Below, one piece after another: positions 1 to 64,000 of a stretch of 64,000 nt of DNA (position 1 is the first letter of the stretch; each line of letters begins with the position of its first letter). Source of the DNA: Halorhabdus utahensis DSM 12940 (GTDB lineage: Archaea > Halobacteriota > Halobacteria > Halobacteriales > Haloarculaceae); contig NC_013158.1 in NCBI RefSeq assembly GCF_000023945.1, forward strand, positions 1,054,001 to 1,118,000, read 5' to 3'. A program made the position numbers and the translations under genes. The notes below the pieces were generated by a model. It was not told the origin of the DNA and searched no databases. It worked only from the letters and a program-made list of their open reading frames with translations.

Positions 1-232
1 GGGAGACACACCGCGTAACGAGTGACTTCCCCGTCCCCGTTTTTCCGTAGACGATCGTTGTTTCGGGTGGCCCACCGGCGGTCGCGGGCCCGAGTGCTCG
101 TCCGATCGCCGCGACTTCATCGTCCCGGCCAACGACTCGTTCAAGCTGTGGTACGTGACCAACCCGCACGAGTTCTCGGTTCGCAAAGATATCCCCTGTC
201 TCGAAGATATTTGTTGCGTCTTCTTCAGTCAT
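1..232 (-). CDS. orc1/cdc6: Orc1/Cdc6 replication initiator, N-terminal part (runs off the window)
   Basis: Reading the minus strand from the ATG at 230-232 gives 77 codons without a stop up to the window edge. The peptide holds a Walker A motif, GKTGTGKS, at residues 63-70, preceded by VVGRDDEV, the usual N-terminal signature of archaeal Orc1/Cdc6 AAA+ initiators. These proteins bind origin recognition boxes and load the MCM helicase. A TATA-like stretch at 256-265 lies about 25 bp before the ATG, which suggests a leaderless transcript. The upstream AT-rich region with ORB-like repeats supports the assignment. Which of the several haloarchaeal Orc paralogues this is cannot be told from the N-terminus. 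Confidence 0.9.
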   Translation of the reverse strand, partial: MTEEDATNIFETGDIFANRELVRVGHVPQLERVVGRDDEVAAIGRALGPATAGGPPETTIVYGKTGTGKSLVTRCVS

Positions 233-255
233 CAATATTGGACAATACAAAGTCA

Positions 256-265
256 TTATATTTTA
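256..265 (-). promoter_or_regulatory. TATA-like element of orc1/cdc6
   Basis: An A/T-only run (TAAAATATAA on the minus strand) is centred about 28 bp upstream of the orc1 start codon. That is the spacing expected for an archaeal TATA box driving a leaderless mRNA. It also lies inside the AT-rich part of the putative origin, so base composition alone could produce it. Confidence 0.5.
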
Positions 266-274
266 ATCTATCGA

Positions 275-538
275 CCTCGTACCGAGTGTATACACAGATA
301 AGACGAATACTCCATAAATCAAAGAGCATCAAATCCATTTATATTCAATATTTGTTGGTACACACACCAAGTAACGAGTGAAAGCACAGGAAAACTCACT
401 CAGAGACAGAGTAAAATATCGCTGCCGACGCCACCGACGCTGGACCGGTTCGAGACACAGTGCTTCACTCGGTGCGAGGTGTGGGAGTACCGCTCCAGCC
501 ATACCGACGCTGCAGGCTTTCACTCGGTGTGAGGTGTG
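275..538. repeat. ORB-like repeats (four copies, two orientations)
   Basis: The two best copies, 464-483 and 519-538, are 19/20 identical direct repeats (TTCACTCGGTGYGAGGTGTG) 55 bp apart. On the minus strand, 275-288 reads CACTCGGTACGAGG, one mismatch from the same core. On the same strand, 361-385 reads GCTTTCACTCG followed by a diverged half ending in GGTGTGT. The core resembles the haloarchaeal ORB pattern, an inverted TTCCAC-type arm followed by a G-rich tail. The orientations converge on the AT-rich centre. Confidence 0.6.
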
Positions 539-706
539 TCTCACCGCGCCGGCTCTTCCTCAATCATCACGGGAGTTCGACGACTGGCTTCCCGACCCTT
601 CGCGTAATGTCCACTGGTCACACGAAGGTAATCTCAGGGCCTTCCTCAGTAACTCGACCGAGGATGTCGTTGCAGTATTTGGCTTCTCGCCGAGAGAGTG
701 ATTTAC

Positions 707-937
707 TCAGTCTGTAACTTGGATCTGTTCGTCCGAATTTCCATGTGTTGATATTTGTATCATCGTGACTTGTGCTGGATCACCAGTCACCTCGGCATAC
801 TCTTGTGGCGAGATCCGGAAGACAGTATCTCGCTGACGGGCTTCACGAGCGAGGGCCTGGAACCGTGCACCGCCTCGCCGGCCGCAACTGATAAGAACTG
901 ACGAATCAATGAATACGACGTCTCGATTGGGGGCCAT
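707..937 (-). pseudogene. truncated PIN-domain (VapC-like) protein
   Basis: The 76-residue product starts MAPNRDVVFIDSSVLI, a typical PIN-domain first strand with its first catalytic Asp, and continues through an alpha-helical stretch to EYAEVTGDPA. It then ends in an unrelated tail (…QIQVTD). Full PIN proteins are about 120-170 residues and need three further acidic residues, which are missing here. The gene follows the winged-helix gene on the same strand by 6 bp. In haloarchaea such regulators are commonly paired with a full-length PIN protein. I read this as a toxin gene that has lost its 3' half; ribonuclease activity is unlikely. Confidence 0.6.
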
Positions 938-943
938 TCCGAT

Positions 944-1459
944 TCAATCCTCGATGATCGGGCGGAGTGCGTCAAGAATGACGCCTGCTTCCAGTGGAGA
1001 GAGTGCTTGTTCACGAGCCATGATGTGATGCGTCACAGCGCCGTCGGCGTACTCGTGAGCGTATTCGAGTGCGACGGCGAGTCCATCAAGTCCATGTCGA
1101 TCGATGTACGTATCGATGTCGTCGTCCCGTATCCGACGGGCAACCGCCTCGACTAACGCCACTGTGATTCGTTGTTCGGCATCGCCTGCAACCAATTGGA
1201 GGTCGATCTCGTGAGCTGTATATTCCGCCGGTCGTCCGTCGTTGGACTGCTCGAGTAAGTCCGCGGCTTCGAGGTCGTCGATATAGTCGTAGACAGTACG
1301 CTGTGGGAGCTCAAGCGTTTCGACGATCTCCTGGACCGTCGTCGCCGAGTGATGGTGAACATAGGTGTAGATCCATGCCTTGCGAGGGCTTCTGAGAAGC
1401 TCGAACGCCTCGCCACCCATATCAAGTGGCGCATCCCAGTCTGCATCGCTTGTCGCCAT
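944..1459 (-). CDS. winged-helix regulator paired with PIN gene
   Basis: This is a 171-residue acidic protein. Residues about 15-75 form a winged helix (SPRKAWIYTYVHHH…VQEIVETLELPQRTVYDYIDDL, then a basic-poor wing). The C-terminal half is helical, with repeated ALEYAHEYADG-type segments and a final LSPLEAGVILDAL helix. It belongs to a haloarchaea-specific group of small regulators that sit directly before PIN-domain genes, so a toxin-antitoxin or autoregulatory role is plausible. Its partner downstream is truncated, which would leave it an orphan. No ligand domain is visible and its DNA target is unknown. Confidence 0.7.
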   Translation of the reverse strand: MATSDADWDAPLDMGGEAFELLRSPRKAWIYTYVHHHSATTVQEIVETLELPQRTVYDYIDDLEAADLLEQSNDGRPAEYTAHEIDLQLVAGDAEQRITVALVEAVARRIRDDDIDTYIDRHGLDGLAVALEYAHEYADGAVTHHIMAREQALSPLEAGVILDALRPIIED

Positions 1460-1794
1460 CTATAGTAGCGAATTGCATACAAACTGCAATAAGTCTTGTT
1501 GAGCTGGAGTTGTCACGGACTCGTTCCCGCTGCCGGCAGCGTGAACGCTTTCACCCCGGGCTCGGCCAGCACTAGGCGGTGGCATTGTCGATCAGGTCCG
1601 ACTGGACGCCCAGCCGACCCGTCAGGCGACACTCCGCGGTGCCGAGCGTCGGCGTCGCGATCCCCGCGGGCACACAGTCGAAACAGTAACTCCGGCAAAA
1701 AGACTTACATGTGGTGTCCAATAGATTCAACACTCTCTGGTCCCAGCACCTGTGTATAGCAAGCCGACAAACGCGTTCAGAATCTGACGAAAAC
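1460..1794. other. intergenic region, no gene recognised
   Basis: This 335-bp stretch separates two divergently oriented winged-helix genes. Short ORFs on both strands have no recognisable product. A GC-rich centre (about 1550-1690) keeps open frames on several strands at once, as decayed coding DNA often does. I see no tRNA, repeat or palindrome of note. Confidence 0.4.
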
Positions 1795-2100
1795 ATGACG
1801 GATCTCCGTGATGAGTATCCAAGCGGCTGGCGTATCTTGACTCAACATAGCAGCGTCGGCTACATGATCGATGCCCTGATGGACGCCCCTGAGTATCACT
1901 TCAGCAAGTCCGAACTCGCGGACCTGGCTGGGGTGAGTAGACAGTCCGTTCATACCCATCTCCCATTGCTTCGCCGGCTCGACATCGTGCGGGTCGTCGA
2001 TGACTCCTCCCCGGAGGAGTACACGCTCAACTCCGGTGACGAGTTCGTCAGAGAACTCCATCGGCTGAACGGACTGGTAAATGCGAAGCTCGATGCCTGA
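1795..2100 (+). CDS. small winged-helix transcription regulator
   Basis: The ATG at 1795 gives a 101-residue protein. Residues 30-80 form a winged helix (DAPEYHFSKSELADLAGV, SRQSVHTHLPLLRRL as recognition helix, then VRVVDDSSPEEYTL as wing). The C-terminal helix ELHRLNGLVNAKL could dimerise. It resembles the stand-alone ArsR/MarR-like regulators abundant in haloarchaea. An in-frame ATG at 1711 would add 28 residues unlike the family, so the later start is preferred. The target is unknown; the following small ORF may be cotranscribed. Confidence 0.7.
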   Translation: MTDLRDEYPSGWRILTQHSSVGYMIDALMDAPEYHFSKSELADLAGVSRQSVHTHLPLLRRLDIVRVVDDSSPEEYTLNSGDEFVRELHRLNGLVNAKLDA

Positions 2101-2162
2101 GCATGGATGGGACGGCTCGGATCGTCTGGAAGCTGGCCAGGAATCACACGTAGGGCACGCCA

Positions 2163-2351
2163 ATGGATGCCGAGACGGTGATCCGTTTGGCTGCGACTGA
2201 CGAGGACCACGACGAAATGAGACGCCATCTCGAAGCAGTACTGGAACTGCCATTTGTCTCCCGTGGTCCGGACGGTATGTTCATCTCCAATGAACAGGAC
2301 GCACATATCGAAGCCGCGAACTGGAGCTGTTGGATTTTGATTTGGTTATGA
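2163..2351 (+). CDS. small hypothetical protein, perhaps truncated
   Basis: This 62-codon ORF lies 62 bp after the winged-helix gene. The first 50 residues (MDAETVIRLAATDEDHDEMRRHLEAV… as cited in part) have normal haloarchaeal codon use and an acidic helix. The last dozen residues, SCWILIWL, are abnormal and end exactly at the terminal hairpin of a TnpB-type element at about 2348. The natural 3' end may therefore have been replaced by the element. No function is recognised. Confidence 0.35.
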   Translation: MDAETVIRLAATDEDHDEMRRHLEAVLELPFVSRGPDGMFISNEQDAHIEAANWSCWILIWL

Positions 2352-2569
2352 CATCCTCCCCGTCGTTCACGACGGGGTTTCCTCCGTGAGAGTCTCAGCC
2401 GGTCTAGGACTCGCCGAAGGCAACATTCCCGCCACGGTGGACGGTACTCGGGTCTGTGCGCTGTTCTTTGGGACGGTGAGAGCGTGGTAACTCCGACCAT
2501 TCGTGGTCGTCCCACTCGAACCGTGCTTGAAAACGCTGCGCGTTTTCAGCATCCCGGAAACCGTCGGTT
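2348..2569 (-). mobile_element. remnant of an IS200/IS605-type (TnpB) element
   Basis: At 2348-2385 lies the hairpin CCCCGTCGTTCACGACGGGG within the GACATCCTC…TTTCCTCC context that marks one end of many haloarchaeal TnpB-only elements. Reading the minus strand, a short frame ending GGNVAFGES* just inside this end is a candidate tail of the protein. Two further palindromes, in the GAAAACGC…GCGTTTTC and GGAAACC…GGTTTCC segments, lie at about 2526-2575. No TnpB catalytic core remains. The remnant abuts an rmlB fragment on the other strand, so it probably marks an insertion-deletion scar. Confidence 0.5.
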
Positions 2570-2866
2570 TCCGAGGACACGGGCCGCGCCATCGATCTCG
2601 TCCTTCGGGACGGAAACATCGGCGAGATTCACAACTTCGGTTCGGGCGAGGAACGGACGAACCGCGAAGTCACCGAAGCGATTCTCGAGGCCGTCGACGC
2701 AGACGCAGACCAGATCACGTTCGTCGAGGACCGGCCGGGACACGACCAGCGCTACGCACTCGACACCACGAAGATCGAGGCACTCGGCTGGGAACCACAC
2801 TACACCTTCGAAGAAGAACTCGAGCGGGCCGTCGCGTACTATTGTGATGCCTCTCCCGAAGCTTGA
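2570..2866 (+). pseudogene. rmlB-like (dTDP-glucose 4,6-dehydratase) C-terminal fragment
   Basis: In the plus frame ending at the TGA 2864-2866 the DNA encodes RAIDLVLRDGNIGEIHNFGS, then a GEERTNREVTEAIL segment, RPGHDQRYALDTTKIEALGW, and a terminal EEELERAVAYY helix. This is the C-terminal third of dTDP-glucose 4,6-dehydratase, including the conserved RPGHDxRYA segment. The N-terminal Rossmann fold and catalytic Tyr/Lys are absent, because upstream sequence switches abruptly to a TnpB-type end. No start codon serves this frame. It is a dead relic of a nucleotide-sugar gene. Confidence 0.8.
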
Positions 2867-2902
2867 ACCCGGAACGAAGAGGCATCTCAAACTCTGCAAA
2901 CT

Positions 2903-2932
2903 GTGTTCAGACAAATCGTGTTCAGACAAATC
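2903..2932 (+). repeat. perfect 15-bp tandem repeat upstream of the ATPase gene
   Basis: GTGTTCAGACAAATC occurs twice head to tail (2903-2917 and 2918-2932). It is followed by the AT-rich GTATTTAGCC and ends about 50 bp before the ATPase start at 2982. It could be operator-like or simply a replication slippage product. Confidence 0.8.
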
Positions 2933-2981
2933 GTATTTAGCCATCGGAATATTTATGGATTCGTCGAGTTGATACTCGTGC

Positions 2982-4391
2982 ATGCCCCCCTCATTCGTCA
3001 ATCGTTCGGAAGAGCTGTCGCGGATTCAGCGGGCTTACGGGAGTGATTCCGCTGAGTTCATCGTCATCCTGGGACGCCGGCGGATTGGAAAGTCAGCGCT
3101 TGTCCGCGAATCAATCCCCGACGAGAATACCGTCTACTACCAAGCCACACGGGATACCGCCGCGGTTCAGCTCTCCGACTTCATCCGGGAAGCGCAAGCG
3201 TCGTATCCCGGGAGTGAGCGGATTCGAGAAGATTGGGAAGCGCTACTCGGGTATCTCGGCGATCAGAACGCCACGGTCATCATCGACGAGTGGCCGTTCC
3301 TCGTCGAAGCGGATGGGAGCGTTCCGACGAAATTCCAGCGCGTGTGGGATACGGAACTCCAGGACACGGAGATGACGCTTGTCTTAGTCGGGTCAGCGAT
3401 CAGCATCATGACGAACAAGATCACGGAGCAGGATGCCCCGCTGTACAATCGGGACACGGTTCGATTGGATCTCACACCGCTATCGCTCGGTGATGCGGCC
3501 CCGTACTACCCTGCCACGGCGGACGAACCGATCGAAGTCCTCGAAAGCTGGAGTATCTTTGGCGGCACACCGTTCTATCTCCAGCTCATCTCGCCCGATG
3601 AGTCGCTTGCCACGAACGTAAATCGGCATATTATCAGTCAACACGGGCGGCTGCACGGTGAGCCCGAGACGATTCTTCAAACGGAGAGTGTGCGGAAACC
3701 GGAGCGATATATGAGTATTCTTCGGGCGCTCGCCGATGGGAAGCGCGAAACGGGCGAGATCGCCGACTACGCTGGATTTGATGACTCGCGGGGGGTCTGG
3801 CAGTATACCGAGCGACTGAAACAACTCCGGGTGATCGAGGAAGACCAGCCGGTTACAGAGGAGACATCGAGTCCGAAACGGTATCGGATTCAGGAACCGT
3901 TGTTCCGGTTCTGGTTCCGGTTCCTCTACGGGAAGAACCCGCAGCACATCACCGCTGACGATCCGTTCACGGAGCAGATTCGTCCGGAGTTTCCGGCCTA
4001 CGTTGGCCGTGTCTTCGAGGGCGTGTGCCGAGACGCACTCCCGGTACTGTTCCCGGAGGCGTCGTTCAGTCGCATCGGTGGGTGGTGGGACTCGGAGGGT
4101 GAACTGGATGTCGTTGGGCTCGACCACACTGGGCGCATCATCGGTGGTGAGTCGAAGTTCACTGCGAGTCCGATGCATCCGGGACACCTGGACGACGTCG
4201 AAACGCGAACGGAGCGTATTGAGTGGACACCGCCGAACGAACCGGAAGTAACCCGACAGTACTGTCTGTTTAGTCAGTCCGGCTTCACCGATGCACTGGA
4301 AGAAACCGCGCAAACCCGGGACGACGTGCAGCTGTTTTCGGTAGCGGACGTTGTGACTGCCCTCACGGACTCAAGTGGGTCATTTTTCTGA
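2982..4391 (+). CDS. archaeal DUF234-type P-loop ATPase
   Basis: The protein has 469 residues. The N-terminus holds a P-loop (GRRRIGKS, residues 31-38) and a Walker B, VIIDEW (about 99-104). A winged-helix region at about 240-300 (RKPERYMSILRALADGKRETGEIADYAG…) follows, and the C-terminal half from about 310 is a DUF234 domain whose EGELDVVGLDHTGRIIGGESK core looks like a restriction-endonuclease-fold nuclease (E…D…ESK). The order ATPase_2, winged helix, DUF234 and the length are normal for this archaeal family, whose function is unknown. Two fragments of related genes lie at 37.1 and 50.8 kb. It stands alone among mobile-element scars. Confidence 0.85.
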   Translation: MPPSFVNRSEELSRIQRAYGSDSAEFIVILGRRRIGKSALVRESIPDENTVYYQATRDTAAVQLSDFIREAQASYPGSERIREDWEALLGYLGDQNATVIIDEWPFLVEADGSVPTKFQRVWDTELQDTEMTLVLVGSAISIMTNKITEQDAPLYNRDTVRLDLTPLSLGDAAPYYPATADEPIEVLESWSIFGGTPFYLQLISPDESLATNVNRHIISQHGRLHGEPETILQTESVRKPERYMSILRALADGKRETGEIADYAGFDDSRGVWQYTERLKQLRVIEEDQPVTEETSSPKRYRIQEPLFRFWFRFLYGKNPQHITADDPFTEQIRPEFPAYVGRVFEGVCRDALPVLFPEASFSRIGGWWDSEGELDVVGLDHTGRIIGGESKFTASPMHPGHLDDVETRTERIEWTPPNEPEVTRQYCLFSQSGFTDALEETAQTRDDVQLFSVADVVTALTDSSGSFF

Positions 4392-4483
4392 GGGCTATGC
4401 GACCTCCCGTGAACGTTTCGTGTCGTTCGTACCTTGACGGACACTACAATCACAACGATGTGTAAGCTAACCCACGGCTAAAG

Positions 4484-4735
4484 CCGTGGGCGTTCAGCGT
4501 GGCCTCCTGCTCTGGCCGAATTCTCGGCAGGAGGCTCATACTCTCCATTCACGTTCAGCGTCCCGCGATCTGCTCACGGGCGCTACACGCCCGTTCGCAT
4601 GGTCCGAGGGATGTTGAACGTGAGCGGGGAGTACGTTCCCCCTGCCGCTGCTGAGGCATAGAACGGGAGTCCACGCGAAAGCTCTAGTGCAGGCTCACAG
4701 CCTGCACGTCGTCAGACCTCGTCTGACGGAACCCT
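4484..4735 (-). mobile_element. remnant of a second TnpB-type element
   Basis: On the minus strand a frame ending at 4484 reads TLNVNGEYEPPAENSARAGG and then HAERPRL*. This closely matches the standard C-terminal tail of haloarchaeal TnpB proteins. Its last codons run into the 9-bp stem hairpin CCCACGGCT-AA-AGCCGTGGG at 4471-4490. Upstream, stops interrupt the frame, and several hairpins (4688-4708 GTGCAGGCT…AGCCTGCAC; 4711-4727 GTCAGAC…GTCTGAC) are visible. The zinc finger and RuvC core are gone, so the element is dead. Confidence 0.6.
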
Positions 4736-4783
4736 CAACGAGCGAGTGGGGCCATTGCCCCCGAGCGAAGTAGGTAGGGTAGT

Positions 4784-5044
4784 TTACGGGAGTTCCTCGT
4801 CGAGAGTCTCGCGGTCTGCATCGTCATCAGCCTCGAAGTCGGCTTCAAGCGCGTCAGTGTCCCAGGCATCGCTGGCGTCCTGGACATCGTCCGCGAACTC
4901 AAGCAGGCCGTACCCGCCGACCATCCGTTCGAGCGCGTGGCTAAACGACTCACCCTCGCGTTTTTCGTGAGCAGGCCGAGGGCTTTCGACGTAGAACAGA
5001 TCGATAGCCCAGACACCAACACCTTCAATGTCGTCTCCGACAAC
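4784..5044 (-). pseudogene. C-terminal fragment of an unidentified acidic protein
   Basis: The minus-strand frame ending at 4784 reads like genuine haloarchaeal protein for about 85 codons: VWAIDLFYVESPRPAHEKRE, then a GESFSHALERMVGGYGLLEF stretch, and a very acidic tail ending ETLDEELP. Upstream of about 5044 the frame continues only as the antisense of the DUF58 gene, so the original 5' part is missing. I do not recognise the family. It lies between a TnpB scar and the DUF58 start, which suggests a deletion junction. Confidence 0.45.
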
Positions 5045-5053
5045 GCCTGTATA

Positions 5054-6496
5054 ATGCGAGCCACGCGTCGATTCTGGGCCAGCAGTGCGACGATCCTCGC
5101 CCTCGCAGGGCTGGCACTCCTCTACACCGCCCCCACACTCCTTGCAGGCGTCGTCCTCCTCTCGGCGTGGCTGCTGACCGAACAGTTTCGCTTCGCCCGC
5201 CGTGCAGCCCACACGATCGACACAACGACAATCACACAAACACTCCCACAGCAACGCGTCGCCGTCGAATCGTCGACAACAGTCACACTCACCGTGCAGC
5301 GAGAGTCCACAGCGCTGGACATGGAGATCATCCCACAAGTACCAACCGGCGCACGCGGTACCCCACAACCACTTACCCTGGACCCGACCGACCACGACGC
5401 AGAGACGACCGACGACCTCTCCTGGCCGATCGCCGGCGCGTTCACCCTTCCGAAACCCACCATCACACTCCGCGACCGGTTTGGCCTCTTCGAAGAGACG
5501 CTTACGCTCGGGACCACACCCGACCTCGTCGTCGAGCCACATGCCCCCCGGAACCTCCATGTCGGGGCCGGTGGCGACGAGATCGCCGCGACCTACGGCA
5601 GCCATAGTGCCCAGCGCGGCGGCAGCGGCCTCGACCCGGCGGAACTCCGCAAGTACGTGCCTGGCGATCCCTCGAACCAGATCGACTGGAAGGCGACAGC
5701 CAGACTCAACGAGACGTACGTCCGGGAGTTCGAGGCCCAGACCGATCGCGAGACGATGCTGGTCGTCGATCATCGCGACTCGCTCGCTGACGGCGACGAG
5801 GGCCAGACGAAGTTCGCGTACCTGCGGGAGGTGCTGCTGGCGATGACCGACGTCGCCGAGGGCCTCGACGATCCACTCGGGATCACGGCGATCGACGACG
5901 ACGGAATTACCGCACAAATCGACCCATCCCAGACACGCAATCAGTACGAATCAGTCCGGACTCGACTGCACGAACTCACGCCGACAGGGAGCCAGTCCCA
6001 CGGCGATCAGAGACAGCAGACCGCCACACAGGCGACACGAGCGAATACAGTCGGGACGGTGCTACAGGGTGACACGACAGAGTACGGAACGACACTGCAG
6101 CCGTATTACGCCTCACGCAAAACCCACGTCGAACGTGTCACCGACGAGCCGTTGTTCCACGCAGTCAATCAGCTGAGCGACAGCGAACCAACGCGGCTCC
6201 TCGTCGTCGCAACTGATGACACACACCGACGGGAACTCCAGGAGGCGGTGAAGCTCGCGGTCCAGCGCGGCAACCAGGTTGTTGCCTTTTTGACTCCGAA
6301 CGCTCTCTTCGAGAGGTACGCACTCGCAGATATGGAGGCGACCTACGAAGCATACGTGTCCTTCGAAGAGTTTCGTCGTACACTCGATCGGCTCCCACGC
6401 ACGCGGGTCTTCGAGGTTGGGCCAGGTGATCGGATCGACGCCGCATTGCGTGCCGGCCGCACACGACGCGGCGGGGAGGTGGCCCATGAGTCATAG
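5054..6496 (+). CDS. DUF58 family membrane-anchored protein
   Basis: The start is placed at the ATG 5054 (MRATRRFWASS…), since upstream codons are antisense to another fragment. That gives 480 residues. Two transmembrane helices (about 8-50) are followed by a beta-rich extracytoplasmic or immunoglobulin-like part. The DUF58 core is at about 190-260, with YVPGDPSNQIDWKATAR (from residue 201) and the VWA-like MLVVDHRDS. DUF58 proteins work with MoxR AAA+ ATPases in membrane-linked chaperone-like modules; a MoxR gene lies at 12.2 kb. A stop-start overlap with the next gene (6486) indicates an operon. Confidence 0.85.
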   Translation: MRATRRFWASSATILALAGLALLYTAPTLLAGVVLLSAWLLTEQFRFARRAAHTIDTTTITQTLPQQRVAVESSTTVTLTVQRESTALDMEIIPQVPTGARGTPQPLTLDPTDHDAETTDDLSWPIAGAFTLPKPTITLRDRFGLFEETLTLGTTPDLVVEPHAPRNLHVGAGGDEIAATYGSHSAQRGGSGLDPAELRKYVPGDPSNQIDWKATARLNETYVREFEAQTDRETMLVVDHRDSLADGDEGQTKFAYLREVLLAMTDVAEGLDDPLGITAIDDDGITAQIDPSQTRNQYESVRTRLHELTPTGSQSHGDQRQQTATQATRANTVGTVLQGDTTEYGTTLQPYYASRKTHVERVTDEPLFHAVNQLSDSEPTRLLVVATDDTHRRELQEAVKLAVQRGNQVVAFLTPNALFERYALADMEATYEAYVSFEEFRRTLDRLPRTRVFEVGPGDRIDAALRAGRTRRGGEVAHES

Positions 6497-6968
6497 CGAC
6501 ACTGTCAGGGCCGCCATCTCCAGGCCCACGAGACGCCTCGCCGCATTCGGTTGGCTCGCCACTGGCCTGGTACTTGCGTCGAACAACCCCATGATTGCGG
6601 TAGCCACGCTCGGTGTGGGCCTGTTGCTCTGGACACGTGAGACACGAATCGGGGCGGTTGCACTCACGCAAGTCGGTGCCGGCATCGTCGCCCCGAACGC
6701 CCCACTCGCCGTGATTGCGATCCTCGAGATCGGTCCGACACTCCTCGTGCTGGCACTCCTCGCCGAAGACGGGCTTTCGGTCCGCACAATCCGCTCGGGA
6801 CTCGCCGTTCTCCTCGTTCTCTCGGGTACGGCGCTGGCGACGTTCGTCTGGGGCGAATCCCTCGCCGCCGCAACCGGGGTGGTCGTGCTGGTCGTTGCAC
6901 TGGGCAGTTACGCGATCCATCGGTACGAACTCGTTGCACTCGGACTAGCTGACGGTGAAATGGCATGA
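6486..6968 (+). CDS. polytopic membrane protein of the DUF58 operon
   Basis: The ATG at 6486 overlaps the end of the DUF58 gene by 11 bp and gives 160 residues. They are almost entirely hydrophobic, with about five transmembrane segments (for example LAAFGWLATGLVLASNNPMI and GVVVLVVALGSYAI). No catalytic motif is visible. Proteins of this kind follow DUF58 genes in haloarchaeal MoxR clusters and are probably structural partners in the membrane. The gene also overlaps the next one by 4 bp, so the three are translated from one transcript. Confidence 0.75.
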   Translation: MSHSDTVRAAISRPTRRLAAFGWLATGLVLASNNPMIAVATLGVGLLLWTRETRIGAVALTQVGAGIVAPNAPLAVIAILEIGPTLLVLALLAEDGLSVRTIRSGLAVLLVLSGTALATFVWGESLAAATGVVVLVVALGSYAIHRYELVALGLADGEMA

Positions 6969-7825
6969 GTATGGATACACTTGCGGACGCGACAGCATCG
7001 AACAGGGGAGCGGAGGAGCAAGAGATAGATGCGGGCGTGGTCGGTGAGGCCGAACTCGCAGTCCTCCGAACCGAAAACGAGCGCCTTCGCGATCAGTTCC
7101 GACAGGCCAAGCGGACCACGTACCGTCGAACGATGGTTGCATTTCTCGTTGTGGGCCTGCTCTCGTTCGGTGGCGCTTTGCTGTTCCCGGACGTCCGCAC
7201 GGTTCTGGTCACGCTTGGCGGGACAGGTCTCTTCGCCGCGATTCTCACGTGGTTCATCACGCCCGAGACATTCCACGCCGCCAGCGTCAGCGAGCAGATC
7301 TTCGACGCCACGGCGAACAATGGGGCCGCGATGGTCGAGGAACTTGGGCTTCAGGAGACACGACTCTACGTACCCGTCGGAGAGCGTGACGCCAGGCTGT
7401 ACGTTCCGGCACACCGCAACTATACTATCCCCGACGAACAGGCCCTCAACTCACTGTTCGTCGTCACTGGTGACCAGCGGGAACGCGGTGTGTCGCTCCA
7501 TCCAACGGGGGGATCACTGTACGCGGAGTTCGAAACGGTCACGACCGCCGCAAACAACCCCGAACAATTCTCGGCCCAGTTGGCCGATGCAATCGTCGAA
7601 CAGTTCGGACTAGCCCGAAGCGTCGAGACAACGGTAATTCCGGCGGACAACGAAGCGCGATTCGAGATCACTGGCAGTACGTGTGGAACCGTCCAGGCGT
7701 TCGATCAGCCGATCGTGTCCTTCCTTGCAACGGGGCTCGCACGACACGTCGGCGAACCAGTCCGAGTCGAGGTTCCCGACGCCGACGACGGGATCGTTCG
7801 TTGTGTCTGGGGCGAGATCGCGTGA
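6965..7825 (+). CDS. coiled-coil membrane protein of the DUF58 operon
   Basis: The product has 286 residues. Residues 25-50 are a predicted coiled coil (EAELAVLRTENERLRDQF). Two transmembrane helices follow at about 57-100 (MVAFLVVGLLSFGGALLF; VLVTLGGTGLFAAILTWF). A soluble alpha/beta domain of about 180 residues has no motif I recognise. The gene overlaps its upstream neighbour by ATGA and ends the plus-strand run. It resembles haloarchaeal conserved proteins found only beside DUF58/MoxR genes, so a role in that complex is likely but not shown by sequence. Confidence 0.75.
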   Translation: MSMDTLADATASNRGAEEQEIDAGVVGEAELAVLRTENERLRDQFRQAKRTTYRRTMVAFLVVGLLSFGGALLFPDVRTVLVTLGGTGLFAAILTWFITPETFHAASVSEQIFDATANNGAAMVEELGLQETRLYVPVGERDARLYVPAHRNYTIPDEQALNSLFVVTGDQRERGVSLHPTGGSLYAEFETVTTAANNPEQFSAQLADAIVEQFGLARSVETTVIPADNEARFEITGSTCGTVQAFDQPIVSFLATGLARHVGEPVRVEVPDADDGIVRCVWGEIA

Positions 7826-7848
7826 GAGTTGCGATCCTGTCGGCGAAG

Positions 7849-8406
7849 CTAGGTCATCTTCCGGAGCCGTCGGAACCAGAGGGAACGGCCACCTGATCTG
7901 ACCCGTAAGATCACCCAGACGGCAATCGCGAGTCCAACGAGTGCAAACTCGAACAGAACCGTGCCGGTCGGTTCGAACTGCTGGAAGTGCGCGATGAAGC
8001 TCTGTTCGGTCTCGTATGCCGGCGGTGCCAACACCGGCCAGGCCAGATACGAGAGATCCGAGTACATACCGTCGAGGAACGCATGGAGGCCGTCACCGAG
8101 GACGTGAGTGACGTGACCCAGTGCGAACCCGAGAGTCGCCACCAGGTACGAGCGACGGGGACGGGCCCGATATGCGATCAGGAGCGCGCCCAACAGAACG
8201 GGGCCGGTCGTGACCAGTGAATGAGCGAGTGACCGGCCAGACGGCAACAGCGGGACTGTCCAGGCTAGGGGTTTGTCGATCAGGTCAGGGAACTGCGTGC
8301 CGAGCAACACGGCCAGGACCGGCAGGCCGTACCGGCGATCGCCCGTGATCGTCGCGATCCCGACGTAGCAGAGATAGCCGACAGCTGCGTGTCCCCACGG
8401 CCACAT
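7849..8406 (-). CDS. YdjM-like membrane-bound putative metal-dependent hydrolase
   Basis: This 185-residue protein has four or five transmembrane helices and conserved His/Asp positions typical of the YdjM/DUF457 family: WPWGHAAVGYL at the N-terminus, GTQFPDLIDKP, then RSLAHSLV and HVTHVLGDGLHAFLDG. These residues could bind metal near the membrane surface. The substrate is unknown for the family. The gene is convergent with the DUF58 operon and shares no operon partner. A related membrane protein lies at 27.9 kb. Confidence 0.75.
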   Translation of the reverse strand: MWPWGHAAVGYLCYVGIATITGDRRYGLPVLAVLLGTQFPDLIDKPLAWTVPLLPSGRSLAHSLVTTGPVLLGALLIAYRARPRRSYLVATLGFALGHVTHVLGDGLHAFLDGMYSDLSYLAWPVLAPPAYETEQSFIAHFQQFEPTGTVLFEFALVGLAIAVWVILRVRSGGRSLWFRRLRKMT

Positions 8407-8582
8407 TACGGGGAGGACAGTGACCCGAACGGAAATGTCTTCGTTTCCGGGGGCAGGGGAAGCAAACGCTGGACGAAAAATACTGAAAGCCCCGATAGAC
8501 CGTTATCGAACAATGGACCGGTTGACAACCACCCGAGTGGATCCCGATACTTTCTAACCCGTCGCACCACGCTGATGGGATA

Positions 8583-8858
8583 GTGACAACGCGACGCCGC
8601 CAGCAGTACGTCGTCGGCGTGCTCGCCTGGGCGTTGAGCGCCCTGCTCGTTCTCGTCGTACTGCAGTCCCTCTCCTATGAGCTGTACTTCGTCCTCACGC
8701 TGATCGGCGTCCTCGTCGTGACGGAGCTGACGGCCCCGTTCAACCTCACGCCGCGGTGGCGATCCCGGCTGAAGTGGGTGATACTGGCCGGCCTCGTCGT
8801 CTTTGCGTACGTCGTCGTCAGGCGAATCCTGTCGATACTCCCGGAGGGGGTGTTCTGA
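8583..8858 (+). CDS. small three-helix membrane protein before the DUF4350 gene
   Basis: A GTG at 8583 starts a 91-residue protein with three hydrophobic helices: GVLAWALSALLVLVVLQSL, LYFVLTLIGVLVVTEL and VILAGLVVFAYVVVR. No ATG fits. The stop overlaps the ATG of the next gene (TGATG), so the two are translationally coupled. It is probably an accessory subunit of the MoxR-associated membrane module; no catalytic feature is visible. Confidence 0.7.
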   Translation: MTTRRRQQYVVGVLAWALSALLVLVVLQSLSYELYFVLTLIGVLVVTELTAPFNLTPRWRSRLKWVILAGLVVFAYVVVRRILSILPEGVF

Positions 8859-9934
8859 TGAGAGATTTGCGTGACGTCACGGTTCCGGAAGCCGTTCTCG
8901 TAGCTATAACGATCGCGGTGGCTGGGGCGATACTGTTCGGTGCCGCGACGTCGGCGACGGCCTTCGGCGCGTTCAATTACGGCTGGGACGGAACGGCTGA
9001 TCTCCGGACGGTCGCCGGCGAAACGACCGACAGTGCCGTCCTCGAGAACGCGAGCGCGTACGACCGACTGGCAGGCAACGGGACGCTTGCTGTCGTCCTC
9101 GGCCCGAGCGAACCATACACCCCCGCAGAGCTCGAACGCATCGAGACGTTCCTGAGAGGTGGCGGAACCCTGCTCGTCGGCGGGGATTTCGGGGCCGGTG
9201 CGAACGAGTTGCTGGCTGGGATCGACGCCACGGCCAGAATCGACGGGCGATTGCTCCGTGACGAGCGAAATTACGGCCGCTCGCCGGCCTTCCCGCTGGC
9301 GACGAACGTCAACGGAACTGTGGGAGTCGACGAACTCGCCCTGAACTATCCCTCCGCGGTCGTGACGCCGAACGGCACGAACGCGACCGTGATGGCGTCC
9401 ACCTCGCCATATGCCTACGCCGACGAGAATCGCAACGGCGAACTCGACGACGCGGAGTCGATGCGGGCGTACCCGATCCTCACCCGGGAATCAGTCGGGA
9501 ACGGAACCGTTCTGACGCTCAGCGATCCGAGCGTGTTCATCAACTCCATGCTCGACCGGGGCGACAACCGGGCGTTCGCACAGACGCTGTTCGGTGATGC
9601 CCAACGAGTACGGTTCGATTACACCCACTCCGGCGGGATCCCGCCGCTCGTCCGACTGCTGAAACTGATCCGGTCGGGCCCACTCACGCAGTTCCTGTTC
9701 GGAACACTGCTCGTCGGTGGCATCGTCGTCATGGCCAGATACGGGCGGGCCATACGCAACCGGTTCAGTCGCCGGGCACCGGCAGCTGAGGATGTGGCGC
9801 TGACCGAGGCCGAGATCGTCGACCTCGTCTCGAAGCAGCATCCGGACTGGGATCACGATCGCGTCACCCGGATCGCCACACAGCTCGCGACGCGTCGATC
9901 CGGCGACAGGGACACGAGCAGCGACGATTCCTGA
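8858..9934 (+). CDS. DUF4350-type membrane protein
   Basis: The ATG at 8858, coupled to the preceding stop, gives 358 residues. An N-terminal transmembrane helix (VLVAITIAVAGAILFGAATS) is followed by an exported GATase/DUF4350-like domain. The domain has the recognisable LERIETFLRGGGTLLVGGDF strand-loop, and LTLSDPSVFINSMLDRGDN near its end. A second helix (about 283-303) and a cytoplasmic winged-helix-like tail follow. DUF4350 proteins accompany MoxR, DUF58 and DUF4129 genes in bacteria and archaea. The role is likely in envelope protein assembly; the precise function is unknown. Confidence 0.8.
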   Translation: MRDLRDVTVPEAVLVAITIAVAGAILFGAATSATAFGAFNYGWDGTADLRTVAGETTDSAVLENASAYDRLAGNGTLAVVLGPSEPYTPAELERIETFLRGGGTLLVGGDFGAGANELLAGIDATARIDGRLLRDERNYGRSPAFPLATNVNGTVGVDELALNYPSAVVTPNGTNATVMASTSPYAYADENRNGELDDAESMRAYPILTRESVGNGTVLTLSDPSVFINSMLDRGDNRAFAQTLFGDAQRVRFDYTHSGGIPPLVRLLKLIRSGPLTQFLFGTLLVGGIVVMARYGRAIRNRFSRRAPAAEDVALTEAEIVDLVSKQHPDWDHDRVTRIATQLATRRSGDRDTSSDDS

Positions 9935-9949
9935 TCGTCGAAGCCACGG

Positions 9950-12130
9950 CTAGTCGTCTGCGGGGGCGTCTGCGTCCTCACCAAAGTCCTGCCGGACAGC
10001 TGCGATCATGTCTTCGATCCGATCCGTAGGGACGCTTTCCGGCGCGAACTTCGCCTGTTCGTACAGGGTCGTCACACGCTCGAAAACAGTCGCCTGCTCG
10101 GCGGACAGTGCGTCCCTGGCTGCACGATATCGTTCGCGTGGCGTCAGGTCGGGGCGTACATCCGCAGCGGCGTATCTGCTGACCACCTCATAGAGGGAGA
10201 TGACGGCTGCGTCGGGCCAATCGTGTTCGATCGCCGCCTCGACATCGGCAAGGGTTGTTGCGGTCGGTTCTGGCGTCTGTGGCGTCTCTGTCCCGGATTG
10301 ACCGGACTGTGTCGCTGTCGGCGTCGCCGACGGCGAACGACGACGCCAGAAATACCCGGCAATGAACAAGCCAGCGACCGAGACGACACCTGCTCCCACG
10401 ACAATTGGATTCGTAAGGGCGTCCCACAGTGGGCTGCTTTGATCACCCGGTGCGTTCGGTCCGCCGGATTCACCCGGTGCGTTCGGTCCGCCGGATTCAC
10501 CCGGTGTATTCGTCTCTTGCTTCAGTCGTTCGCCGACGGCACTCGCCCGGGATGGTTCCAGGTTCGAGGTCGGTTCGTCGTAGCGGGCAGTGATGGTCAC
10601 CGACTGTCCGACCGTCGCACTCTCACTGTCGATCAACCCTGTAAAGACACCCGTCGCGTTCGTTCGGACGATGTCGACCACCGTCCCATCGACGCTGAGC
10701 CGGATCGGCTGGTCGGCGACCGGCACGCCATTGGCAGCGAGCAACTCGCCGTGAACGCGGATCGAACTGCCGTTGGTCGTCGCAAGCGAGAGGTCAGTCG
10801 GTGACGATTCGACGGTGACTGTTCGTGTCGCGCTCGATGCGGCGACTGCCCGGCTGTCGGTCCCGGCGCGGGCAGTGAGATCCACCGTCCCGTTTCGAAC
10901 GGATGGCGGGAGCTGGACAGCCGATTCGAACCTACCCGATTCGGTCGTTCGACCGGTTGCGAGTGTCCGCCCGTCAAGCGTGATCGCCACTGGTACGTCA
11001 CCGGCTGGACGTTCGGCCACGGTGACGTCGACGACGACTGACCGCTCCGCACCGAACGAGATCCGGTCGAAACTGTCGATAAACGCAACGCGAGGGTCGA
11101 CCGACGAAATGTTCGTCGTGACTGTCGTCGTGGTTGGGAGATACACCGAGGCGTTGTCCGGCGTGGCTGAGACCGTGATGGTCTGATCGCCAGTTTCGAG
11201 GTCGATCGGCCGATGGGTCAGTCGGAAGCTCCCATTCGACGCCGTGGTCGTCTTCGAACCAGGACCAGGGACGGCGAGTGCGATCACACTGTCGCCGATC
11301 GCGGTTCCGTTCTCCGTCACATACTGCCCTTCGATCACGAGAGGGTCGTCGTAGGCCGCTGTCGGTGAGACTGACGTGATTCGGAGTTCCGTCCGGACGA
11401 GAGACTGCTCGACCACGGCTTCGACCTGGGAGAGTGTACGGTTCGTCGTGTTCAAAATAGCTTGCTGGCCATCTTCAAGTGAAGCTCCAGTGATATTCGA
11501 AAGCGTTTCGTATCTCTCAACGAGCGTTTGTCCGGTCTCGTTGATGTTCGAACCGAGACGTTCGAGTCGCTTTGCGAGTCGACGAGCCTGCACGGTGTTA
11601 CCAGCTTCTTTGGCTTCCTGATACTCCTCATACAACTGCTCAAACTCACGGACTTGCTCAGAATATGTCTGTTGCGTCTGTTGGGTTTCGTTGAACGTCT
11701 TCGCGACCTGATCGTCCTGTTGGATATCAGTGTCGCCGGCGACATTGACGTATCGACCCAAATCGTTACCGAATCCCTCACCGAGAAGAGAGCGGGCTAG
11801 CTGATACTGCCCCTGACTCAGATTGATCGCACCACCTTCGAGCCGGCCCGCCATCGAACCAACGAGCCAGCGTTTGACGGCGCTCTGGGACCCATCTTCG
11901 GAGACGTTCTCCGGGTTGCGGTGATGGTCCGTCTGATTCGTACTTGTGCCGTTAGCCGAACCCTCGCCGGGAGATTGCTGTGCGATCGTCTCCGAGAGCG
12001 GGGATTGGTCCAGGACTGGGTGGGCTTCCGTGACTGGCCCGTCAGTTGCCCCGCCGACAGTGACAGCGACACCGCCGACGCCAACCAAGAGACAGCAGAG
12101 GACGGCGACCAACCGGGCGTGGGTACTCAC
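9950..12130 (-). CDS. exported multidomain protein with C-terminal DUF4129-like domain
   Basis: The product has 726 residues. A Sec-type signal peptide occupies residues 1-28. A helical region with a coiled coil (about 140-240, QQTYSEQVREFEQLYEEYQE) follows, then three or four carboxypeptidase-regulatory/Ig-like beta domains (about 255-530). A low-complexity linker with two 9-residue GESGGPNAP repeats precedes a transmembrane helix (about 568-590). The cytoplasmic end (LYEVVSRYAAADVRPDLTPR…TLYEQAKFAPESV) resembles DUF4129, usually the tail of transglutaminase-like partners of MoxR. The transglutaminase domain is absent. The gene is divergent from moxR, so both could share a control region. 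Confidence 0.7.
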   Translation of the reverse strand: MSTHARLVAVLCCLLVGVGGVAVTVGGATDGPVTEAHPVLDQSPLSETIAQQSPGEGSANGTSTNQTDHHRNPENVSEDGSQSAVKRWLVGSMAGRLEGGAINLSQGQYQLARSLLGEGFGNDLGRYVNVAGDTDIQQDDQVAKTFNETQQTQQTYSEQVREFEQLYEEYQEAKEAGNTVQARRLAKRLERLGSNINETGQTLVERYETLSNITGASLEDGQQAILNTTNRTLSQVEAVVEQSLVRTELRITSVSPTAAYDDPLVIEGQYVTENGTAIGDSVIALAVPGPGSKTTTASNGSFRLTHRPIDLETGDQTITVSATPDNASVYLPTTTTVTTNISSVDPRVAFIDSFDRISFGAERSVVVDVTVAERPAGDVPVAITLDGRTLATGRTTESGRFESAVQLPPSVRNGTVDLTARAGTDSRAVAASSATRTVTVESSPTDLSLATTNGSSIRVHGELLAANGVPVADQPIRLSVDGTVVDIVRTNATGVFTGLIDSESATVGQSVTITARYDEPTSNLEPSRASAVGERLKQETNTPGESGGPNAPGESGGPNAPGDQSSPLWDALTNPIVVGAGVVSVAGLFIAGYFWRRRSPSATPTATQSGQSGTETPQTPEPTATTLADVEAAIEHDWPDAAVISLYEVVSRYAAADVRPDLTPRERYRAARDALSAEQATVFERVTTLYEQAKFAPESVPTDRIEDMIAAVRQDFGEDADAPADD
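10443..10496 (-). repeat. 27-bp tandem repeat encoding GESGGPNAP
   Basis: Two identical 27-bp units (10443-10469 and 10470-10496), followed by a partial third, lie in frame within the linker of the exported DUF4129-like protein. Each encodes nine residues. Such in-frame repeats change copy number easily and would vary linker length. Confidence 0.85.
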
Positions 12131-12240
12131 ATTCGGACAGACTAGTTCCGGAACCGTGTTTGTTTCGACCGCTCGTTCGGCGGTGAGCAGACGCCGAAAA
12201 TGGCAAACATATTACTGTCGCCTCACCGCAGGTAGGCACA

Positions 12241-13236
12241 ATGAGTGACGCGGAGGCAGTGTACGATGCGCTACGTGAGGAGATCGGGACCGTCCTCGTC
12301 GGCAACGAAGACATCGTCGAGCAGCTCACGGTCTCGCTGTTGACGCGTGGGCACGTCCTGCTCGAAGGGGTGCCCGGTGTGGCCAAGACGACGGCGGCGA
12401 ACCTCTATGCGGAGGCGACCGGACTAACCTACAAGCGCATCCAGATGACGCCGGACATCCTCCCGGCGGACATCACAGGGACGCAAGTGTATCGCGAGCC
12501 CACCGGGGAGTTCGAACTCCAGCGCGGGCCGATCTTCGGGAACATCGTGGTCGCCGACGAGATCAACCGGGCGACGCCGAAGGCCCAGTCCGCGCTGCTG
12601 GAAGCGATGCAGGAGAACCACGTGACGATCGACGGCGAAACGCTCCCCTTACCGGATCCGTTCATGGTGATCGCGACGCAAAATCCCATCGAGATGGAGG
12701 GGACGTTCGAACTCCCGGAAGCCCAGCGCGATCGCTTCCAGTTCAAACTTATCGTGGAGACGCCGAACCAGGACGACGAACGACAGCTCCTGGATCGGTT
12801 CGACGCGGAACCGACGCTCGATGCCGATCGAATCCAGCAGGTCGTCGACGAGGAGCGTATCCGGTCGCTCCGTGACCAGGTAACCGAGCAGTACGTCGAC
12901 GACAGCGTCAAGGAGTACATTCTGGGCATCGTCGAGGCGACCCGATCCTCACCGGACATCGACGTCGGGGCGTCACCGCGAGCGACGCTGACGTTGATGG
13001 ACGCCGGGAAAGCTCGGGCGGCGATCCACGGCCGCGGGTACGTCATCCCCGACGACATCAAGCAACTCGCGAAGCCGGTCTTGCGACATCGGCTGATCCT
13101 CAGCACGGACGCCGAGTTGACTGATCGAAGCGCCGACGCGGTGATCGAGTCCATCCTTCAGTCCGTCCCGGCGACGGAACCGGACGACGCGAGCGCGCAC
13201 CCACGAGAGGACGAAATACCGTCCTCGGCCGAGTAA
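12241..13236 (+). CDS. moxR: MoxR-family AAA+ ATPase
   Basis: The product has 331 residues. Walker A is GVPGVAKTT (43-51), Walker B is VVADEINRA (about 102-110), and the sensor-type IATQNPIEMEGTFELPEAQRDR segment and lid domain are complete. MoxR ATPases act as chaperone-like motors on DUF58/VWA partners, which are encoded at 5.05 kb. The start at 12241 follows a TATA-like ACATATTAC at about 12207-12215 with leaderless spacing. The gene is divergent from the DUF4129-like gene and is not in an operon with DUF58, an unusual separation. Confidence 0.93.
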   Translation: MSDAEAVYDALREEIGTVLVGNEDIVEQLTVSLLTRGHVLLEGVPGVAKTTAANLYAEATGLTYKRIQMTPDILPADITGTQVYREPTGEFELQRGPIFGNIVVADEINRATPKAQSALLEAMQENHVTIDGETLPLPDPFMVIATQNPIEMEGTFELPEAQRDRFQFKLIVETPNQDDERQLLDRFDAEPTLDADRIQQVVDEERIRSLRDQVTEQYVDDSVKEYILGIVEATRSSPDIDVGASPRATLTLMDAGKARAAIHGRGYVIPDDIKQLAKPVLRHRLILSTDAELTDRSADAVIESILQSVPATEPDDASAHPREDEIPSSAE

Positions 13237-13240
13237 TCTG

Positions 13241-14965
13241 TCAGCAACTTCTCGACAGACCGGGTGGACGGACGATCGTGAGCGGATCGGGTGCCGAATT
13301 GCTGTAGATGCGATCGTTCGCGTGCATGTACTTCCAGAGACGGCCGTCGTCGATCACGATCGGGGGTTGGGGAAACACCTGTGCGCCAGTCGTCGTCCAG
13401 GAGGACTGGACGACTGTCGGACAGCCCGGCGGCGGGCCGCCCTCGATCCAGTCGAAAACGGGGGCCACGCGATGGAGTGTCGTGTTCGTCCCGGAGTTCC
13501 CCGGCGAAAAGTATCGGGAAACACGCGAAATATGATCGTCGCTGGTCCACTCCGGCAGCGACGTGACGCTGAACTCGGCGGCCGCGAACTCCCCTGACGT
13601 CGTGACGCCCTTGTAGGGAAGGTACTCCAAGCCGGCGAACGCCACCGGAATGGAGATCGCCATACAGATCACTACCCCAACGACTGCCACAGTGGACACT
13701 CCCTGTCGCCATGACTGGCGGGGCACCACTCGACCCATTCGATCCAGCAGCGTGCCGATCCCGAGCGCGACGAAGACGGCGATCGGGAGATGAAGGAACG
13801 TCTGGACGCGATAGGCAGTGTTGTAGTATTCAGGAGTGAGCGTCGCGGTGAATGACATGCCCGCGATGGCGAACCCGGCTCCAAGGAGTGCCAACAGCGC
13901 GAGCCATTCGGGCATCGAACGGTCACCCAGCGGGACCGCCCAGGCCCCGATCGTGAGCGGAATCAACAGGGGCAGCACCAGCAATACGACTGCGTCCGGC
14001 GTCGTCCCCATTCCAGGGAAGACGGGACGGACAGCGTTGACAGCCGCAATCGCGACGAAGCTCGCGAACGTCCCGGTGAGCAACAGTCGCTGGGTCCGGG
14101 TTCCGAGACGCGAAAATCGGGCCAGCAGCAGACCGACGAGGATGAGCCAGGCGGCCAACAGTCCCGGCGCGTAACTGATCCGCTGTGACTGGATGACGGT
14201 TGCCGGCGTGAGTGCGGCAATGCCCCAGGAGTAGCCCACGAAATAGCCCAGGAACCCGAGTGCGACGAGACCCCCGACCAGGAGGGTTCGGACGCTGACG
14301 CGACGGACACAGACGACCAGGACGAGGGCGAACAGCGCGACCATGCTGTCGAGGTTATGCAACGGCGGCAAACTCACGAGGAGTGCCCCGAGCACGACGT
14401 ACCAGCGACGTCTGCCGTCCGGCATCGACCGAGCCAGGACGAGTGCAGCCAGCGGGACGACGAGGAGCCCGACAGTCTGTTCGTCGACGGGCATCGACCG
14501 GTGAAGGTAGACGCCATCGACCGCGAGCAGGAGGCTGGCAAGCGATCCAGCGAGCCGGCGTCCCGAGAGTGACCAGCCCAGTCGTCCGGTCAGTCGATGA
14601 GCAAAGACGGCGGCCACGAGCGACGGAAGTGCGCCGACGATGGCGATCACCGGCTGGGAGAGGAACCGACTCGGATGACCGACGACCGTTTCCCAGATGG
14701 CAAGCATCGTGGTGAAATGAAAACTGTCAGCCGGGAGCCCGTCCAATGGTAAGTGGCCGGTGGCGATGGTCTCCCTGACGAGGCCGGCGTAGACGATCCC
14801 GTCGGGGTTGAACGGCAGCGGGGACCAGAACAGCGGCCCCATCCGGAGCGCGACCGCGACGCTGAACGCGGCCAGGAGGCCGAGGAGATACTGCGCCCTC
14901 GACAGCCGGACTGGTGCCCACAGACAACTGGCTCCGGTCGAGTGACCACGATCGGGGCCGATCAT
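13241..14965 (-). CDS. large polytopic membrane protein, GT-C-like
   Basis: The ATG at 14963-14965 overlaps the stop of the ABC permease gene by 4 bp and gives 574 residues; the longer open frame is antisense artefact. About twelve transmembrane helices follow an early FNPDGIVYAGLVRETIATGH loop, and a soluble C-terminal domain of about 110 residues faces outside. The acidic first loop after helix 1 and the overall layout resemble GT-C fold glycosyltransferases, but no DxD is clear. Translational coupling to the ABC genes suggests a shared envelope function. Confidence 0.6.
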   Translation of the reverse strand: MIGPDRGHSTGASCLWAPVRLSRAQYLLGLLAAFSVAVALRMGPLFWSPLPFNPDGIVYAGLVRETIATGHLPLDGLPADSFHFTTMLAIWETVVGHPSRFLSQPVIAIVGALPSLVAAVFAHRLTGRLGWSLSGRRLAGSLASLLLAVDGVYLHRSMPVDEQTVGLLVVPLAALVLARSMPDGRRRWYVVLGALLVSLPPLHNLDSMVALFALVLVVCVRRVSVRTLLVGGLVALGFLGYFVGYSWGIAALTPATVIQSQRISYAPGLLAAWLILVGLLLARFSRLGTRTQRLLLTGTFASFVAIAAVNAVRPVFPGMGTTPDAVVLLVLPLLIPLTIGAWAVPLGDRSMPEWLALLALLGAGFAIAGMSFTATLTPEYYNTAYRVQTFLHLPIAVFVALGIGTLLDRMGRVVPRQSWRQGVSTVAVVGVVICMAISIPVAFAGLEYLPYKGVTTSGEFAAAEFSVTSLPEWTSDDHISRVSRYFSPGNSGTNTTLHRVAPVFDWIEGGPPPGCPTVVQSSWTTTGAQVFPQPPIVIDDGRLWKYMHANDRIYSNSAPDPLTIVRPPGLSRSC

Positions 14966-17928
14966 CGTTCGATCCCTCCGGTTCGCTCGCCGAGGAGTGT
15001 CCTCGCCGGGGCGGTCCGAACGAGCGTTGCCGTGGCGAGAGCGGCACCGAGACCGACGAGCGCGAGCACGATGGCTGTCCCGAGCACTACGATCCAGGGG
15101 GCGAACACCGGTTGGATGGCGACGCCGAAGACCGAAAGCACGCCGGCCGAGGAGAGACACGCCAGGAGCAGATAGGTGAGCGGGAACGCCACCAGCAACG
15201 AAACCGTGCCGATCACGCCGGCGTCCCGAAGCACGAGGACGAAAACCTGGCCCGGGGTCGCACCGGTCGCCCGGTAGATCCCGATCGTCCGCCGTCTGGC
15301 GTGGACACCCCGGGAGAAGATGGCAGTCAGCCCGCCGACAGTCATGAGTGCGCCGAGCCCGGCGACGGCACCGACGAGCAGGGTGAGGTTCCCGAACACC
15401 AGCGACACGGCGCGGGAGAACGGTGTACTCCCCCGCTCGCCGTGGGTTGCAAGCGCAGCGACGAGGCGCTCGTTACCCGTCACGACCATCGTGGTTCGGG
15501 CCAGTTCAGTGTCCGTGTCGTCTGTCACTGTCACGTCGTACTCGCCCGGTGGATTGCGCGATAGCTGGGCCGAAACTGTCGTCGTTTCCCCGGGATCGAG
15601 TGACACTGTCCGATCGTGGCTGCTCGTCGGCCCAGAGATCGTCAACTCGGGAGCGACCGTCCGGTTCCAGGGGTTTTCGAGGTGTATCCGGGCGGTCGGC
15701 TGGACTCGGAATCCGGGGGATTCGGGCTGGATCGAGACCGAAACCAGCGGTCGACCGTCGCCGCCGGACCGATCGTCGCGGTCAACCCGGTCACTGATCG
15801 CCGTGACAGACTCGGTCACGGTTCGGCTATCGGCCGTCACGGTAAGCGTGTCCGCGCCGGGCGGAACCGTGATCCGGGCGACACCGGCCGAATCGGTTTG
15901 CACAGTTCGATTGCCGAGTGTCACCGTCGCATTGTCGACCGGCTCGCCGGCGGCGGTCGAAACTGCGACTCGTGGGGAAGCCCCGACGCGAACTGCCGAC
16001 GGGAAGCGAACCTGGAGGGCGTTCGGCTGCCGGACCGCTATCGACTGAGTCGCCGATCCGGCCCGAATCGACCAGATACCGGGTCGGGCGACCGACAGCG
16101 TCGTCGTCCGTTCGGTTCGTTCGCCCGGCGGGATCGCCAGGGTCACGTTCCGAGACGTGTTCGCGACCCGGATGGACACGGTTCGGGTTGCATTCGTCCG
16201 ACCGACGTTGACGGCGGTGACGGTGGTCTGGAACGACCGGTTGCGCACCACCGTCGCCGGCGCGGAGACGTCGACGACGTCGATCCCGCTCCCGGCCGCC
16301 GGCAGCCGGGTCGCTCGGACGACGTGGACTTGCCCCGGCGCGCGAGTGCTGAGATCGCGGGCCGTCGGCAACGGGACAAGCAGATGACTCTCGTAGATCC
16401 CCGGCGCGTCGTAACTGCCGACGATCGTCGTCCGCGTGAACGCCGATCGGGTGCTCCCGCCCACCAGGACGGTATCGCCGACGGAGAGGTTTCGCCGGGC
16501 GGCGAGGGACTCGCCGACGACCGCTTCGTCCGCCGACCGCGGGGCGCGGCCGGTCACCAGCGATGCCCCGGACACGTTCGCGAACGACGAGAAGTCGACG
16601 CCACGGGCGAGCGTCGGTTCCCCGTCGACGATCGGAAACAGCAAGATCTCCGGACTCGCATCGATCCCCCGGTCCTCGAGGACGGTCGCGAACGACTCCG
16701 GGACTGAGCTCGCGACGGGATGAACGGAGCCCGGTTCAACGATCGTCGCGTCCCCCGAATCGACCATGGGGGCCACCGCTGTGCCGGTCGAGACGAGGAC
16801 GACCAATAGCGTCAGAAAGACAGTGATCGTCGCGATGGTCGGAATCACTGCCCGAAAGCGAAGCAGCGTCAGGTCGACCCAGCCTGGAATCCACTCCCGA
16901 ATCCACCCACCGGTGGTGGGATCGCCGCCACCGCTCGATCGGATCGCGGCGGGCGGTATCCGACTCACCGGCCGGGACGCGAGATACCCGGCGATGGCCC
17001 CCAAGAGAACCACTCCCAGGTAGAGTGGGACCAACACGCCGAGTGCCGGGCGGGAGAGTGAGAGGTCCAGCGACACAGGGACGCCGAGAAAGACCGAAGC
17101 GTTGACCGCGACCCGAGCGGCGATGAGTCCGACCGCATAGCCGATCGCGACGCCGACCACCGTCACGATCGTGGCTCGCGCCGTGAACAGGGCGCGGACT
17201 GCACGAGGCGTGGCTCCCGTCGCCCGGACGATCCGGATCGTCTTCGCCCGATCCTGGACGCTCATCCGGGTGACGCTGAAGACGATGACCCCCACCAGGC
17301 CGGCCACCCCGGCGACGATCACGCCGAACAGAGACAGCGCTTCTTGGGCCCCACTGACGAAGAAGCGTGCAGCCCCTCGCAGCGGGATCGCATCGCGGTC
17401 GCTCGCCCGCTCGATCGCGTCGGTGCCGGTGTCGATCACGACAGCGCCATCCGGATCGAGTTGGTCGACGAGGCCACGCTCGGCGAGATACCAGCTGTCG
17501 GGAATCATCTCGACGTGCTGGCGGCCGGCGATCCGGACCTGGTCGACACCCGTCGTTGCCCCGACATCGGCGGTCGCCACGCCGTTCGTGAGGGCGCTCG
17601 CGAGCCCGGTCGCCGGCGTCGCCGCGGCGATCGTCTCGTTGGCACCCGGCGGAACCCCCAGAACGGTCGCGTTCGTGCCGTCGATCGGGACCGTTGCGAT
17701 GGGAAAGACCGCATCACGGCCAGCGCGGGCCGCCAGCTCGGCGGATCGGTAGCCGGTCACGTATCCCGTCGTGTCGAAGTCAGCGGCGATCGTCTGTAGC
17801 TGCTCGGTCCCGCTCACGAGAAGCAGCGCGCTCCCGGTCAGAAACGCGATCGAGACGCCGATGACGACCATCGACAGCCGATCGCGACGCGAATACCGCG
17901 CCAGGAGCTGTCGTCTATGACTCATCAC
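14962..17928 (-). CDS. giant FtsX/MacB-type ABC transporter permease
   Basis: The product has 988 residues, more than twice a standard permease. One FtsX core is at about 200-320 (GVIVFSVTRMSVQDRAKTI), with a further helix pair at about 360. A very long extracytoplasmic region (about 385-850) holds CARDB/Ig-like domains, such as TVTAVNVGRTNATRTVSIRV. The final FtsX core is at about 860-980 (GRTIGIYRATGATPGQ-type loops occur in both cores). This two-core layout fits MacB/LolC-like systems that move lipids or peptides or transmit force. It overlaps the ATPase gene by 14 bp. The cargo is unknown. Confidence 0.85.
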   Translation of the reverse strand: MMSHRRQLLARYSRRDRLSMVVIGVSIAFLTGSALLLVSGTEQLQTIAADFDTTGYVTGYRSAELAARAGRDAVFPIATVPIDGTNATVLGVPPGANETIAAATPATGLASALTNGVATADVGATTGVDQVRIAGRQHVEMIPDSWYLAERGLVDQLDPDGAVVIDTGTDAIERASDRDAIPLRGAARFFVSGAQEALSLFGVIVAGVAGLVGVIVFSVTRMSVQDRAKTIRIVRATGATPRAVRALFTARATIVTVVGVAIGYAVGLIAARVAVNASVFLGVPVSLDLSLSRPALGVLVPLYLGVVLLGAIAGYLASRPVSRIPPAAIRSSGGGDPTTGGWIREWIPGWVDLTLLRFRAVIPTIATITVFLTLLVVLVSTGTAVAPMVDSGDATIVEPGSVHPVASSVPESFATVLEDRGIDASPEILLFPIVDGEPTLARGVDFSSFANVSGASLVTGRAPRSADEAVVGESLAARRNLSVGDTVLVGGSTRSAFTRTTIVGSYDAPGIYESHLLVPLPTARDLSTRAPGQVHVVRATRLPAAGSGIDVVDVSAPATVVRNRSFQTTVTAVNVGRTNATRTVSIRVANTSRNVTLAIPPGERTERTTTLSVARPGIWSIRAGSATQSIAVRQPNALQVRFPSAVRVGASPRVAVSTAAGEPVDNATVTLGNRTVQTDSAGVARITVPPGADTLTVTADSRTVTESVTAISDRVDRDDRSGGDGRPLVSVSIQPESPGFRVQPTARIHLENPWNRTVAPELTISGPTSSHDRTVSLDPGETTTVSAQLSRNPPGEYDVTVTDDTDTELARTTMVVTGNERLVAALATHGERGSTPFSRAVSLVFGNLTLLVGAVAGLGALMTVGGLTAIFSRGVHARRRTIGIYRATGATPGQVFVLVLRDAGVIGTVSLLVAFPLTYLLLACLSSAGVLSVFGVAIQPVFAPWIVVLGTAIVLALVGLGAALATATLVRTAPARTLLGERTGGIER

Positions 17929-18613
17929 TCGAAATCGGTCGCTGATCGCCTGTTTCGGTCCGGGTGAGTGTGCCGTCTGTGAGTCGATAGATGGTTTCGA
18001 AATGCGAGGTGATCCGACGGTCGTGACTGACAGTCAACAGCGTTGTCGCCGCAAGTTCACTGGCCTCGAACAGCAACGAGATGACGCGATCGGTCGTTTC
18101 CGGATCGAGTTGCCCCGTGGGTTCGTCGGCGAGAACGATGTCCGGTTTGTTCGCCACCGCCCGGGCGATGGCGACACGCTGTTTTTCGCCCCCGGACAAC
18201 GTCGACGGATACCGATCGGCGATCGGCGAGATACCCAGTCCGTCGAGGACGGTATCGAGCCACGCGTCGTCGTACGATCGAGCGTGACTCTGTGGCAATT
18301 GCGCGTTTTCCCGGGCGGTCAGATCGTCGATCAGCTGGAAGTCCTGATAGACCATGCCCAGTCGATCTCGCCGGAAGAGCGCCCGCTCCCGCCTCGAAAG
18401 TCCCGTCACGTCGACGCCATCGATGACGAGTTCGCCGGACGAGCAGTCCGATAGCAAGCCGAATATCTCGAACAGCGTCGTCTTCCCGCTCCCGCTCTGT
18501 CCCTGGACGAGCACCGTCTCGCCGTCGTCGACAGCCACCGTGACGCCATCGATGACGTCGTTGCCTCCCCGCCGTACACGCAGATCCGTCGCGCGGAGGA
18601 CAGTTTCAGACAC
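17915..18613 (-). CDS. ABC transporter ATP-binding protein (LolD/MacB class)
   Basis: The product has 232 residues. Walker A is GQSGSGKTT (38-46), the Q-loop is VYQDFQ (about 88-93), the signature is LSGGEKQR (139-146), Walker B is IVLADEP (159-165), and the H-loop is TVSHD. Sequence and length fit the LolD/FtsE/MacB subgroup that drives FtsX-type permeases, and the next gene encodes one, overlapping by 14 bp. ATPase, permease and the GT-C-like gene form one minus-strand operon. Confidence 0.93.
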   Translation of the reverse strand: MSETVLRATDLRVRRGGNDVIDGVTVAVDDGETVLVQGQSGSGKTTLFEIFGLLSDCSSGELVIDGVDVTGLSRRERALFRRDRLGMVYQDFQLIDDLTARENAQLPQSHARSYDDAWLDTVLDGLGISPIADRYPSTLSGGEKQRVAIARAVANKPDIVLADEPTGQLDPETTDRVISLLFEASELAATTLLTVSHDRRITSHFETIYRLTDGTLTRTETGDQRPISSDES

Positions 18614-18788
18614 GACCGATAGTCACACCCCCGCCACTATGAATGGTGTGGACGGGACCGACCGTCTTTTCCCGTTCGGTCCGATGGTCCCCGGAACGGC
18701 AGTGCCGACATCGGGGCCACGGGCTGTGGGGGCGATCGGATCGACCGGCTGTCGTCGAGAGCGCCGTGGCTGCCCATGGGCGCGCCGC

Positions 18789-20387
18789 TCAGTCCCCGGA
18801 GAACGGTGGGCGCTCACTCCCCAGTCGATCGGAGACGCGTTCGATCGCCGACGTGAACTCGTCGTCGCCTTCGGTCATCTCCTCCCAGGCGACCAGGCCA
18901 CGTTCCTCGCGAGTCCCCGGCACCGTGTTGTCGAGCACGAACGCGATGACCCCACCGACAGCCATCTGGACGCCACCGACGATGTAGACGGTCTGGGAAA
19001 CGATTTCAGTACTGAGTATCGAGCCGAACAGTGGCACGTCGGCCATCCCCTGGCGGAGCAGTTCATACCCGCTGTCGACAGCATCGATCTGGGTGGCCGC
19101 AGTATCAATGTTACCCATATACGCTGGAATCGCCATCCCGGCGAAGATGGCGATCCCGACAATGAAGAGATTCCGTGAGGAGTCCAGATCCACGTACTTC
19201 AGGTTCGAGAGCCCGACAGCGACGATCTGGCCGAACATGGCGATGTACAACCCGCCGACGATGGGATCCGGGATGGTCGCGACGAGCGTACCGAAGTAGC
19301 CCACGAACCCGACCAGGATCATGACCGCTGCGCCGATCTGAACCACGTATCGAGATGCGACGCCGGTCAGCCCGATTGCGCCGATGTTCTCGGAGTACGA
19401 GGTCGATCCACCGGTCCCCATCAGCCCGGAGAAGAGGTTCGCGACACCTTCCATGCCGATGCCGTGGTTGATCCGCTGTTTCGATGGCGCGCCCTCACCC
19501 GAGAGTCGGGCGACGGCGTGATAATCGGCGAAGGACTCGATGATCGACGCGAGGACGCCGGCGAACATCCCGATGGCGAAAGACAGTTCAAAGCGCGGCA
19601 TTCCCCACATCAATGGATAATGGACCAGGATCGGATCTGCGCTCTGAATCGCAGCCAGATCGACAAATCCCGGCGCACCGGACGGGATGATCCCGGCGAC
19701 CGAGGCGATCGCCGCGACCAGCCACGCCACCGTGATCCCGAGCAGGATGGGAAACAGACTGAACAGCCGGCTCCGGTTTTTGAGATACTGCGAGAAGACG
19801 ACGATCAGGACCAACGTCAACAGGAGGAGATACCAGTTTTGCTGTGCACCGGCCAGGTTGGAATTGACGTCAGTGATCTGCGGTGCCGAAAACAGCGATA
19901 ACCCGATCAACGTGACGACCGGGGCCACGACCACCGGCGACAGATACTCGCGGATCTTCCCGACGAGTCCGAAATAGCCGATGGCAACTTCGACCACCGC
20001 GGCACTGATGATCGCCCCCTGTAAGAAGAGGAGTTTGGCGTTCCAGCCGGCCAGTTCGGGGATTGCGACGTTCGCCCCGACGATCGCGAGCGCCGGCGCG
20101 AGCATCGAGAACGGCGCGCCCTGGACGATCGGGTACCGATTGCCGAACGTGGTCTGTGCCAGGGTCGCGATCCCGCTGACGACGAAGAAGGTGCCGATAA
20201 ACTTCGCCGTCACATCGCCGGGCATCCCCATAGCCGATGCGAGAATCAACGGGACGGCGATGTTCGCGCCGATCATCGTCAGATAATGCTGGATGCCGAG
20301 AAGGAGGGAACGGGAAAGCGGCGGTCGGTCTTCGATGCCATACTCGACGAGCGAGTCGCGTTCGTCCACTGGCTCCGTGTCACCCAT
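18789..20387 (-). CDS. NCS2-family nucleobase (uracil/xanthine) permease
   Basis: The product has 532 residues with about fourteen hydrophobic segments. Family signatures are QHYLTMIGANIAVPLILASA near the N-terminus, the IESFADYHAVARLSGEGAPS segment in TM8 (the substrate/proton-binding Glu region), and GTGGSTSYSENIGAIGLTGV in TM10. This places it in the UraA/XanQ superfamily of uracil, uric acid or xanthine transporters; sequence alone does not separate these substrates. It stands alone, divergent from the deacetylase genes, with a charged C-terminal tail. Confidence 0.9.
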   Translation of the reverse strand: MGDTEPVDERDSLVEYGIEDRPPLSRSLLLGIQHYLTMIGANIAVPLILASAMGMPGDVTAKFIGTFFVVSGIATLAQTTFGNRYPIVQGAPFSMLAPALAIVGANVAIPELAGWNAKLLFLQGAIISAAVVEVAIGYFGLVGKIREYLSPVVVAPVVTLIGLSLFSAPQITDVNSNLAGAQQNWYLLLLTLVLIVVFSQYLKNRSRLFSLFPILLGITVAWLVAAIASVAGIIPSGAPGFVDLAAIQSADPILVHYPLMWGMPRFELSFAIGMFAGVLASIIESFADYHAVARLSGEGAPSKQRINHGIGMEGVANLFSGLMGTGGSTSYSENIGAIGLTGVASRYVVQIGAAVMILVGFVGYFGTLVATIPDPIVGGLYIAMFGQIVAVGLSNLKYVDLDSSRNLFIVGIAIFAGMAIPAYMGNIDTAATQIDAVDSGYELLRQGMADVPLFGSILSTEIVSQTVYIVGGVQMAVGGVIAFVLDNTVPGTREERGLVAWEEMTEGDDEFTSAIERVSDRLGSERPPFSGD

Positions 20388-20626
20388 GCCTGTCGCCTAC
20401 CTGCACAGAGGGCATTGAAAAAGTATCGGAACGGCCGCTTCCTTCGATGGTAACTCACCTAACACATCGGGGGCCAATCCACATCAGGACCGTTGGTTTA
20501 TCGTCAGTTCACCCCCGATACCGATCAGTTCGTCTCGAAAGTGTAGGTTTAAAATTACTATCGTCAATTCATGAAGATAAAATATCACAACGCTTATCGA
20601 GCGGGTCCAAAAATTTGGACTGTCGT

Positions 20627-21895
20627 ATGTCAGACCAAGATACGGGGGAGCGGACGACGGTCGATCGTCGGCGGTTTTTGACGATCGCGGGGGCAACAGG
20701 ACTCGCAGCGCTTGCCGGCTGCGAGGAGGATACGACGACAGAGGGCGGGGAAACACCGACGGAAACGTCGAAACCGTCGGATACAGAGACAGACACGGAG
20801 ACGGAAGCCGACACGGAAACGGAAGCCGAAACTGCGGATGAAACAGAAACCGAAACGGAGACTGAAGCGGAAACCGACACGGAGACCGAACCGGAACTGG
20901 ATCCAGAAGTCCCGCAGTCGGCGAACGGGCCGCTGGCTCCATTGCCGACGCCCGACCGAAACGAGGTCCCGAAGCCGGCGGGGGATGCAGGGGGCCTCGA
21001 AGTGCTCGACTGGGCCGGATTCGAGGGCGCTGTCACCTACACGTACGACGACGGCCAACCCTCGAATCTCGAACACTACAGCGCACTCGCAAAGACCGAG
21101 ATGAATATGACGTTCTATCTCACCAGCAACGTGAACTTCGATGGGTACGAAGGCGGCTGGACGCTGGCCGCTCAGGACGGTCACGAACTCGGGAACCACA
21201 CTGTCAGCCATCCCTACGCCGATATGAGCGATAGCTCATTCGCCGAGCCAGCGGCGGACCCAGCAGCCGAAATCGAGGGGTGTTCCCGGTATATCATCGA
21301 CAATCTGGGCCAGGAAGACGTCTGGACGATGGCTGCTCCATTCGGCGACACCGGCTGGAGTGAGCCGGCCAAGCAGTCCGATCTCTTCCTCAATCGTGGG
21401 GTCGGTGGCGGGGCCGTCGCTCCCAATGACGACACTGACCCGTACAACCTGCCGTGTTACATGGCCCAGGAGGGCGACACTGCCGGGACCTTCACCGATC
21501 TGATAGACAATGCACGGGACAACGGTGAGTGGCAAATCTTCCTGTTTCATACGATCGCTCCGACCGACGAGGTGTGGTACGCGCCAGTCGAAGTCGACGC
21601 GATCATCGACAGTATCGAGCACGCCAAATCCACCGGCGACGTCTGGATCGACACGCTTGCCACCGTCGGCGCGTACTGGCGCGGCCAGCAGATACTGGAA
21701 TCCGCCGACGTCACGGAGTCCGACGGGGAAACCGTTTGGTCGTGGACACTGTCCGAGTCGTTCCCGGCCGGTCGCCACGTCCGTGTGACCGTCGACGGCG
21801 GGACGCTCTCCCAGAACGGCACGGAACTGGAGTGGAACTCCCACGGGTATTACGAGGTCGCGCTGGACGAGGAGTCCCTGACGCTGTCGGCATAG
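20627..21895 (+). CDS. Tat-exported lipoprotein, NodB-type polysaccharide deacetylase
   Basis: The ATG at 20627 gives 422 residues with a twin-arginine signal (DRRRFLTIAGATGLAALAGC, lipobox Cys at 33). A Thr/Glu-dipeptide-rich linker spans about 45-90. The deacetylase domain has TYTYDDGQ (D141, D142) and HTVSH (H191, H195), the expected catalytic and metal ligands of carbohydrate esterase family 4, then APFGD. A C-terminal beta domain follows. It probably removes acetyl groups from extracellular or surface polysaccharide. A near-copy lies downstream and the C-terminal 30 residues are identical in both. Confidence 0.85.
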   Translation: MSDQDTGERTTVDRRRFLTIAGATGLAALAGCEEDTTTEGGETPTETSKPSDTETDTETEADTETEAETADETETETETEAETDTETEPELDPEVPQSANGPLAPLPTPDRNEVPKPAGDAGGLEVLDWAGFEGAVTYTYDDGQPSNLEHYSALAKTEMNMTFYLTSNVNFDGYEGGWTLAAQDGHELGNHTVSHPYADMSDSSFAEPAADPAAEIEGCSRYIIDNLGQEDVWTMAAPFGDTGWSEPAKQSDLFLNRGVGGGAVAPNDDTDPYNLPCYMAQEGDTAGTFTDLIDNARDNGEWQIFLFHTIAPTDEVWYAPVEVDAIIDSIEHAKSTGDVWIDTLATVGAYWRGQQILESADVTESDGETVWSWTLSESFPAGRHVRVTVDGGTLSQNGTELEWNSHGYYEVALDEESLTLSA

Positions 21896-21970
21896 GGAAT
21901 CCGAGCCGACGGTTCACGATGGCTGGCGGCCCAGGTCGAACCGTCAATACCCGACCGCCCCTCTATACAG

Positions 21971-22060
21971 ATGAGCGATATCGACGAGGCGGTTGAACGC
22001 GACCCACTCCGCGAGCAATTCGAGCAGGATCGAAAGAAGCGCGGGACAACCGACCACTGA
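21971..22060 (+). pseudogene. duplicated 5' stub of the Zn-ribbon gene at 23493
   Basis: A 29-codon frame, MSDIDEAVERDPLREQFEQD followed by RKKRGTTDH, matches the first 25 residues of the 23493 gene (MSDFDEEAERERLREQFEQD). It lies at the same distance after the first deacetylase as the full gene lies after the second. It marks the end of the duplicated unit. Nothing in 29 residues suggests independent function. Confidence 0.8.
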
Positions 22061-22113
22061 TGAGCAAAAATATGAAGGCCCATGTATTTTGAGCCTAAAA
22101 TATCACACGTCAC

Positions 22114-23418
22114 ATGACAGATCAGGATACGGGGGCACGAACCCGGATCGACCGTCGTCGATTTCTGACGATTGCGGGAATATCTGGACTTATCACACTC
22201 GCTGGCTGTGGGGACGATAGTTCATCTAACGGGGGGACACCGACGGGTACTTCGAACACTCCGGAGCAGTCGGGTATGGTAGAAATCGGGGGCGAGACGC
22301 CAACCCAGACGGAAACCGAAACCGAGACTGAAACCGAAACGGAAACAGAAGAGACTGAAACGGAGACCGAAGCGGAAACCGAGACTGAAACAGAGACTGA
22401 AACGGAGACCGAACTGGATCCGGAAGTCCCGCAGTCGGCCAACGGGCCGTTGGCTCCATTGCCGACGCCCGACCGAAACGAGGTCCCGAAACCGACAGGC
22501 GAAGTAGGCGGCCTCGAAGTGCTCGACTGGGCCGGATTCAAGGGGGCCGTCACCTACTCATATAACAACGGCCAACCCTCGCAGCTCGAACACTACGACG
22601 CGCTCGCGGCGACAGAAATGAACATGTCGTTCTATCTCTCCGTCAACGTCGAGGACGACGTCTCGGGGTTCGAGGAGGGCTGGACGCAGGCCGGTCAGGA
22701 TGGCCACGAACTCGGCAATCAAACCGTCAGCCATCCGTACGTCGATATGACCGAGAGCTCCTTCGGCGAGGCGCTTTCGGATCCAGCAACCGAGATCGAG
22801 CAGTGTAGCCAATACATCACCGAGACGCTGGGACAGGAAGACGTCTGGACGATGGCAGGACCCTACGGCGACAGCGGCTGGAGTGAGCCAGCCGAGCAGT
22901 CCGATCTCTTTCTCAACCGCAAGCTTGGTGGCGGTGCCATTGGCCCGAACGACAACACCGACCCGTACGACCTGCCGTGTTACGTGGCCGAGGAGGGCGA
23001 CACGGCCGAGACCTTCACCGGTCTGATCGACGACGCACGGGACAACGGAGAGTGGCAGATATTTACCTTCCACTCGATTTCACCGACCGACCAGGAGTGG
23101 TACGCGCCCGTCGACATCGACGCAATCACGGACAGTATCGAATACGCCAAATCCACCGGCGACGTCTGGATCGACACGCTTGCCACTGTCGGCGCGTACT
23201 GGCGCGGCCAGGCGCTCCTCGAATCCGCCGACGTCACTGCGTCCGACGGGGAAGCCGTCTGGTCGTGGACGGTGCCGGAGGAGTTCCCGGCCGGCCGCCA
23301 CGTGCGCGTCACCGTCGACGGCGGGACGCTTTCCCAGAACGGCACGGAACTGGAGTGGAACTCCCACGGGTATTACGAGGTCGCGCTGGACGAGGAGTCC
23401 CTGACGCTGTCAGCGTAG
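22114..23418 (+). CDS. NodB-like lipoprotein paralogue with catalytic residues replaced
   Basis: The 434-residue twin-arginine lipoprotein (lipobox LAGC at about 33) carries an expanded Thr/Glu repeat linker and a deacetylase fold about 75% alike to its upstream twin. The catalytic motif reads TYSYNNGQ (N151, N152 in place of Asp-Asp), and the first metal ligand is changed (QTVSH, Q203), although H207 remains. Family 4 esterases need the Asp and both His. I infer a non-catalytic, perhaps carbohydrate-binding, protein. It follows its twin by a tandem duplication and precedes the Zn-ribbon gene. Confidence 0.85.
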   Translation: MTDQDTGARTRIDRRRFLTIAGISGLITLAGCGDDSSSNGGTPTGTSNTPEQSGMVEIGGETPTQTETETETETETETEETETETEAETETETETETETELDPEVPQSANGPLAPLPTPDRNEVPKPTGEVGGLEVLDWAGFKGAVTYSYNNGQPSQLEHYDALAATEMNMSFYLSVNVEDDVSGFEEGWTQAGQDGHELGNQTVSHPYVDMTESSFGEALSDPATEIEQCSQYITETLGQEDVWTMAGPYGDSGWSEPAEQSDLFLNRKLGGGAIGPNDNTDPYDLPCYVAEEGDTAETFTGLIDDARDNGEWQIFTFHSISPTDQEWYAPVDIDAITDSIEYAKSTGDVWIDTLATVGAYWRGQALLESADVTASDGEAVWSWTVPEEFPAGRHVRVTVDGGTLSQNGTELEWNSHGYYEVALDEESLTLSA

Positions 23419-23492
23419 GGATTTCGCGTCGGTCGATCCCGACCGGCCAGGAGGTCGCAACGTCTATGTCCGTTGACCGGCCCTCTAGACAC

Positions 23493-24155
23493 ATGAGCGA
23501 CTTTGACGAGGAGGCCGAACGCGAGCGCCTCCGCGAACAGTTCGAGCAGGATCGAAAGAAGCGCGAGGCGACCGAACAGATGAGCGAATTGCTGTTGCAG
23601 GGCGCGACGATGACGGATACCCACTGCGAGACGTGTGGCGATCCCATCTTCCGGTACGACGGCCAGGAGTTCTGCCCGACCTGTCAGCAGGCAGCCGGCG
23701 AGAACGCAGCCGACGGAACGAACGCCGGCGATGGAGCCGACGATACGGCAACAGCCGACGACGGAACACCCGAAACCCAAAGCGCGGCGGCGAGCCAGCC
23801 AGCTGAGCCGGCGGCGAACACCACAGATACACCGGATGAGCAGGCGGTCGAATCACCGGAGAACGTATCGACAGGGAAAGGCGGACAGCCCGGGGCTTCG
23901 GGCCAGACGGCAAGTCCGCCGTCGAGTGCCCAGCCCGGGCAGCGTGTCGACGTCCCGGGACTCGAACCCGGTGAGCAGCGACCGCCGTCTCACGGTGCCG
24001 GCGACCTGCAAGACGCGCGGGACTCACTCGTCGCGACGCTGTCGTCGTTTGCCCGCCAGGCGGAGGCGACAGACGACCCACGCCGTGCGCAAGATGCCCT
24101 CGAAGCCGCCCACGAGGCCGCCGAAGCGCTGGCGGCACTCGAGAACGTCCGTTGA
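23493..24155 (+). CDS. autoantigen p27-like zinc-ribbon protein
   Basis: The ATG at 23493 gives 220 residues. The N-terminal 35 residues form a charged helix. A Sjogren's/scleroderma autoantigen 1-type zinc ribbon follows at about 44-66 (THCETCGDPIF…EFCPTC, two CxxC pairs). A long disordered Ala/Gly/Pro/Glu segment and a C-terminal helical bundle (DARDSLVATLSSFARQAEAT…) complete it. The family is widespread and near-universal in haloarchaea, with an unknown cytoplasmic role. It is the last gene of the deacetylase duplication block. Confidence 0.8.
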   Translation: MSDFDEEAERERLREQFEQDRKKREATEQMSELLLQGATMTDTHCETCGDPIFRYDGQEFCPTCQQAAGENAADGTNAGDGADDTATADDGTPETQSAAASQPAEPAANTTDTPDEQAVESPENVSTGKGGQPGASGQTASPPSSAQPGQRVDVPGLEPGEQRPPSHGAGDLQDARDSLVATLSSFARQAEATDDPRRAQDALEAAHEAAEALAALENVR

Positions 24156-24264
24156 TCCGTTCGTCGATCCGTGCCGATGCGTGATCGGTTCGGCCGAGAA
24201 GGCCGTTTTCCGGTTACTTCGTGGTTAGCGCCCACTTTTACCCGAGAAGAACGTCGATTTGACC

Positions 24265-25380
24265 ATGCGGCGTCACGTGACCAGGAGAGCCGTGCTCGCA
24301 AGCGTTGGAGCCACGTCACTCGCCGGCTGTCTGGGCGGGACCGGCAACGACGAGCCCCGATCCGCCGCCGATAAGGAGTCGACTGATCGGAGCGAATCAG
24401 CCGAAAGCGGGCCGCCGACGGCCGAGCAACGCCACCCCCTTCCGATGGAGCCAGCGCGGCTCAAGAACCGGGCCGTCTCAGGGGGGCCACCGAAAGACGG
24501 GATCCCGTCGATCGACGATCCGACGTTCGAACCCGCAGACGCGGCCACAGAGAAACTGGAGCCGGGGGATCCTGTCTTCGGCATCGCTACCGGAGAGACG
24601 GCCAAAGCCTATCCACAGCGGATTCTCGTCCACCACGAGATCTGTAATGACAGTATCGACGGGCGCCCCATCGCCGTCACGTACTGTCCGCTGACGGGGA
24701 CGGCCATGGGATTCGAGCGCGGGGAGACGACCTTCGGCGTCTCCGGCCGGCTGGCGAACAACAACCTGATCATGTACGACAGGGCCACGGAGACATGGTG
24801 GCCACAGGTGCTGGCGACCGCGATCCCCGGCCCCTGGAACGACGACCCGGCGATCCGTTCCCTCCGGGAGTTCCGGGTCGTCTGGACGACGTGGGAACGT
24901 TGGACCGCGGTCCACCCCGACACCAGGGCCCTCTCGACGAAGACGGGATTCGCCAGGGAGTACGGCCTGGATCCATACGGGTCGTACAACCCTCGGACTG
25001 GATACTACTCCCCCGAGTCCGACCCACGGTTTCCAGCCTTCTCCGGGGACCGCCAACTGGCCCGCAAACGCGTCGTCATCGGCGCTCGGAGTGCCGACGG
25101 GGCGGCCGCGTTCCTGAAAGACACACTCAGAGCGGAGAAACTCATCAACGGCGAACTCGGTGGATCGCCAGTGGTGGCGGTCTACGAACCGACGCTCGAC
25201 ACCGGCTACGTCTTCGGGAACCCCGAGGACGAACAGTTCGAGTACCGCGACGGTCAGCTCGTCGACGAAGCGGGCGAGACGTATGCCCCGTCGTCACCGC
25301 CCGGCGAGCGCATCCTGGCGTTCGACGCGATGTGGTTCGCCTGGAGCGGATTCTATCCCGAAACCACGCTGTATGCCTGA
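24265..25380 (+). CDS. DUF3179 domain Tat lipoprotein
   Basis: The ATG at 24265 is preferred to a TTG two codons earlier. The 371-residue product has a Tat lipoprotein signal (RRAVLASVGATSLAGC) and a disordered linker. A DUF3179 domain follows (about 70-370) with the family's GETAKAYPQRILVHHEICND, VTYCPLTGTAMGFERG and NLIMYDRATETWWPQ segments. The two Cys and the His pair could bind metal or haem, but the family has no known activity. It ends inside the next gene's start (8-bp overlap), so the lipoprotein and the membrane protein are coexpressed. Confidence 0.85.
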   Translation: MRRHVTRRAVLASVGATSLAGCLGGTGNDEPRSAADKESTDRSESAESGPPTAEQRHPLPMEPARLKNRAVSGGPPKDGIPSIDDPTFEPADAATEKLEPGDPVFGIATGETAKAYPQRILVHHEICNDSIDGRPIAVTYCPLTGTAMGFERGETTFGVSGRLANNNLIMYDRATETWWPQVLATAIPGPWNDDPAIRSLREFRVVWTTWERWTAVHPDTRALSTKTGFAREYGLDPYGSYNPRTGYYSPESDPRFPAFSGDRQLARKRVVIGARSADGAAAFLKDTLRAEKLINGELGGSPVVAVYEPTLDTGYVFGNPEDEQFEYRDGQLVDEAGETYAPSSPPGERILAFDAMWFAWSGFYPETTLYA

Positions 25381-25972
25381 GAACGACCCCGCCATCTCGA
25401 CACGCGACGTCGGCGTCGTCGCTCGAACAGGAGTTGCCCTCAAAATCGCCGGGACCCGATGGGACACACGGCTGGCGTTTCTCGGCGCATCCCTGCTCTA
25501 CGTGGTGGTGTATCTGTTCACCGTTGGCGACCTCTCCGTGATCACCGGCTCCGAGGGTGTCACGGTTCGGATCGCCGACGATCTCTCGCGAGCCCTGGTC
25601 AGTCGCGGCTTCTTCCGGTTCGACGCGATCGCGCTCGTCTCGGTCGGGCCAGTCAGCTATCTGTTCGCGCCGCTCAACCTGATCGTGGCGTCCGTTCTCG
25701 CGGGCCTCGTCGGGGCGAACGTCGCGCTCACGTACCTCGGGTACACCCAACCCCGCGCATGCGGACTCGAATCCTCGACGGGCGTCCTCGCCGGGATTCC
25801 AGCCCTCCTGTCGGGAGCAGCGTGCTGTGGCCCGACCATACTGGTCGTGATCGGCGTCCAGGCCAGCGCGACGCTCATCACCGCCTTCCGACTGTTGGTT
25901 CCGATCGCAATCGTCCTCCTCGTCGGTGGACTCCTGTTGATCGGCCGGCAGATCGATCCCGGGCTACTGTGA
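25373..25972 (+). CDS. polytopic membrane protein with conserved Cys pair
   Basis: The ATG at 25373 lies within the end of the DUF3179 gene. The 199 residues form five or so transmembrane helices. A GAACCGPTILVVIG motif, with a Cys pair followed by Pro at the start of a helix, resembles the vicinal cysteines of MerT-like or DsbD-like membrane proteins. Coupling to a DUF3179 lipoprotein with its own Cys residues suggests a redox or metal task at the cell surface, but this is only inferred. Confidence 0.65.
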   Translation: MPENDPAISTRDVGVVARTGVALKIAGTRWDTRLAFLGASLLYVVVYLFTVGDLSVITGSEGVTVRIADDLSRALVSRGFFRFDAIALVSVGPVSYLFAPLNLIVASVLAGLVGANVALTYLGYTQPRACGLESSTGVLAGIPALLSGAACCGPTILVVIGVQASATLITAFRLLVPIAIVLLVGGLLLIGRQIDPGLL

Positions 25973-26014
25973 CTAACAGGACAGCCTTTTCGCCCTCGAC
26001 AGGGTAGAGACGGT

Positions 26015-26632
26015 ATGTTCGAGACGCGGCCGGATCGGAGCGCCGAGGTCGTCCTCGCCGGACGGTCGAACGTGGGCAAGTCGACGCTGATGCGCGAGCT
26101 CACCGGCCACACCTTCGACACCGGCCAGCGCCCTGGCGTCACCCAGGAGCCAAACCACTACGACTGGACGAGCGAGGACTTCGTGCTGACGGACCTCCCC
26201 GGATTCGGCTACATGAAGGGTGTCCCCGACGAGGTCCGCGAGCAGATCAAGACCGACGTCGTCCGGTACATCGAAGCCAATGCCGATTCGATCCTGGTCG
26301 GGGTGCTCGTCGTCGATGGCAAGAGCGTCATCGACATCATCGACCGCCACTCCGGACCCGACGAGATCCCCCACGACGTCGAACTGTTTCACTTCCTGCG
26401 GGACGTGGGCATCCCCCCGGTGGTGGCCGTCAACAAGATGGACAAAGTCGACGACCGCGACGAACGTTTGAACGAACTGTGTGACCGGCTGGGGCTCCAC
26501 CCACCCTGGAAACAGTGGCAGGGGACGATCGCCCCGATCACCGCCAAGCGCGGCTCGATCGATCCGCTCACGGAGGCTGTCCGGGACCACCTCCACGAGG
26601 CCGAGCGCGACGACCTCTTTCAGTTCTTCTGA
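26015..26632 (+). CDS. engB: EngB-type GTP-binding protein
   Basis: The product has 205 residues. The G motifs are complete: G1 GRSNVGKS (16-23), G3 DLPG (60-63), G4 NKMD (140-143), and an ITAKRG-type G5. Length and spacing match the archaeal EngB branch of TrmE-Era-EngA-EngB-Septin GTPases, linked in bacteria to large-subunit ribosome assembly. The short leader and the stand-alone position between unrelated genes are usual for haloarchaea. Confidence 0.9.
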
Positions 26633-26659
26633 GCAGCTAGGGGCCGACGGAACCGACAG

Positions 26660-27571
26660 TCAGCCGTCCAGCGCCCAGATGCGTACCTCGTCCAGTCGCG
26701 GTTCCGGATCGAGCTCGCGAACGCTCGACCCCATTACGCCGACCAGTTGGGCCGAGGCAACCACGCCGGCCCGGAGCGCGCGCTCGGCGTCCCAGCCCTG
26801 TTCGCGGGCCCACAGCACCGCGGCGAGCATCGAATCGCCGGCCCCGAGCGTGTCGACGACTTCGACATCGAGCGCCGGGGCGTAGAGGGTCTCCTCGGGG
26901 GTGACCATCACCGCCCCCTCGCTGCCCATCGAAGCGATCACGCATTCGAATCCCCGCTCCTGGAGAGTCTTTGCGGCATCGACACAGTCGGTGACGGAAT
27001 CGATCTCGTGGCCGGTCGCGGCCTCGAGTTCCTCGCGGTTCGGCTTGCAGTAGGCGTAGTCGGCGTCGAGTTCGGACAGCACTTCGCCTGGCACCTCGAC
27101 GGCGGTGTCCCAGTCGCCGGCGGTCGCGATCCGGTCGACGTCGGCCGCGTCCATCCCCGGTAGCAGGCTCCCGCCGATGTTGAGTGTGTCCGGGTCGTGC
27201 TGGGAGATGATCTCGATCAGTTCGTCGATCACGTCACTATCGACGGTCGGCCCCGTCTGGTTGAGCTGGTACTCGTTTCGGGGTGTCAGTATCGTGGTGT
27301 TGATGCGGGTCACGCCCTCAACCCAGACGAAATCCGTCGAGACATCGTACGTGGCGAGATCGTTTTCGATGAAATATCCCGTGAAGCCACCGATAAGCCC
27401 CGTCGCCACCGTCTCGGAGCCCAGGGCCTGGAGGAACTGCGAGACGTTGACGCCGTTACCACCCGAAGTGAACTGGGCCTCGGTGCTCCGCTGGACGCTC
27501 CCCGATTGGAGTCCCGTGTTCATCTTGATCGTCTGATCGACAGCGGGGTTCAGGGTGACAGTCACTATCAT
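26660..27571 (-). CDS. pfkB: 1-phosphofructokinase (PfkB family)
   Basis: The product has 303 residues. The PfkB sugar-kinase fold shows the first signature GGNGVNVSQFL (37-47) and the second signature DTLGAGDS (240-247) with catalytic base D246. The TLNPAVDQTI start is typical of 1-phosphofructokinases and tagatose-6-phosphate kinases. In haloarchaea this enzyme phosphorylates fructose-1-phosphate in fructose catabolism. No PTS or fruR gene is adjacent, and no TrmB-like site is visible before the start. Confidence 0.85.
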   Translation of the reverse strand: MIVTVTLNPAVDQTIKMNTGLQSGSVQRSTEAQFTSGGNGVNVSQFLQALGSETVATGLIGGFTGYFIENDLATYDVSTDFVWVEGVTRINTTILTPRNEYQLNQTGPTVDSDVIDELIEIISQHDPDTLNIGGSLLPGMDAADVDRIATAGDWDTAVEVPGEVLSELDADYAYCKPNREELEAATGHEIDSVTDCVDAAKTLQERGFECVIASMGSEGAVMVTPEETLYAPALDVEVVDTLGAGDSMLAAVLWAREQGWDAERALRAGVVASAQLVGVMGSSVRELDPEPRLDEVRIWALDG

Positions 27572-27687
27572 ATACCCGACACCAGCAGTAGCTGTCTCCT
27601 GTTTCTTTCGATTGTGTCAATTCTTCGCATGGGATTTTCCGGGTCAGCGACACCGCTTCCGATGCACGGTACCCCGTCCCCAAAACG

Positions 27688-27695
27688 TATTTAAG
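27688..27695 (+). promoter_or_regulatory. TATA box of the small Cys protein gene
   Basis: TATTTAAG lies about 42 bp before the start codon at 27735. This predicts transcription from about 27717-27721, inside the 21-bp palindrome that follows. The arrangement would let a bound protein block initiation. Confidence 0.6.
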
Positions 27696-27711
27696 TCTGG
27701 AGGTAAATTGA

Positions 27712-27732
27712 GTTACTAAGGATCTGAGTAAC
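27712..27732 (+). promoter_or_regulatory. TrmB-like operator (TACT-N8-GAGTA)
   Basis: GTTACTAA-GGATC-TGAGTAAC is a 21-bp palindrome with one mismatch. It fits the TACT-N7-8-GAGTA motif reported for the sugar-responsive regulator TrmB of Halobacterium salinarum. It ends 2 bp before the ATG of the small Cys protein gene. A second site with the same 8-5-8 layout and the same 2-bp spacing precedes the gene starting at 36886. TrmB itself is not in the window, so binding is inferred. Confidence 0.6.
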
Positions 27733-27734
27733 AC

Positions 27735-27866
27735 ATGAGTGAGACAGACGACGCCGACTACGAGCATCTCGACGACGTCGAGGACGGGTGTGGCTGTGCG
27801 GAGGTCTGGGAGACGATGAGCGAGCACCGCGAGTCCTCGGGCGATGCTGGTGTCGCCGACGATTGA
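27735..27866 (+). CDS. very small acidic Cys-containing protein
   Basis: A 43-residue ORF starts at the ATG right after a TATA box and palindrome. It contains EDGCGCAEVWETMSEHRE, a CxC pair in an otherwise acidic, Asp-rich peptide. The strong promoter architecture argues that it is a real gene despite its size. Haloarchaea encode many zinc- or metal-binding microproteins; here only two Cys are present, so a dimer would be needed to hold zinc. Function is unknown; sugar-responsive control is inferred. Confidence 0.65.
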   Translation: MSETDDADYEHLDDVEDGCGCAEVWETMSEHRESSGDAGVADD

Positions 27867-27948
27867 GGCCGCCAAACGAGTAGTGTGATCTTCAGACTGG
27901 TTCTGTGCCCCTATCAGCGGCCGCTGCAGGCAGAATCTCTCGAGGAAA

Positions 27949-28443
27949 TCAGGACTGCGTCGACGTGCGCCACCGGTCGAGACCGAACGTCATCACGCTG
28001 ATCAGCAACGCAACGACCAGTACGGCGGGATCCGACGAGACGAACAGATTTGGCGTGGGCGGACGGACCCACAGCGGATACAGATAGAAGCCCGCAAAGC
28101 TATCCGCGTAGACGCGCATTCCGTCGATCAAAAGCGAGAACCCGCCCCCCGCGACCAGGACGGCATAGGCTTTCCGTCGCCACCGCTTGCCAAAGCAGAG
28201 GGCGATGATACCCGCGGCGACTGCCACGCCCGCGACGCTCGCCACTGGCGCATAGTCGAACGGGAGGCCGAGTGCGTTCTCGACTGTGCTCTCCTCGACG
28301 AGGATCTGGATCTTCACGAGATCCGGGATCGCGGCCCCGCCCATCGCAACGACGATCCAGCGGCGATCCAGGCCGTCGATCCACCAGCTGGCGATCGTAA
28401 ACGCCGCGTAGGTCACGAGGACGGTCGACAGCAGATCAGCCAT
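27949..28443 (-). CDS. polytopic membrane protein, YdjM-like
   Basis: The product has 164 residues with four hydrophobic helices. AAIPDLVKIQILVEE after helix 2 and FSLLIDGMRVYADS before the last loop put Asp residues where YdjM-type putative hydrolases have their metal-ligand residues. It is less typical than the protein at 7849, so the family call is tentative. Its ATG overlaps the stop of the next upstream gene by 8 bp, making a two-gene operon. Confidence 0.6.
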   Translation of the reverse strand: MADLLSTVLVTYAAFTIASWWIDGLDRRWIVVAMGGAAIPDLVKIQILVEESTVENALGLPFDYAPVASVAGVAVAAGIIALCFGKRWRRKAYAVLVAGGGFSLLIDGMRVYADSFAGFYLYPLWVRPPTPNLFVSSDPAVLVVALLISVMTFGLDRWRTSTQS

Positions 28444-28918
28444 CGTGACGCACCCCGAAGCTCCAGGAGTCCGTGTCGATGCGCCAGTATCTGAAGAACG
28501 CGATCAGGACGACAATTGCGCCGATCACGGAGACACCGTACTTGTACCACTCCGCACCGCCGGAGTCGTTGACCACGACGACGCGGTCGGCATCAACGGT
28601 TCGCTCGTCCGTGAGTTCGCCAAGCACCTGCACGGTCCCACCGGACTGGGCAGCCCGATCGAACGACTGCACGGTGATCGAGATCGACTCCGGAGATGCA
28701 GCGACGCGGATCGTCGCCGTCTCCGCGTCGGCGTCGACGGCGGTCACCGTGCCGAACAGGAACAGCTCCTCGCCGATGTGTTCCGCCGGTTGACCGGCGA
28801 TTTCATCCGCTTCAGGGTAGGGCCAGTGATCCTCCTCGACTGCCCCATAGTGGACACCCATCCCCAGGAGTAACCCAGCAAGCCCGATCACGAGCAGTCC
28901 GCGCTGCCACTGTCTCAC
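28436..28918 (-). CDS. membrane-anchored OB-fold-like exported protein
   Basis: A GTG at 28916-28918 gives 160 residues; the longer open frame would run into the trmY promoter. An N-terminal helix (GLLVIGLAGLLLGMGVHYG) and a C-terminal helix (YGVSVIGAIVVLIAFFRYW) bracket an external beta domain. That domain (about 40-120: ELFLFGTVTAVDADAETATI… TVQVLGELTDERTVDADRVV) looks like an OB fold, as in NfeD or CcmE-like proteins. It is cotranscribed with the YdjM-like gene. Function unknown. Confidence 0.65.
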   Translation of the reverse strand: MRQWQRGLLVIGLAGLLLGMGVHYGAVEEDHWPYPEADEIAGQPAEHIGEELFLFGTVTAVDADAETATIRVAASPESISITVQSFDRAAQSGGTVQVLGELTDERTVDADRVVVVNDSGGAEWYKYGVSVIGAIVVLIAFFRYWRIDTDSWSFGVRHDG

Positions 28919-29055
28919 AGGTCGTCGATCGGAGTGGGATGTAATGTAGGTTTTCGTTCCGATGCGTTCGATGGGTACCTTCGGGACGGCGAGGATCGAC
29001 CGGCGTTCGAGCCAACAGCGACGCACGTAAGAGCCACTGGATCCCATCCAGAGCC

Positions 29056-29652
29056 ATGCGCCAGTTCGTCGTGATCGGTCACGAAGCACCGACGACGCCC
29101 GATTTCCCGCTGGAGGATCTGCCCGGAGCGGCGGGACGGCTCGACCTGCTCAGCCGGTCGATCACTGCGGCGTTCCTCCGCTCGCACGGCCTTCGTGAGG
29201 ACGTTCGATTTCGGCTGATTCTCGGTGACGAGTTCACCCTTCGCTTCGAGGGGGCGAAATTGCAGGGACTCAACCCCGACGAGCGGAGCACAGCCGCCCG
29301 AGTTCGGAGCGCGCTCGAACAGCGCGAGGGCGCGATCGGCCACCAGGCGGTCGAGACGTCGCCCGGAATCTATCTCGCCCGGCGGGGCGTCGAAGCGGCC
29401 CTCCGGGACGCCGCCGAGGAGGGCACGCTACTCCAGCTTCATGAGGACGGAAGGCCGATTGTCGAGCGTGCCGTGCCGGACGATCCCGTTTTCGTCCTCT
29501 CGGATCACCGGGATTTCACCGAGGAAGAGCAAGCATTGCTCGATGAGTTAAACGCCGAACGAGTCAGTCTCGGGCCGAACGCAATCCACGCCGATCACGC
29601 GATCAGCGTCGTCCACAACTATCTCGATACCGACGGCTACGAGCGCTATTGA
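29056..29652 (+). CDS. trmY: tRNA (pseudouridine(54)-N(1))-methyltransferase TrmY
   Basis: The product has 198 residues. It begins MRQFVVIGHEAPTTPDFPLE and continues with RSITAAFLRSHGLREDVRFRL-type helices and a C-terminal LGPNAIHADHAISVVHNYLD knot segment. These match the SPOUT-class enzyme that makes N1-methylpseudouridine at position 54 in the T-loop of archaeal tRNAs with SAM. Length and motif order are complete. It is transcribed alone, divergent from the OB-fold operon. Confidence 0.92.
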   Translation: MRQFVVIGHEAPTTPDFPLEDLPGAAGRLDLLSRSITAAFLRSHGLREDVRFRLILGDEFTLRFEGAKLQGLNPDERSTAARVRSALEQREGAIGHQAVETSPGIYLARRGVEAALRDAAEEGTLLQLHEDGRPIVERAVPDDPVFVLSDHRDFTEEEQALLDELNAERVSLGPNAIHADHAISVVHNYLDTDGYERY

Positions 29653-29678
29653 TCGATCGGACGGCGTTAGTGAGGGGC

Positions 29679-29966
29679 TTACTCGATCCGGAGTTCGCCG
29701 TCGCCCTCGGTCCCACCGTCGGCGTTCTCGTCCCACTCGAGTTCGAGTTCGATGGAGAGTTCCCCGGAGCCATCGACCGGCCCCTCGCGTTCGGCTTTGA
29801 CCTCGAAGGTCGGCTGGGCGGGTGGTTCGAGCGTCACCGACTGGTCGCCGGCTTCCAGCGTGATCGCGTCGCCGCCCTCGAGGTTGTCGGCCACGGTGCG
29901 GAGGTACGTGGCGATGTCTGCGCGGGACATGGACTGCTCGGTTTCGAAGAGGACTTCTTCGGGCAT
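29679..29966 (-). CDS. amphi-Trp domain protein
   Basis: The internal ATG at 29964-29966 gives 95 residues, starting MPEEVLFETEQSMSRADIAT. The remainder (YLRTVADNLEGGDAITLEAG… and an acidic beta hairpin SIELELEWDE) fits the amphi-Trp domain, a short repeat fold in haloarchaea and some bacteria with a C-terminal Trp-bearing strand. The role is unknown. Upstream codons of the longer frame run towards the tRNA gene and look non-coding. Confidence 0.75.
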   Translation of the reverse strand: MPEEVLFETEQSMSRADIATYLRTVADNLEGGDAITLEAGDQSVTLEPPAQPTFEVKAEREGPVDGSGELSIELELEWDENADGGTEGDGELRIE

Positions 29967-30087
29967 ACAGGGTAAAAGGTGCCCGGCGGGGATAAGTGTT
30001 GCAGCGGCAACACGCCACGATAGCTGATTCGCCCGACTCGGCCAGTCTCGCAAGAGTTAAAGGCAAACCTCGGCAACTATAGAGCGC

Positions 30088-30160
30088 GGGCCGGTGGGGT
30101 AGCTTGGTATCCTTCGGCCTTCGGGTGGCCGTAACCGCGATTCGAATTCGCGCCGGCCCA
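30088..30160 (+). tRNA. tRNA-Pro, anticodon CGG
   Basis: All arms can be drawn in 73 nt. The acceptor stem is GGGCCGG/CCGGCCC (30088-30094 with 30153-30159), with discriminator A30160. The anticodon stem is CGGCC/GGCCG with loop TTCGGGT, so anticodon 30122-30124 is CGG. The T arm is CGCGA-TTCGAAT-TCGCG. The TGGGGTAGCTTGGTATCC D-region is typical for archaeal tRNA-Pro. No intron is seen, and CCA is not encoded. Its 3' end is repeated twice downstream as an attachment sequence. Confidence 0.95.
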
Positions 30161-30164
30161 CTAC
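30146..30164 (+). repeat. att core in the tRNA-Pro 3' end
   Basis: ATTCGCGCCGGCCCACTAC covers the 3' T stem and acceptor stem of the tRNA plus four bases beyond. The same 19 bases recur exactly at 30275-30293 and with one change at 30982-31000, the classic footprint of tyrosine-recombinase integration into a tRNA gene. Confidence 0.8.
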
Positions 30165-30274
30165 CTTTCCCGCGAACAAACTCGTGAGCGGGAAGTCCGT
30201 GTAGCCGCGCGAATTCGAGCAGGGAAGTCGCAGCGCGCGAGCGAAGTGAGCGCGACCGTATTCCCGAGTTCGAC

Positions 30275-30353
30275 ATTCGCGCCGGCCCACTACGTATATG
30301 GGCTTTTTCCCGCATTCCTAGACAGTTAGCGGCCGGTTTAGGGGGTGGTCCCC
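30275..30353 (+). repeat. att-like repeat, second copy, with 55-bp flank
   Basis: After the 19-bp att core, the following bases (CGTATAT…GGCTTTTTCCCG…ATTCCTAGACAGTTAGCGGCCG) are shared with the third copy at 30982-31059 but not with the tRNA. The repeat therefore includes the element's own end as well as the target core. It lies directly before the GTG of a small Cys-rich protein. The stretch between the tRNA and this repeat (30165-30274) has no gene. Confidence 0.75.
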
Positions 30354-30473
30354 GTGGCTGTTGACGAGCGTCAGGAGTCCGAATACCCGCCCATCTGCAA
30401 CTACTGCGGCGGGTACATCGAAGAGCCGTCTCAGCGGTGCCCCGCGCTCGACGAGGGGGTGTGTCGGCCATGA
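30354..30473 (+). CDS. small zinc-finger-like protein of an integrated element
   Basis: The GTG at 30354 gives a 39-residue peptide, VAVDERQESEYPPICNYCGG followed by YIEEPSQRCPALDEGVC. A CxxC pair and a later pair of Cys would bind one zinc ion. Its stop overlaps the ATG of the next gene (ATGA). It starts directly after the att repeat, the position where haloarchaeal integrative elements often keep small DNA-binding proteins. A truncated version follows the third att copy at 31060. Confidence 0.65.
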   Translation: MAVDERQESEYPPICNYCGGYIEEPSQRCPALDEGVCRP

Positions 30474-30853
30474 GCATCGAGACCGACACTGGCGGCCCAC
30501 CAGCCGCCCTCGATCGGCCCGCCGGCAGTGCCGCGCGGCCTTCCATGATCAGCCGACCGAATGAATCGTACATGGCAAGCGAGGACGACTCCGATCAGCT
30601 CAAAACGTTCACCGGCGATGGGGAGCTACGGAAGAGTCGCGGGGATCCAATCCGAGACCCAACCTTCCGGAAAGTCGACGCCGATTCGATAGCTACAGAG
30701 GAGCGGTGTTTCGATTCGTGGCACTGGTCGGTTCGTCAGGCAGCTACTGGGATGGACGAAGCGATGGCACTCGCAATGATTCCATCTGCGATCAACAGGA
30801 AGATTGCAAATCCGCCGTTGAACTCGTGGGAATCAGTGGTGATTGATGCATGA
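30470..30853 (+). CDS. hypothetical protein of the integrated-element remnant
   Basis: The ATG at 30470 overlaps the stop of the zinc-finger ORF and gives 127 residues. The first 25 are Pro/Gly/Ala-rich (SIETDTGGPPAALDRPAG). The rest is polar, with WHWSVRQAATGMDEAMALAM as the only strongly helical stretch. No transmembrane segment or known motif is seen. Coupling to the zinc finger and enclosure between att copies make it cargo of an old integrated plasmid or provirus; integrase and replication genes have been lost. Confidence 0.5.
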   Translation: MSIETDTGGPPAALDRPAGSAARPSMISRPNESYMASEDDSDQLKTFTGDGELRKSRGDPIRDPTFRKVDADSIATEERCFDSWHWSVRQAATGMDEAMALAMIPSAINRKIANPPLNSWESVVIDA

Positions 30854-30981
30854 ACGTACGCAGCCAGACTTACGACCATAATTCAGGAAGAAAATGTAGG
30901 CCAATAAGTATAGCGGAACCGAGCGGTTCACAGAATCGGGGACCCGATACAAATGGGGGAGGTAGTTACCAGTCCATTCGG

Positions 30982-31059
30982 ATTCGCGCCCGCCCACTAC
31001 GTATATCGGCTTTTCCCGGATTCCTAGACAGTTAGCGGCCGGTTTCGGGGGAGAGTAAC
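30982..31059 (+). repeat. att-like repeat, third copy
   Basis: ATTCGCGCCCGCCCACTAC (one change from the tRNA end) is followed by the same GTATAT…GGCTTTTCCCGGATTCC…GTTAGCGGCCGGTTT flank as the second copy. Together the copies bracket about 700 bp of remnant cargo. Repeated use of one tRNA by related elements would leave such tandem sites. Confidence 0.75.
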
Positions 31060-31116
31060 GTGGCTGTTGAGCTGTCCGAAGCCAAAAATCCGCTTGCTGA
31101 TTGCCCAAGTGAGTAA
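31060..31116 (+). pseudogene. truncated start of an element zinc-finger gene
   Basis: The GTG at 31060 stands in the same place after the att repeat as the 30354 gene and begins VAVELSEAKNPLADCPSE before a stop. The first residues match the sister gene (VAVDERQE…) in character, but the Cys-rich part is missing. It is a scar of a second element. Confidence 0.45.
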
Positions 31117-31134
31117 CTAAGCAGCCGAGACGAG

Positions 31135-31551
31135 TTAGTGGTCGTGTTCGGGCTCGCGATACTCTTCGACGTCGATCACGTGCTTCGTCTCTGGGTGCGT
31201 GAGGTCACTGTCGCCGGAGACCACTGGCGCATCCAGTTCCCTGCCGACGGCGGCGATCAGCGCATCAAGGCCGTCCAAATACGGCCCACTCGATCCGACC
31301 TCGTCCGCGATCTCCCCCGCTGTCACGGCCGTCCGCTCGTCGACGGCGTACGTCTCACCCCACGAGAGAGCTCCACGAGCACCGTCGACGTCGCCACTCG
31401 GCAGGTTCCCCTCGCCGACGAGTGCCTCAGCGTAGGCCGGAACGGGCATCACCCAGCGTTCGTTCTCGCCCCCATGTGCCTCATAGAACGCTTTGGTCGC
31501 TTCGACGCCGTCCAGATAGTCGATCAGAAAAGTCGCGTCGAGGACCCTCAT
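31135..31551 (-). CDS. vapC: VapC-type PIN-domain toxin
   Basis: The product has 138 residues. PIN acidic residues are in place: MRVLDATFLIDYLDG (Asp at 5), YAEALVGE (Glu at about 43), and LDGLDALIAAVGRELDAPVVSGDSD with the third and fourth Asp. Such proteins are endoribonucleases that cleave tRNA or rRNA when freed from their antitoxin. The start overlaps the antitoxin stop by 4 bp. The pair lies next to the tRNA-Pro integration site, a common place for addiction modules. Confidence 0.85.
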   Translation of the reverse strand: MRVLDATFLIDYLDGVEATKAFYEAHGGENERWVMPVPAYAEALVGEGNLPSGDVDGARGALSWGETYAVDERTAVTAGEIADEVGSSGPYLDGLDALIAAVGRELDAPVVSGDSDLTHPETKHVIDVEEYREPEHDH

Positions 31552-31796
31552 GCCGTGTCCGCACCTCGCTCTCGCAGTCGCTGCTTTCGCTTCTCTTTTG
31601 ACTTGCGGCGGGCCTCACGGACGCGGTCGGCTTCCTCGTCGGACCATCGACCGAACCCGTCGTAGAAGTCACCGAGCTTCTCCTCGTCGAGGACGCGCTC
31701 GAGCACATCGTTGTAGCTCTCGTTCTCCCGCCGGAGGCGGTCGAGTTCTCGCTTCACCCGGTCGCTCACTCGTATCTGCTCGTCAGCGGTGGCCAT
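31548..31796 (-). CDS. vapB: VapB-type antitoxin
   Basis: This is an 82-residue protein with an N-terminal strand (EQIRVSDRVKRELDRLRREN) of ribbon-helix-helix type, followed by NDVLERVLDEE. A highly basic C-terminal helix (REARRKSKEKRKQRLRERG) follows and would bind the toxin cleft or DNA. Gene order antitoxin-toxin with ATGA overlap is the standard vapBC plan, and autoregulation through the operon promoter is expected. Confidence 0.8.
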   Translation of the reverse strand: MATADEQIRVSDRVKRELDRLRRENESYNDVLERVLDEEKLGDFYDGFGRWSDEEADRVREARRKSKEKRKQRLRERGADTA

Positions 31797-31936
31797 TGTT
31801 ACGTCAACGTTGGCGTTGACAGGGTTTAGTTGTTGGGCTCAAAACAGACACAACCGACATGTTCAGGCCCCAGCGTGCGTCTTCCGCAAGCGATCGCAGG
31901 CCCCGACAACACAGGGATGTTGCTGACCTGATTCGC

Positions 31937-32923
31937 TCAGTCCCGATTCGCCAGCAGGTCCTTGATCGCGAAGTAGGCGGGCTTGGGATCGAAGTCCTCG
32001 TCGAACAGCAGCGGGTCGTCGGTGATCGTCTGGTCGTAGTTTCGCAGCCAGGAGGCCGTGTCGTGGACCCCCCAGGTGACCAGCGTGTCACAGCCGTTGT
32101 CGAGACACGCCTCGAGGATGTCGCGGTAGTACTGGGCCTGGTGTTCCAGGTGGTCCTCGGGGACGTTCTCCCGGTCGTAGGCGACGTCCATCTCGGTGAC
32201 GTGGACGTCCAGCCCGAGGTCTTTGAACCGCCGGATGTTCTCGCCGAGGGCCTCGGGCGTCACGTACTCCTGGGCGCGAAAGGCGTGCATCTGGAGGCCG
32301 ACGCCGTCGATGGGGACACCGCGGTCGAGGAGGCGTTCGAGGAGTGCGTAGACCCCGTCGGCCTTCTCGTTGATCTCGTCGATGCCGTAGTCGTTGTAGA
32401 AGAGGTCAGCCTCCGGGGCGACCTCGTTAGCCCACTGGAAGGCCAGGTCGATGTACTCCTCGCCCATCGCGTCGTACCACGCCGTCTCGCGCATGGTACC
32501 GTCGTCGGCGACGGCCTCGTTGACGACGTCCCAGACGTCGACTTTCCCGCGATAGCGACCCGCGACGGTGTGGATGTGGTCCCGGAGGAACTCCCGGAGC
32601 TGGTCGTCGGTGTACTCCCAGGGGTAGAACCACCCAGGGGTCTGGTTGTGCCAGACGAGCGCGTGGCCCCGAACCAGCAGGTCGTTTTTGACCCCGAGGT
32701 TCACGATGGCGTCGGCATCCTCGAAATTGTAGGTGTAGCGCTCAGGGCGCAGCGGCCCCATCTTGAGTGCGTTGCCAGTGGTGACGGCGTTGAACTCCCG
32801 CGTGAGCGTCTGTGCGACCGCCGGATCGTCGGGGTACGTCCTGAATGCGTCTGCCGTGATGCTTGCACCGAGCGTGAGGTCGTTCTTGTCGGCCAGTTCG
32901 CGGAGTGTCTTGTCACTGGACAT
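31937..32923 (-). CDS. GH10 endo-1,4-beta-xylanase without a signal peptide
   Basis: This 328-residue single catalytic domain keeps the GH10 acid/base in WDVVNEA (E136) and the nucleophile in HVTEMDV (E244), plus the substrate-binding WHNQTPGWFY loop and a final VTWGVHDTASWLRN. The N-terminus MSSDKTLRELADKNDLTLGA has no Tat or Sec signal and there is no carbohydrate-binding module. It would act on short xylo-oligosaccharides inside the cell unless exported by another route. The gene stands alone; no xylose operon is adjacent. Confidence 0.9.
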   Translation of the reverse strand: MSSDKTLRELADKNDLTLGASITADAFRTYPDDPAVAQTLTREFNAVTTGNALKMGPLRPERYTYNFEDADAIVNLGVKNDLLVRGHALVWHNQTPGWFYPWEYTDDQLREFLRDHIHTVAGRYRGKVDVWDVVNEAVADDGTMRETAWYDAMGEEYIDLAFQWANEVAPEADLFYNDYGIDEINEKADGVYALLERLLDRGVPIDGVGLQMHAFRAQEYVTPEALGENIRRFKDLGLDVHVTEMDVAYDRENVPEDHLEHQAQYYRDILEACLDNGCDTLVTWGVHDTASWLRNYDQTITDDPLLFDEDFDPKPAYFAIKDLLANRD

Positions 32924-33077
32924 CTCTGAATACGTCGACCGGAGGGAAGAAAGTCGTTGGGGCTACCGGCTGCACGAGGCGATGTCGATTGCGAGTCGTT
33001 CTGCATTCGGCCCGTCGTTTCGGCGAGAACGCACACAGCCGAGAAACGGTTATCCGTCTGACGGAAATAACGCAGGC

Positions 33078-33710
33078 ATGAGACCGGAGAAAGGGCCACG
33101 GCGACAGTTTCTGGCCAGTCTCGCCGCCGGGGCCATCGGACTTGCGGGCTGTACGGACCGGGAGACGGGTCCGGAGGACGGGAACACGTCGATGGACGGA
33201 GACACGACGACACGGGAAGATGCGGAGACAGCGGTAGCGACGTCAGACACGACAACCAGCGAAAACGGGGAGCCATCCGACACAGGCACCGGGACGACCG
33301 AGGAAAACACGCCGGCCACAACCACGAACGTGTCCGAGACGCTCGATCGACGGGAAGCCAACGTCGTGGGGGTCGAGTTCCAGGCCGTCGACGGAGGGGT
33401 CAGATTTGACGTGAGCCTGCATCACGACGACCACGGCGAGGAGGGATACGCGAACTGGTGGCAGGTCGAACGGCTGGACGGGACGCAACTGGGGCGGCGA
33501 GAACTACTCCACGCTCATGCGAACCAACCGTTCACGCGATCGGCGACGATCGAGATTCCGGACGACGTGAGCTGTGTCGTCGTCCGCGGCCACGACCAGA
33601 CCCACGGCTACGGCGGGCTCGCGATGCTCGTCTCCCTGGATTCCGGGGAACGAAAATCGGTCGACCAAGGATCCGAACGGCAGTCATTCGACGTGGGGCA
33701 GTGTCCCTGA
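33078..33710 (+). CDS. Tat lipoprotein of unknown function
   Basis: The product has 210 residues. The signal is RRQFLASLAAGAIGLAGC (lipobox Cys at 25). A Thr/Glu/Asp-rich linker spans about 26-92. A beta-sandwich-like domain follows with VEFQAVDGGVRFDVSLHHDD, HAHANQPFTRSATIEIP and VRGHDQTHGYGG. Several His lie in the beta domain and might bind metal. No family is recognised. It stands alone between the xylanase and the epimerase operon, transcribed towards the latter. Confidence 0.7.
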   Translation: MRPEKGPRRQFLASLAAGAIGLAGCTDRETGPEDGNTSMDGDTTTREDAETAVATSDTTTSENGEPSDTGTGTTEENTPATTTNVSETLDRREANVVGVEFQAVDGGVRFDVSLHHDDHGEEGYANWWQVERLDGTQLGRRELLHAHANQPFTRSATIEIPDDVSCVVVRGHDQTHGYGGLAMLVSLDSGERKSVDQGSERQSFDVGQCP

Positions 33711-33755
33711 GTCCAGAAGCGCTCACGAGCGAAACCGGGGCCGCCTGTCGATGAA

Positions 33756-34754
33756 TCAGTCCGGTTGACGGTCGAGGCGCTCCCGGACCGTCTCCTCGAT
33801 GGAGTGTCGGACTTCCCAGCCGAGCGTCTCGTGGGCGGCCGACGTGTCGACGCCGAACTCCGAGACGAGCGTCTCGTCGCCGGCGCGGGGGTTCTCGACG
33901 AGATCGACATCGGCGTCGAGGCCGTACTCGCCGGCAATCTCCTGAATCTGCTCGGCAACGGTCATGACGCTCGGATCCTCGTCGCTGGCGATCTCGTAGC
34001 GCTCGACGCCGGTCTCGCCAGCGGCGAGTTGTTCTTCGAGGCGTTCGGCGCTCCGGACGTACGCCCGGGCGACGTCCTTGACGTGGATGTAGTTGCGTGC
34101 CTGGGTGCCCGGCTCGTAGACGGTGAGCGTCTCGCCGTCGAAGAGTCGGCCCAGGAAGAAGTTGATGACCGTCCCCTTCGAGACGACCCTGTCGCCCACT
34201 TCGTGGCTGCCATAGAGGTTCGATTTGAGGAAGAGGTGGGCCGGGAACGCGCCGTCGGCGTAGGTCTGGATGGCCTGCTCGCCCAGGACTTTCGTCCGAC
34301 CGTACCAGTTCATCGGGTCGCGTGGCTGCTCGACGGTGATCGGGAACGACTGGGGATCCCCCAGCACGGCCATGCTGAAGGGAAAGACGAGTGCCGCGCC
34401 GGTCTGGCGACAGAACCACGCGACGTTGTGCGTCCCGACGACGTTGGTCTCGTAGGCGAGGTCGGCGTTATCGCCGCAATCGTCGACGCCACTGACCGCC
34501 GCGAGGTGCATGACAATGTCGGAGCCGTCGAGAGCGTCTGCCAAGCGGTCGCGCTTCCGGACGTCGACGTGTTCGATGGTGACGTCGCCGACCTCACGGA
34601 CTTTGCCCAGATAGAAGTTGTCGATCGCCGTGAGTTCCCACTCCGGGTGGGCCGCCTGGAGGCGGTCGAGGACGCGCGAGCCGATGAAGCCCGCCGCGCC
34701 GGTGACAGCGATCGAGAGCGGTTCGTCGGGGTCGAAGGAATCATTCTCAGTCAT
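33756..34754 (-). CDS. NAD-dependent nucleotide-sugar epimerase/dehydratase (third in operon)
   Basis: The ATG at 34752-34754 overlaps the preceding stop by 4 bp, giving 332 residues. The extended-SDR features are a GAAGFIG nucleotide loop (19-25), NWYGRTK with catalytic Tyr151 and Lys155, and NYIHVKDVARAYV near the sugar site. The FSMAVLGD stretch occupies the catalytic Ser/Thr position. The sugar specificity cannot be read from sequence. With the two upstream genes it forms a three-epimerase operon that probably makes an uncommon sugar for the surface glycan. Confidence 0.85.
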   Translation of the reverse strand: MTENDSFDPDEPLSIAVTGAAGFIGSRVLDRLQAAHPEWELTAIDNFYLGKVREVGDVTIEHVDVRKRDRLADALDGSDIVMHLAAVSGVDDCGDNADLAYETNVVGTHNVAWFCRQTGAALVFPFSMAVLGDPQSFPITVEQPRDPMNWYGRTKVLGEQAIQTYADGAFPAHLFLKSNLYGSHEVGDRVVSKGTVINFFLGRLFDGETLTVYEPGTQARNYIHVKDVARAYVRSAERLEEQLAAGETGVERYEIASDEDPSVMTVAEQIQEIAGEYGLDADVDLVENPRAGDETLVSEFGVDTSAAHETLGWEVRHSIEETVRERLDRQPD

Positions 34755-35698
34755 GCATCGATCTCCTGACGGTCGCGAAGGACGGTGGCAAGATCGCCAA
34801 CGCCATTCCGGAGCGTCCATTCGGGCTCGAACCCGGTCTCTTCGAGGCGGTCGAAGTTGACGTGATAGGAGGGTCCGGGATGTTCGTCTTCGAGATACGT
34901 CACGTCGACAGGTGCAACCTCCTCGCTGACGATGTCAGCGATCTCGCTGATCCGGTAATTGCCAGCCTCGCTGCCGACGTTGTAGACGGCCTTCGGCCAC
35001 GAGTCGGGGTTGCGTGCTGCGTGGGCGAACGCCCGGGCGGAATCCCGGACGTGGATGAACGGCCGCCAGTTCGACCCGTCGCCGTAGACCGTCAGCGGCC
35101 GGCCGGTCAACGCCCGGAAGACGAAGTGGTTGACCACCAGGTTGAACCGGACGCCGGGGGCGAACCCGTAGTTTGTGCTCATCCGGAGGGAAGTCGCGTT
35201 CGCGTCGGTCTCGTCCGCAAAGTCGGCGACGGCGTCTTCGGCGGCGACTTTCGCCTCAGCGTAGGGATTCAGCGGATCGGGCTCGGTCGTCTCGTCGATG
35301 TCAGTCGTCGCTGCGCGGCCGTAGTTGTTACACGAGGAGGCAAAGACGAGGTTCCCGACATCGAGTTTCCGCGCCGCGGTGACGACGTTCTCGGTGCCTT
35401 CCAGATTGACCGCCATCGTCTCTTCGCGGCGGTCGTGGGTGCTCGCCGCACCGGTGATCGCCGCGAGGTGGATCACCGTGTCGACCCCGCGCATGGCGCT
35501 CTCGACGTCGCCGTACTCCCTGACGTCGCCGCGTCGGAACTCCAGATCGCCGTCGACGCGCGCTTCGAGTAGATGGCGTGGCGACCCGCTGGCGAGCGAG
35601 TCGAGCACGACGATCCGGCCCACGTCGGGGGCGTCGGCGAGCAGGGGCAGCAATGCGCTGCCGATGTAGCCCATCCCGCCCGTTACGAGTACGTCCAT
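34751..35698 (-). CDS. NAD-dependent nucleotide-sugar epimerase (second in operon)
   Basis: The product has 315 residues. It has GGMGYIG (7-13), the active-site strand FASSCNNYG, catalytic Tyr146/Lys150 in NPYAEAK, the conserved RMSTNYGFAPGVRFN loop and WRPFIHVRDSARAF. This is a short GalE/RmlB-like SDR. It lies 9 bp after the sulfoquinovose-synthase-like gene and overlaps the next by 4 bp, so all three are cotranscribed. The product sugar is unknown. Confidence 0.85.
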   Translation of the reverse strand: MDVLVTGGMGYIGSALLPLLADAPDVGRIVVLDSLASGSPRHLLEARVDGDLEFRRGDVREYGDVESAMRGVDTVIHLAAITGAASTHDRREETMAVNLEGTENVVTAARKLDVGNLVFASSCNNYGRAATTDIDETTEPDPLNPYAEAKVAAEDAVADFADETDANATSLRMSTNYGFAPGVRFNLVVNHFVFRALTGRPLTVYGDGSNWRPFIHVRDSARAFAHAARNPDSWPKAVYNVGSEAGNYRISEIADIVSEEVAPVDVTYLEDEHPGPSYHVNFDRLEETGFEPEWTLRNGVGDLATVLRDRQEIDA

Positions 35699-35707
35699 GA
35701 CAGTCGG

Positions 35708-36886
35708 TCAGTCCTCGTCGTCTGTCAGCACGCCCGGGAGGAACCGATCCTCGTGGGCCGTGATCCGATCGTCGTACTCGACCAGGGTTCCCAGGATCGA
35801 CCGGACGCCCTCCTCGAAGGTCGTGTCCTGGCCGTCGATGAGGTCGGCGTAGCGATCGTTCTCGATCTCCATCTTGTGGGTCTCGTCCTCGTCGCGGGGG
35901 TTCTCGTAGTGTTTGACGTCAACGTCGAGATCGAACTCGCCGGCGACGTCGGCGATGGTCTCGGCGACCTCGACGATGGAGATCGCACGCGTGACCTGGT
36001 TGTAGACGACGTGGTCGTCCGGCCGGTCGTCGGGATCGATGAGCGCGAGTTCTGCGAGTCCCTCGACGGCATCCTCCATGGCGATGAACGGTTTGCGCTG
36101 CTCGCCCTTGCCGTAGACGGTCATCGGGTAGCCGGCGACGGCTTGGGCCGCGAAGCGGTGGGCGACGACGCCGAAGTAGTAGTCGAAGTCGAAGCGGGTG
36201 GCAAGCCGCGGATCGGCCTCGGTCTCCTCGGTCCCCGTGCCGTAGGTGATCGCCGTCCGCACGTCCGAGATGGGGATGTCGAACTGCGAGTTGGCGAGCC
36301 GTAAGTTCGCCGCGTCGTGGCTCTTGGTGAGGTGATACCAGCTCCCAGCCATCGCCGGGAACGGGACCTCGTCTGCTTCGCCCTGGTTCTCCATCGTCGC
36401 TCCACCCTCGGGGATCGGGAACTCGGGCGCGCCGTAGACGCCGGTCGTCGTCGTCTCGATGAAGTGGGTGTCCGTCAGGTCGTGTTCCTCCAGGCCCCAC
36501 AGCAGGTTCCGCGTCGCCTGCATGTTGTTGTGCTGGGTGTAGTTGGCGCGCTCGCCGTTGATCTGGCTGTAGGGTGCGGACGGCTGGGCGGCCGTGTGCA
36601 CGATGGTGTCGGGTTCGTGGACGGCCAGGAGTTCGTCGACGAAGGCCTTCTCGACGAGGTCGCCCTCGACAAACGAGAGGTTCGTGATACCGTGGACCTC
36701 CTCTGCGGCCTCGATGCGCTCGTCGATCGAGGTGATCGGGACGCCGCTGACGGAGCCGACCTCCTCGACCCACTCCCGTCGCGCGAAGTTGTCGACGAGA
36801 ATGACGCGGTCGTCGGTTCGGGTCGCGATGCGTAGTGCAGTCGGCCAACCGATGTGTCCGTCGCCGCCGGTGACGAGTATCGTCAT
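35708..36886 (-). CDS. UDP-sulfoquinovose synthase-like SDR (SQD1/Agl3 type)
   Basis: The product has 392 residues. Distinctive segments are GGDGHIGWP (7-15), RREWVEEVGS, HTAAQPSAPYSQING, TTTTGVYGAPEFPIPEG, GSWYHLTKSHD with Tyr184/Lys188, and ITYGTGTEET. This pattern, notably AQPSAPYS and the TEE motif, is that of SQD1 and Sulfolobus Agl3, which convert UDP-glucose and sulfite to UDP-sulfoquinovose. Acidic insertions account for the haloarchaeal length. It is the first gene of the epimerase operon, directly after a TrmB-like palindrome. A related but different substrate is possible. Confidence 0.8.
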   Translation of the reverse strand: MTILVTGGDGHIGWPTALRIATRTDDRVILVDNFARREWVEEVGSVSGVPITSIDERIEAAEEVHGITNLSFVEGDLVEKAFVDELLAVHEPDTIVHTAAQPSAPYSQINGERANYTQHNNMQATRNLLWGLEEHDLTDTHFIETTTTGVYGAPEFPIPEGGATMENQGEADEVPFPAMAGSWYHLTKSHDAANLRLANSQFDIPISDVRTAITYGTGTEETEADPRLATRFDFDYYFGVVAHRFAAQAVAGYPMTVYGKGEQRKPFIAMEDAVEGLAELALIDPDDRPDDHVVYNQVTRAISIVEVAETIADVAGEFDLDVDVKHYENPRDEDETHKMEIENDRYADLIDGQDTTFEEGVRSILGTLVEYDDRITAHEDRFLPGVLTDDED

Positions 36887-36888
36887 GT

Positions 36889-36909
36889 GTTACTCATAAA
36901 GTGAGTAAC
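36889..36909 (-). promoter_or_regulatory. TrmB-like operator before the SQD1-like gene
   Basis: On the gene's strand the sequence reads GTTACTCA-CTTTA-TGAGTAAC, a perfect 8-5-8 palindrome matching TACT-N8-GAGTA. It ends 2 bp before the ATG, exactly as the site at 27712-27732 does, and the flanking TGAGTAACACATGA is shared. A weak TATA-like ACTTATGC lies about 10 bp further upstream (36915-36922), so the site should overlap the start of transcription and repress when occupied. Confidence 0.65.
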
Positions 36910-37067
36910 TGGCTGCATAAGTCTTTCTGTCGGGGTGCGTTCGACATAGTTGGGGTGTCGCGGGTCGAGACAGCGGGCTGGATCAGTTTTGGATGCCGCC
37001 AAACGCACTTGGCGTCGAGACCGACAGGAAGGCATGAGTGATTATCGCAGTAATTATCGTCGAGAGA

Positions 37068-37290
37068 ATGACCATCTACGACCGGACGGCGGAACTCGAC
37101 GCTCTCGAGACGGCGACTGAATCGTCGGGCCACGATTTATCCGTGGTCTACGGCCGCCGCCGGGTTGGGAAAACCGAACTTCTCACGGAATTCTGTACCA
37201 GCCGACCACACATCTGCTTCCGTGCGTCCCAGGAGGCCCAACACCGCCAGCGTGAGAAGTTCGTCGAAAAGACCGCCGAGGTACGACGTC
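37068..37290 (+). pseudogene. N-terminal fragment of a DUF234-type ATPase
   Basis: From the ATG at 37068 the frame encodes MTIYDRTAELDALETA and a P-loop, VVYGRRRVGKTE, then FCTSRPHICFRASQEAQHRQ and KFVEKTAEV, the first 75 residues of an archaeal ATPase of the family found intact at 2982. After about 37290 the frame becomes nonsense and ends at 37391. Walker B, winged helix and DUF234 domain are missing. A 112-bp palindromic element begins 150 bp further on. Confidence 0.8.
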
Positions 37291-37444
37291 GCTTCGGTTG
37301 CGATCGTATCAGCCATGAGTCGGGCAAGCTTCCCTGTGGGTCGTCACACCGGTTTCGGCAGTGGTCCGGAGCCTGGGACAGTCCCCGCTAAGTAGGCAGC
37401 GTGACTGCTGGATCCAACAGCGACGACGGGGAAGCGATGGCTGT

Positions 37445-37556
37445 TGAAAGCCCCTGCTCGCTCGCGGTCGCTGTGGGACATATCCTCGCTCACGCTGGTC
37501 GCTCGGATAGCGGTCCCACAGGCGATTATATGAACGCGAGCGAGCAGCCCCTTTCA
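37445..37556 (+). repeat. 112-bp palindromic repeat, copy A
   Basis: The unit is bounded by inverted repeats of 22 bp matching at 19 positions (TGAAAGcccCTGCTCGCTCG… and its complement at 37535-37556). Inside, CTGTGGGAC and GTCCCACAG form a second perfect 9-bp pair. Copy B at 50479-50590, in the other orientation, has the same length and about 88% identity. It resembles a MITE or a structured mobile repeat. No ORF lies in it. The rest of the 37392-37725 gap shows nothing recognisable. Confidence 0.75.
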
Positions 37557-37725
37557 GTCCCACCCGTACGGCTGGTTGGCCGGGCTCCGTGGGACCACCT
37601 GCTGGACCAGGCTACGTGGGTGGCGGAAGTGGCGGGTGGGTGTTCACAGCCGAATTCGCTTACCGAAACACTACCGATCACCCCGACCCGTGACTTTATT
37701 GAGTCAGGCAAAATGTGTAGGAGTA

Positions 37726-39612
37726 ATGACTGTCGTGGAGGCGACGACTGCGGAACTCCTCGAAGAGAAACCTGCCCTCTCGGACGGACTGACAGAGTTG
37801 CTCGACGTTGACGCAGCCGAGAAGACCTGGACCTTCGATGACGTCCCTTTCGACTCGGGGACGTTCGGCGAGCTGGTCTCGCGTGGCGTCGTCGAGAAGC
37901 GCGACGGCGAGTACGCGCTCGCCGATCGTGCGGCTGTCAAGCGGGCGCTCGGCATGGAGGCAGAGACGAACGATCGAACGGCGGGGACTTCTACGGGCAA
38001 TAACTCGGCAGGGAGCTTCTTCAAGGATATCTCGATACCGGACCTGCACGTCGAGCGGCCGGTGGCGACGCTAGGGCTCGTCGGCGCGCTCGCGTTGGTG
38101 GTTCCTGTTGCTGTCGGTGATCCAGAATCGGTTTGCCGGGCAGTTAACGCTGTTCACGGCGGTGTTCGGCGGGTTGGGGTTCGTGCACGTGGCTGCGTGG
38201 GTGGATCTGGCGGCGTATCTACAGCCGTTCGGTTATGAGGCGGGGAAGTCAGAGGAACGTGGGTTGTCCTCGGGTGAAGACGTCACCGAAACGGAGGACC
38301 TGGAGTGGCCGGAGCGGCGGCACGCGTTGTCGTTGATGGGGCTCTGGCTGGGTGTCGGGTCGCTCGGGATTTTGAACACGCCGATCAAGCACTCTCAGTT
38401 GTTGATCGACGAGTCGATGTACTAGGCTGCCCAGTTCATGCGGGAGTATTCTGCGGAACGAGGGTGGAAGTATCCCGAAAACTACGTGTTCAGTTCGTGG
38501 GGGCGCAATCGGGTGTATAACTGGTTCGTGAACGGGGAATCTTCGAGCTATGGATTTGCATTTGGGAATTATGAGGGGTTCATCAACTCTGGAAATGGCG
38601 GGGAATGGTATGAGCGATTACGGAATCGCGTCGGATTTATAGTCGTAAACCAAGAATCGCCCGAATGGGAGCGAACAGAGACAATTCACGATGAACTCAG
38701 AAGCGACGAGCTCGGGGCCGGGACGGATCACTACCGCATTGTCTGGATGGATAATTGCGATTCGTTGCGGGTGTTTACGCTCGTTCCGGGGGCGAAAGTG
38801 ACTGGTCCTGCGCCGGCGAACTCAACTGTGACCATCGACATGTCGGCGGAGATTGGTGGGGAATCACAATCGATTACGATGGAGTCGGATATCGGTGAGC
38901 ACGGTGTCTATCAGGAGATATTACCATTACCTGGGACGTGCGAGATTGATAATACGAGAATTACTGTTTCTGAGAACGATGTCCTGGAGGGAGCACTTCG
39001 TTCGGGATTTAAGCGGGACGGATTTGCCTATTGGTCGTTCGATGAGGGTACGGATGAGTGGGCTTATGATCGCGTTAGTGGACACCATGGGCGGATCCAC
39101 GGTGCCGAGTGGACCGATGGCGGGCAGTCAGGGTCGACATTAACTTTTGACGGACAGGATCAGACTATGTAGAGGCATCCACAAAGTCGTTACAGGAGTT
39201 TACGATTGGCCCATCGGCGTACCCAACGGCACTTGATTTCACAGATGTGTATGATTGGGTTGTACTCTTACGAACAACAAGCGGGGCTCTTCTAAACCTG
39301 GAACAAAACGGGACAGTGAGTTTCCAGCTATCGAGGTACGACGGGGAACCATTGAGAGCTGGTAGAGTTGAGAAGAAAACATGGTCACAGATCGTGGTGA
39401 CATACGACGGATCAGCTCGGAAAATATTCATCGACAGCACACAAAAGGCACGTGACGAGGTTTCCGCGGGAGAATTAAACTAGGGAGAGAAACCCTGTAT
39501 TGGCAACCGCTTCTTTACACCCTCGGGAAATGGCTATGCAGGGTCGCTCGATGAGATACGGATTTATGATCGAGTTCTTCCTCCTGCTGAAATTAACGAG
39601 ATGATCGAGTAG
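37726..39612 (+). pseudogene. decayed oligosaccharyltransferase-like membrane protein with LamG domain
   Basis: The pieces fall in order but in different frames. A start at 37726 (MTVVEATTAELLEEKPALSD) and a winged-helix-like head lead to one membrane helix. A frame change at about 38100 follows, then a helix-rich part (FGGLGFVHVAAWVDLAAYLQ) to an in-frame TAG at 38423. Next come MREYSAERGWKYPENYVFSS and WGRNRVYNWFVNGESSSYG, typical of the soluble part of large STT3-like or related GT-C proteins. A LamG lectin domain is broken by a shift at about 39165 and a TAG at 39481. It ends SLDEIRIYDRVLPPAEINEM. Most membrane helices have been deleted. Confidence 0.7.
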
Positions 39613-39679
39613 AACTGGAATCACCATAGTCAAGGTTCCGCGAATACTCTTCTAAATCATAGGCAGGCAGACGAATATC

Positions 39680-40477
39680 ATGAAATTCTGTATTCGAGAC
39701 GACGATACAAATTACTACACCGGTCCATCTGTATTGGAATCCGTTTTTGGATCAATATGGGACGATGTTCCGATCACTCTCGCTTGTATTCCTATGATCT
39801 CTCCAGATTCAGATGCCCTGGTTAAGCCGACTGAATCATTACCTATGCCGATAGGGGAAAACGAAGAATTGGTCTCGTATTTAAATGATCGATTGCGGGA
39901 TGGTTCCGTCGAACTTGCTCTACATGGTTATCACCACGATGCACCCAACGGAGATCCGGAATTCGTCTCCGGAGAACGACTAGCTGAGAAGGTTAAAGAT
40001 GGACGTGATCAATTAGAAAGCGCGTTTGAGAGCACGATTCAATTATTCGCCCCACCCCACGTTCGTCTGTCGAATAAAGGAGTACGAGCGGTTCAAAATG
40101 CAGGGCTGGACATTGTCCGAGGATACGGCCCCCGTCCAAGAGAGGGTCAGTTACATCCGAAATGGTGGGCTAGTTACGCGAAGTTCCTGGCTTTCTATGC
40201 CCGTTACCGTAAGGAATTTCGATATCCGTTCCCGATTGACTACGGAACTCACCGGGAAGTCTATTCTCACCGTCTCAATCGTCAAACCGATCTCGACTGG
40301 TGTAAGCGTGCCTTCGATTACATCGAGAGCAAAGACGGTGTTTTTTGTCTGTCTGTTCACGCTCATGGATTGAACCAAACCGGACAAAAAAAGTTAGAGG
40401 AGATGGTCTCGTATGCGAAACAGCACGATCCGGATTTCGTTACAGCAAGTGCTGCGATAGCTGAATTCAACCCTTGA
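39680..40477 (+). CDS. DUF2334/polysaccharide-deacetylase-like protein
   Basis: The product has 265 residues. CIRDDDTNYY near the N-terminus supplies the Asp pair, ELALHGYHHDAPNGDPEF the metal-binding HxxHH, and FAPPHVRLSNKGVRAVQNAG and CLSVHAHGLNQTGQKKLEEM follow. These are the motifs of the DUF2334/NodB-like fold. There is no signal peptide, so it may act on lipid-linked sugars at the cytoplasmic side. It stands at the edge of the AT-rich glycan island, convergent with the flippase gene (ends overlap by 11 bp). Confidence 0.75.
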   Translation: MKFCIRDDDTNYYTGPSVLESVFGSIWDDVPITLACIPMISPDSDALVKPTESLPMPIGENEELVSYLNDRLRDGSVELALHGYHHDAPNGDPEFVSGERLAEKVKDGRDQLESAFESTIQLFAPPHVRLSNKGVRAVQNAGLDIVRGYGPRPREGQLHPKWWASYAKFLAFYARYRKEFRYPFPIDYGTHREVYSHRLNRQTDLDWCKRAFDYIESKDGVFCLSVHAHGLNQTGQKKLEEMVSYAKQHDPDFVTASAAIAEFNP

Positions 40478-41903
40478 TCATCTCGACGATATCGAATAGA
40501 TCGGATCTGACAGTGCGATTCAGGGCAACCAGTACAATCGCGAATATAGCACCCCCGACGATTACCAGTGAGATGAGGGACACGATGTTTGAGGGAACCA
40601 TTTTTGAGAGGAGTTTGACGGCCACGAACATGACACCGGAAGCGACGACGCCGGCGAACAGTTGTTTGAACTTTGGATACCCGACTCGGTCGGCTAATAA
40701 CTGGAACAGGAGCATTGCGAGAACGATATACGAGATGAGGCTGCTGATGGCTGCGCCAACGATGCCGATCCACGAGATCAAGAAGAGATTGACAACTGCA
40801 TTGAGTACGGCTGCCGAGAGACTTGCACGTGCTACCCCTTTATCGATGTTGTAACTGTATCCCAATTGGACGAGGATCCTCGATAGACTGTAGGGGATCC
40901 GTCCGGCCAGGAGTACGACCAGGGGCAAATATGCTGCGGCATAGCTTGTGCCGAAAATGATCGTAACGAGATCAGTTCCGATGGCAAGTGCACCAGCGAG
41001 GGGAGCGACCATTAGCACACTGATATAAAAGAATAGTTTGCCAGTACATCGCTGTATCTCGTGGTGGTTTTCTCGATCAACAGCCTCAGCAAATCGCGGA
41101 TAGAAAACTGATGCCACGGCATTAGTGGCGGTCAATCCAACCGCGGAGAGCCGCCACGCGACTTCGTAGATCGCAACCATTTCTGGGGTTGAAATTGCGC
41201 CAATGAGTAGTGTATCGACCCATTCCTGACCAAGGCTCCCCAACCCTGTAGCCGTTAGATCTACAATTTTCCGAGCGAGGTCTTGAAGCTCTTTCAGTTG
41301 TGGTATCCCCGACGGACTGATATTCATCATTAGAACGCCACCTCCGAATTCGAAAAATTTCCCACAAAACAACCCCGCCATGAGAGCGAATCGCGGGTCA
41401 ATACCAAAAATAATTGCAACACTTCCGATAAAGTATGTAAGGACCTTCTGAATTGTCCGTAGGATCATGGCGCGGGTATTCTTTTTTTCGCCCCGAAGTA
41501 CAGCACCTGTGAGAAGAGAGAAAGTACTCACAGGCAGCAAGATGAGAAGTGCCACTCCGAACGTTTGCCCGACAAAGCCGTTGATGACCGGCTGAGCAAG
41601 AAAAATACAGACAATAAGTAGTACCGTAACGATGCCCTCAAAAACTGTAGCAGTCATTAACTCCTTTTCCGGACTCGAAGACTGGTTGATTCGTCTGGTT
41701 ATATTCGTTGAGACACCAGTCGCGCCAATAAACGATATAACACCAAGAATCGCCACTAAGAGAAAGTAAGATCCTAGGATACTCTGTGGAACCAACTGCG
41801 CATATGCGATAACTCCGAGAAAACTCGCCAACTGCCCGATCAATTCAAATCCGCCTGTCCCGAAGATTTGTTTAACTATTGTACGGTGAGAAGATGAGGA
41901 CAT
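40467..41903 (-). CDS. Wzx-type polysaccharide flippase
   Basis: The product has 478 residues with about fourteen transmembrane helices. The N-terminus (GTGGFELIGQLASFLGVIAY) and the central segment EVAWRLSAVGLTATNAVASV plus YPRFAEAVDRENH match the MATE-like MOP superfamily of lipid-linked saccharide exporters. It probably turns the lipid-linked glycan to the outside. The gene is first after the GT4 gene on the same strand (26 bp), so both belong to one unit. Confidence 0.88.
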   Translation of the reverse strand: MSSSSHRTIVKQIFGTGGFELIGQLASFLGVIAYAQLVPQSILGSYFLLVAILGVISFIGATGVSTNITRRINQSSSPEKELMTATVFEGIVTVLLIVCIFLAQPVINGFVGQTFGVALLILLPVSTFSLLTGAVLRGEKKNTRAMILRTIQKVLTYFIGSVAIIFGIDPRFALMAGLFCGKFFEFGGGVLMMNISPSGIPQLKELQDLARKIVDLTATGLGSLGQEWVDTLLIGAISTPEMVAIYEVAWRLSAVGLTATNAVASVFYPRFAEAVDRENHHEIQRCTGKLFFYISVLMVAPLAGALAIGTDLVTIIFGTSYAAAYLPLVVLLAGRIPYSLSRILVQLGYSYNIDKGVARASLSAAVLNAVVNLFLISWIGIVGAAISSLISYIVLAMLLFQLLADRVGYPKFKQLFAGVVASGVMFVAVKLLSKMVPSNIVSLISLVIVGGAIFAIVLVALNRTVRSDLFDIVEMIKG

Positions 41904-41929
41904 ATTGTGTTGAATATTCCGAAGACAGA

Positions 41930-43090
41930 CTACTTAGAATTGTTATCGTCGGAAATTATATCAATAATTTTATTAGTGTGCTTATCCCATGGGTTTTCTT
42001 TAGCAGTTTGTAATGCTTTATCTCCCATCTGTTTTCTTTCTTCTGGATTATCTCGCAAGTATTGAAGTTTATTGGCAATCACGTCTGAATCTCTAGTTTC
42101 CACAATATATCCCTCCTCACCGTCAGTCATTACATCTCGTGCTCCGGTATATTCTGTAGAAATAACAGGGAGTCCTGAGGCCATCGCTTCAAGTATTACT
42201 TTTCCGAATCCTTCCGAAAGGGAAGGAAAGCAAAACACGGACGCATTTTGGTAGTAATTTCGAGGTTCAACATACCCGGGTGTCTTTAGGTTGTTTATAT
42301 TTTTCTCCTCAATGATCTCTTCCAATTCTGGAGAGATCCTACCACCAAGAATGAGTTGGGCTTCGTTATCATATTCCCATCCATTTTTTTGCCACGCATC
42401 AAGAAGGTAAGGAACCCCCTTATTTATATTTATACTTCCAATAAATAAAACTGTGAATTTATCTATGTCTTCAGTTTTGGTGGGGTAGTCATCTGAATTC
42501 ACTCCAAACGGAGCAAGATCTATCTTATTTTCCGGTACACCTCCGTTTATAAGCGATTCTTTAACAAATTTTGAGATAGCTATGACTTTGTCTGCCTTGT
42601 TTATCGTTTCCTCTCTTCTTTTTATTCTCTTTTTGGGTATTGGGTAGCTATTAATTGTATATTTTTTATATTCTGGGGCCAATCTCTTCTTTTTTTCTCT
42701 TTCATATTCTGTAGCAGTTCGTACTATTACTTGATCAGAGTGTTCTTTTCCTTTTTCTAATGTTTTTGGATATCCTGGAGAAAAATGGAGTTGAATATCG
42801 TCCGTCTTTGAGATCCTTTTTGCTGAATAATAGTCAAACATATACTCAGAATAATATCTGTTCTGTATATCGTAAACATGTCTCCCGATACCATTGATTA
42901 ATCTCGGGAAACGTCGACCGAATGGAATTGGTGTGGTAACACGCTCCTCGGGCAACTCAGTACCCTCAATACCTCTACAGTATGCCTGCGATAGAATTCT
43001 TTCATCGAATAAGGCGTTAGCTAATTCGGTAAAATCTTGTCCAGGCTGTGACCCAATATCCGCGTATCCCACTAAAGACACGTCAGTCAT
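41930..43090 (-). CDS. GT4-family glycosyltransferase, strongly AT-rich gene
   Basis: The product has 386 residues. A GT-B fold shows in VLFIGSININKGVPYLLDAW (start of the donor domain) and SLSEGFGKVILEAMASGLPV (E-x7-E motif), with EYTGARDVMTDGEEGYIVE after it. The acceptor half (1-190) is unusual and rich in Lys, Asn and Ile. Codons ending in A/T dominate, in sharp contrast to genes on either side of the island, indicating recent transfer from a lower-GC archaeon. Donor and acceptor sugars are unknown. Confidence 0.85.
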   Translation of the reverse strand: MTDVSLVGYADIGSQPGQDFTELANALFDERILSQAYCRGIEGTELPEERVTTPIPFGRRFPRLINGIGRHVYDIQNRYYSEYMFDYYSAKRISKTDDIQLHFSPGYPKTLEKGKEHSDQVIVRTATEYEREKKKRLAPEYKKYTINSYPIPKKRIKRREETINKADKVIAISKFVKESLINGGVPENKIDLAPFGVNSDDYPTKTEDIDKFTVLFIGSININKGVPYLLDAWQKNGWEYDNEAQLILGGRISPELEEIIEEKNINNLKTPGYVEPRNYYQNASVFCFPSLSEGFGKVILEAMASGLPVISTEYTGARDVMTDGEEGYIVETRDSDVIANKLQYLRDNPEERKQMGDKALQTAKENPWDKHTNKIIDIISDDNNSK

Positions 43091-43160
43091 ATGTGAAACC
43101 TCCCCTTAGGAAGTATAAATTGACACCGGCATATGAGGCAATTCGGATGATGTGAGCAAG

Positions 43161-44075
43161 TCATATCTTATAGCCGAGGTCGCGAAGTCGTTTATCAATT
43201 TCCACTTTACTAGTTGTGGTCTTAGATTGTGGAGGTTCCTCAACCACCTGCTTGCGATGTTCCCTTTCAACGATGTGCCAGGGGACCTTGATAAGCTCGT
43301 CATTATAAATCCCCTCGTGATGACCGTAATCCCGAAAAGGTACAAACTGATGGCGATCACCAAGCATTTCACCGTGGTCGGCCGTAATGACGGTTCGTCC
43401 AGGTAGCTCGCTAATCAGTTTTTCTATTTCAGGGAGAACAAGCTCCAAGTTTTCACGGTAGGCTTTCTGGACTTTTTCTTGAGTGATATTCGGCGTCTGA
43501 TCGATGACCTCTGTTAGCGAGCTTGACTGGTGAGAAAACCATTCGCGCCCTTGTTGTCCTATAAATGGATGATGTGGCTGGAGATAGTGAACAATGAGGC
43601 GTTTGTTTGGATATCGTTCGTGCGCTTTCAGTGCTGCATTTGTCACGGACTTCGGTTTAGGGACATCAAGCTCTTCAACTGCGAACTCAACATCGGTATC
43701 TCCATGTTGCAAATCAAGGAAATCGTGGATCTCAGCGTTGATATCATCTCTGAGTTTGAGGAACCAGGTATTTCCTCCGACGTAGACTGTATCGTGAAGG
43801 GTTTTGTTCTCAAAATTTTGACGGATGAATTCATAAGTCGCTGCTCCTTGGGAGATGCGGAACTCAGTCCGTCCTGGGAGATCAACGATATCAACAAAGG
43901 TATCGTATCGACAGGCATCAAGAATGAGAAGATTATCCCACTCTTCCTCAAAAATATCTATTCCCTGTTTGTTTTTCAAGATTGATCTGGAAAACGTATG
44001 AAAATATCTATTAGCCTCTCGGATGATAGACTTAGGATTATTAATTCCCTTCACAATTTCCGACCATGAATACAT
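43161..44075 (-). CDS. alkaline-phosphatase-fold (sulfatase-like) hydrolase
   Basis: The ATG at 44073-44075 (MYSWSEIVKGINNPK) gives 304 residues. WDNLLILDACRYDTFVDIV carries the metal Asp and the nucleophile region, LIVHYLQPHHPF and TVITADHGEMLGDRH supply the second metal site. This is the haloarchaeal sulfatase-like group of glycan loci, shorter than true arylsulfatases and lacking a clear CxPxR formylglycine motif. It may be a phospho- or sulfo-transferase/hydrolase acting on the glycan. No signal peptide is visible. Confidence 0.75.
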   Translation of the reverse strand: MYSWSEIVKGINNPKSIIREANRYFHTFSRSILKNKQGIDIFEEEWDNLLILDACRYDTFVDIVDLPGRTEFRISQGAATYEFIRQNFENKTLHDTVYVGGNTWFLKLRDDINAEIHDFLDLQHGDTDVEFAVEELDVPKPKSVTNAALKAHERYPNKRLIVHYLQPHHPFIGQQGREWFSHQSSSLTEVIDQTPNITQEKVQKAYRENLELVLPEIEKLISELPGRTVITADHGEMLGDRHQFVPFRDYGHHEGIYNDELIKVPWHIVEREHRKQVVEEPPQSKTTTSKVEIDKRLRDLGYKI

Positions 44076-44249
44076 TTTTCTCTGGAGAATACTCGAGACA
44101 GAGGTGAAAATCTTCCGGTTATCGGGCAAGGGAAACGCGAAGAAAAACGCGGACGGGAAATGTGGTAGGTGCTTAGAGGACGCTTGACCGCGTGATAGAG
44201 CAAGCACACGGGGGAATGTATTGTTCCACCTTGATACCTTGTCTAATAA

Positions 44250-45056
44250 CTATAATTTCCCAATCCCAGCTATAGTAGTTTCTTTCATCCACCGATCTGG
44301 CACATAATCATCCAATGAATCGGACACAGAAGCATATTTATTTGTGAAATCCATGAAAGCATCGTTCCAATCTACATCGTCAGATAAGACAACTCCTTCA
44401 GAGTGTAAATGCTCCTGGGCAGTATTGAACTCAAACATCATATTTTCATACGAATGGTCGCTATCATGACAAAATATATCAATAGGACCAATATCCGTCA
44501 GAAGTGGTTCAAGAATTTCGTCCGAGCTTCCAAGATGAAGCTCCCAATTATCTCGCAAGCTTTCAGGCACCTTTTCGCCGACTTCACTTTTGTCAGACAA
44601 CTCATATTTCACAGTACCATAAGGAGAAGTTGAATCAACTATTGGGTCTCTTTTAGTTCCAGGAAGATCAATAGAGTGTAGTTTCCCATGGCCGTTGTCG
44701 GCCAGCGCCTGTAGTATTGTCACGGAACTGGTTCCCGTATGAACACCTGTCTCAACAACTATTTCGGGCTCCACAGCTCGACAAGTCAAATAAAAGAGCA
44801 GGGCATGCTCGGGTACCGCAAAGTGTGAGATAAAATCTCCCGTTGATTTTACGGACTCGATGATTGTCTTAGATTTTTTCAAACCATTATAATATTCCCG
44901 AACCACAGAATGGTCCTCCTCAAGGACTCCGCTTACCATCTCTATAACAGCAGGATGGGTGTGTCGCCGGCGGTACAATTTCCTAATCTGATCATGTATA
45001 TGAGAGGGGATTTTTGAGGGAGATTGAATTGCTTTCAAAACGGCTGACTCTGTCAT
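44250..45056 (-). CDS. class I SAM-dependent methyltransferase
   Basis: The product has 268 residues. Motif I is EIVVETGVHTGTSSVTILQA, followed by KLHSIDLPG (acidic end of strand 2) and IDIFCHDSDHSYENMMFEFN, a metal-ligand-like DSDHSY typical of CmcI/cephalosporin-hydroxylase or FkbM-type O-methyltransferases. An N-terminal 75-residue helical extension is present. Placed among glycosyltransferases, it probably methylates a sugar hydroxyl. About 290 bp of AT-rich DNA without gene separates it from the next gene upstream. Confidence 0.8.
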   Translation of the reverse strand: MTESAVLKAIQSPSKIPSHIHDQIRKLYRRRHTHPAVIEMVSGVLEEDHSVVREYYNGLKKSKTIIESVKSTGDFISHFAVPEHALLFYLTCRAVEPEIVVETGVHTGTSSVTILQALADNGHGKLHSIDLPGTKRDPIVDSTSPYGTVKYELSDKSEVGEKVPESLRDNWELHLGSSDEILEPLLTDIGPIDIFCHDSDHSYENMMFEFNTAQEHLHSEGVVLSDDVDWNDAFMDFTNKYASVSDSLDDYVPDRWMKETTIAGIGKL

Positions 45057-45349
45057 GTAGTTATCCCATATGCATCTGACACAAATATATTTTCATCCTC
45101 TGGATAGAGGACTTTGATCGTAATCAATGTGTCGCAACGCAAAGTAATATACAGGTTTATTAATTTGTATATAATTGTGAGTAAAAGAGCTGTCGATTGC
45201 GTTCGTGATAACCTTTGTCAGTACAGTGGGCAACCAAACATTTGTCGTCAAAGGCTGAACAAAGTAGTCTACACCCCGAATCAATTCTCTTGCAATTTTA
45301 ATGATTTATCTACACGTGAATGTTGAACCATTATCAATAGTTCTGATAG

Positions 45350-46465
45350 TTAAAACATCACTCGTTTATATATTGCTGCAATTCTATCAGGATCAAACTC
45401 CTTACTACGCTCTCTAAGTTTCGTTGTGTCTGTTGGGTTTCTGAGCTCGTTACGAATCGCATGAGCCAAACCGTCTGGATCCCCGACTGGAGCCAATTTC
45501 CCAAACTCTCCATCAGAAAGGACCTCTGCTGGTCCGACCGGACAGTCCGTCGCTACGACTGGCGTACCAACCATCATTGCTTCAACGATCACGTTTCCAA
45601 ACCCTTCCCACCGAGAACTGAGAACGAACAAGTCGGCAGCGGAGAAATATGGATAAGGGTCACTAACATATCCCTCAAACGAAACGGATTGTTCGATCCC
45701 GAGATTGGCAGCCAACTTTTTGAGATTGGGCGTCTCCGATCCCTCGCTCAATAGAACGAGTTTTGTGTTGACTCTGTCACTCTTGAATTTAGCCACCGCA
45801 TGGAGAAGAGTTGAGAAATCCTTTTGAGGTTCATGTCTACCAACCGCTAACAAAACTGGACCAGAATCTTCGAACCAAGGATTGGGTGGAGATTGAAGAT
45901 CTGATTCATCTGGTCTGCGGACCGGATTATGGATTGTCTGGATTAACTCCTCTTTCAATCCCAAATCGTCTTGAAGTTCGCTTGCGATACCGTTTGAAAC
46001 TGCGACGACTCGATTCGCTCGTGGATATAACCGAGCTGCTGCAGATAGAATGAGCTGGTCCTTCCTTCCACATTCACGATTGGAGATCGTGGTGTGCTCT
46101 GACACCACAATCTTTGCAGGCTGATATGCCATCTCATTCGCAAGTATTGCTGCAACGTTTGTGTGAGTCATAAACGACAATACGGCATCTGGTTGCGTCT
46201 TTCGCAAATATTGCGAAAAGTAGGGAATACTCGTTAGAACTCGAGATTGATCTAGAGATGCGTGTTTGACAGAATCATCGAGCTGATCCGAAATATCGTC
46301 ACCAGAAGTCGCTGTTATAAGGCTAGTTTTGATCCCTGATCGTGAGAAGGCGTTAGCCAAAATAACCGCAACTTGCTCTGCTCCGCCATATGTGAGAGAG
46401 GGGATGAACAAGACAATATGACGATCCGAAGAGTCCATAATTGCATATCGGATATCCGGCATCAT
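45350..46465 (-). CDS. GT4-family glycosyltransferase
   Basis: The product has 371 residues. A GGAEQVAVILANAF start after the first strand, VVSEHTTISNR, the donor-domain LLAVGRHEPQKDFSTLLHAV, and SSRWEGFGNVIVEAMMVGTP with the E-x7-E motif define a GT-B enzyme of family GT4. It is cytoplasmic or membrane-associated without a helix. The start could also be the internal Met at residue 10. Base composition is closer to the genome average than that of the 41930 gene. Confidence 0.88.
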   Translation of the reverse strand: MMPDIRYAIMDSSDRHIVLFIPSLTYGGAEQVAVILANAFSRSGIKTSLITATSGDDISDQLDDSVKHASLDQSRVLTSIPYFSQYLRKTQPDAVLSFMTHTNVAAILANEMAYQPAKIVVSEHTTISNRECGRKDQLILSAAARLYPRANRVVAVSNGIASELQDDLGLKEELIQTIHNPVRRPDESDLQSPPNPWFEDSGPVLLAVGRHEPQKDFSTLLHAVAKFKSDRVNTKLVLLSEGSETPNLKKLAANLGIEQSVSFEGYVSDPYPYFSAADLFVLSSRWEGFGNVIVEAMMVGTPVVATDCPVGPAEVLSDGEFGKLAPVGDPDGLAHAIRNELRNPTDTTKLRERSKEFDPDRIAAIYKRVMF

Positions 46466-46546
46466 ATAACGCTTGGTTTTCCAGGTAACGTCACAACTCA
46501 GCCATTCATGTTTACGTATTTGAGGGCGTATTAATGACTGATAGTG

Positions 46547-47244
46547 AGGCGGTGTTCAGATGAGGTTTGAAGAGTGAGGCGTGCGTTTTCAAAGCGGTCA
46601 TGCCCGAAAGCGCACGCTTCAGCGGTAATATCGACCAGATAGACTTAGCGTTTGTGGAGCGCGAAGCGACACCGCGATTGCTGATGAAGCTCAGTATTCA
46701 GGTGCACCTGGCTGGACTATCGCTTTCGAATACTGTTTCGATTCTTGGGGTATTCGGTGTCCAGCGCGCTCGTTCAACTGTTCACAACTGGGTTCACAAG
46801 GGCGATCTACAGCCCGAAACCGGATGAAGCCCGGATCACGTTGCGGTTGATGAAACCGTGATCCGACTCGACGATGAGAAGTATTGGCTGTACGCCGCCG
46901 TCGATCCAGAAACAAACGAATTGCTGCATACAAAGCTTGAACCGAGCACTAACTCGGCGTTTGCTCACGCGTTCTTCCACGAGCTGCGTGAGAAACACGA
47001 TGTTGACGACGCGGTGTTTCTCATCGATGGATCGCACTCGTTGAAAGACGCCTGTAATCGACACGGCCTCGATTTCAGCATCGAACGCGCTGGAAATCGG
47101 AACAGTGTCGAACGTATCTTTCGTGAGGTAAAACGCAGAATATCTTCGTTCTCAAACTGTTTCAGTCACGCCGCTGCAGAAACAGCTGACGACTGGCTCA
47201 AATCATTCGCATTCGCATGGAACCAGCTTATGGGAACACTACCC
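46547..47244 (+). mobile_element. IS6-family insertion sequence, degenerate
   Basis: Imperfect terminal repeats (AGGCGGTGTTC at 46547-46557; its relative GGGTAGTGTTC on the minus strand at 47234-47244, 8 of 11 matching) flank a single transposase-like reading frame. Size (about 0.7 kb) and one-gene structure fit ISH14/ISH15-type IS6 elements of haloarchaea. It separates two glycosyltransferase genes. Confidence 0.6.
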
Positions 47245-47247
47245 TAA
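46600..47247 (+). pseudogene. IS6 transposase with in-frame TGA
   Basis: The frame from the ATG at 46600 encodes an N-terminal HTH-like part and RARSTVHNWVHKGDLQPETG, then a TGA at 46825-46827 (CGA would restore Arg). It continues in the same frame with DHVAVDETVIRLDDEKYWLY (first Asp), DDAVFLIDGSHSL (second Asp) and NRNSVERIFREVK (Glu), the DDE triad of IS6 enzymes. The tail is normal. One point mutation therefore inactivates an otherwise full-length transposase. Confidence 0.8.
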
Positions 47248-47307
47248 ACCTTCCACAAACTATAGCTATCTGGTTACGTGATAGAATAACAGATCCGTCT
47301 GAGCAGA

Positions 47308-48423
47308 TCACTCCCTCATAAGACCATCGTACAGTTCCTGGAAGTTCTCAACCATCATTTCGAGACTGAACGAGGATACCGCCCGCTCGTGGGCGGTAGC
47401 GGCATGCTCGCCAGCTAACTCCGAATATTCGACATACTGAATGATTGCCTCCGCCAATTCCTCCACATCGCCGACCGGAACGTGAGTCCCGTGGACGCCA
47501 TCTTCGACCAGCTCTGAACAGCCATCGACTGGAGTCGTCACGATCGGCAGTTCGGCACACATCGCCTCCAGGAGCGCGCCAGGTAATCCTTCGTAGTACG
47601 TCGGAAACGCGAAGACGTCGAACAGTGCCAGCAGTTCCGGCACGTCATCACGTCGCCCCAGAAGATGCACAGAATCCCCACATTCGAGTTGGTCTACTTC
47701 CCGCCGGAGTCGGTCGTATTCGGGTCCATCACCTACCAGAACCAACTGTGCATCGTCCGAATGGGCACGAATCGAAGGCCATGCAGCAATCAGATCGTGG
47801 TGCCCCTTCCGACGAATGAGCCGTCCGACAGTGCCGACGACCGGGCCCTCGGGGAGTCCCAGACGATTGCTATATCCGTCCGGAACTGGCTGGTGGTAAC
47901 GATCGACATCCCGACCGTTGGGAATCACCGAAACGCACTCCGCCGACGCGCCACGGGAGATGATCCACTCGGCACCCGCCTCGGAGTTCGAAACGATGGC
48001 ATCAGAGAGCCTCAACGTCGTCCGATCGATCCACTCACGATGTCGTGGTCGACTGTCGGGCACGGCCCGAACGCCGGTAATCACCGTTGTCTCCGGACTG
48101 ACGAGTCCGGCCAACCGTGCGAGCGTATTATCGAAAAACAAAAACGACTGGAGAAGCGGTGGTCGTTCACGACGGACTGCCCGGACGAACCGAATCGGGG
48201 CTCGAACGTCAGCTTTCGATTGAGCACCGAGCGATCGCACGGGGACGTCTTCCGGGACAGCATCAGCTAGCGGCCCCGGCTCTGCGATCGTCCAGATGAC
48301 TGGATCGAACCTGTCGTCGAGTCTCGACACCAGATCGACCAGCGTTCTTTCGGCACCGCCGACCGTGAGCGTCCCGATAAGATACCACACTGGTATCGAA
48401 TCGTCGTCGCTCCTTTGGAGCAC
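47308..48423 (-). CDS. GT4-family glycosyltransferase
   Basis: The product has 371 residues. A GTLTVGGAERTLVDLVSRLD start, DAIVSNSEAGAEWIISRGAS, VIPNGRDVDRY (end of the acceptor domain), GTVGRLIRRKGHHDLIAAWP and the FPTYYEGLPGALLEAMCAEL segment with E-x7-E mark a GT4 enzyme. Codon use is typical for the genome, unlike the AT-rich island genes just before the IS6 element. It is divergent from the polymerase-like gene downstream. Sugar specificity unknown. Confidence 0.88.
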   Translation of the reverse strand: MLQRSDDDSIPVWYLIGTLTVGGAERTLVDLVSRLDDRFDPVIWTIAEPGPLADAVPEDVPVRSLGAQSKADVRAPIRFVRAVRRERPPLLQSFLFFDNTLARLAGLVSPETTVITGVRAVPDSRPRHREWIDRTTLRLSDAIVSNSEAGAEWIISRGASAECVSVIPNGRDVDRYHQPVPDGYSNRLGLPEGPVVGTVGRLIRRKGHHDLIAAWPSIRAHSDDAQLVLVGDGPEYDRLRREVDQLECGDSVHLLGRRDDVPELLALFDVFAFPTYYEGLPGALLEAMCAELPIVTTPVDGCSELVEDGVHGTHVPVGDVEELAEAIIQYVEYSELAGEHAATAHERAVSSFSLEMMVENFQELYDGLMRE

Positions 48424-48618
48424 GGCTCATTTTGAGACGGCAACCGAATTATGCCTACCGTTTCCCCCTTGATAGTTGATTGGCAACCCCGTGAATCGTC
48501 GGGTTTAATTGATTCGCATTATTCAAGGCATGATTTCATCGAAGGTATAAGTCTCGTGCTGGACTGATAGGCAGGCCAGTGAAAAGATATTACTCTATCC
48601 CTGTGCCATTACTGTTGT

Positions 48619-49818
48619 ATGGCGCTTTTGGCCGTCGTCTTTGCTCTCATCGTTCTCCTCCTTGTGACACGATACACGGATCTTCCTTGGTATCGACCAG
48701 CAGCTCTCGTTGCATTTCTCGGTCACGTCTTCGTCGCGCTCGTCGTTCTCCCCCGATTGCCCTACCGATGGGATATCGCACAGTTTCATCAGACAGCGAG
48801 CGAAATCGCGACAGGGTCATTCACGTCTGGATCCTCGACTGTGAGTTCGTTCGGAGGATTCCAGGCCCTCACGTACACCGTCTTCAGCCCACAACCCGAA
48901 ACCATCGCGATATTCAGCGGGTTATTCGCCGTCCTGACAGTAATACCCATCTCGTCTCTTGTCCGCCAGCTGTACCCGTCACGAACGGAATCGCGACTCG
49001 GTCTCGTGCTCATCGTGCTGTTCGCACCGCTGCAGTTTCTGTTCCTCAGCCTCCCAATGCGAGATGGGTTATCTGTCCTGCTGTTTTTCTCACTCCTCAG
49101 TGTAGCCCTCCGGGCGCTCAAGACACACCAGCTGAGGTCTGTAGCCGTTGCCATTCCACTTTGGGGCATGCTGTACCTATTGCGACCCGAACTTGCGCTC
49201 GTGTTTGTACTCGGTAGCCTAGCAAATGTGATCGTCAAAGTGGTCCAGACGACCACTGACGATTTGTCGCTTACGTCACTTACGGCAGTAATCGGTACTG
49301 CCGGTGCGATCGGATTCGGGTTGTTCGCAGAAGTCCTCTATTCGTTCGAGAGTGCAAACGCACAAATGACAGGACGGTCGAGCGGTGGGGCCGTCTATCT
49401 CGACGGAATGGAATACGCCTCCTGGTTCGACTTTCTCCTCGCTGCACCGGTACGGGCTATCTATTTTCAGTTCGCCCCGTTTCCGTTGCACGTCGAGTCG
49501 ATATTTCACTTCTTGGCCTTCACCGTCTCTGTAGCTGTCATTGTTCTCACCGTGGCTGCTGCTCGATCGCTTTACGAATGCCGGTTGGACGAGACAACTG
49601 CTGTGTTTCTCGTCGTCATTTACTTCGCGGGAATCGTCGGGTATGGAACGATCAACGCAAACTTCGGGACGAATGTCCGCCACCGGATCGTCTTCGATTT
49701 CTTGCTGCTCGGGTTCGCTTTGCCGGTGATACAGCACTGGGAATTACATATTCGTGAGTGGCTCGGTATAATTCCACGTCAACGCCGTAAGCGTGACGAA
49801 AAGAAGCGCGAAACTTAA
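48619..49818 (+). CDS. polytopic membrane protein, Wzy/EpsG-like
   Basis: The product has 399 residues and about ten to twelve transmembrane helices, starting at LLAVVFALIVLLLVTRYTDL. A large loop after helix 2 (LPRLPYRWDIAQFHQTASEI) and the RTESRLGLVL…SLPMRDGLSVLLFF segment recall EpsG/Wzy oligosaccharide polymerases and GT39-like proteins. The tail is basic (RRKRDEKKRET). In a cluster with a flippase and several glycosyltransferases, a glycan polymerase or ligase is the natural candidate. No diagnostic motif settles it. Confidence 0.65.
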   Translation: MALLAVVFALIVLLLVTRYTDLPWYRPAALVAFLGHVFVALVVLPRLPYRWDIAQFHQTASEIATGSFTSGSSTVSSFGGFQALTYTVFSPQPETIAIFSGLFAVLTVIPISSLVRQLYPSRTESRLGLVLIVLFAPLQFLFLSLPMRDGLSVLLFFSLLSVALRALKTHQLRSVAVAIPLWGMLYLLRPELALVFVLGSLANVIVKVVQTTTDDLSLTSLTAVIGTAGAIGFGLFAEVLYSFESANAQMTGRSSGGAVYLDGMEYASWFDFLLAAPVRAIYFQFAPFPLHVESIFHFLAFTVSVAVIVLTVAAARSLYECRLDETTAVFLVVIYFAGIVGYGTINANFGTNVRHRIVFDFLLLGFALPVIQHWELHIREWLGIIPRQRRKRDEKKRET

Positions 49819-50016
49819 GAATTTAACCGGGGCTTGCATACTCGAACTCAAGACTCTGAAGAGACTCCCCAGTAATCCGATGGTGATGATCGCGGCCAGA
49901 ACTCTCTCATCCCCGAGCAGACGTGCGATCGTACTATGCTTTGTCCAGACCAGCAACTTTGATGCTACCCAGTAAAGCAGAGAATTCCGAACCACATCGG
50001 CGATATCCGATGGCAT
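49744..50016 (-). CDS. small membrane protein, convergent with the polymerase-like gene
   Basis: The internal ATG at 50014-50016 gives 90 residues (MPSDIADVVRNSLLYWVASK). Two hydrophobic helices (VLAAIITIGLLGSLFRVLS and VKFLSFALLFVTLTALTW) follow. It overlaps the 3' end of the convergent gene by 75 bp. Small proteins of this type often end haloarchaeal glycan clusters. Function is unknown; the overlap makes it less certain. Confidence 0.5.
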   Translation of the reverse strand: MPSDIADVVRNSLLYWVASKLLVWTKHSTIARLLGDERVLAAIITIGLLGSLFRVLSSSMQAPVKFLSFALLFVTLTALTWNYTEPLTNM

Positions 50017-50142
50017 AGCTGTATGATTGGCAGTGTTCGCCTTATGGATTCTTGTTACGACTGGTCTCATCGATGGATGTCTACAAATATTAAATGAATA
50101 TATATTCAGATAGTTCGGTTATTTGACCATCAGCATGAATCC

Positions 50143-50457
50143 ATGGAGATGGCCGACATCGAACAGAACAAGGATGATGTCGTCGCGGATCTCGATGCTC
50201 GACTAAACGAGTGGCTCGATTCCTTCGAGCATGCTGACCCGGACGGCGAAATCATAATGTCCGAAAACACAAAAGCACGCCTCGAGGACCTTAGCTACCT
50301 GCAGGACTACCGCCATTCGGTGACGCCAACGCGCTCGGTTCCCCCAACCAATGAATCGAATCTTGCTCGCAGTATCAACAACCCATTCGCAGCCGGCGTC
50401 GTCCGCCCGAAGTCCAACGTACCGAACCCCGAACGTCCACCCCGTCTCGGGCGATAA
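50143..50457 (+). pseudogene. C-terminal stub of a sulfatase-like gene
   Basis: The first 55 codons (DVVADLDARLNEWLDSFEHA … MSENTKARLEDLSYLQ) match the C-terminal helix and closing ARLEDLGYL motif of haloarchaeal sulfatase-family proteins. After LSYLQ, where those proteins end, the frame runs on into unrelated sequence to 50457. The catalytic part is missing upstream. It is a leftover of a deleted sulfatase gene, lying just before copy B of the 112-bp repeat. Confidence 0.6.
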
Positions 50458-50478
50458 TACGAGCCACCTGGGTGGGAA

Positions 50479-50590
50479 TGAAAGGGGCTGCTCGCTCGCG
50501 TTCATGGAGTCGCCTGTGCGGCCACTATCCGGGCGAACGTCGTGAGCGAGGATATGTAGCACAGCGACCGCGAGCGAGCACGGGCTTTCA
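50479..50590 (-). repeat. 112-bp palindromic repeat, copy B
   Basis: This copy is inverted relative to copy A (37445-37556), identical in length, and differs at 13 positions. The 22-bp ends are preserved. In the inner stem one base pair is G-C in copy A and C-G in copy B, a compensating change that hints at selection for a folded form; two other pairs of the same stem are lost here. It lies 170 bp from a DUF234 ATPase fragment, as copy A does. Confidence 0.75.
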
Positions 50591-50758
50591 CCATCCATCT
50601 CGTTCCTGTATCGCTACAACAGCGCGTACACAGGACGTGCCGATCGTGACAGCCAACGTCGATCACGTCGGGCGTATCGACAACGTGCTAGTGATCGACT
50701 GGACGACACTGTGATTGGCCATCGTTCCAGGCCGCACGGCAGACACGTACCGCGACCG

Positions 50759-51112
50759 CTAGAAGGCAGAATCGAACAGATCGGACAGAGAAAACAACTG
50801 TACATCGTCCCGCACGTCGGCAGTACGTTCGAGGTCGTCCGTGTAGCCCGAGCGGCTGAACAACACGTACAGCGTCTCCCCGTCCACAGGCGCCCCGGAC
50901 CATCGGACTTCGGACGTGGTTCGTTCGAGGTCCGCGAAAACGCCTTCACTGACCTGCCGGGAGGTGAACGTGCACTCGCCAGCGACGAGCCCTTCGTCCG
51001 CGAGCCCGAGGACGTCGAGTTCGTGTTCCCGGAACCACCACTGTCTGACGTTGCAGAATTGTCGATCGACGAGACCGGGGAGCGCGCGCTGGCAGAGCTG
51101 TTCGGCTATAAC
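50759..51112 (-). pseudogene. C-terminal fragment of a DUF234-type ATPase
   Basis: The minus frame ending in TAG at 50759-50761 encodes CQRALPGLVDRQFCNVRQWW, then FREHELDVLGLADEGLVAGE, a LYVLFSRSGYTDDLERTADV segment and VQLFSLSDLFDSAF. This is the nuclease-like DUF234 tail (E…D…GE) of the ATPase family found intact at 2982. The P-loop half is missing: upstream of about 51112 the frame is closed by stops. It is not simply the missing half of the 37068 fragment, since both may come from different family members. Confidence 0.75.
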
Positions 51113-51226
51113 GACCTATTCGGAAATCACTATTTCTTTCTACTGCTGTCACAACATCGAGGATCAAAATCGGAGGTCACACGACAATCTCGAGTATCTA
51201 CAGAGGGGGCGACGCCACCCAAACCC

Positions 51227-52300
51227 CTACAGCCCCTCCAGAACCTCAGTCGTCCGACCGACCGTCTCCGCCCAGTCGAACCGACCCTCGACCCGAGATC
51301 GCGGATCACCGACGCCACCGTCAAGCACCGTCTCGATTCCCGCCACGAACCCCTCAACGTGCCCGACCGAGACCGTCACTCCAGCACCCCCAACCACAGG
51401 CGCGACTTGTTCCAGATCGCTCACCACCACGGGCAACCCGGAAGCCATCGCTTCCAACACAGTCCGTGGCAGCCCCTCAGCTCGACTCGGCAACACGAGC
51501 ACGTCCCCGGACCGATACACCTGCGGCATCTCCTCGTAGGGAACCTGCCCCAGGAACGTCACCTCCTCACCAGCCATCGCCTCCAGCTCCGACCGCATCG
51601 GCCCGTCGCCGACCATGTACAGTTTCGCGTCCAGTTCGTCAGGCAACCGCGCCACCGCCCGCACCGGGTCCTGCGGTCGCTTCCCCTCGACCAGCCGCCC
51701 GACGAACAACACCACACTCCCATCGTGTTCGATCCGGTCACTCTCATCCCCCGCAGGCGTAAATCGCTCCGTGTCCACACCGTTCGACACGACTTCGATC
51801 CGGGAGTCCACGCCGAACTCCCGCACCCGATCGCGATCCTCGTCCGTGTAACAGAACACCACGTCAGCTTGCTCAAAGGTCCACTGACCCACGCTCCGCA
51901 GATACAGGTCGAACACCCACTTGGGTGCACTCTGGGAATACAGTCCGTGGTTCGTCAGCGCCAGCGGCACGTCCCCCAGTCGACGCCGTAGCGCGGCCAG
52001 GTTCGTCGAGAAGTACAGGTGCGAGTGGGCATGCACCACGTCGAAGTCATTCGCCGAGAAGAGATACCGTGCCAGCCCGGGACTGATGTCGTTCCCCAGC
52101 GCGGAACACGCAGGATCGTAGCGCACCACCGTGTACCCTGCACGCTTCTCGAAGTGGGGAAGCGACTCGTCGTGACGGACGGTCAGCAGCGTGACGTCGT
52201 GGCCCATCGCGGCCTGGTCACGACTCATCGCGTGGACGTGATAGGTCCCGCCGCCGGGGACCTCGGGGTAGACCTTCTGGGCGACCCGCAGGATGCGCAT
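51227..52300 (-). CDS. GT4-family glycosyltransferase
   Basis: The ATG at 52298-52300 (MRILRVAQKVYPEVPGGGTY) fits the family start and gives 357 residues; an upstream Met adds 24 unlikely residues. The glycine-rich loop PEVPGGGTYHVHAMSR, VVHAHSHLYFST, RIEVVSNGVDTERF, VVLFVGRLVEGKRPQDPVRA and PSRAEGLPRTVLEAMASGLP (E-x7-E) are all present. This is a GT4 enzyme of the PimA/WcaC-like group and the last gene of the glycan region. Confidence 0.88.
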   Translation of the reverse strand: MRILRVAQKVYPEVPGGGTYHVHAMSRDQAAMGHDVTLLTVRHDESLPHFEKRAGYTVVRYDPACSALGNDISPGLARYLFSANDFDVVHAHSHLYFSTNLAALRRRLGDVPLALTNHGLYSQSAPKWVFDLYLRSVGQWTFEQADVVFCYTDEDRDRVREFGVDSRIEVVSNGVDTERFTPAGDESDRIEHDGSVVLFVGRLVEGKRPQDPVRAVARLPDELDAKLYMVGDGPMRSELEAMAGEEVTFLGQVPYEEMPQVYRSGDVLVLPSRAEGLPRTVLEAMASGLPVVVSDLEQVAPVVGGAGVTVSVGHVEGFVAGIETVLDGGVGDPRSRVEGRFDWAETVGRTTEVLEGL

Positions 52301-52426
52301 ATACCTCGGATTCCGGTCGCCCGGACAAGAAAACACCGGATCGAGAAAGACGGACGTTCCGATCGAGTACACGCTTGTCGAATACCGTTTACCGTCTACG
52401 ATAGTTCCAAAACATGCAACGAGAGA

Positions 52427-53227
52427 CTACCGTCGCTCTTCAAGCTCCTCGAGCGCACGGCGGAATCGCTCGTCGTTGACCGGCGAACCAGCACTCGACA
52501 GCTCCGCCAGCACGCCGGCGTACGTCTCGAACCTCTCTTGGTCGAGATCGGCCGCGATGACACAGTCGACGTACCCATCGAGCGCGGACTGAAGCGCCCG
52601 GGCGTGGTGATCGTACGCACCGTCGATCCGTCCCTCGTTCTCGTCGATCGCCGTGAAAATCGCGCGGTAAACGGCTGCGGCCGCGAAATGACGGTCCCGC
52701 TCGCGGTATCGCTCTGCCATCTCGAAGAACCGCCAGAAGTCGATCGCGTCCGTGACGGCCGGGTGGTCCTGTGTGTACTGGTCGAACAGCGCCTCGATCT
52801 CGTCCCGAAGTTCTTCGAACGAGACCGCAGCGTCGCCGTACCGGGCAAGAAACCGATCCCGGAGGGCTGGCCGTTCAGCGAGCACGGCGCGAACGAACGC
52901 CCGCAGGTCCGCGGGCGAGACATCGTCGAGCACCGCCGTGACGCGCTCGCTGTCGTCCGCTGGCGGGTCAGCAGCGATCTCCAGCAGGACTGCCACGACG
53001 TGCTTGCAGTCGCCCGGGCCGTCGTAGGGACACGTACATCGTGACTCGATGTTGGATTCGTCTAGTTCGACGGTTACGTCGTACTGACTTGATCCCTGAA
53101 CGATCGCCGTAACGACATCGCCGAATCGATCGATTCGGCGGATCCGGCCGTCGGTTCGATAGTGCTGCCCGCGTTCGAACACCGCGTCGGTACACCGATC
53201 TCGGATCCATGCCTCGTCGATTTGCAT
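52427..53227 (-). CDS. SWIM zinc-finger protein
   Basis: The product has 266 residues. The SWIM motif CTCPYDGPGDCKH (CxC…CxH, about 64-76) follows an N-terminal beta hairpin domain (ERGQHYRTDGRIRRI… VTVELDESNI). The rest is an alpha-helical repeat-like array (PADLRAFVRAVLAERPALRD …). SWIM proteins bind nucleic acid or proteins; many stand alone in archaea without known partners. It lies upstream of, and in the same direction as, the GT4 gene, separated by 126 bp. Confidence 0.85.
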   Translation of the reverse strand: MQIDEAWIRDRCTDAVFERGQHYRTDGRIRRIDRFGDVVTAIVQGSSQYDVTVELDESNIESRCTCPYDGPGDCKHVVAVLLEIAADPPADDSERVTAVLDDVSPADLRAFVRAVLAERPALRDRFLARYGDAAVSFEELRDEIEALFDQYTQDHPAVTDAIDFWRFFEMAERYRERDRHFAAAAVYRAIFTAIDENEGRIDGAYDHHARALQSALDGYVDCVIAADLDQERFETYAGVLAELSSAGSPVNDERFRRALEELEERR

Positions 53228-53304
53228 AGAATTACTATTTGGAGGGCATGATTCGGGAATCGATAGTTCTTGTCGCTCTACTGGTTTTGTCCGACAGTCA
53301 TCGG

Positions 53305-54753
53305 CTACTCCGTCGCCTTCAGATTGTGAACGACGTCGAGCCGATCGATTATCTCCGCAGTCGGTTCGATCGCCTCGACGATCGCCTCCACAGACTTGTA
53401 GGCCATCGGGGCCTCGTCGAGCGTCGACTCACCAACGGACTCCGAATACACTTCCGCCATCGCGGTCTCGAAGTCCTCGACGTTGAGTGTCTCGTGAGCC
53501 TCGCGACGCCCCATCGTCCGGCCGGCCCCGTGGGGAGCCGTCTGGTGGGACCGTCGATTCCCCTTCCCACGTGCCAGTAGCGAGCCTTCGGCCATGTTGA
53601 AGGGGATGACGAGGCGCTGTCCGTCCCGGGCCGGCGTCGCGCCCTTTCGGATAGTCAGGTCGCGGAAGTCGACGTAGTTGTGGATCGACTGGAATCGATC
53701 GACAGGCTCGAGATCCAGCGCCGCACAGATAGCGTCGCTCATCAGCTCCCGGTTCCAGCGGGCGTACTGCTGGGCGAACAGCATGTCGACGAAGTAGCCG
53801 TGGGCCTCCTGACCTTCCAGCCAGTCGAGATCCTCGTTGCGATCTTCGAGAGCTTCCTGCGGCCGAGACAGCGCCCGGAAGACCTCGTCGACCTCCTCGC
53901 CGTCGAAGTCCGCCCGGATCGCGTCTTTGCGGACGTGCGATTTGCCCTTCCCGCCGGTGACCCACGCGAAGAGGTCCGCGTCGCTGACCGTCTCGGGGTC
54001 GAACTTCAGATACTCGGCGTATTCCTCGGGTATCGCCTCGCGGATCGCGTCGGCCTCGCGATACTGCGTCGCCTTCTCCTGCCAGTACTCGGCGACGGAC
54101 TTGCCGAGATACCGCGAGCCGCTGTGGATCACCAGCCAGTACTCACCGGAATCGCGAGCCTTCGCGAACTCGACGAAGTGGTTGCCACCGCCGAGCGTGC
54201 CCGCACCGCGGATCACGTAACCCATGCCCTGCCGGGATCCAGCGAGCACGCGCCGGCACAGCGCCTTGAAGTACGCCCCATCGTAGCCCTCGAAGTCGAA
54301 CTCGAGCGGGTCGATCGGGCGGCCGAAGCGCTCGCGGTAGGCGGCGTCAAAGCGTTCGAACACGTCGTTCGCCCCCTCGAACGGGAATTCCTCAACGAGA
54401 TGCGGCGCGTCGTCGTAGTCGTGGACGGCCCGCCCCATCGGTACGGCCTCGCGCACCCGCCGCTCGCGTTCCGGGCCGTCAAGTGGTAGGTCCTCGCCGA
54501 GGTTCGTCGCGACCATACCACAGCCGACGTCGACGCCGACGATGTTGGGCACGACCCGGTCCGGCAAGGGCATGGTGAACCCGATGGGTGCGCCCGCGCC
54601 GACGTGGGCGTCGGGCATCATCCGGATCGGCTCGGTGAATGCAGGGTGGTCAACGAGCGTCCGGACCTGGTCGAGACAGTTGTCCTCGATGAGCGACTCC
54701 TCGTCGACGAGAAATTCGGCGGTCGTGTGTTCGCCTGTGATTTCGATTGGCAT
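53305..54753 (-). CDS. rtcB: RtcB-family RNA ligase
   Basis: The product has 482 residues. Metal and guanylation residues are present: GVDVGCGM (Asp and Cys), GGGNHFVEF, HSGSRYLGK, HNYVDFRDL and PHGAGRTMGRREA with the His that receives GMP. RtcB joins 2',3'-cyclic phosphate and 5'-OH RNA ends, mainly in tRNA splicing, with GTP and Mn(II); its Archease partner is not nearby. An internal acidic stretch (EVDEVFRALSRPQEALEDRN) matches haloarchaeal versions. No intein is present. Confidence 0.92.
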   Translation of the reverse strand: MPIEITGEHTTAEFLVDEESLIEDNCLDQVRTLVDHPAFTEPIRMMPDAHVGAGAPIGFTMPLPDRVVPNIVGVDVGCGMVATNLGEDLPLDGPERERRVREAVPMGRAVHDYDDAPHLVEEFPFEGANDVFERFDAAYRERFGRPIDPLEFDFEGYDGAYFKALCRRVLAGSRQGMGYVIRGAGTLGGGNHFVEFAKARDSGEYWLVIHSGSRYLGKSVAEYWQEKATQYREADAIREAIPEEYAEYLKFDPETVSDADLFAWVTGGKGKSHVRKDAIRADFDGEEVDEVFRALSRPQEALEDRNEDLDWLEGQEAHGYFVDMLFAQQYARWNRELMSDAICAALDLEPVDRFQSIHNYVDFRDLTIRKGATPARDGQRLVIPFNMAEGSLLARGKGNRRSHQTAPHGAGRTMGRREAHETLNVEDFETAMAEVYSESVGESTLDEAPMAYKSVEAIVEAIEPTAEIIDRLDVVHNLKATE

Positions 54754-54954
54754 GATAGCGTCGTAGTTACGGAGGTGGCATTCAGTGTCGCGTTTCGACA
54801 GTCAGCGAGAGCCACCGATCGATGTTGTATTCCCATCTGACCCGACTCCCGTATAAAAAGATCGGGGAGATTGGAATACGAACGAAAACAACCTGGACGG
54901 ATTGGTGACTGGAGGAACACAACACTCCAGTACCCGCAAGCAAATCGTTCGAAT

Positions 54955-55557
54955 ATGCACGCGTCGCTCCGGATCGCCACGCCCGCGGACGGGCCTGCGA
55001 TCCGGTCGATCTACGCGCCGTACGTCGAATCGACGGCGATCACCTTCGAGACCGAAGTCCCGACGACAGAGGAGATGACCGACCAGATCGAGCAGACCCA
55101 CGAGGCGTTCCCCTGGATCGTCTGTGAGACCGAGAACGAAGGCGTCGTGGGCTACGCGACGGCGAGTTCGCTCCGGTCGAAGGCGGCCTACGCCTGGGCG
55201 GTCGAACTCACAGTCTACGTCGACGACGACATCCAGCAATCGGGCGTCGGCACCGCACTATACACATCGCTGCTGGAAACCCTGCGCGAACAGGGCTACG
55301 TCGACGCGTACGCCGCGGTGACGCTGCCGAACTCGGCGAGTGTGAGCCTCCACGAGAACTTCGCGTTCGAGCCGGTGGGAACCTTTCCCGCGGCCGGGCA
55401 CAAGCAAGGCTCGTGGCACGATGTCCAGTGGTGGCACCGACAGTTGGGCGAACATCCAGCCGATCCAGAGCCGCCAACGCCGATGGAGACGATGAAAGAC
55501 TCGTCTGCACTCGAAACGGCGCTGCGATCGGGCGAGGCAGCGCTCGCGGACGAGTGA
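54955..55557 (+). CDS. GNAT N-acetyltransferase (phosphinothricin-type)
   Basis: The ATG at 54955 gives 200 residues. The start SLRIATPADGPAIRSIYAPY, the EMTDQIEQTHEAFPWIV helix, VELTVYVDDDIQQSGVGTAL with the acetyl-CoA Q/RxxGxG/A motif, and GTFPAAGHKQGSWHDVQWW match the PAT/BAR subgroup of GNAT enzymes. They acetylate small amines such as phosphinothricin or methionine sulfone. The last 35 residues are a haloarchaeal tail. Gene context gives no substrate. Confidence 0.88.
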   Translation: MHASLRIATPADGPAIRSIYAPYVESTAITFETEVPTTEEMTDQIEQTHEAFPWIVCETENEGVVGYATASSLRSKAAYAWAVELTVYVDDDIQQSGVGTALYTSLLETLREQGYVDAYAAVTLPNSASVSLHENFAFEPVGTFPAAGHKQGSWHDVQWWHRQLGEHPADPEPPTPMETMKDSSALETALRSGEAALADE

Positions 55558-55665
55558 TACCTTCGACCGAGCCGCAGACGTTCTGCGATGGACCGACGAA
55601 CGACCAACTACCCGGCGAGCGGATCTGACTCGACCAGTGGCGTGACATGTTCGTGTTAACAGGCC

Positions 55666-55806
55666 TCATTCCAGGTGCTCCCAGAGCCTCGTCGGGTCGG
55701 TCTCGTTGAGTTCGGCGTTGGTCTGCATGGTTCGGAGTTCCGCGATACAGCCCTCAGCGACTAGGGAATCGCGTCGCGACCCACAGTCAGCGAGCAAGCC
55801 GAATCA
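55666..55806 (-). pseudogene. C-terminal fragment of an unidentified protein
   Basis: The minus frame ending at 55666 reads LADCGSRRDSLVAEGCIAEL, then RTMQTNAELNETDPTRLWEH and LE. It has the composition of a genuine protein tail, but a stop lies about 46 codons upstream and no ATG suits it. I do not know the family. It sits in the 318-bp gap between the GNAT and membrane winged-helix genes, which otherwise shows nothing. Confidence 0.35.
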
Positions 55807-55875
55807 CAACCCGTTCATTCCTGGGACTCGAAGTATGTCCATGGACGGCCGATCCGACGAGCCGAGGGGATCCGT

Positions 55876-56574
55876 ATGAACCGGCGACGCGCCGACATCG
55901 CGGCGGGGATCCTGCTCGGCGTGATGCTCCTCCTCGGCGGCGGACTCACCTGGAACGCGACCCGGCGGCGGACCGCCGACGGGACGATGGGTTCGATGAT
56001 GGACACCTCGATGGGGTCGATGCACGGCCCGGACCCGCTGTGGTACGCCCTCGGAACGCTGGTGATCGCCGCCGTCCTGGGCGGACTCTATCTTCTCGTC
56101 CGGCCCGAATTCGGGGCGGGGCAAGCCGGGACACGATCCGGACAGACCGGGACTCGACCGGGGCAAGCCGAAACTCGGCCGGGACAGGCCGGGACGCAAC
56201 CGGACCAGCCCCAGGCGACGCCAGCGTCGGAAGACGCCGCCGGACAGACGGACGAGGAATCGACCACAGACGACTCAGCCGCCGAGAGCGCCGAAACCGA
56301 CGCGACCGACGGGCAGGCGACCGCTCCCGAGGCGAATCCGACCGGGCGCGTGCTGGATCTCTTGCCCGAGGACGAACGCCAGGTCCTCGAACCCGTCTTC
56401 GAATCGCCGGGGATCACGCAGATCGAACTCCGGGACCGGTCGTCGTTCTCGAAGAGCAAAGTGAGCCAAACGGTGACCGACCTCGAGGAACGGGGCTTGC
56501 TCTATCGGGAACGCCAGGGGCGGACCTACCGGATCTATCCGAGCGAGGAACTCGGGGCGAACCGGGAGTCCTGA
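55876..56574 (+). CDS. membrane-anchored winged-helix regulator with Met-rich loop
   Basis: The product has 232 residues. Helix 1 (IAAGILLGVMLLLGGGLTW) and helix 2 (YALGTLVIAAVLGGLYLLV) enclose an external loop with TMGSMMDTSMGSMHGPDP, dense in Met plus one His. A cytoplasmic spacer of Gly-Gln-Thr-Arg/Pro repeats and an acidic stretch leads to a C-terminal winged helix (about 158-225: PEDERQVLEPVFESPGITQI…). The layout is that of a one-component membrane sensor. The MxxM-like loop suggests copper or silver binding, an inference. The next two genes encode exported metal-ligand-rich proteins. Confidence 0.7.
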   Translation: MNRRRADIAAGILLGVMLLLGGGLTWNATRRRTADGTMGSMMDTSMGSMHGPDPLWYALGTLVIAAVLGGLYLLVRPEFGAGQAGTRSGQTGTRPGQAETRPGQAGTQPDQPQATPASEDAAGQTDEESTTDDSAAESAETDATDGQATAPEANPTGRVLDLLPEDERQVLEPVFESPGITQIELRDRSSFSKSKVSQTVTDLEERGLLYRERQGRTYRIYPSEELGANRES

Positions 56575-56735
56575 TCCGATCTGCCGACGGATGCCGAATT
56601 CGCCCGCGATGAACGGTCGCTTCGAAGAGAAACGATTAGCGGCAGTTAGAAACGGTCTCGGACGATCTCGTGGTTGCGTTCACACCCTCGTGAATAACCA
56701 CCGGAGGACCCTACCGAGTGTCGAGGTGAACCACG

Positions 56736-57197
56736 ATGGCAGAACCGAACGCAGTAACCTGGTTTCTCGTCGGGATCGCAATCCTGGGTGTGGTGATCGC
56801 CGTTCCGCTGATCAGCGCCCACGGCGACGGAATCACAGTGGACGAACCGCACGAGAACGGTACAGAGCAAGACCGACACGACGACCAGCGGATTCGGATG
56901 CACGCATACGGCCCAAGCCATCCGGACGGCAATACGACCGCGTGGATGGCCGCTCACATGGGAATGACCGAAATCGAGTGGCGGTCGACGCACATAAACA
57001 CGACCGAATGGCGAACGACGCACGCGAACGCGACCGTCTGGAATAGCGGACACGCTGGCGTGAACGAAAGCGGGTGGCCTGGCGACGGTAACAGCGTCGG
57101 GATCCACCCGCACGCGTCGATCGACGGCGACCCTACCGACCGCCACGACGAACGCGGTGGCCACGGTGGAATGTACGGGGGAGGACATGGATGCTGA
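56736..57197 (+). CDS. His/Met-rich exported protein
   Basis: The product has 153 residues. One N-terminal helix (VTWFLVGIAILGVVIAVPLI) acts as a signal or anchor. The outside part is rich in His, Met, Asn and Thr, with a semi-repeated WRSTHINTTEWRTTHANATV and a C-terminal RHDERGGHGGMYGGGHGC. Several Nx[ST] sequons (NTT, NAT, NES) could be glycosylated. A metal-buffering role is likely but unproven. Its end overlaps the start of the SHOCT gene by 7 bp. Confidence 0.65.
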   Translation: MAEPNAVTWFLVGIAILGVVIAVPLISAHGDGITVDEPHENGTEQDRHDDQRIRMHAYGPSHPDGNTTAWMAAHMGMTEIEWRSTHINTTEWRTTHANATVWNSGHAGVNESGWPGDGNSVGIHPHASIDGDPTDRHDERGGHGGMYGGGHGC

Positions 57198-57628
57198 CTG
57201 GGAAGCACGCTGACGGCGTCGGTCGGACGGTCGAAGCCGAGCCTGCGGGTTCGAACCCGGCGTCGCGGAGATTCCCGCAAGCCATCGTCGGGGGCGGCGT
57301 CCTCGCCGTGGGCCTGCTCGCAACGGTCGGCACCGCGAGCGCCCAGCACGGCGGCGGTGGCATGACGGGCGGCGGCTACGGCGGGTTCGGGATCCCGGGG
57401 TTCGGCCTCGCGTTCTGGATACTGCTCGGCCTCGGGATCATCGGTCTCTTCGCTTACACGCGAGATGGCCGCCGATCCCGATCGGGCGCGACATCGAGGG
57501 CCGACGAAGGGCGTGAACACAGCGATCGCGCCGTCGATACCCTCCGAGAACGGTACGCCCGGGGGGAGCTTACTGACGAGGAGTTCGAGACCCGCCGCGC
57601 GAAACTCGTCCGGCAGCGATCGCGGTGA
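57191..57628 (+). CDS. SHOCT-domain membrane protein
   Basis: The ATG at 57191 sits inside the end of the preceding gene. The product has 145 residues. A first helix with Ala-x-Ala (GLLATVGTASAQ) is followed by a Gly/His/Met-rich loop (HGGGGMTGGGYGGFGIPGF), then a second helix (FWILLGLGIIGLFAY). A C-terminal SHOCT motif (TLRERYARGELTDEEFETRR) closes it. The motif occurs in many small bacterial and archaeal membrane proteins as an oligomerisation element. Shared Gly/His/Met character with its neighbour supports a common function. Confidence 0.75.
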   Translation: MLTGKHADGVGRTVEAEPAGSNPASRRFPQAIVGGGVLAVGLLATVGTASAQHGGGGMTGGGYGGFGIPGFGLAFWILLGLGIIGLFAYTRDGRRSRSGATSRADEGREHSDRAVDTLRERYARGELTDEEFETRRAKLVRQRSR

Positions 57629-57677
57629 GAGCACGAATCCGTCAGGTCACCCGCTCCGGGGCGCATTCGCGAGGCGG

Positions 57678-58106
57678 TCACGCATCGTCCCAGAGATCGC
57701 CGAATCGGGTTTCCACCCACGGCAATACGACCTCACGGATCACCGTCGTCAGGTCGGTCGGGAATTCCCGATCCTGTGCGTCCCCCGTGCTGGCGTCCGG
57801 CAGCGGGTGAAAGTGATCGCGACTGTTGTGATTCTGGTCGTGGCGATCGAACCGACACTGGCGCAACTCACCGATATGCGTCTCCAGATAGGAGACGTGA
57901 AAGTCGCCGTTTGTGTACGCACGGACCTCGAGACGGACCGCACCGATCGATTCCGGATACGCAGCGGTCTCGAACTCGATCACCAGACTCTCCTGTCTGT
58001 TCGGCGGGAACAGCGACACCCGGTTCACACTCGAGAGACGACCGAAAATCGACCGCAGATGGTCCAGCAGGGCTTCGTTGACCTGTCGCGGCCCGTCCCC
58101 CGACAC
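57678..58106 (-). CDS. partner protein of the winged-helix gene (function unknown)
   Basis: A GTG at 58104-58106, 2 bp after the regulator's stop, gives 142 residues; no ATG is available. The sequence is well-formed: an N-terminal helix (RQVNEALLDHLRSIFGRLSS), strands VNRVSLFPPNRQESLVIEFE and VRLEVRAYTNGDFHVSYLET, then HDQNHNSRDHFHPLPDAS, His-rich, and a final VIREVVLPWVETRF helix. This protein pairs with the same type of regulator in many haloarchaea. A toxin-antitoxin-like or sensor pair is possible; no known catalytic site is visible apart from the His cluster. Confidence 0.65.
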   Translation of the reverse strand: MSGDGPRQVNEALLDHLRSIFGRLSSVNRVSLFPPNRQESLVIEFETAAYPESIGAVRLEVRAYTNGDFHVSYLETHIGELRQCRFDRHDQNHNSRDHFHPLPDASTGDAQDREFPTDLTTVIREVVLPWVETRFGDLWDDA

Positions 58107-58108
58107 GG

Positions 58109-58627
58109 TCAGGCTGGTTCCGAATGCGACGAGGAGTCGTTCGCCCGCCGCTGTCGGACCGCCTCGAGGCGCTCGATCCGGCGTCTGACGGTCCGCCACT
58201 CGCTGACGTCCAGCCAGACCTCCTCGACGGCGTCGTACTCGGCGTGTTCGAGTGCGTCGACGGCGTCCGGATCGCTCACGCCGTACGTCTCCCGGAACGT
58301 CGCGTCCCGGTCGGTGAGATCCGCGAGACGCTCCCGTAACTCCGCGGTCGAGAGCTCGGCGAGGCGGTCCCGTTTGCGCCACTCGAAGTACGACTCGTTG
58401 CGTCGATACGTCTCCGGTTGCTCGGAGACCGCCTCGAGGACGCCGATATCGGCGAGCCGCCGACAGTGCCGACGGGCTGTATCGGGCGTGCAATCGGCCC
58501 TGTCGGCGATGTCGGCGATCCGGGCCGGCTCGTGAAGCTGGAGTGCCACCCGGTAGACCCGCTCGTCCGTCGGCGCGTCCGCGAGTTCCCCCTCGAACGC
58601 CGCGGCCACGTCGAACGTCGGTGCCAT
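58109..58627 (-). CDS. winged-helix regulator
   Basis: The product has 172 residues. The N-terminal 65 residues form a winged helix (TDERVYRVALQLHEPARIAD, then ADCTPDTARRHCRRLADIGV as recognition helix). The middle is a long charged helix with ELRERLADLTDRDATFRETY, and a coiled C-terminus follows. A TATA-like TAATATATT at 58651-58659 lies about 25 bp before the ATG, indicating a leaderless mRNA. The next gene is coupled to it with 2 bp between stop and GTG. Confidence 0.75.
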   Translation of the reverse strand: MAPTFDVAAAFEGELADAPTDERVYRVALQLHEPARIADIADRADCTPDTARRHCRRLADIGVLEAVSEQPETYRRNESYFEWRKRDRLAELSTAELRERLADLTDRDATFRETYGVSDPDAVDALEHAEYDAVEEVWLDVSEWRTVRRRIERLEAVRQRRANDSSSHSEPA

Positions 58628-58693
58628 GGCAAAGAATTGGCGCCGCTGACTAATATATTCTTTCCCGGAAGATAAATTTCGCCACCCAGCCTC

Positions 58694-59680
58694 TCAGCTT
58701 TCCCGGACCAGCGGTTCGTACCACTCGCGATTCGCCCGGTACCACTCGACGAACTTCGAGACGCCCTCACGGATCGATGTCGAGGGTTCGTAGCCCAGCA
58801 ACGCCGCGGCCTTCGAGACGTCGGCGTGGGTGGCCTCGGCATCGGCGTCGTGGCGCTCGGCGTACTCGAGCTCGAGCTCCGGCGCGAGTTGATCGCGGAT
58901 TTCTTCGGCGAGCGTCTTGATCTCGATCGTCCCGTTGCTACCGATGTTAACGGCTTCGCCGTCGGCGGCGTCGGTCGAAAGCAGTCGGACGTTCGCCTCG
59001 ACAATATCCTCGATGTAGGTGAAATCGCGGATCTGGGAGCCGTCGCCGTAGACGACCGGGGCCTCGTCGTTGATAGCCCGGGAGACGAAGTTCGAAATCG
59101 CCATGTTAGGTCGCATCCGCGGGCCGTAGACGGTAAAGTAGCGCAGGGCGACCGCGGGGAGGTCGTAGCAGTTCGCGTACGCGCAGGTGTAGCGTTCCTG
59201 GGCGAGTTTCGAGGCCCCGTAGGGGCTAACAGGCATCGTCGGATCTTCCTCGTCGTAGGGCAGCGAGATGGGCTTGCCGTAGACCGACGACGAGGAGGCG
59301 ACGACGACCCGCTCGATGCCGTGCTCGCGGGCGGCGTCGAGAACGTTCAGCGTCCCGTCGACGTTGACCGCGTCGTACTTGCGGGGGTTCTCGACACTCC
59401 GGCGGACGCCCGCCTGGGCGGCCTCGTGATAGACGTAATCAGCCTCGGCGACGAGTTCCGCGACCAGGTCCGCGTCGCGGACGTCACCCTCGACGAGTTC
59501 GTAGGAACCGTCGCCGTCAGCAGCCGTGTCCCGGCAGATTTCGACGGTGTGTTCCTTGATCTCCCTGGCGTAGAACGGATCGAAATTGTCCAGAACGACG
59601 ACATCGTGACCGTCGGCGACGAACCGCTCGGCGAGGTGCCCGCCGATGAAGCCCGCGCCGCCGGTGACCAGAATTTGCAT
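58694..59680 (-). CDS. UDP-glucuronate 4-epimerase-like SDR
   Basis: The ATG at 59678-59680 gives 328 residues. GGAGFIG (7-13), VLDNFDPFYAREIKEHTVEI, HEAAQAGVRRSVENPRKYDA, ASSSSVYG, SPYGASKLAQE with Tyr154/Lys158 and RYFTVYGPRMRPNM are hallmarks of UDP-glucuronate epimerases/GalE-like enzymes. Close to AglF- and AglM-like genes, it likely supplies UDP-galacturonate or a related sugar for N-glycosylation. It is separated by 43 bp from the nucleotidyltransferase gene upstream on the same strand. Confidence 0.85.
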   Translation of the reverse strand: MQILVTGGAGFIGGHLAERFVADGHDVVVLDNFDPFYAREIKEHTVEICRDTAADGDGSYELVEGDVRDADLVAELVAEADYVYHEAAQAGVRRSVENPRKYDAVNVDGTLNVLDAAREHGIERVVVASSSSVYGKPISLPYDEEDPTMPVSPYGASKLAQERYTCAYANCYDLPAVALRYFTVYGPRMRPNMAISNFVSRAINDEAPVVYGDGSQIRDFTYIEDIVEANVRLLSTDAADGEAVNIGSNGTIEIKTLAEEIRDQLAPELELEYAERHDADAEATHADVSKAAALLGYEPSTSIREGVSKFVEWYRANREWYEPLVRES

Positions 59681-59723
59681 GGACAGCGATGTGACGGGGA
59701 CGATCAAAAAGTCGTCGGAAGCG

Positions 59724-60470
59724 TCAGGTGGGCGTCGACTCCGGGGCGTCGGGTTCGGCGTCCTGCAACCGCTCCTCGGCGCGGTCGCGGTCTTCGGGAT
59801 AGCCGACATCGATACGCCAGCCGTCGAGTCGGATGGCGTCGATCGTGCGGCCGCTCTGGAGGAGCAGGTCGATCGCGTCGCTGATCTCGTACTCGCCGCG
59901 GTCGGAGGGCTGGACGAGCTTCGCGGCGTGGAAAATGGCCGGCGAGAACGTATAGAAGCCGGTCATCACAAGGTTCGACGGCGGATCGTCGGGTTTCTCG
60001 ATCACCTCGACGATCTCGCCGTAGTCGTTGGTATCACAGACGCCGTAGCGCGAGGCTTCGTCCCATGGAACCTCCTCGACGAGGAAGGCTGCGTCGGTGC
60101 GCTCCTCGCGCTGGCGCTTGACGACGTCTTCGAGGTTGGCCCGAAAGATATTATCCCCGAGCATCAGCATGAAGTCGTCCTCGATGTGCTCCTCGGCGGT
60201 CAACAGCGCGTGGGCCAGCCCATTCTGTTCACGCTGGTGGGTGTAGGTGATCGGCACCCCATCGAACTCGTCGTCGTAGTGGTCGATGACGTCCTGCTTG
60301 CGATAGCCGACGACGACGATGAGTTCGTCCACGCCGAGGTCGATCAGTTGTTCGAAACTATGCGTCAGGAGGGGCTTGCCGTCGACCTCGACCATCACCT
60401 TCGGCTTGTCCTCGGTCAGGGGTCGGAGGCGGGTGCCCTTGCCCGCCGCGAGTACGACAGCTTTCATCAA
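59724..60470 (-). CDS. aglF: AglF-like sugar nucleotidyltransferase
   Basis: The product has 248 residues (two adjacent ATGs; the second would give 247). AVVLAAGKGTRLRPLTEDKP is the nucleotide-binding loop, followed by KPLLTHSFEQL, LMLGDNIF with the metal Asp, and a final GWRIDVGYPEDRDRA. It matches AglF/glucose-1-phosphate uridylyl- or thymidylyltransferases. In Haloferax AglF makes UDP-activated sugar for S-layer N-glycosylation. It is on the opposite strand to the AglM-like gene. Confidence 0.88.
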   Translation of the reverse strand: MMKAVVLAAGKGTRLRPLTEDKPKVMVEVDGKPLLTHSFEQLIDLGVDELIVVVGYRKQDVIDHYDDEFDGVPITYTHQREQNGLAHALLTAEEHIEDDFMLMLGDNIFRANLEDVVKRQREERTDAAFLVEEVPWDEASRYGVCDTNDYGEIVEVIEKPDDPPSNLVMTGFYTFSPAIFHAAKLVQPSDRGEYEISDAIDLLLQSGRTIDAIRLDGWRIDVGYPEDRDRAEERLQDAEPDAPESTPT

Positions 60471-60573
60471 TTCGGTATTTCGGTCCGGGAAGTATATGCC
60501 TTGCCGTCGGCCAGCAGGCTCGCCGCGGTTCGACCGAATCGTGGGCCGACACTACCGTCTTCGACTTCGATCG

Positions 60574-60790
60574 TCACTCCGGATCTCCCAGTCGAGACAT
60601 CCCGGCGTCCCCAGTCCACTCCTCGACGAGGTCACCGACCGTGGCTGCGTTCGTCGATACGCCATCGCGGACGGGGGTGTCCCGAAGCATCTCGACTGCC
60701 GTGAAGAGTGGATCGGCGGGATCTACCTCGTCTGGGATCTCAAACCACAATTCGGTCCGATTCCTGAATGAAATACCGATCGCACAATTG
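60574..60790 (-). pseudogene. C-terminal fragment of an unknown protein
   Basis: Downstream of about 60790 on the minus strand, the frame ending at 60574 reads ISFRNRTELWFEIPDEVDPA, DPLFTAVEMLRDTPVRDGVS and TVGDLVEEWTGDAGMSRL. It has the look of a true protein tail. No start codon fits, and upstream codons of the frame are the promoter region of the AglM-like gene. I do not recognise the family. It could be a small gene with an unusual start. Confidence 0.4.
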
Positions 60791-60880
60791 TGAGAGGAAT
60801 CACCGTTGAAACCCACGTTCGATCGTGAACCCGATATCGAAAGGGAAACAACCAAATCCGATGGGCAGGAAATCAGAACG

Positions 60881-62179
60881 ATGCACGTAAGCGTCGTCGG
60901 CAGCGGATACATCGGCACGACGATCGCCGCCTGGTTCGCGGAGTTGGGACACACGGTCACGAACGTCGATATCGACGAGGACGTCGTGGCAGCCGTCAAC
61001 AACGGCGAGGCACCCATCCACGAGCCCGGCCTGGACGAGCTCATGGCCGCCCACGGCGGAGACGCCCTCGTCGCGACCACGGACTACGACGAGGTTGCCG
61101 GCAGCGACGTCACGTTCCTCGCGCTGCCCACACCCTCCAACGATGACGGCAGTATCGACCTCTCGGCGATGAAAGCCGCCGCGGAGTCACTCGGTGACGT
61201 CATCGCCGAGAAGGACGACGACCACCTCGTGGTCGTCAAGAGTACCGTCATCCCCGGGACGACGGCCGAGACGATCGCCCCGATCATCGAGGACGCCTCG
61301 GGGAAGACCGTGGGCGAGGGGTTCCGGATCGCGATGAACCCCGAGTTCCTCCGGGAAGGGTTCGCCCTCGATGATTTCAAGGACCCGGACAAGATCGTTA
61401 TCGGGGCCGAGGACGACCAAGCGGTCGAGACGCTGAATCGGGTCTACGAACCGCTGGTCGAGGCCGCGGCGGGCGATCCCGCGATCGTCGAGACGGGGAT
61501 CCGCGAAGCGGAGATGATCAAGTACGCAAACAACGCCTTCCTCGCGACGAAGGTCAGCCTGATCAACGAACTCGGGAACATCTGCAAGGAGTACGGCGTC
61601 GACGCCTACGAGGTCGCCGACGCCATCGCGCTGGATCACCGCATCGACGAACACTTCCTCCGCTCGGGCCTAGGGTGGGGGGGCAGCTGCTTCCCCAAGG
61701 ACGTCGCGGCGATCCGCGCCGCCGCACGCGACCGCGACTACGACCCCGTCCTGCTCGACGCCACGGTCGAGGTCAACGACCGCCAGCCCGAACGTCTCCT
61801 CGATCTGCTGGACGACCACACCGACGTTGCGGGCAAGCGCGTCGCCGTGATGGGGCTGGCGTTCAAGCCTGGGACGGACGACATCCGCTATACGCGAGCC
61901 GTCCCGGTCATCGAGGGGCTACTGGAGCGTGACGCCGAGATCGTCGCCTACGACCCCGTCGCGACCGAGAACATGCGCGAGCAGTACCCCGACATCACCT
62001 ACGCCGACAGTGCGGCCGAAGCTTTAGAGGGTGCCAGCGCGGCGCTGTTCGTCACCGACTGGGACGAGTTTGGGGCCCTCGATGCGGAGTTCGAGGCGAT
62101 GGCCGAGCCCGTCGTGATCGACGGTCGCCGGATCGTCGAGCCCCGGGACGGAATCGAGTACGACGGCCTGACCTGGTGA
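60881..62179 (+). CDS. aglM: UDP-glucose 6-dehydrogenase (AglM-like)
   Basis: The ATG at 60881 gives 432 residues. [18 protein letters not shown] binds [47 protein letters not shown] and the catalytic Cys270 in [10 protein letters not shown] follow; [19 protein letters not shown] ends the domain. The enzyme oxidises UDP-glucose twice to UDP-glucuronate, used by AglF/AglM-dependent N-glycosylation in Haloferax. It has a divergent promoter region shared with aglF, so sugar-nucleotide supply is grouped here. Confidence 0.92.
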
Positions 62180-62280
62180 GGGTGAAAGAGTCAATTCAGG
62201 TAATTGGCTGGGAAATAGATACCAGACGGGTGAGACCCTGACGAACGTTTAAATATCGACACGATCAATGTCTGTATACA

Positions 62281-62559
62281 ATGTCAAGCATCGTCCGAAC
62301 CGAGGACATCCTCGGGGGAGAACCGCGGATCGAGGGGACCCGAATCGGCGTCCGACACGTCGCCGGGAAAGTCGTCGATGCAGGGTATGCACCCGCTTAC
62401 GTAGCTGATCAGCTCGATATCTCGTTGGGGGCCGTCTACGAGGCCCTCTCGTATTATTATGACAACATCGAGGAAATCCGGGCGGTCGAACGGGAGAACG
62501 CGGAGACGCGCGACCGGTTGCGTGAGTCGTCGCTGCAGCCGAAAGAACCGGTTTCATGA
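62281..62559 (+). CDS. DUF433 antitoxin
   Basis: The product has 92 residues. The core ILGGEPRIEGTRIGVRHVAG, then DAGYAPAYVADQLDISLGAV and YEALSYYYDN, is the typical DUF433 helix-turn-helix. It is followed by an acidic/basic tail that would contact the toxin. A TATA-like TTTAAATAT lies about 27 bp upstream. The stop overlaps the toxin start (ATGA). Expected to autoregulate the operon. Confidence 0.85.
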   Translation: MSSIVRTEDILGGEPRIEGTRIGVRHVAGKVVDAGYAPAYVADQLDISLGAVYEALSYYYDNIEEIRAVERENAETRDRLRESSLQPKEPVS

Positions 62560-62918
62560 GTAAGCTGCTTCTAGACGAACACGTCAGCCGGATTTGCGAA
62601 CACGTGCTTCGGGACCGCGGATTCGACGTCAGCCAAGCAAAAGATCGGTTCGGCGAATACACGACAGACGAGGAGTTGCTCCAATGGTGTGACCGAAACG
62701 ACGTCGTGTTGGTGTCGAACAACGCGAGGGATTTCGAATTGCTGCATCGCAAAACGGACCACGCTGGACTGCTGATCTACTATGACCAGTCACTACCCGA
62801 CGACGATCCGGAGGGATTCGCTCGGACTGTCGAAGAAGTGTTCGAACAGTACGGAGCCGAGGAACTCCGTGACGAATACGTCGAGATCGACACGTGGTAC
62901 GAGTGGTTACAGGATTGA
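62556..62918 (+). CDS. DUF5615 PIN-like toxin
   Basis: The product has 120 residues. MSKLLLDEHVSRICEHVLRD gives the first conserved Asp, and TTDEELLQWCDRNDVVLVSN with NARDFELLHRK the later acidic residues of the PIN-like fold (Mut7-C/DUF5615). It is coupled to the DUF433 antitoxin by a 4-bp overlap. Such pairs act as VapBC-like modules; the RNA target is unknown. Confidence 0.85.
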   Translation: MSKLLLDEHVSRICEHVLRDRGFDVSQAKDRFGEYTTDEELLQWCDRNDVVLVSNNARDFELLHRKTDHAGLLIYYDQSLPDDDPEGFARTVEEVFEQYGAEELRDEYVEIDTWYEWLQD

Positions 62919-62986
62919 CCCCTCTTCTTCCGTCGTTTCGAGACAGACCACGAACCGTTTTGTACGCCGCGAACCCACACGCACCT

Positions 62987-63304
62987 ATGACAGCGTTTGG
63001 CTTCCTGAGCGTCGCACCGGTCATCGAAGGCAGCATGTCGGGCGAGGTCGCCAAGGCGGTCGCCGCGATCGAGGAACACGACGTCGGCTACGAGACCACG
63101 CCGATGGGGACGATCATCGAAGCCGAGGACGCAGCGGCGCTCTTCGAAGCGGCCGCCGACGCCCACGCGGCGGTCGACGCCGATCGCGTCGAGACGTTCC
63201 TCAAGATCGACGACAAGCGCGCCGTCGAACACGCTGCCGGCGAGAAAGTCGAGTCCGTCGCCGAGGAACTCGGGCACGATCCCAAACGCGACGCCGAGGA
63301 GTAA
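62987..63304 (+). CDS. MTH1187-family thiamine-binding protein
   Basis: The ATG at 62987 gives 105 residues: GFLSVAPVIEGSMSGEVAKA, AIEEHDVGYETTPMGTIIEA, a middle helix and strand, and an acidic C-terminal helix. This matches the ferredoxin-like MTH1187/YkoF family that binds thiamine or its pyrimidine part in the cytoplasm. A short TATA-poor gap separates it from the toxin gene; no thiamine transport genes are adjacent. Confidence 0.85.
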   Translation: MTAFGFLSVAPVIEGSMSGEVAKAVAAIEEHDVGYETTPMGTIIEAEDAAALFEAAADAHAAVDADRVETFLKIDDKRAVEHAAGEKVESVAEELGHDPKRDAEE

Positions 63305-63390
63305 GACCCCTCGCGTTGGGATGTGACACCGGACCGGTACCAACTAGCCGGGAGGGATGGGTTTTCAGGGTCGGGGATCGATCGGGGCGT

Positions 63391-64000
63391 ATGGACCAAC
63401 TCAATCGCCTCGGCACCGAACTCGTCGACGAGGCCATCGACTTCGCCGACGAGCTCGGCATCGCGGAGTATCGACTCGACAACGAGACGACGGTCCTCGA
63501 CTTCGGCGTCGAGCACGCTGGTGGCGTCGAAGCGGGGCTAATGCTCACCGAGATCCAGACCGCGGGACTCGCCTCCGTCACCACGCGACTGGAGTCGGTC
63601 GGCGACGCCGCCCTCCCCCACGTCGAGGTGACGACCGACCACCCGGCACTGGCGCTGCTCGCCGGGCAGAAGGCCGGCTGGGAACTCGCGACCGAGGATT
63701 TCGAAGGGCTGGGTAGCGGCCCCGCACGGGCCTTGGTCGCCAGAGAGGACATCTTCGAGCGGCTGGAGTACGTCGAGGCCTTCGACTTCGCCGTGCTCGC
63801 CGTCGAGAGCGACGCGCTGCCGACCGAGGCGGCCGCAGCCCAGGTCGCCGACCTCGCGGGCGTCCCCGAAAGTAGCGTCTTCCTGCCGGCGTTTTCGACG
63901 GCGTCGATTACCGGCAGCGTCGCAGCGGGCGCGCGAGCGAGTGAATCTGCCGTCTTCCAGCTGTTTGAGTTGGGCTACGATCCCGAAGATGTCCACTCGG
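63391..64000 (+). CDS. mch: methenyltetrahydromethanopterin cyclohydrolase, 5' part (runs off the window)
   Basis: From the ATG at 63391, 203 codons are present. Recognisable segments are GVEAGLMLTEIQTAGLASV, LAGQKAGWELATEDFEGLGS followed by GPARAL, and SSVFLPAFSTASITGSVAA, all characteristic of Mch. The enzyme interconverts methenyl- and formyl-tetrahydromethanopterin; in halophiles it probably serves C1 metabolism with tetrahydrofolate-type cofactors rather than methanogenesis. The C-terminal third lies beyond the window. A short GC-rich gap separates it from the thiamine-binding gene. Confidence 0.92.
   Translation, partial: MDQLNRLGTELVDEAIDFADELGIAEYRLDNETTVLDFGVEHAGGVEAGLMLTEIQTAGLASVTTRLESVGDAALPHVEVTTDHPALALLAGQKAGWELATEDFEGLGSGPARALVAREDIFERLEYVEAFDFAVLAVESDALPTEAAAAQVADLAGVPESSVFLPAFSTASITGSVAAGARASESAVFQLFELGYDPEDVHS

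Follow-up and report, generated by a model that had tools for sequence, protein, structure and literature searches.

A haloarchaeal membrane-bound winged-helix protein, a conserved operator-like element and a proposed role in sensing extracytoplasmic copper

Archaeal copper control has been described through cytosolic sensors, namely TRASH regulators and CopR. In haloarchaea the description runs through Lrp-TRASH proteins, with VNG1197C named as the regulator of Halobacterium yvgX (PMC3600143), and according to a survey of Haloferax mediterranei the annotated metal regulators of that species are not copper-related (PMC9240420). Transmembrane transcription regulators (TTRs) are another known kind of protein (PMC10269533), whose archaeal examples include ArnR and ArnR1 of Sulfolobus, regulators of motility and pili (PMC6396743). 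The words ‘metal’ and ‘copper’ are absent from the main text of the TTR survey (PMC10269533). Here we describe a haloarchaeal locus whose first gene encodes a putative variant of this kind, and which would, on our reading, couple a metal-binding loop outside the cell directly to a promoter.

The window, a stretch of 64,000 nucleotides from Halorhabdus utahensis, covers positions 1054001-1118000 of a single 3.117-Mb contig. Three genes in it, here called A (55876..56574, + strand; 232 aa), B (56736..57197, +; 153 aa) and C (57191..57628, +; 145 aa), run in the same direction. The initial annotation, which proposed a metal-sensing system, had the three open reading frames at these coordinates and B and C overlapping by 7 bp; both are correct, the overlap being exactly 57191-57197. 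It also knew of no described system of this composition, and our literature search, which covered openly readable papers other than preprints, likewise found none describing A, B or the operator-like element discussed below.

A consists of a first transmembrane (TM) helix, a Met-rich outer loop, a second TM helix, an acidic disordered linker and a winged helix. Hydropathy gives two TM segments, centred at about residues 17 and 66 on either side of GTMGSMMDTSMGSMHGPD: TM1 spans about residues 7-28 (55894..55959, +) and TM2 about residues 55-77 (56038..56106, +). The AlphaFold2 model has helices at 3-36 and 54-80, then the disordered acidic linker, then a winged helix at 155-227 with pLDDT about 90. 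The C-terminus (residues 160-226; 56353..56553, +) scores above the Pfam cut-offs for DUF7343 (33.6 bits), MarR_2 (31.9, cut-off 27) and MarR (26.3, cut-off 24.6), and its nearest solved folds in the PDB are MarR proteins and Archaeoglobus AF1382. Hydropathy, Pfam and model thus bear out the earlier description of a two-helix membrane protein with a winged helix. Given the RRR N-terminus and the C-terminal DNA-binding domain, positive-inside reasoning suggests that both ends of A are cytosolic and that the Met/His loop between the helices (residues 33-53, TADGTMGSMMDTSMGSMHGPD; 55972..56034, +) lies outside, where we propose that it serves as the metal sensor.

A carries its DNA-binding domain and TM regions in one protein, as TTRs including ArnR and ArnR1 do, and would like them act at the membrane without a kinase. 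It differs from ArnR and ArnR1, which have an N-terminal HTH and activate archaellum genes, in that its winged helix is C-terminal, its sensor would be the Met/His loop and its targets would be metal-handling genes. With the MarR repressors (MexR, HosA and AF1382 folds; Pfam MarR_2 and DUF7343) A shares the winged-helix fold; however, those are soluble dimers with N- and C-terminal dimerisation helices, whereas the winged helix of A is tethered to two TM helices with the presumed sensor outside the membrane. Neither the MarR dimerisation helices nor the long C-terminal helix is seen in the AlphaFold2 model of A, a monomer prediction. The Lrp/AsnC-TRASH regulators and CopT of Sulfolobus regulate copper genes in archaea, and some A loci adjoin TRASH regulators, but these proteins sense with a cytosolic, Cys-based TRASH domain, while A has no Cys and no TRASH match in Pfam and the distribution of the operator differs from that of TRASH. 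CusRS and CopRS control extracytoplasmic copper through a periplasmic sensor, as proposed for A, yet they need a kinase and a response regulator where A would do both in one protein; Pfam found no histidine kinase or response regulator domain in A, B, C or the scanned neighbours.

The winged helix is the most conserved part of A and is near-invariant among homologues. Met makes up 22% of the loop and His 6% across 34 homologues, against 0-0.5% Met in the TM helices, linker and winged helix. All 34 aligned homologues (34/34) have at least four Met plus His in the loop; its length and the order of its residues vary, and the cluster is always kept (examples are MMGHTATHG, MGGHMGDGAAAMHG and MGSMMGTSMGAVHG). 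Loss of the loop Met and His from homologues, which the initial annotation had named as an observation that would count against a metal sensor, is therefore not what the alignment contains. The sole clear exception among all A homologues seen is a distant relative (L099) in which the loop is missing.

Small exported proteins rich in Met and His, of the PcoE, SilE and CopK type, lie next to copper efflux genes. B resembles them in being small, exported and Met/His-rich, as had been suggested: it has a signal-like N-terminus with a single N-terminal hydrophobic segment, 14 His, 6 Met and one Cys, which is the last residue (GHGC). It is unlike them in lacking a family match in Pfam or NCBIfam, in the single conserved Cys at its end and in its fast evolution, while the operator before it stays constant. 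C has two hydrophobic segments by hydropathy, read as a signal/TM segment and a second TM segment flanking a Gly-rich outer loop, followed by a presumably cytosolic SHOCT domain (about 57533-57607, +; Pfam 39 bits, cut-off 27). The SHOCT assignment of the initial annotation stands, but its ‘Gly/His/Met loop’ does not, as the outer loop in the window copy (QHGGGGMTGGGYGG) is mostly Gly with one His and one Met. A SHOCT partner also comes after B in relatives. Just past C lies a gene for a DUF7342 winged-helix protein that overlaps a small uncharacterised open reading frame (58109-58627 and 57678-58124, both − strand); this pair adjoins the locus only in close relatives.

Between A and B, in the interval where regulatory DNA had been guessed (56575-56735), lies a strongly conserved operator-like element, AACGGTCTCGGACGATCTC (56651..56669, +), of 19 bp with two ACGNTCTC repeats at a 10-bp period. 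It sits within a near-invariant block of 24 non-identical B promoters, which reads GAACG-N-TC, AAACG-N-TTAGA, a TATA-like element, ACGNTCTCGAACGNTCTC, TTCACACCCA, GATAAC and a Shine-Dalgarno sequence. In the window these correspond to an upstream partial operator copy, GAACGGTC (56611..56618, +), whose GAACG is invariant in the alignment; a conserved AAACGATTAG plus TATA-like element directly before the operator, the probable core promoter (56630..56652, +); a second conserved box in the 5′ leader, GTTCACACCC followed by GAATAACC (56678..56699, +); and a Shine-Dalgarno-like GAGGTGA ahead of B (56723..56729, +). Most loci, including those where A is kilobases off (L082, L084, L086, L089 and L090), have the centre of the 19-mer 76 bp ahead of the start of B. 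In one genome (L096; G036 C1, near 660612-661183) the A homologue is apparently frameshifted, and B and the operator are still there. The second box, about 10 bp past the operator and in the form GTTCACACCC then GATAACC, is kept in the very divergent promoters of L131, L133 and L145. An RNA element in the B leader was considered and rejected, a consensus fold of 15 leaders giving no pairs.

The 3.1-Mb genome to which the window belongs holds one perfect match, the one at 56651-56669, the next best having two mismatches; a reversed control pattern occurs in 0 of 391 genomes, and we discarded the idea of a chance motif. When a weight matrix built from family B promoters was run over the 20 A loci of other families, none of which had served for its training, 17 had a site scoring 18.8-40 bits, against a control-region maximum of 14.5; the remaining three of these distant A loci have no good site nearby.

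The element also follows A from genome to genome. In a search of 116 genomes of the family, about 40 had an A homologue (E below 1e-15) and 28 had B, with a strong A match in every B genome but one, where there are A fragments only; a Halorhabdus amylolytica record carries an A homologue. Across the 391 genomes of the class, A is present in 138. The relaxed operator occurs in 103, 88 with A and 15 without (Fisher p about 2e-35), and the strict form, ACGTTCTCGAACGTTCTC, in 44, all of which have A (44/44; p about 7e-23), p values that overstate independence because the genomes are phylogenetically related, many copies moreover being plasmid-borne near-duplicates. An exact motif match is absent from 50 A-carrying genomes. 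In 12 of the 15 motif-only genomes, inspection found neither B nor SHOCT at the site; we took these 12 loci as chance variants and rejected independent use of the operator in A-less genomes. Three genomes (G076, G274 and G284) have the operator and B on another contig than A, and the association of operator and A is therefore independent of adjacency. The known TRASH copper regulator is found in 110 of the 116 family genomes and so cannot account for the patchy distribution of the operator; we ruled out the operator as its target on this ground.

What stands behind the operator is far less constant. At six distant loci (L131, L133, L135, L138, L144 and L145) the B profile finds nothing, and the operator, 85-97 bp ahead of the gene, precedes an unrelated small exported protein. 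After the signal these proteins are up to 31% His (range 20-31%), with repeats such as HHAEHDHGEH, and they mostly end in HC or CH. Several of these six loci, which belong to other haloarchaeal families, adjoin CopA or CopB ATPases. Among 54 operator-preceded open reading frames Cys is the last or second-last residue in 47, almost always as the sole Cys, and four of the seven exceptions belong to sites that have no B gene in their vicinity (L161-L164). The script that chose these 54 frames favoured starts near 86 bp, which partly biases its spacing count, and the spacing given here rests instead on the 24-promoter alignment and the list of frames at the distant loci. Because unrelated proteins with a terminal Cys lie behind the same operator, it appears that only the regulator, the operator, the signal sequence, the His/Met richness and that Cys are constant and that the body of the putative buffer protein evolves freely. 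A promoter search would thus find such proteins where protein homology fails, and the operator could be used to look for metal-binding proteins that are as yet unannotated.

To place the locus among its neighbours we read forty 8-20-kb regions round family A homologues, with 20 regions from the same contigs as controls. A, B and SHOCT genes occur together at most family loci, in line with the linkage that the initial annotation expected. Among the A regions (n = 41, several being near-identical plasmid copies), B is found in 36, SHOCT in 33, a permease in 18, DUF302 in 18, thioredoxin in 12, a cupredoxin in 33 and a multicopper oxidase in 7, the SHOCT and cupredoxin profile counts overlapping because the cupredoxin has a SHOCT tail; each of the seven was found in 0 of 20 controls. 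P1B ATPases occur in 14 of the 41 A regions versus 2 of 20 controls. At A loci of other families, ATPases over 600 aa occur at 9 of 20, several directly adjoining A, versus 2 of 20 controls, and the permease at 9 of 20 versus none of 20. Genes for the transport and binding of copper are thus enriched round A relative to the controls.

Among the larger loci the most frequent gene order is permease, A, B, SHOCT, DUF302, SHOCT, thioredoxin, cupredoxin; the annotation of plasmid pHMA155 of Haloarcula marismortui has the same order with product names. The permease of these large loci is ArsP_1 with a YHS domain; further neighbours include an AsnC/Lrp-TRASH regulator, a plastocyanin-like protein with SHOCT, a multicopper oxidase and P1B ATPases, of which some have CPC and MxxSS (the Cu+ type), some CPH (the CopB type) and, in a plasmid type, CPG. 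This CPG protein is a P1B-like ATPase of 639-652 aa whose transport motif reads CPG rather than CPC; upstream of it, a heavy-metal domain is encoded as a protein of its own, of 71 aa (L074, L075, L076, L077, L083, L085 and pHMA155, L167). The DUF302 protein (cluster c4) is regular in the large operon (L063-L102), which suggests a copper-related role for that DUF302 branch. A silver transcriptome of Haloferax alexandrinus reports induction of a membrane protein with SHOCT and of a COG0701 permease (PMC10694973), which is only a lead, as these may or may not be homologues of C and of the ArsP_1-YHS permease. The Halorhabdus form is reduced to A-B-C, which stands alone in the genome of the window; CopA and a TRASH regulator of this genome lie together at 1763663-1766488, about 0.65 Mb away, and the genome scan found no operator-like site beside them.

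Taken together, we consider it probable (roughly two chances in three) that A senses Cu or Ag as a transmembrane protein of one component and controls an operon for extracytoplasmic metal buffering. The Met/His loop between the TM helices would bind Cu(I) or Ag(I) on the outer side of the membrane, and binding would alter the packing or oligomeric state of those helices. This would change the contact between the operator at 56651-56669 and the MarR-like winged helix, which hangs on a long acidic linker, so that the winged helix releases (or engages) the site and B, C and their companions are switched on. B, or in relatives another His- or Met-rich exported protein ending in Cys, would then make up a module with the SHOCT protein and, in larger versions, with DUF302, thioredoxin and cupredoxin proteins; together they would buffer the metal outside the cytoplasm, binding it and handing it on.

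Met motifs are what one expects for extracellular Cu(I) or Ag(I), and the Met-dominated loop of A has this character. The neighbours of known metal preference point the same way: CPC/MxxSS and CPH ATPases, which in distant families lie beside A, together with the cupredoxin and the multicopper oxidase, favour copper, and with the YHS permease and the TRASH regulator they support the copper reading that had been offered from the window alone. Against it are the isolation of A-B-C in its own genome and the CPG rather than CPC motif of some neighbouring ATPases. The same architecture might answer another stimulus, the loop sensing oxidants through Met oxidation, or Zn or Ni, with B a general envelope-stress protein; the CPG-type ATPases, the thioredoxin that comes after in larger operons and the His-rich B variants of other families, which could bind Zn or Ni, would fit, but in view of the copper neighbours and the Met-dominated loop we think this improbable. 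That these are merely low-complexity proteins brought together by chance and sharing no function hardly deserves credence: B and C are of low complexity and B has no family, yet the linkage recurs, the operator and terminal Cys are conserved, and the survey of regions contradicts it.

From the distribution of A and the operator we infer that A, and not another factor, binds this site. Larger islands contain further wHTH genes, and the operator might belong to one of these, with A a membrane metal-binding accessory merely travelling with the island; we hold this to be quite unlikely, as the operator tracks A even when the two are on different contigs, and also where A, B and C form a small locus with no other island genes, the TRASH regulator is near-universal, and the winged helix is the most conserved part of A, consistent with a constant target. 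As to direction, repression relieved by metal is most likely, given that the operator follows close upon the TATA-like element. A sub-variant of the Cu/Ag-sensor reading would make A an activator, metal-bound A recruiting basal factors through the upstream GAACGGTC copy. The third conserved half-site upstream of the promoter elements (56611-56618) and the precedent of ArnR and ArnR1, archaeal membrane regulators that are activators (PMC6396743), speak for it, but a repressor would be expected between the TATA-like element and the putative start, which is where the strongest repeated site is found, and we regard activation as a tentative, less favoured option.

The arrangement and its operator recur across haloarchaea beside copper pumps. 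We see the balance as about even on a broader proposal, that A is the founder of a group of haloarchaeal membrane-embedded metal sensors in which a Met cluster between two TM helices reads extracytoplasmic copper and switches transcription directly, with neither a kinase nor cytosolic metal, and in which a dedicated operator marks fast-evolving exported metal-buffer proteins. If true, cells with a single membrane and an S-layer would have copper control at their surface as well, through one protein that senses outside the cytoplasm, and many haloarchaeal megaplasmid genes annotated as ‘MarR family’ or ‘hypothetical’ would be accounted for. Such a sensor would also be a minimal system in which signalling across a membrane to DNA can be tested directly, and could serve as a compact Cu/Ag biosensor part. 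Elsewhere in the window, at 62281-62918, is a small gene pair with a 4-bp overlap, which may resemble a toxin-antitoxin-like DUF433/DUF5615 pair.
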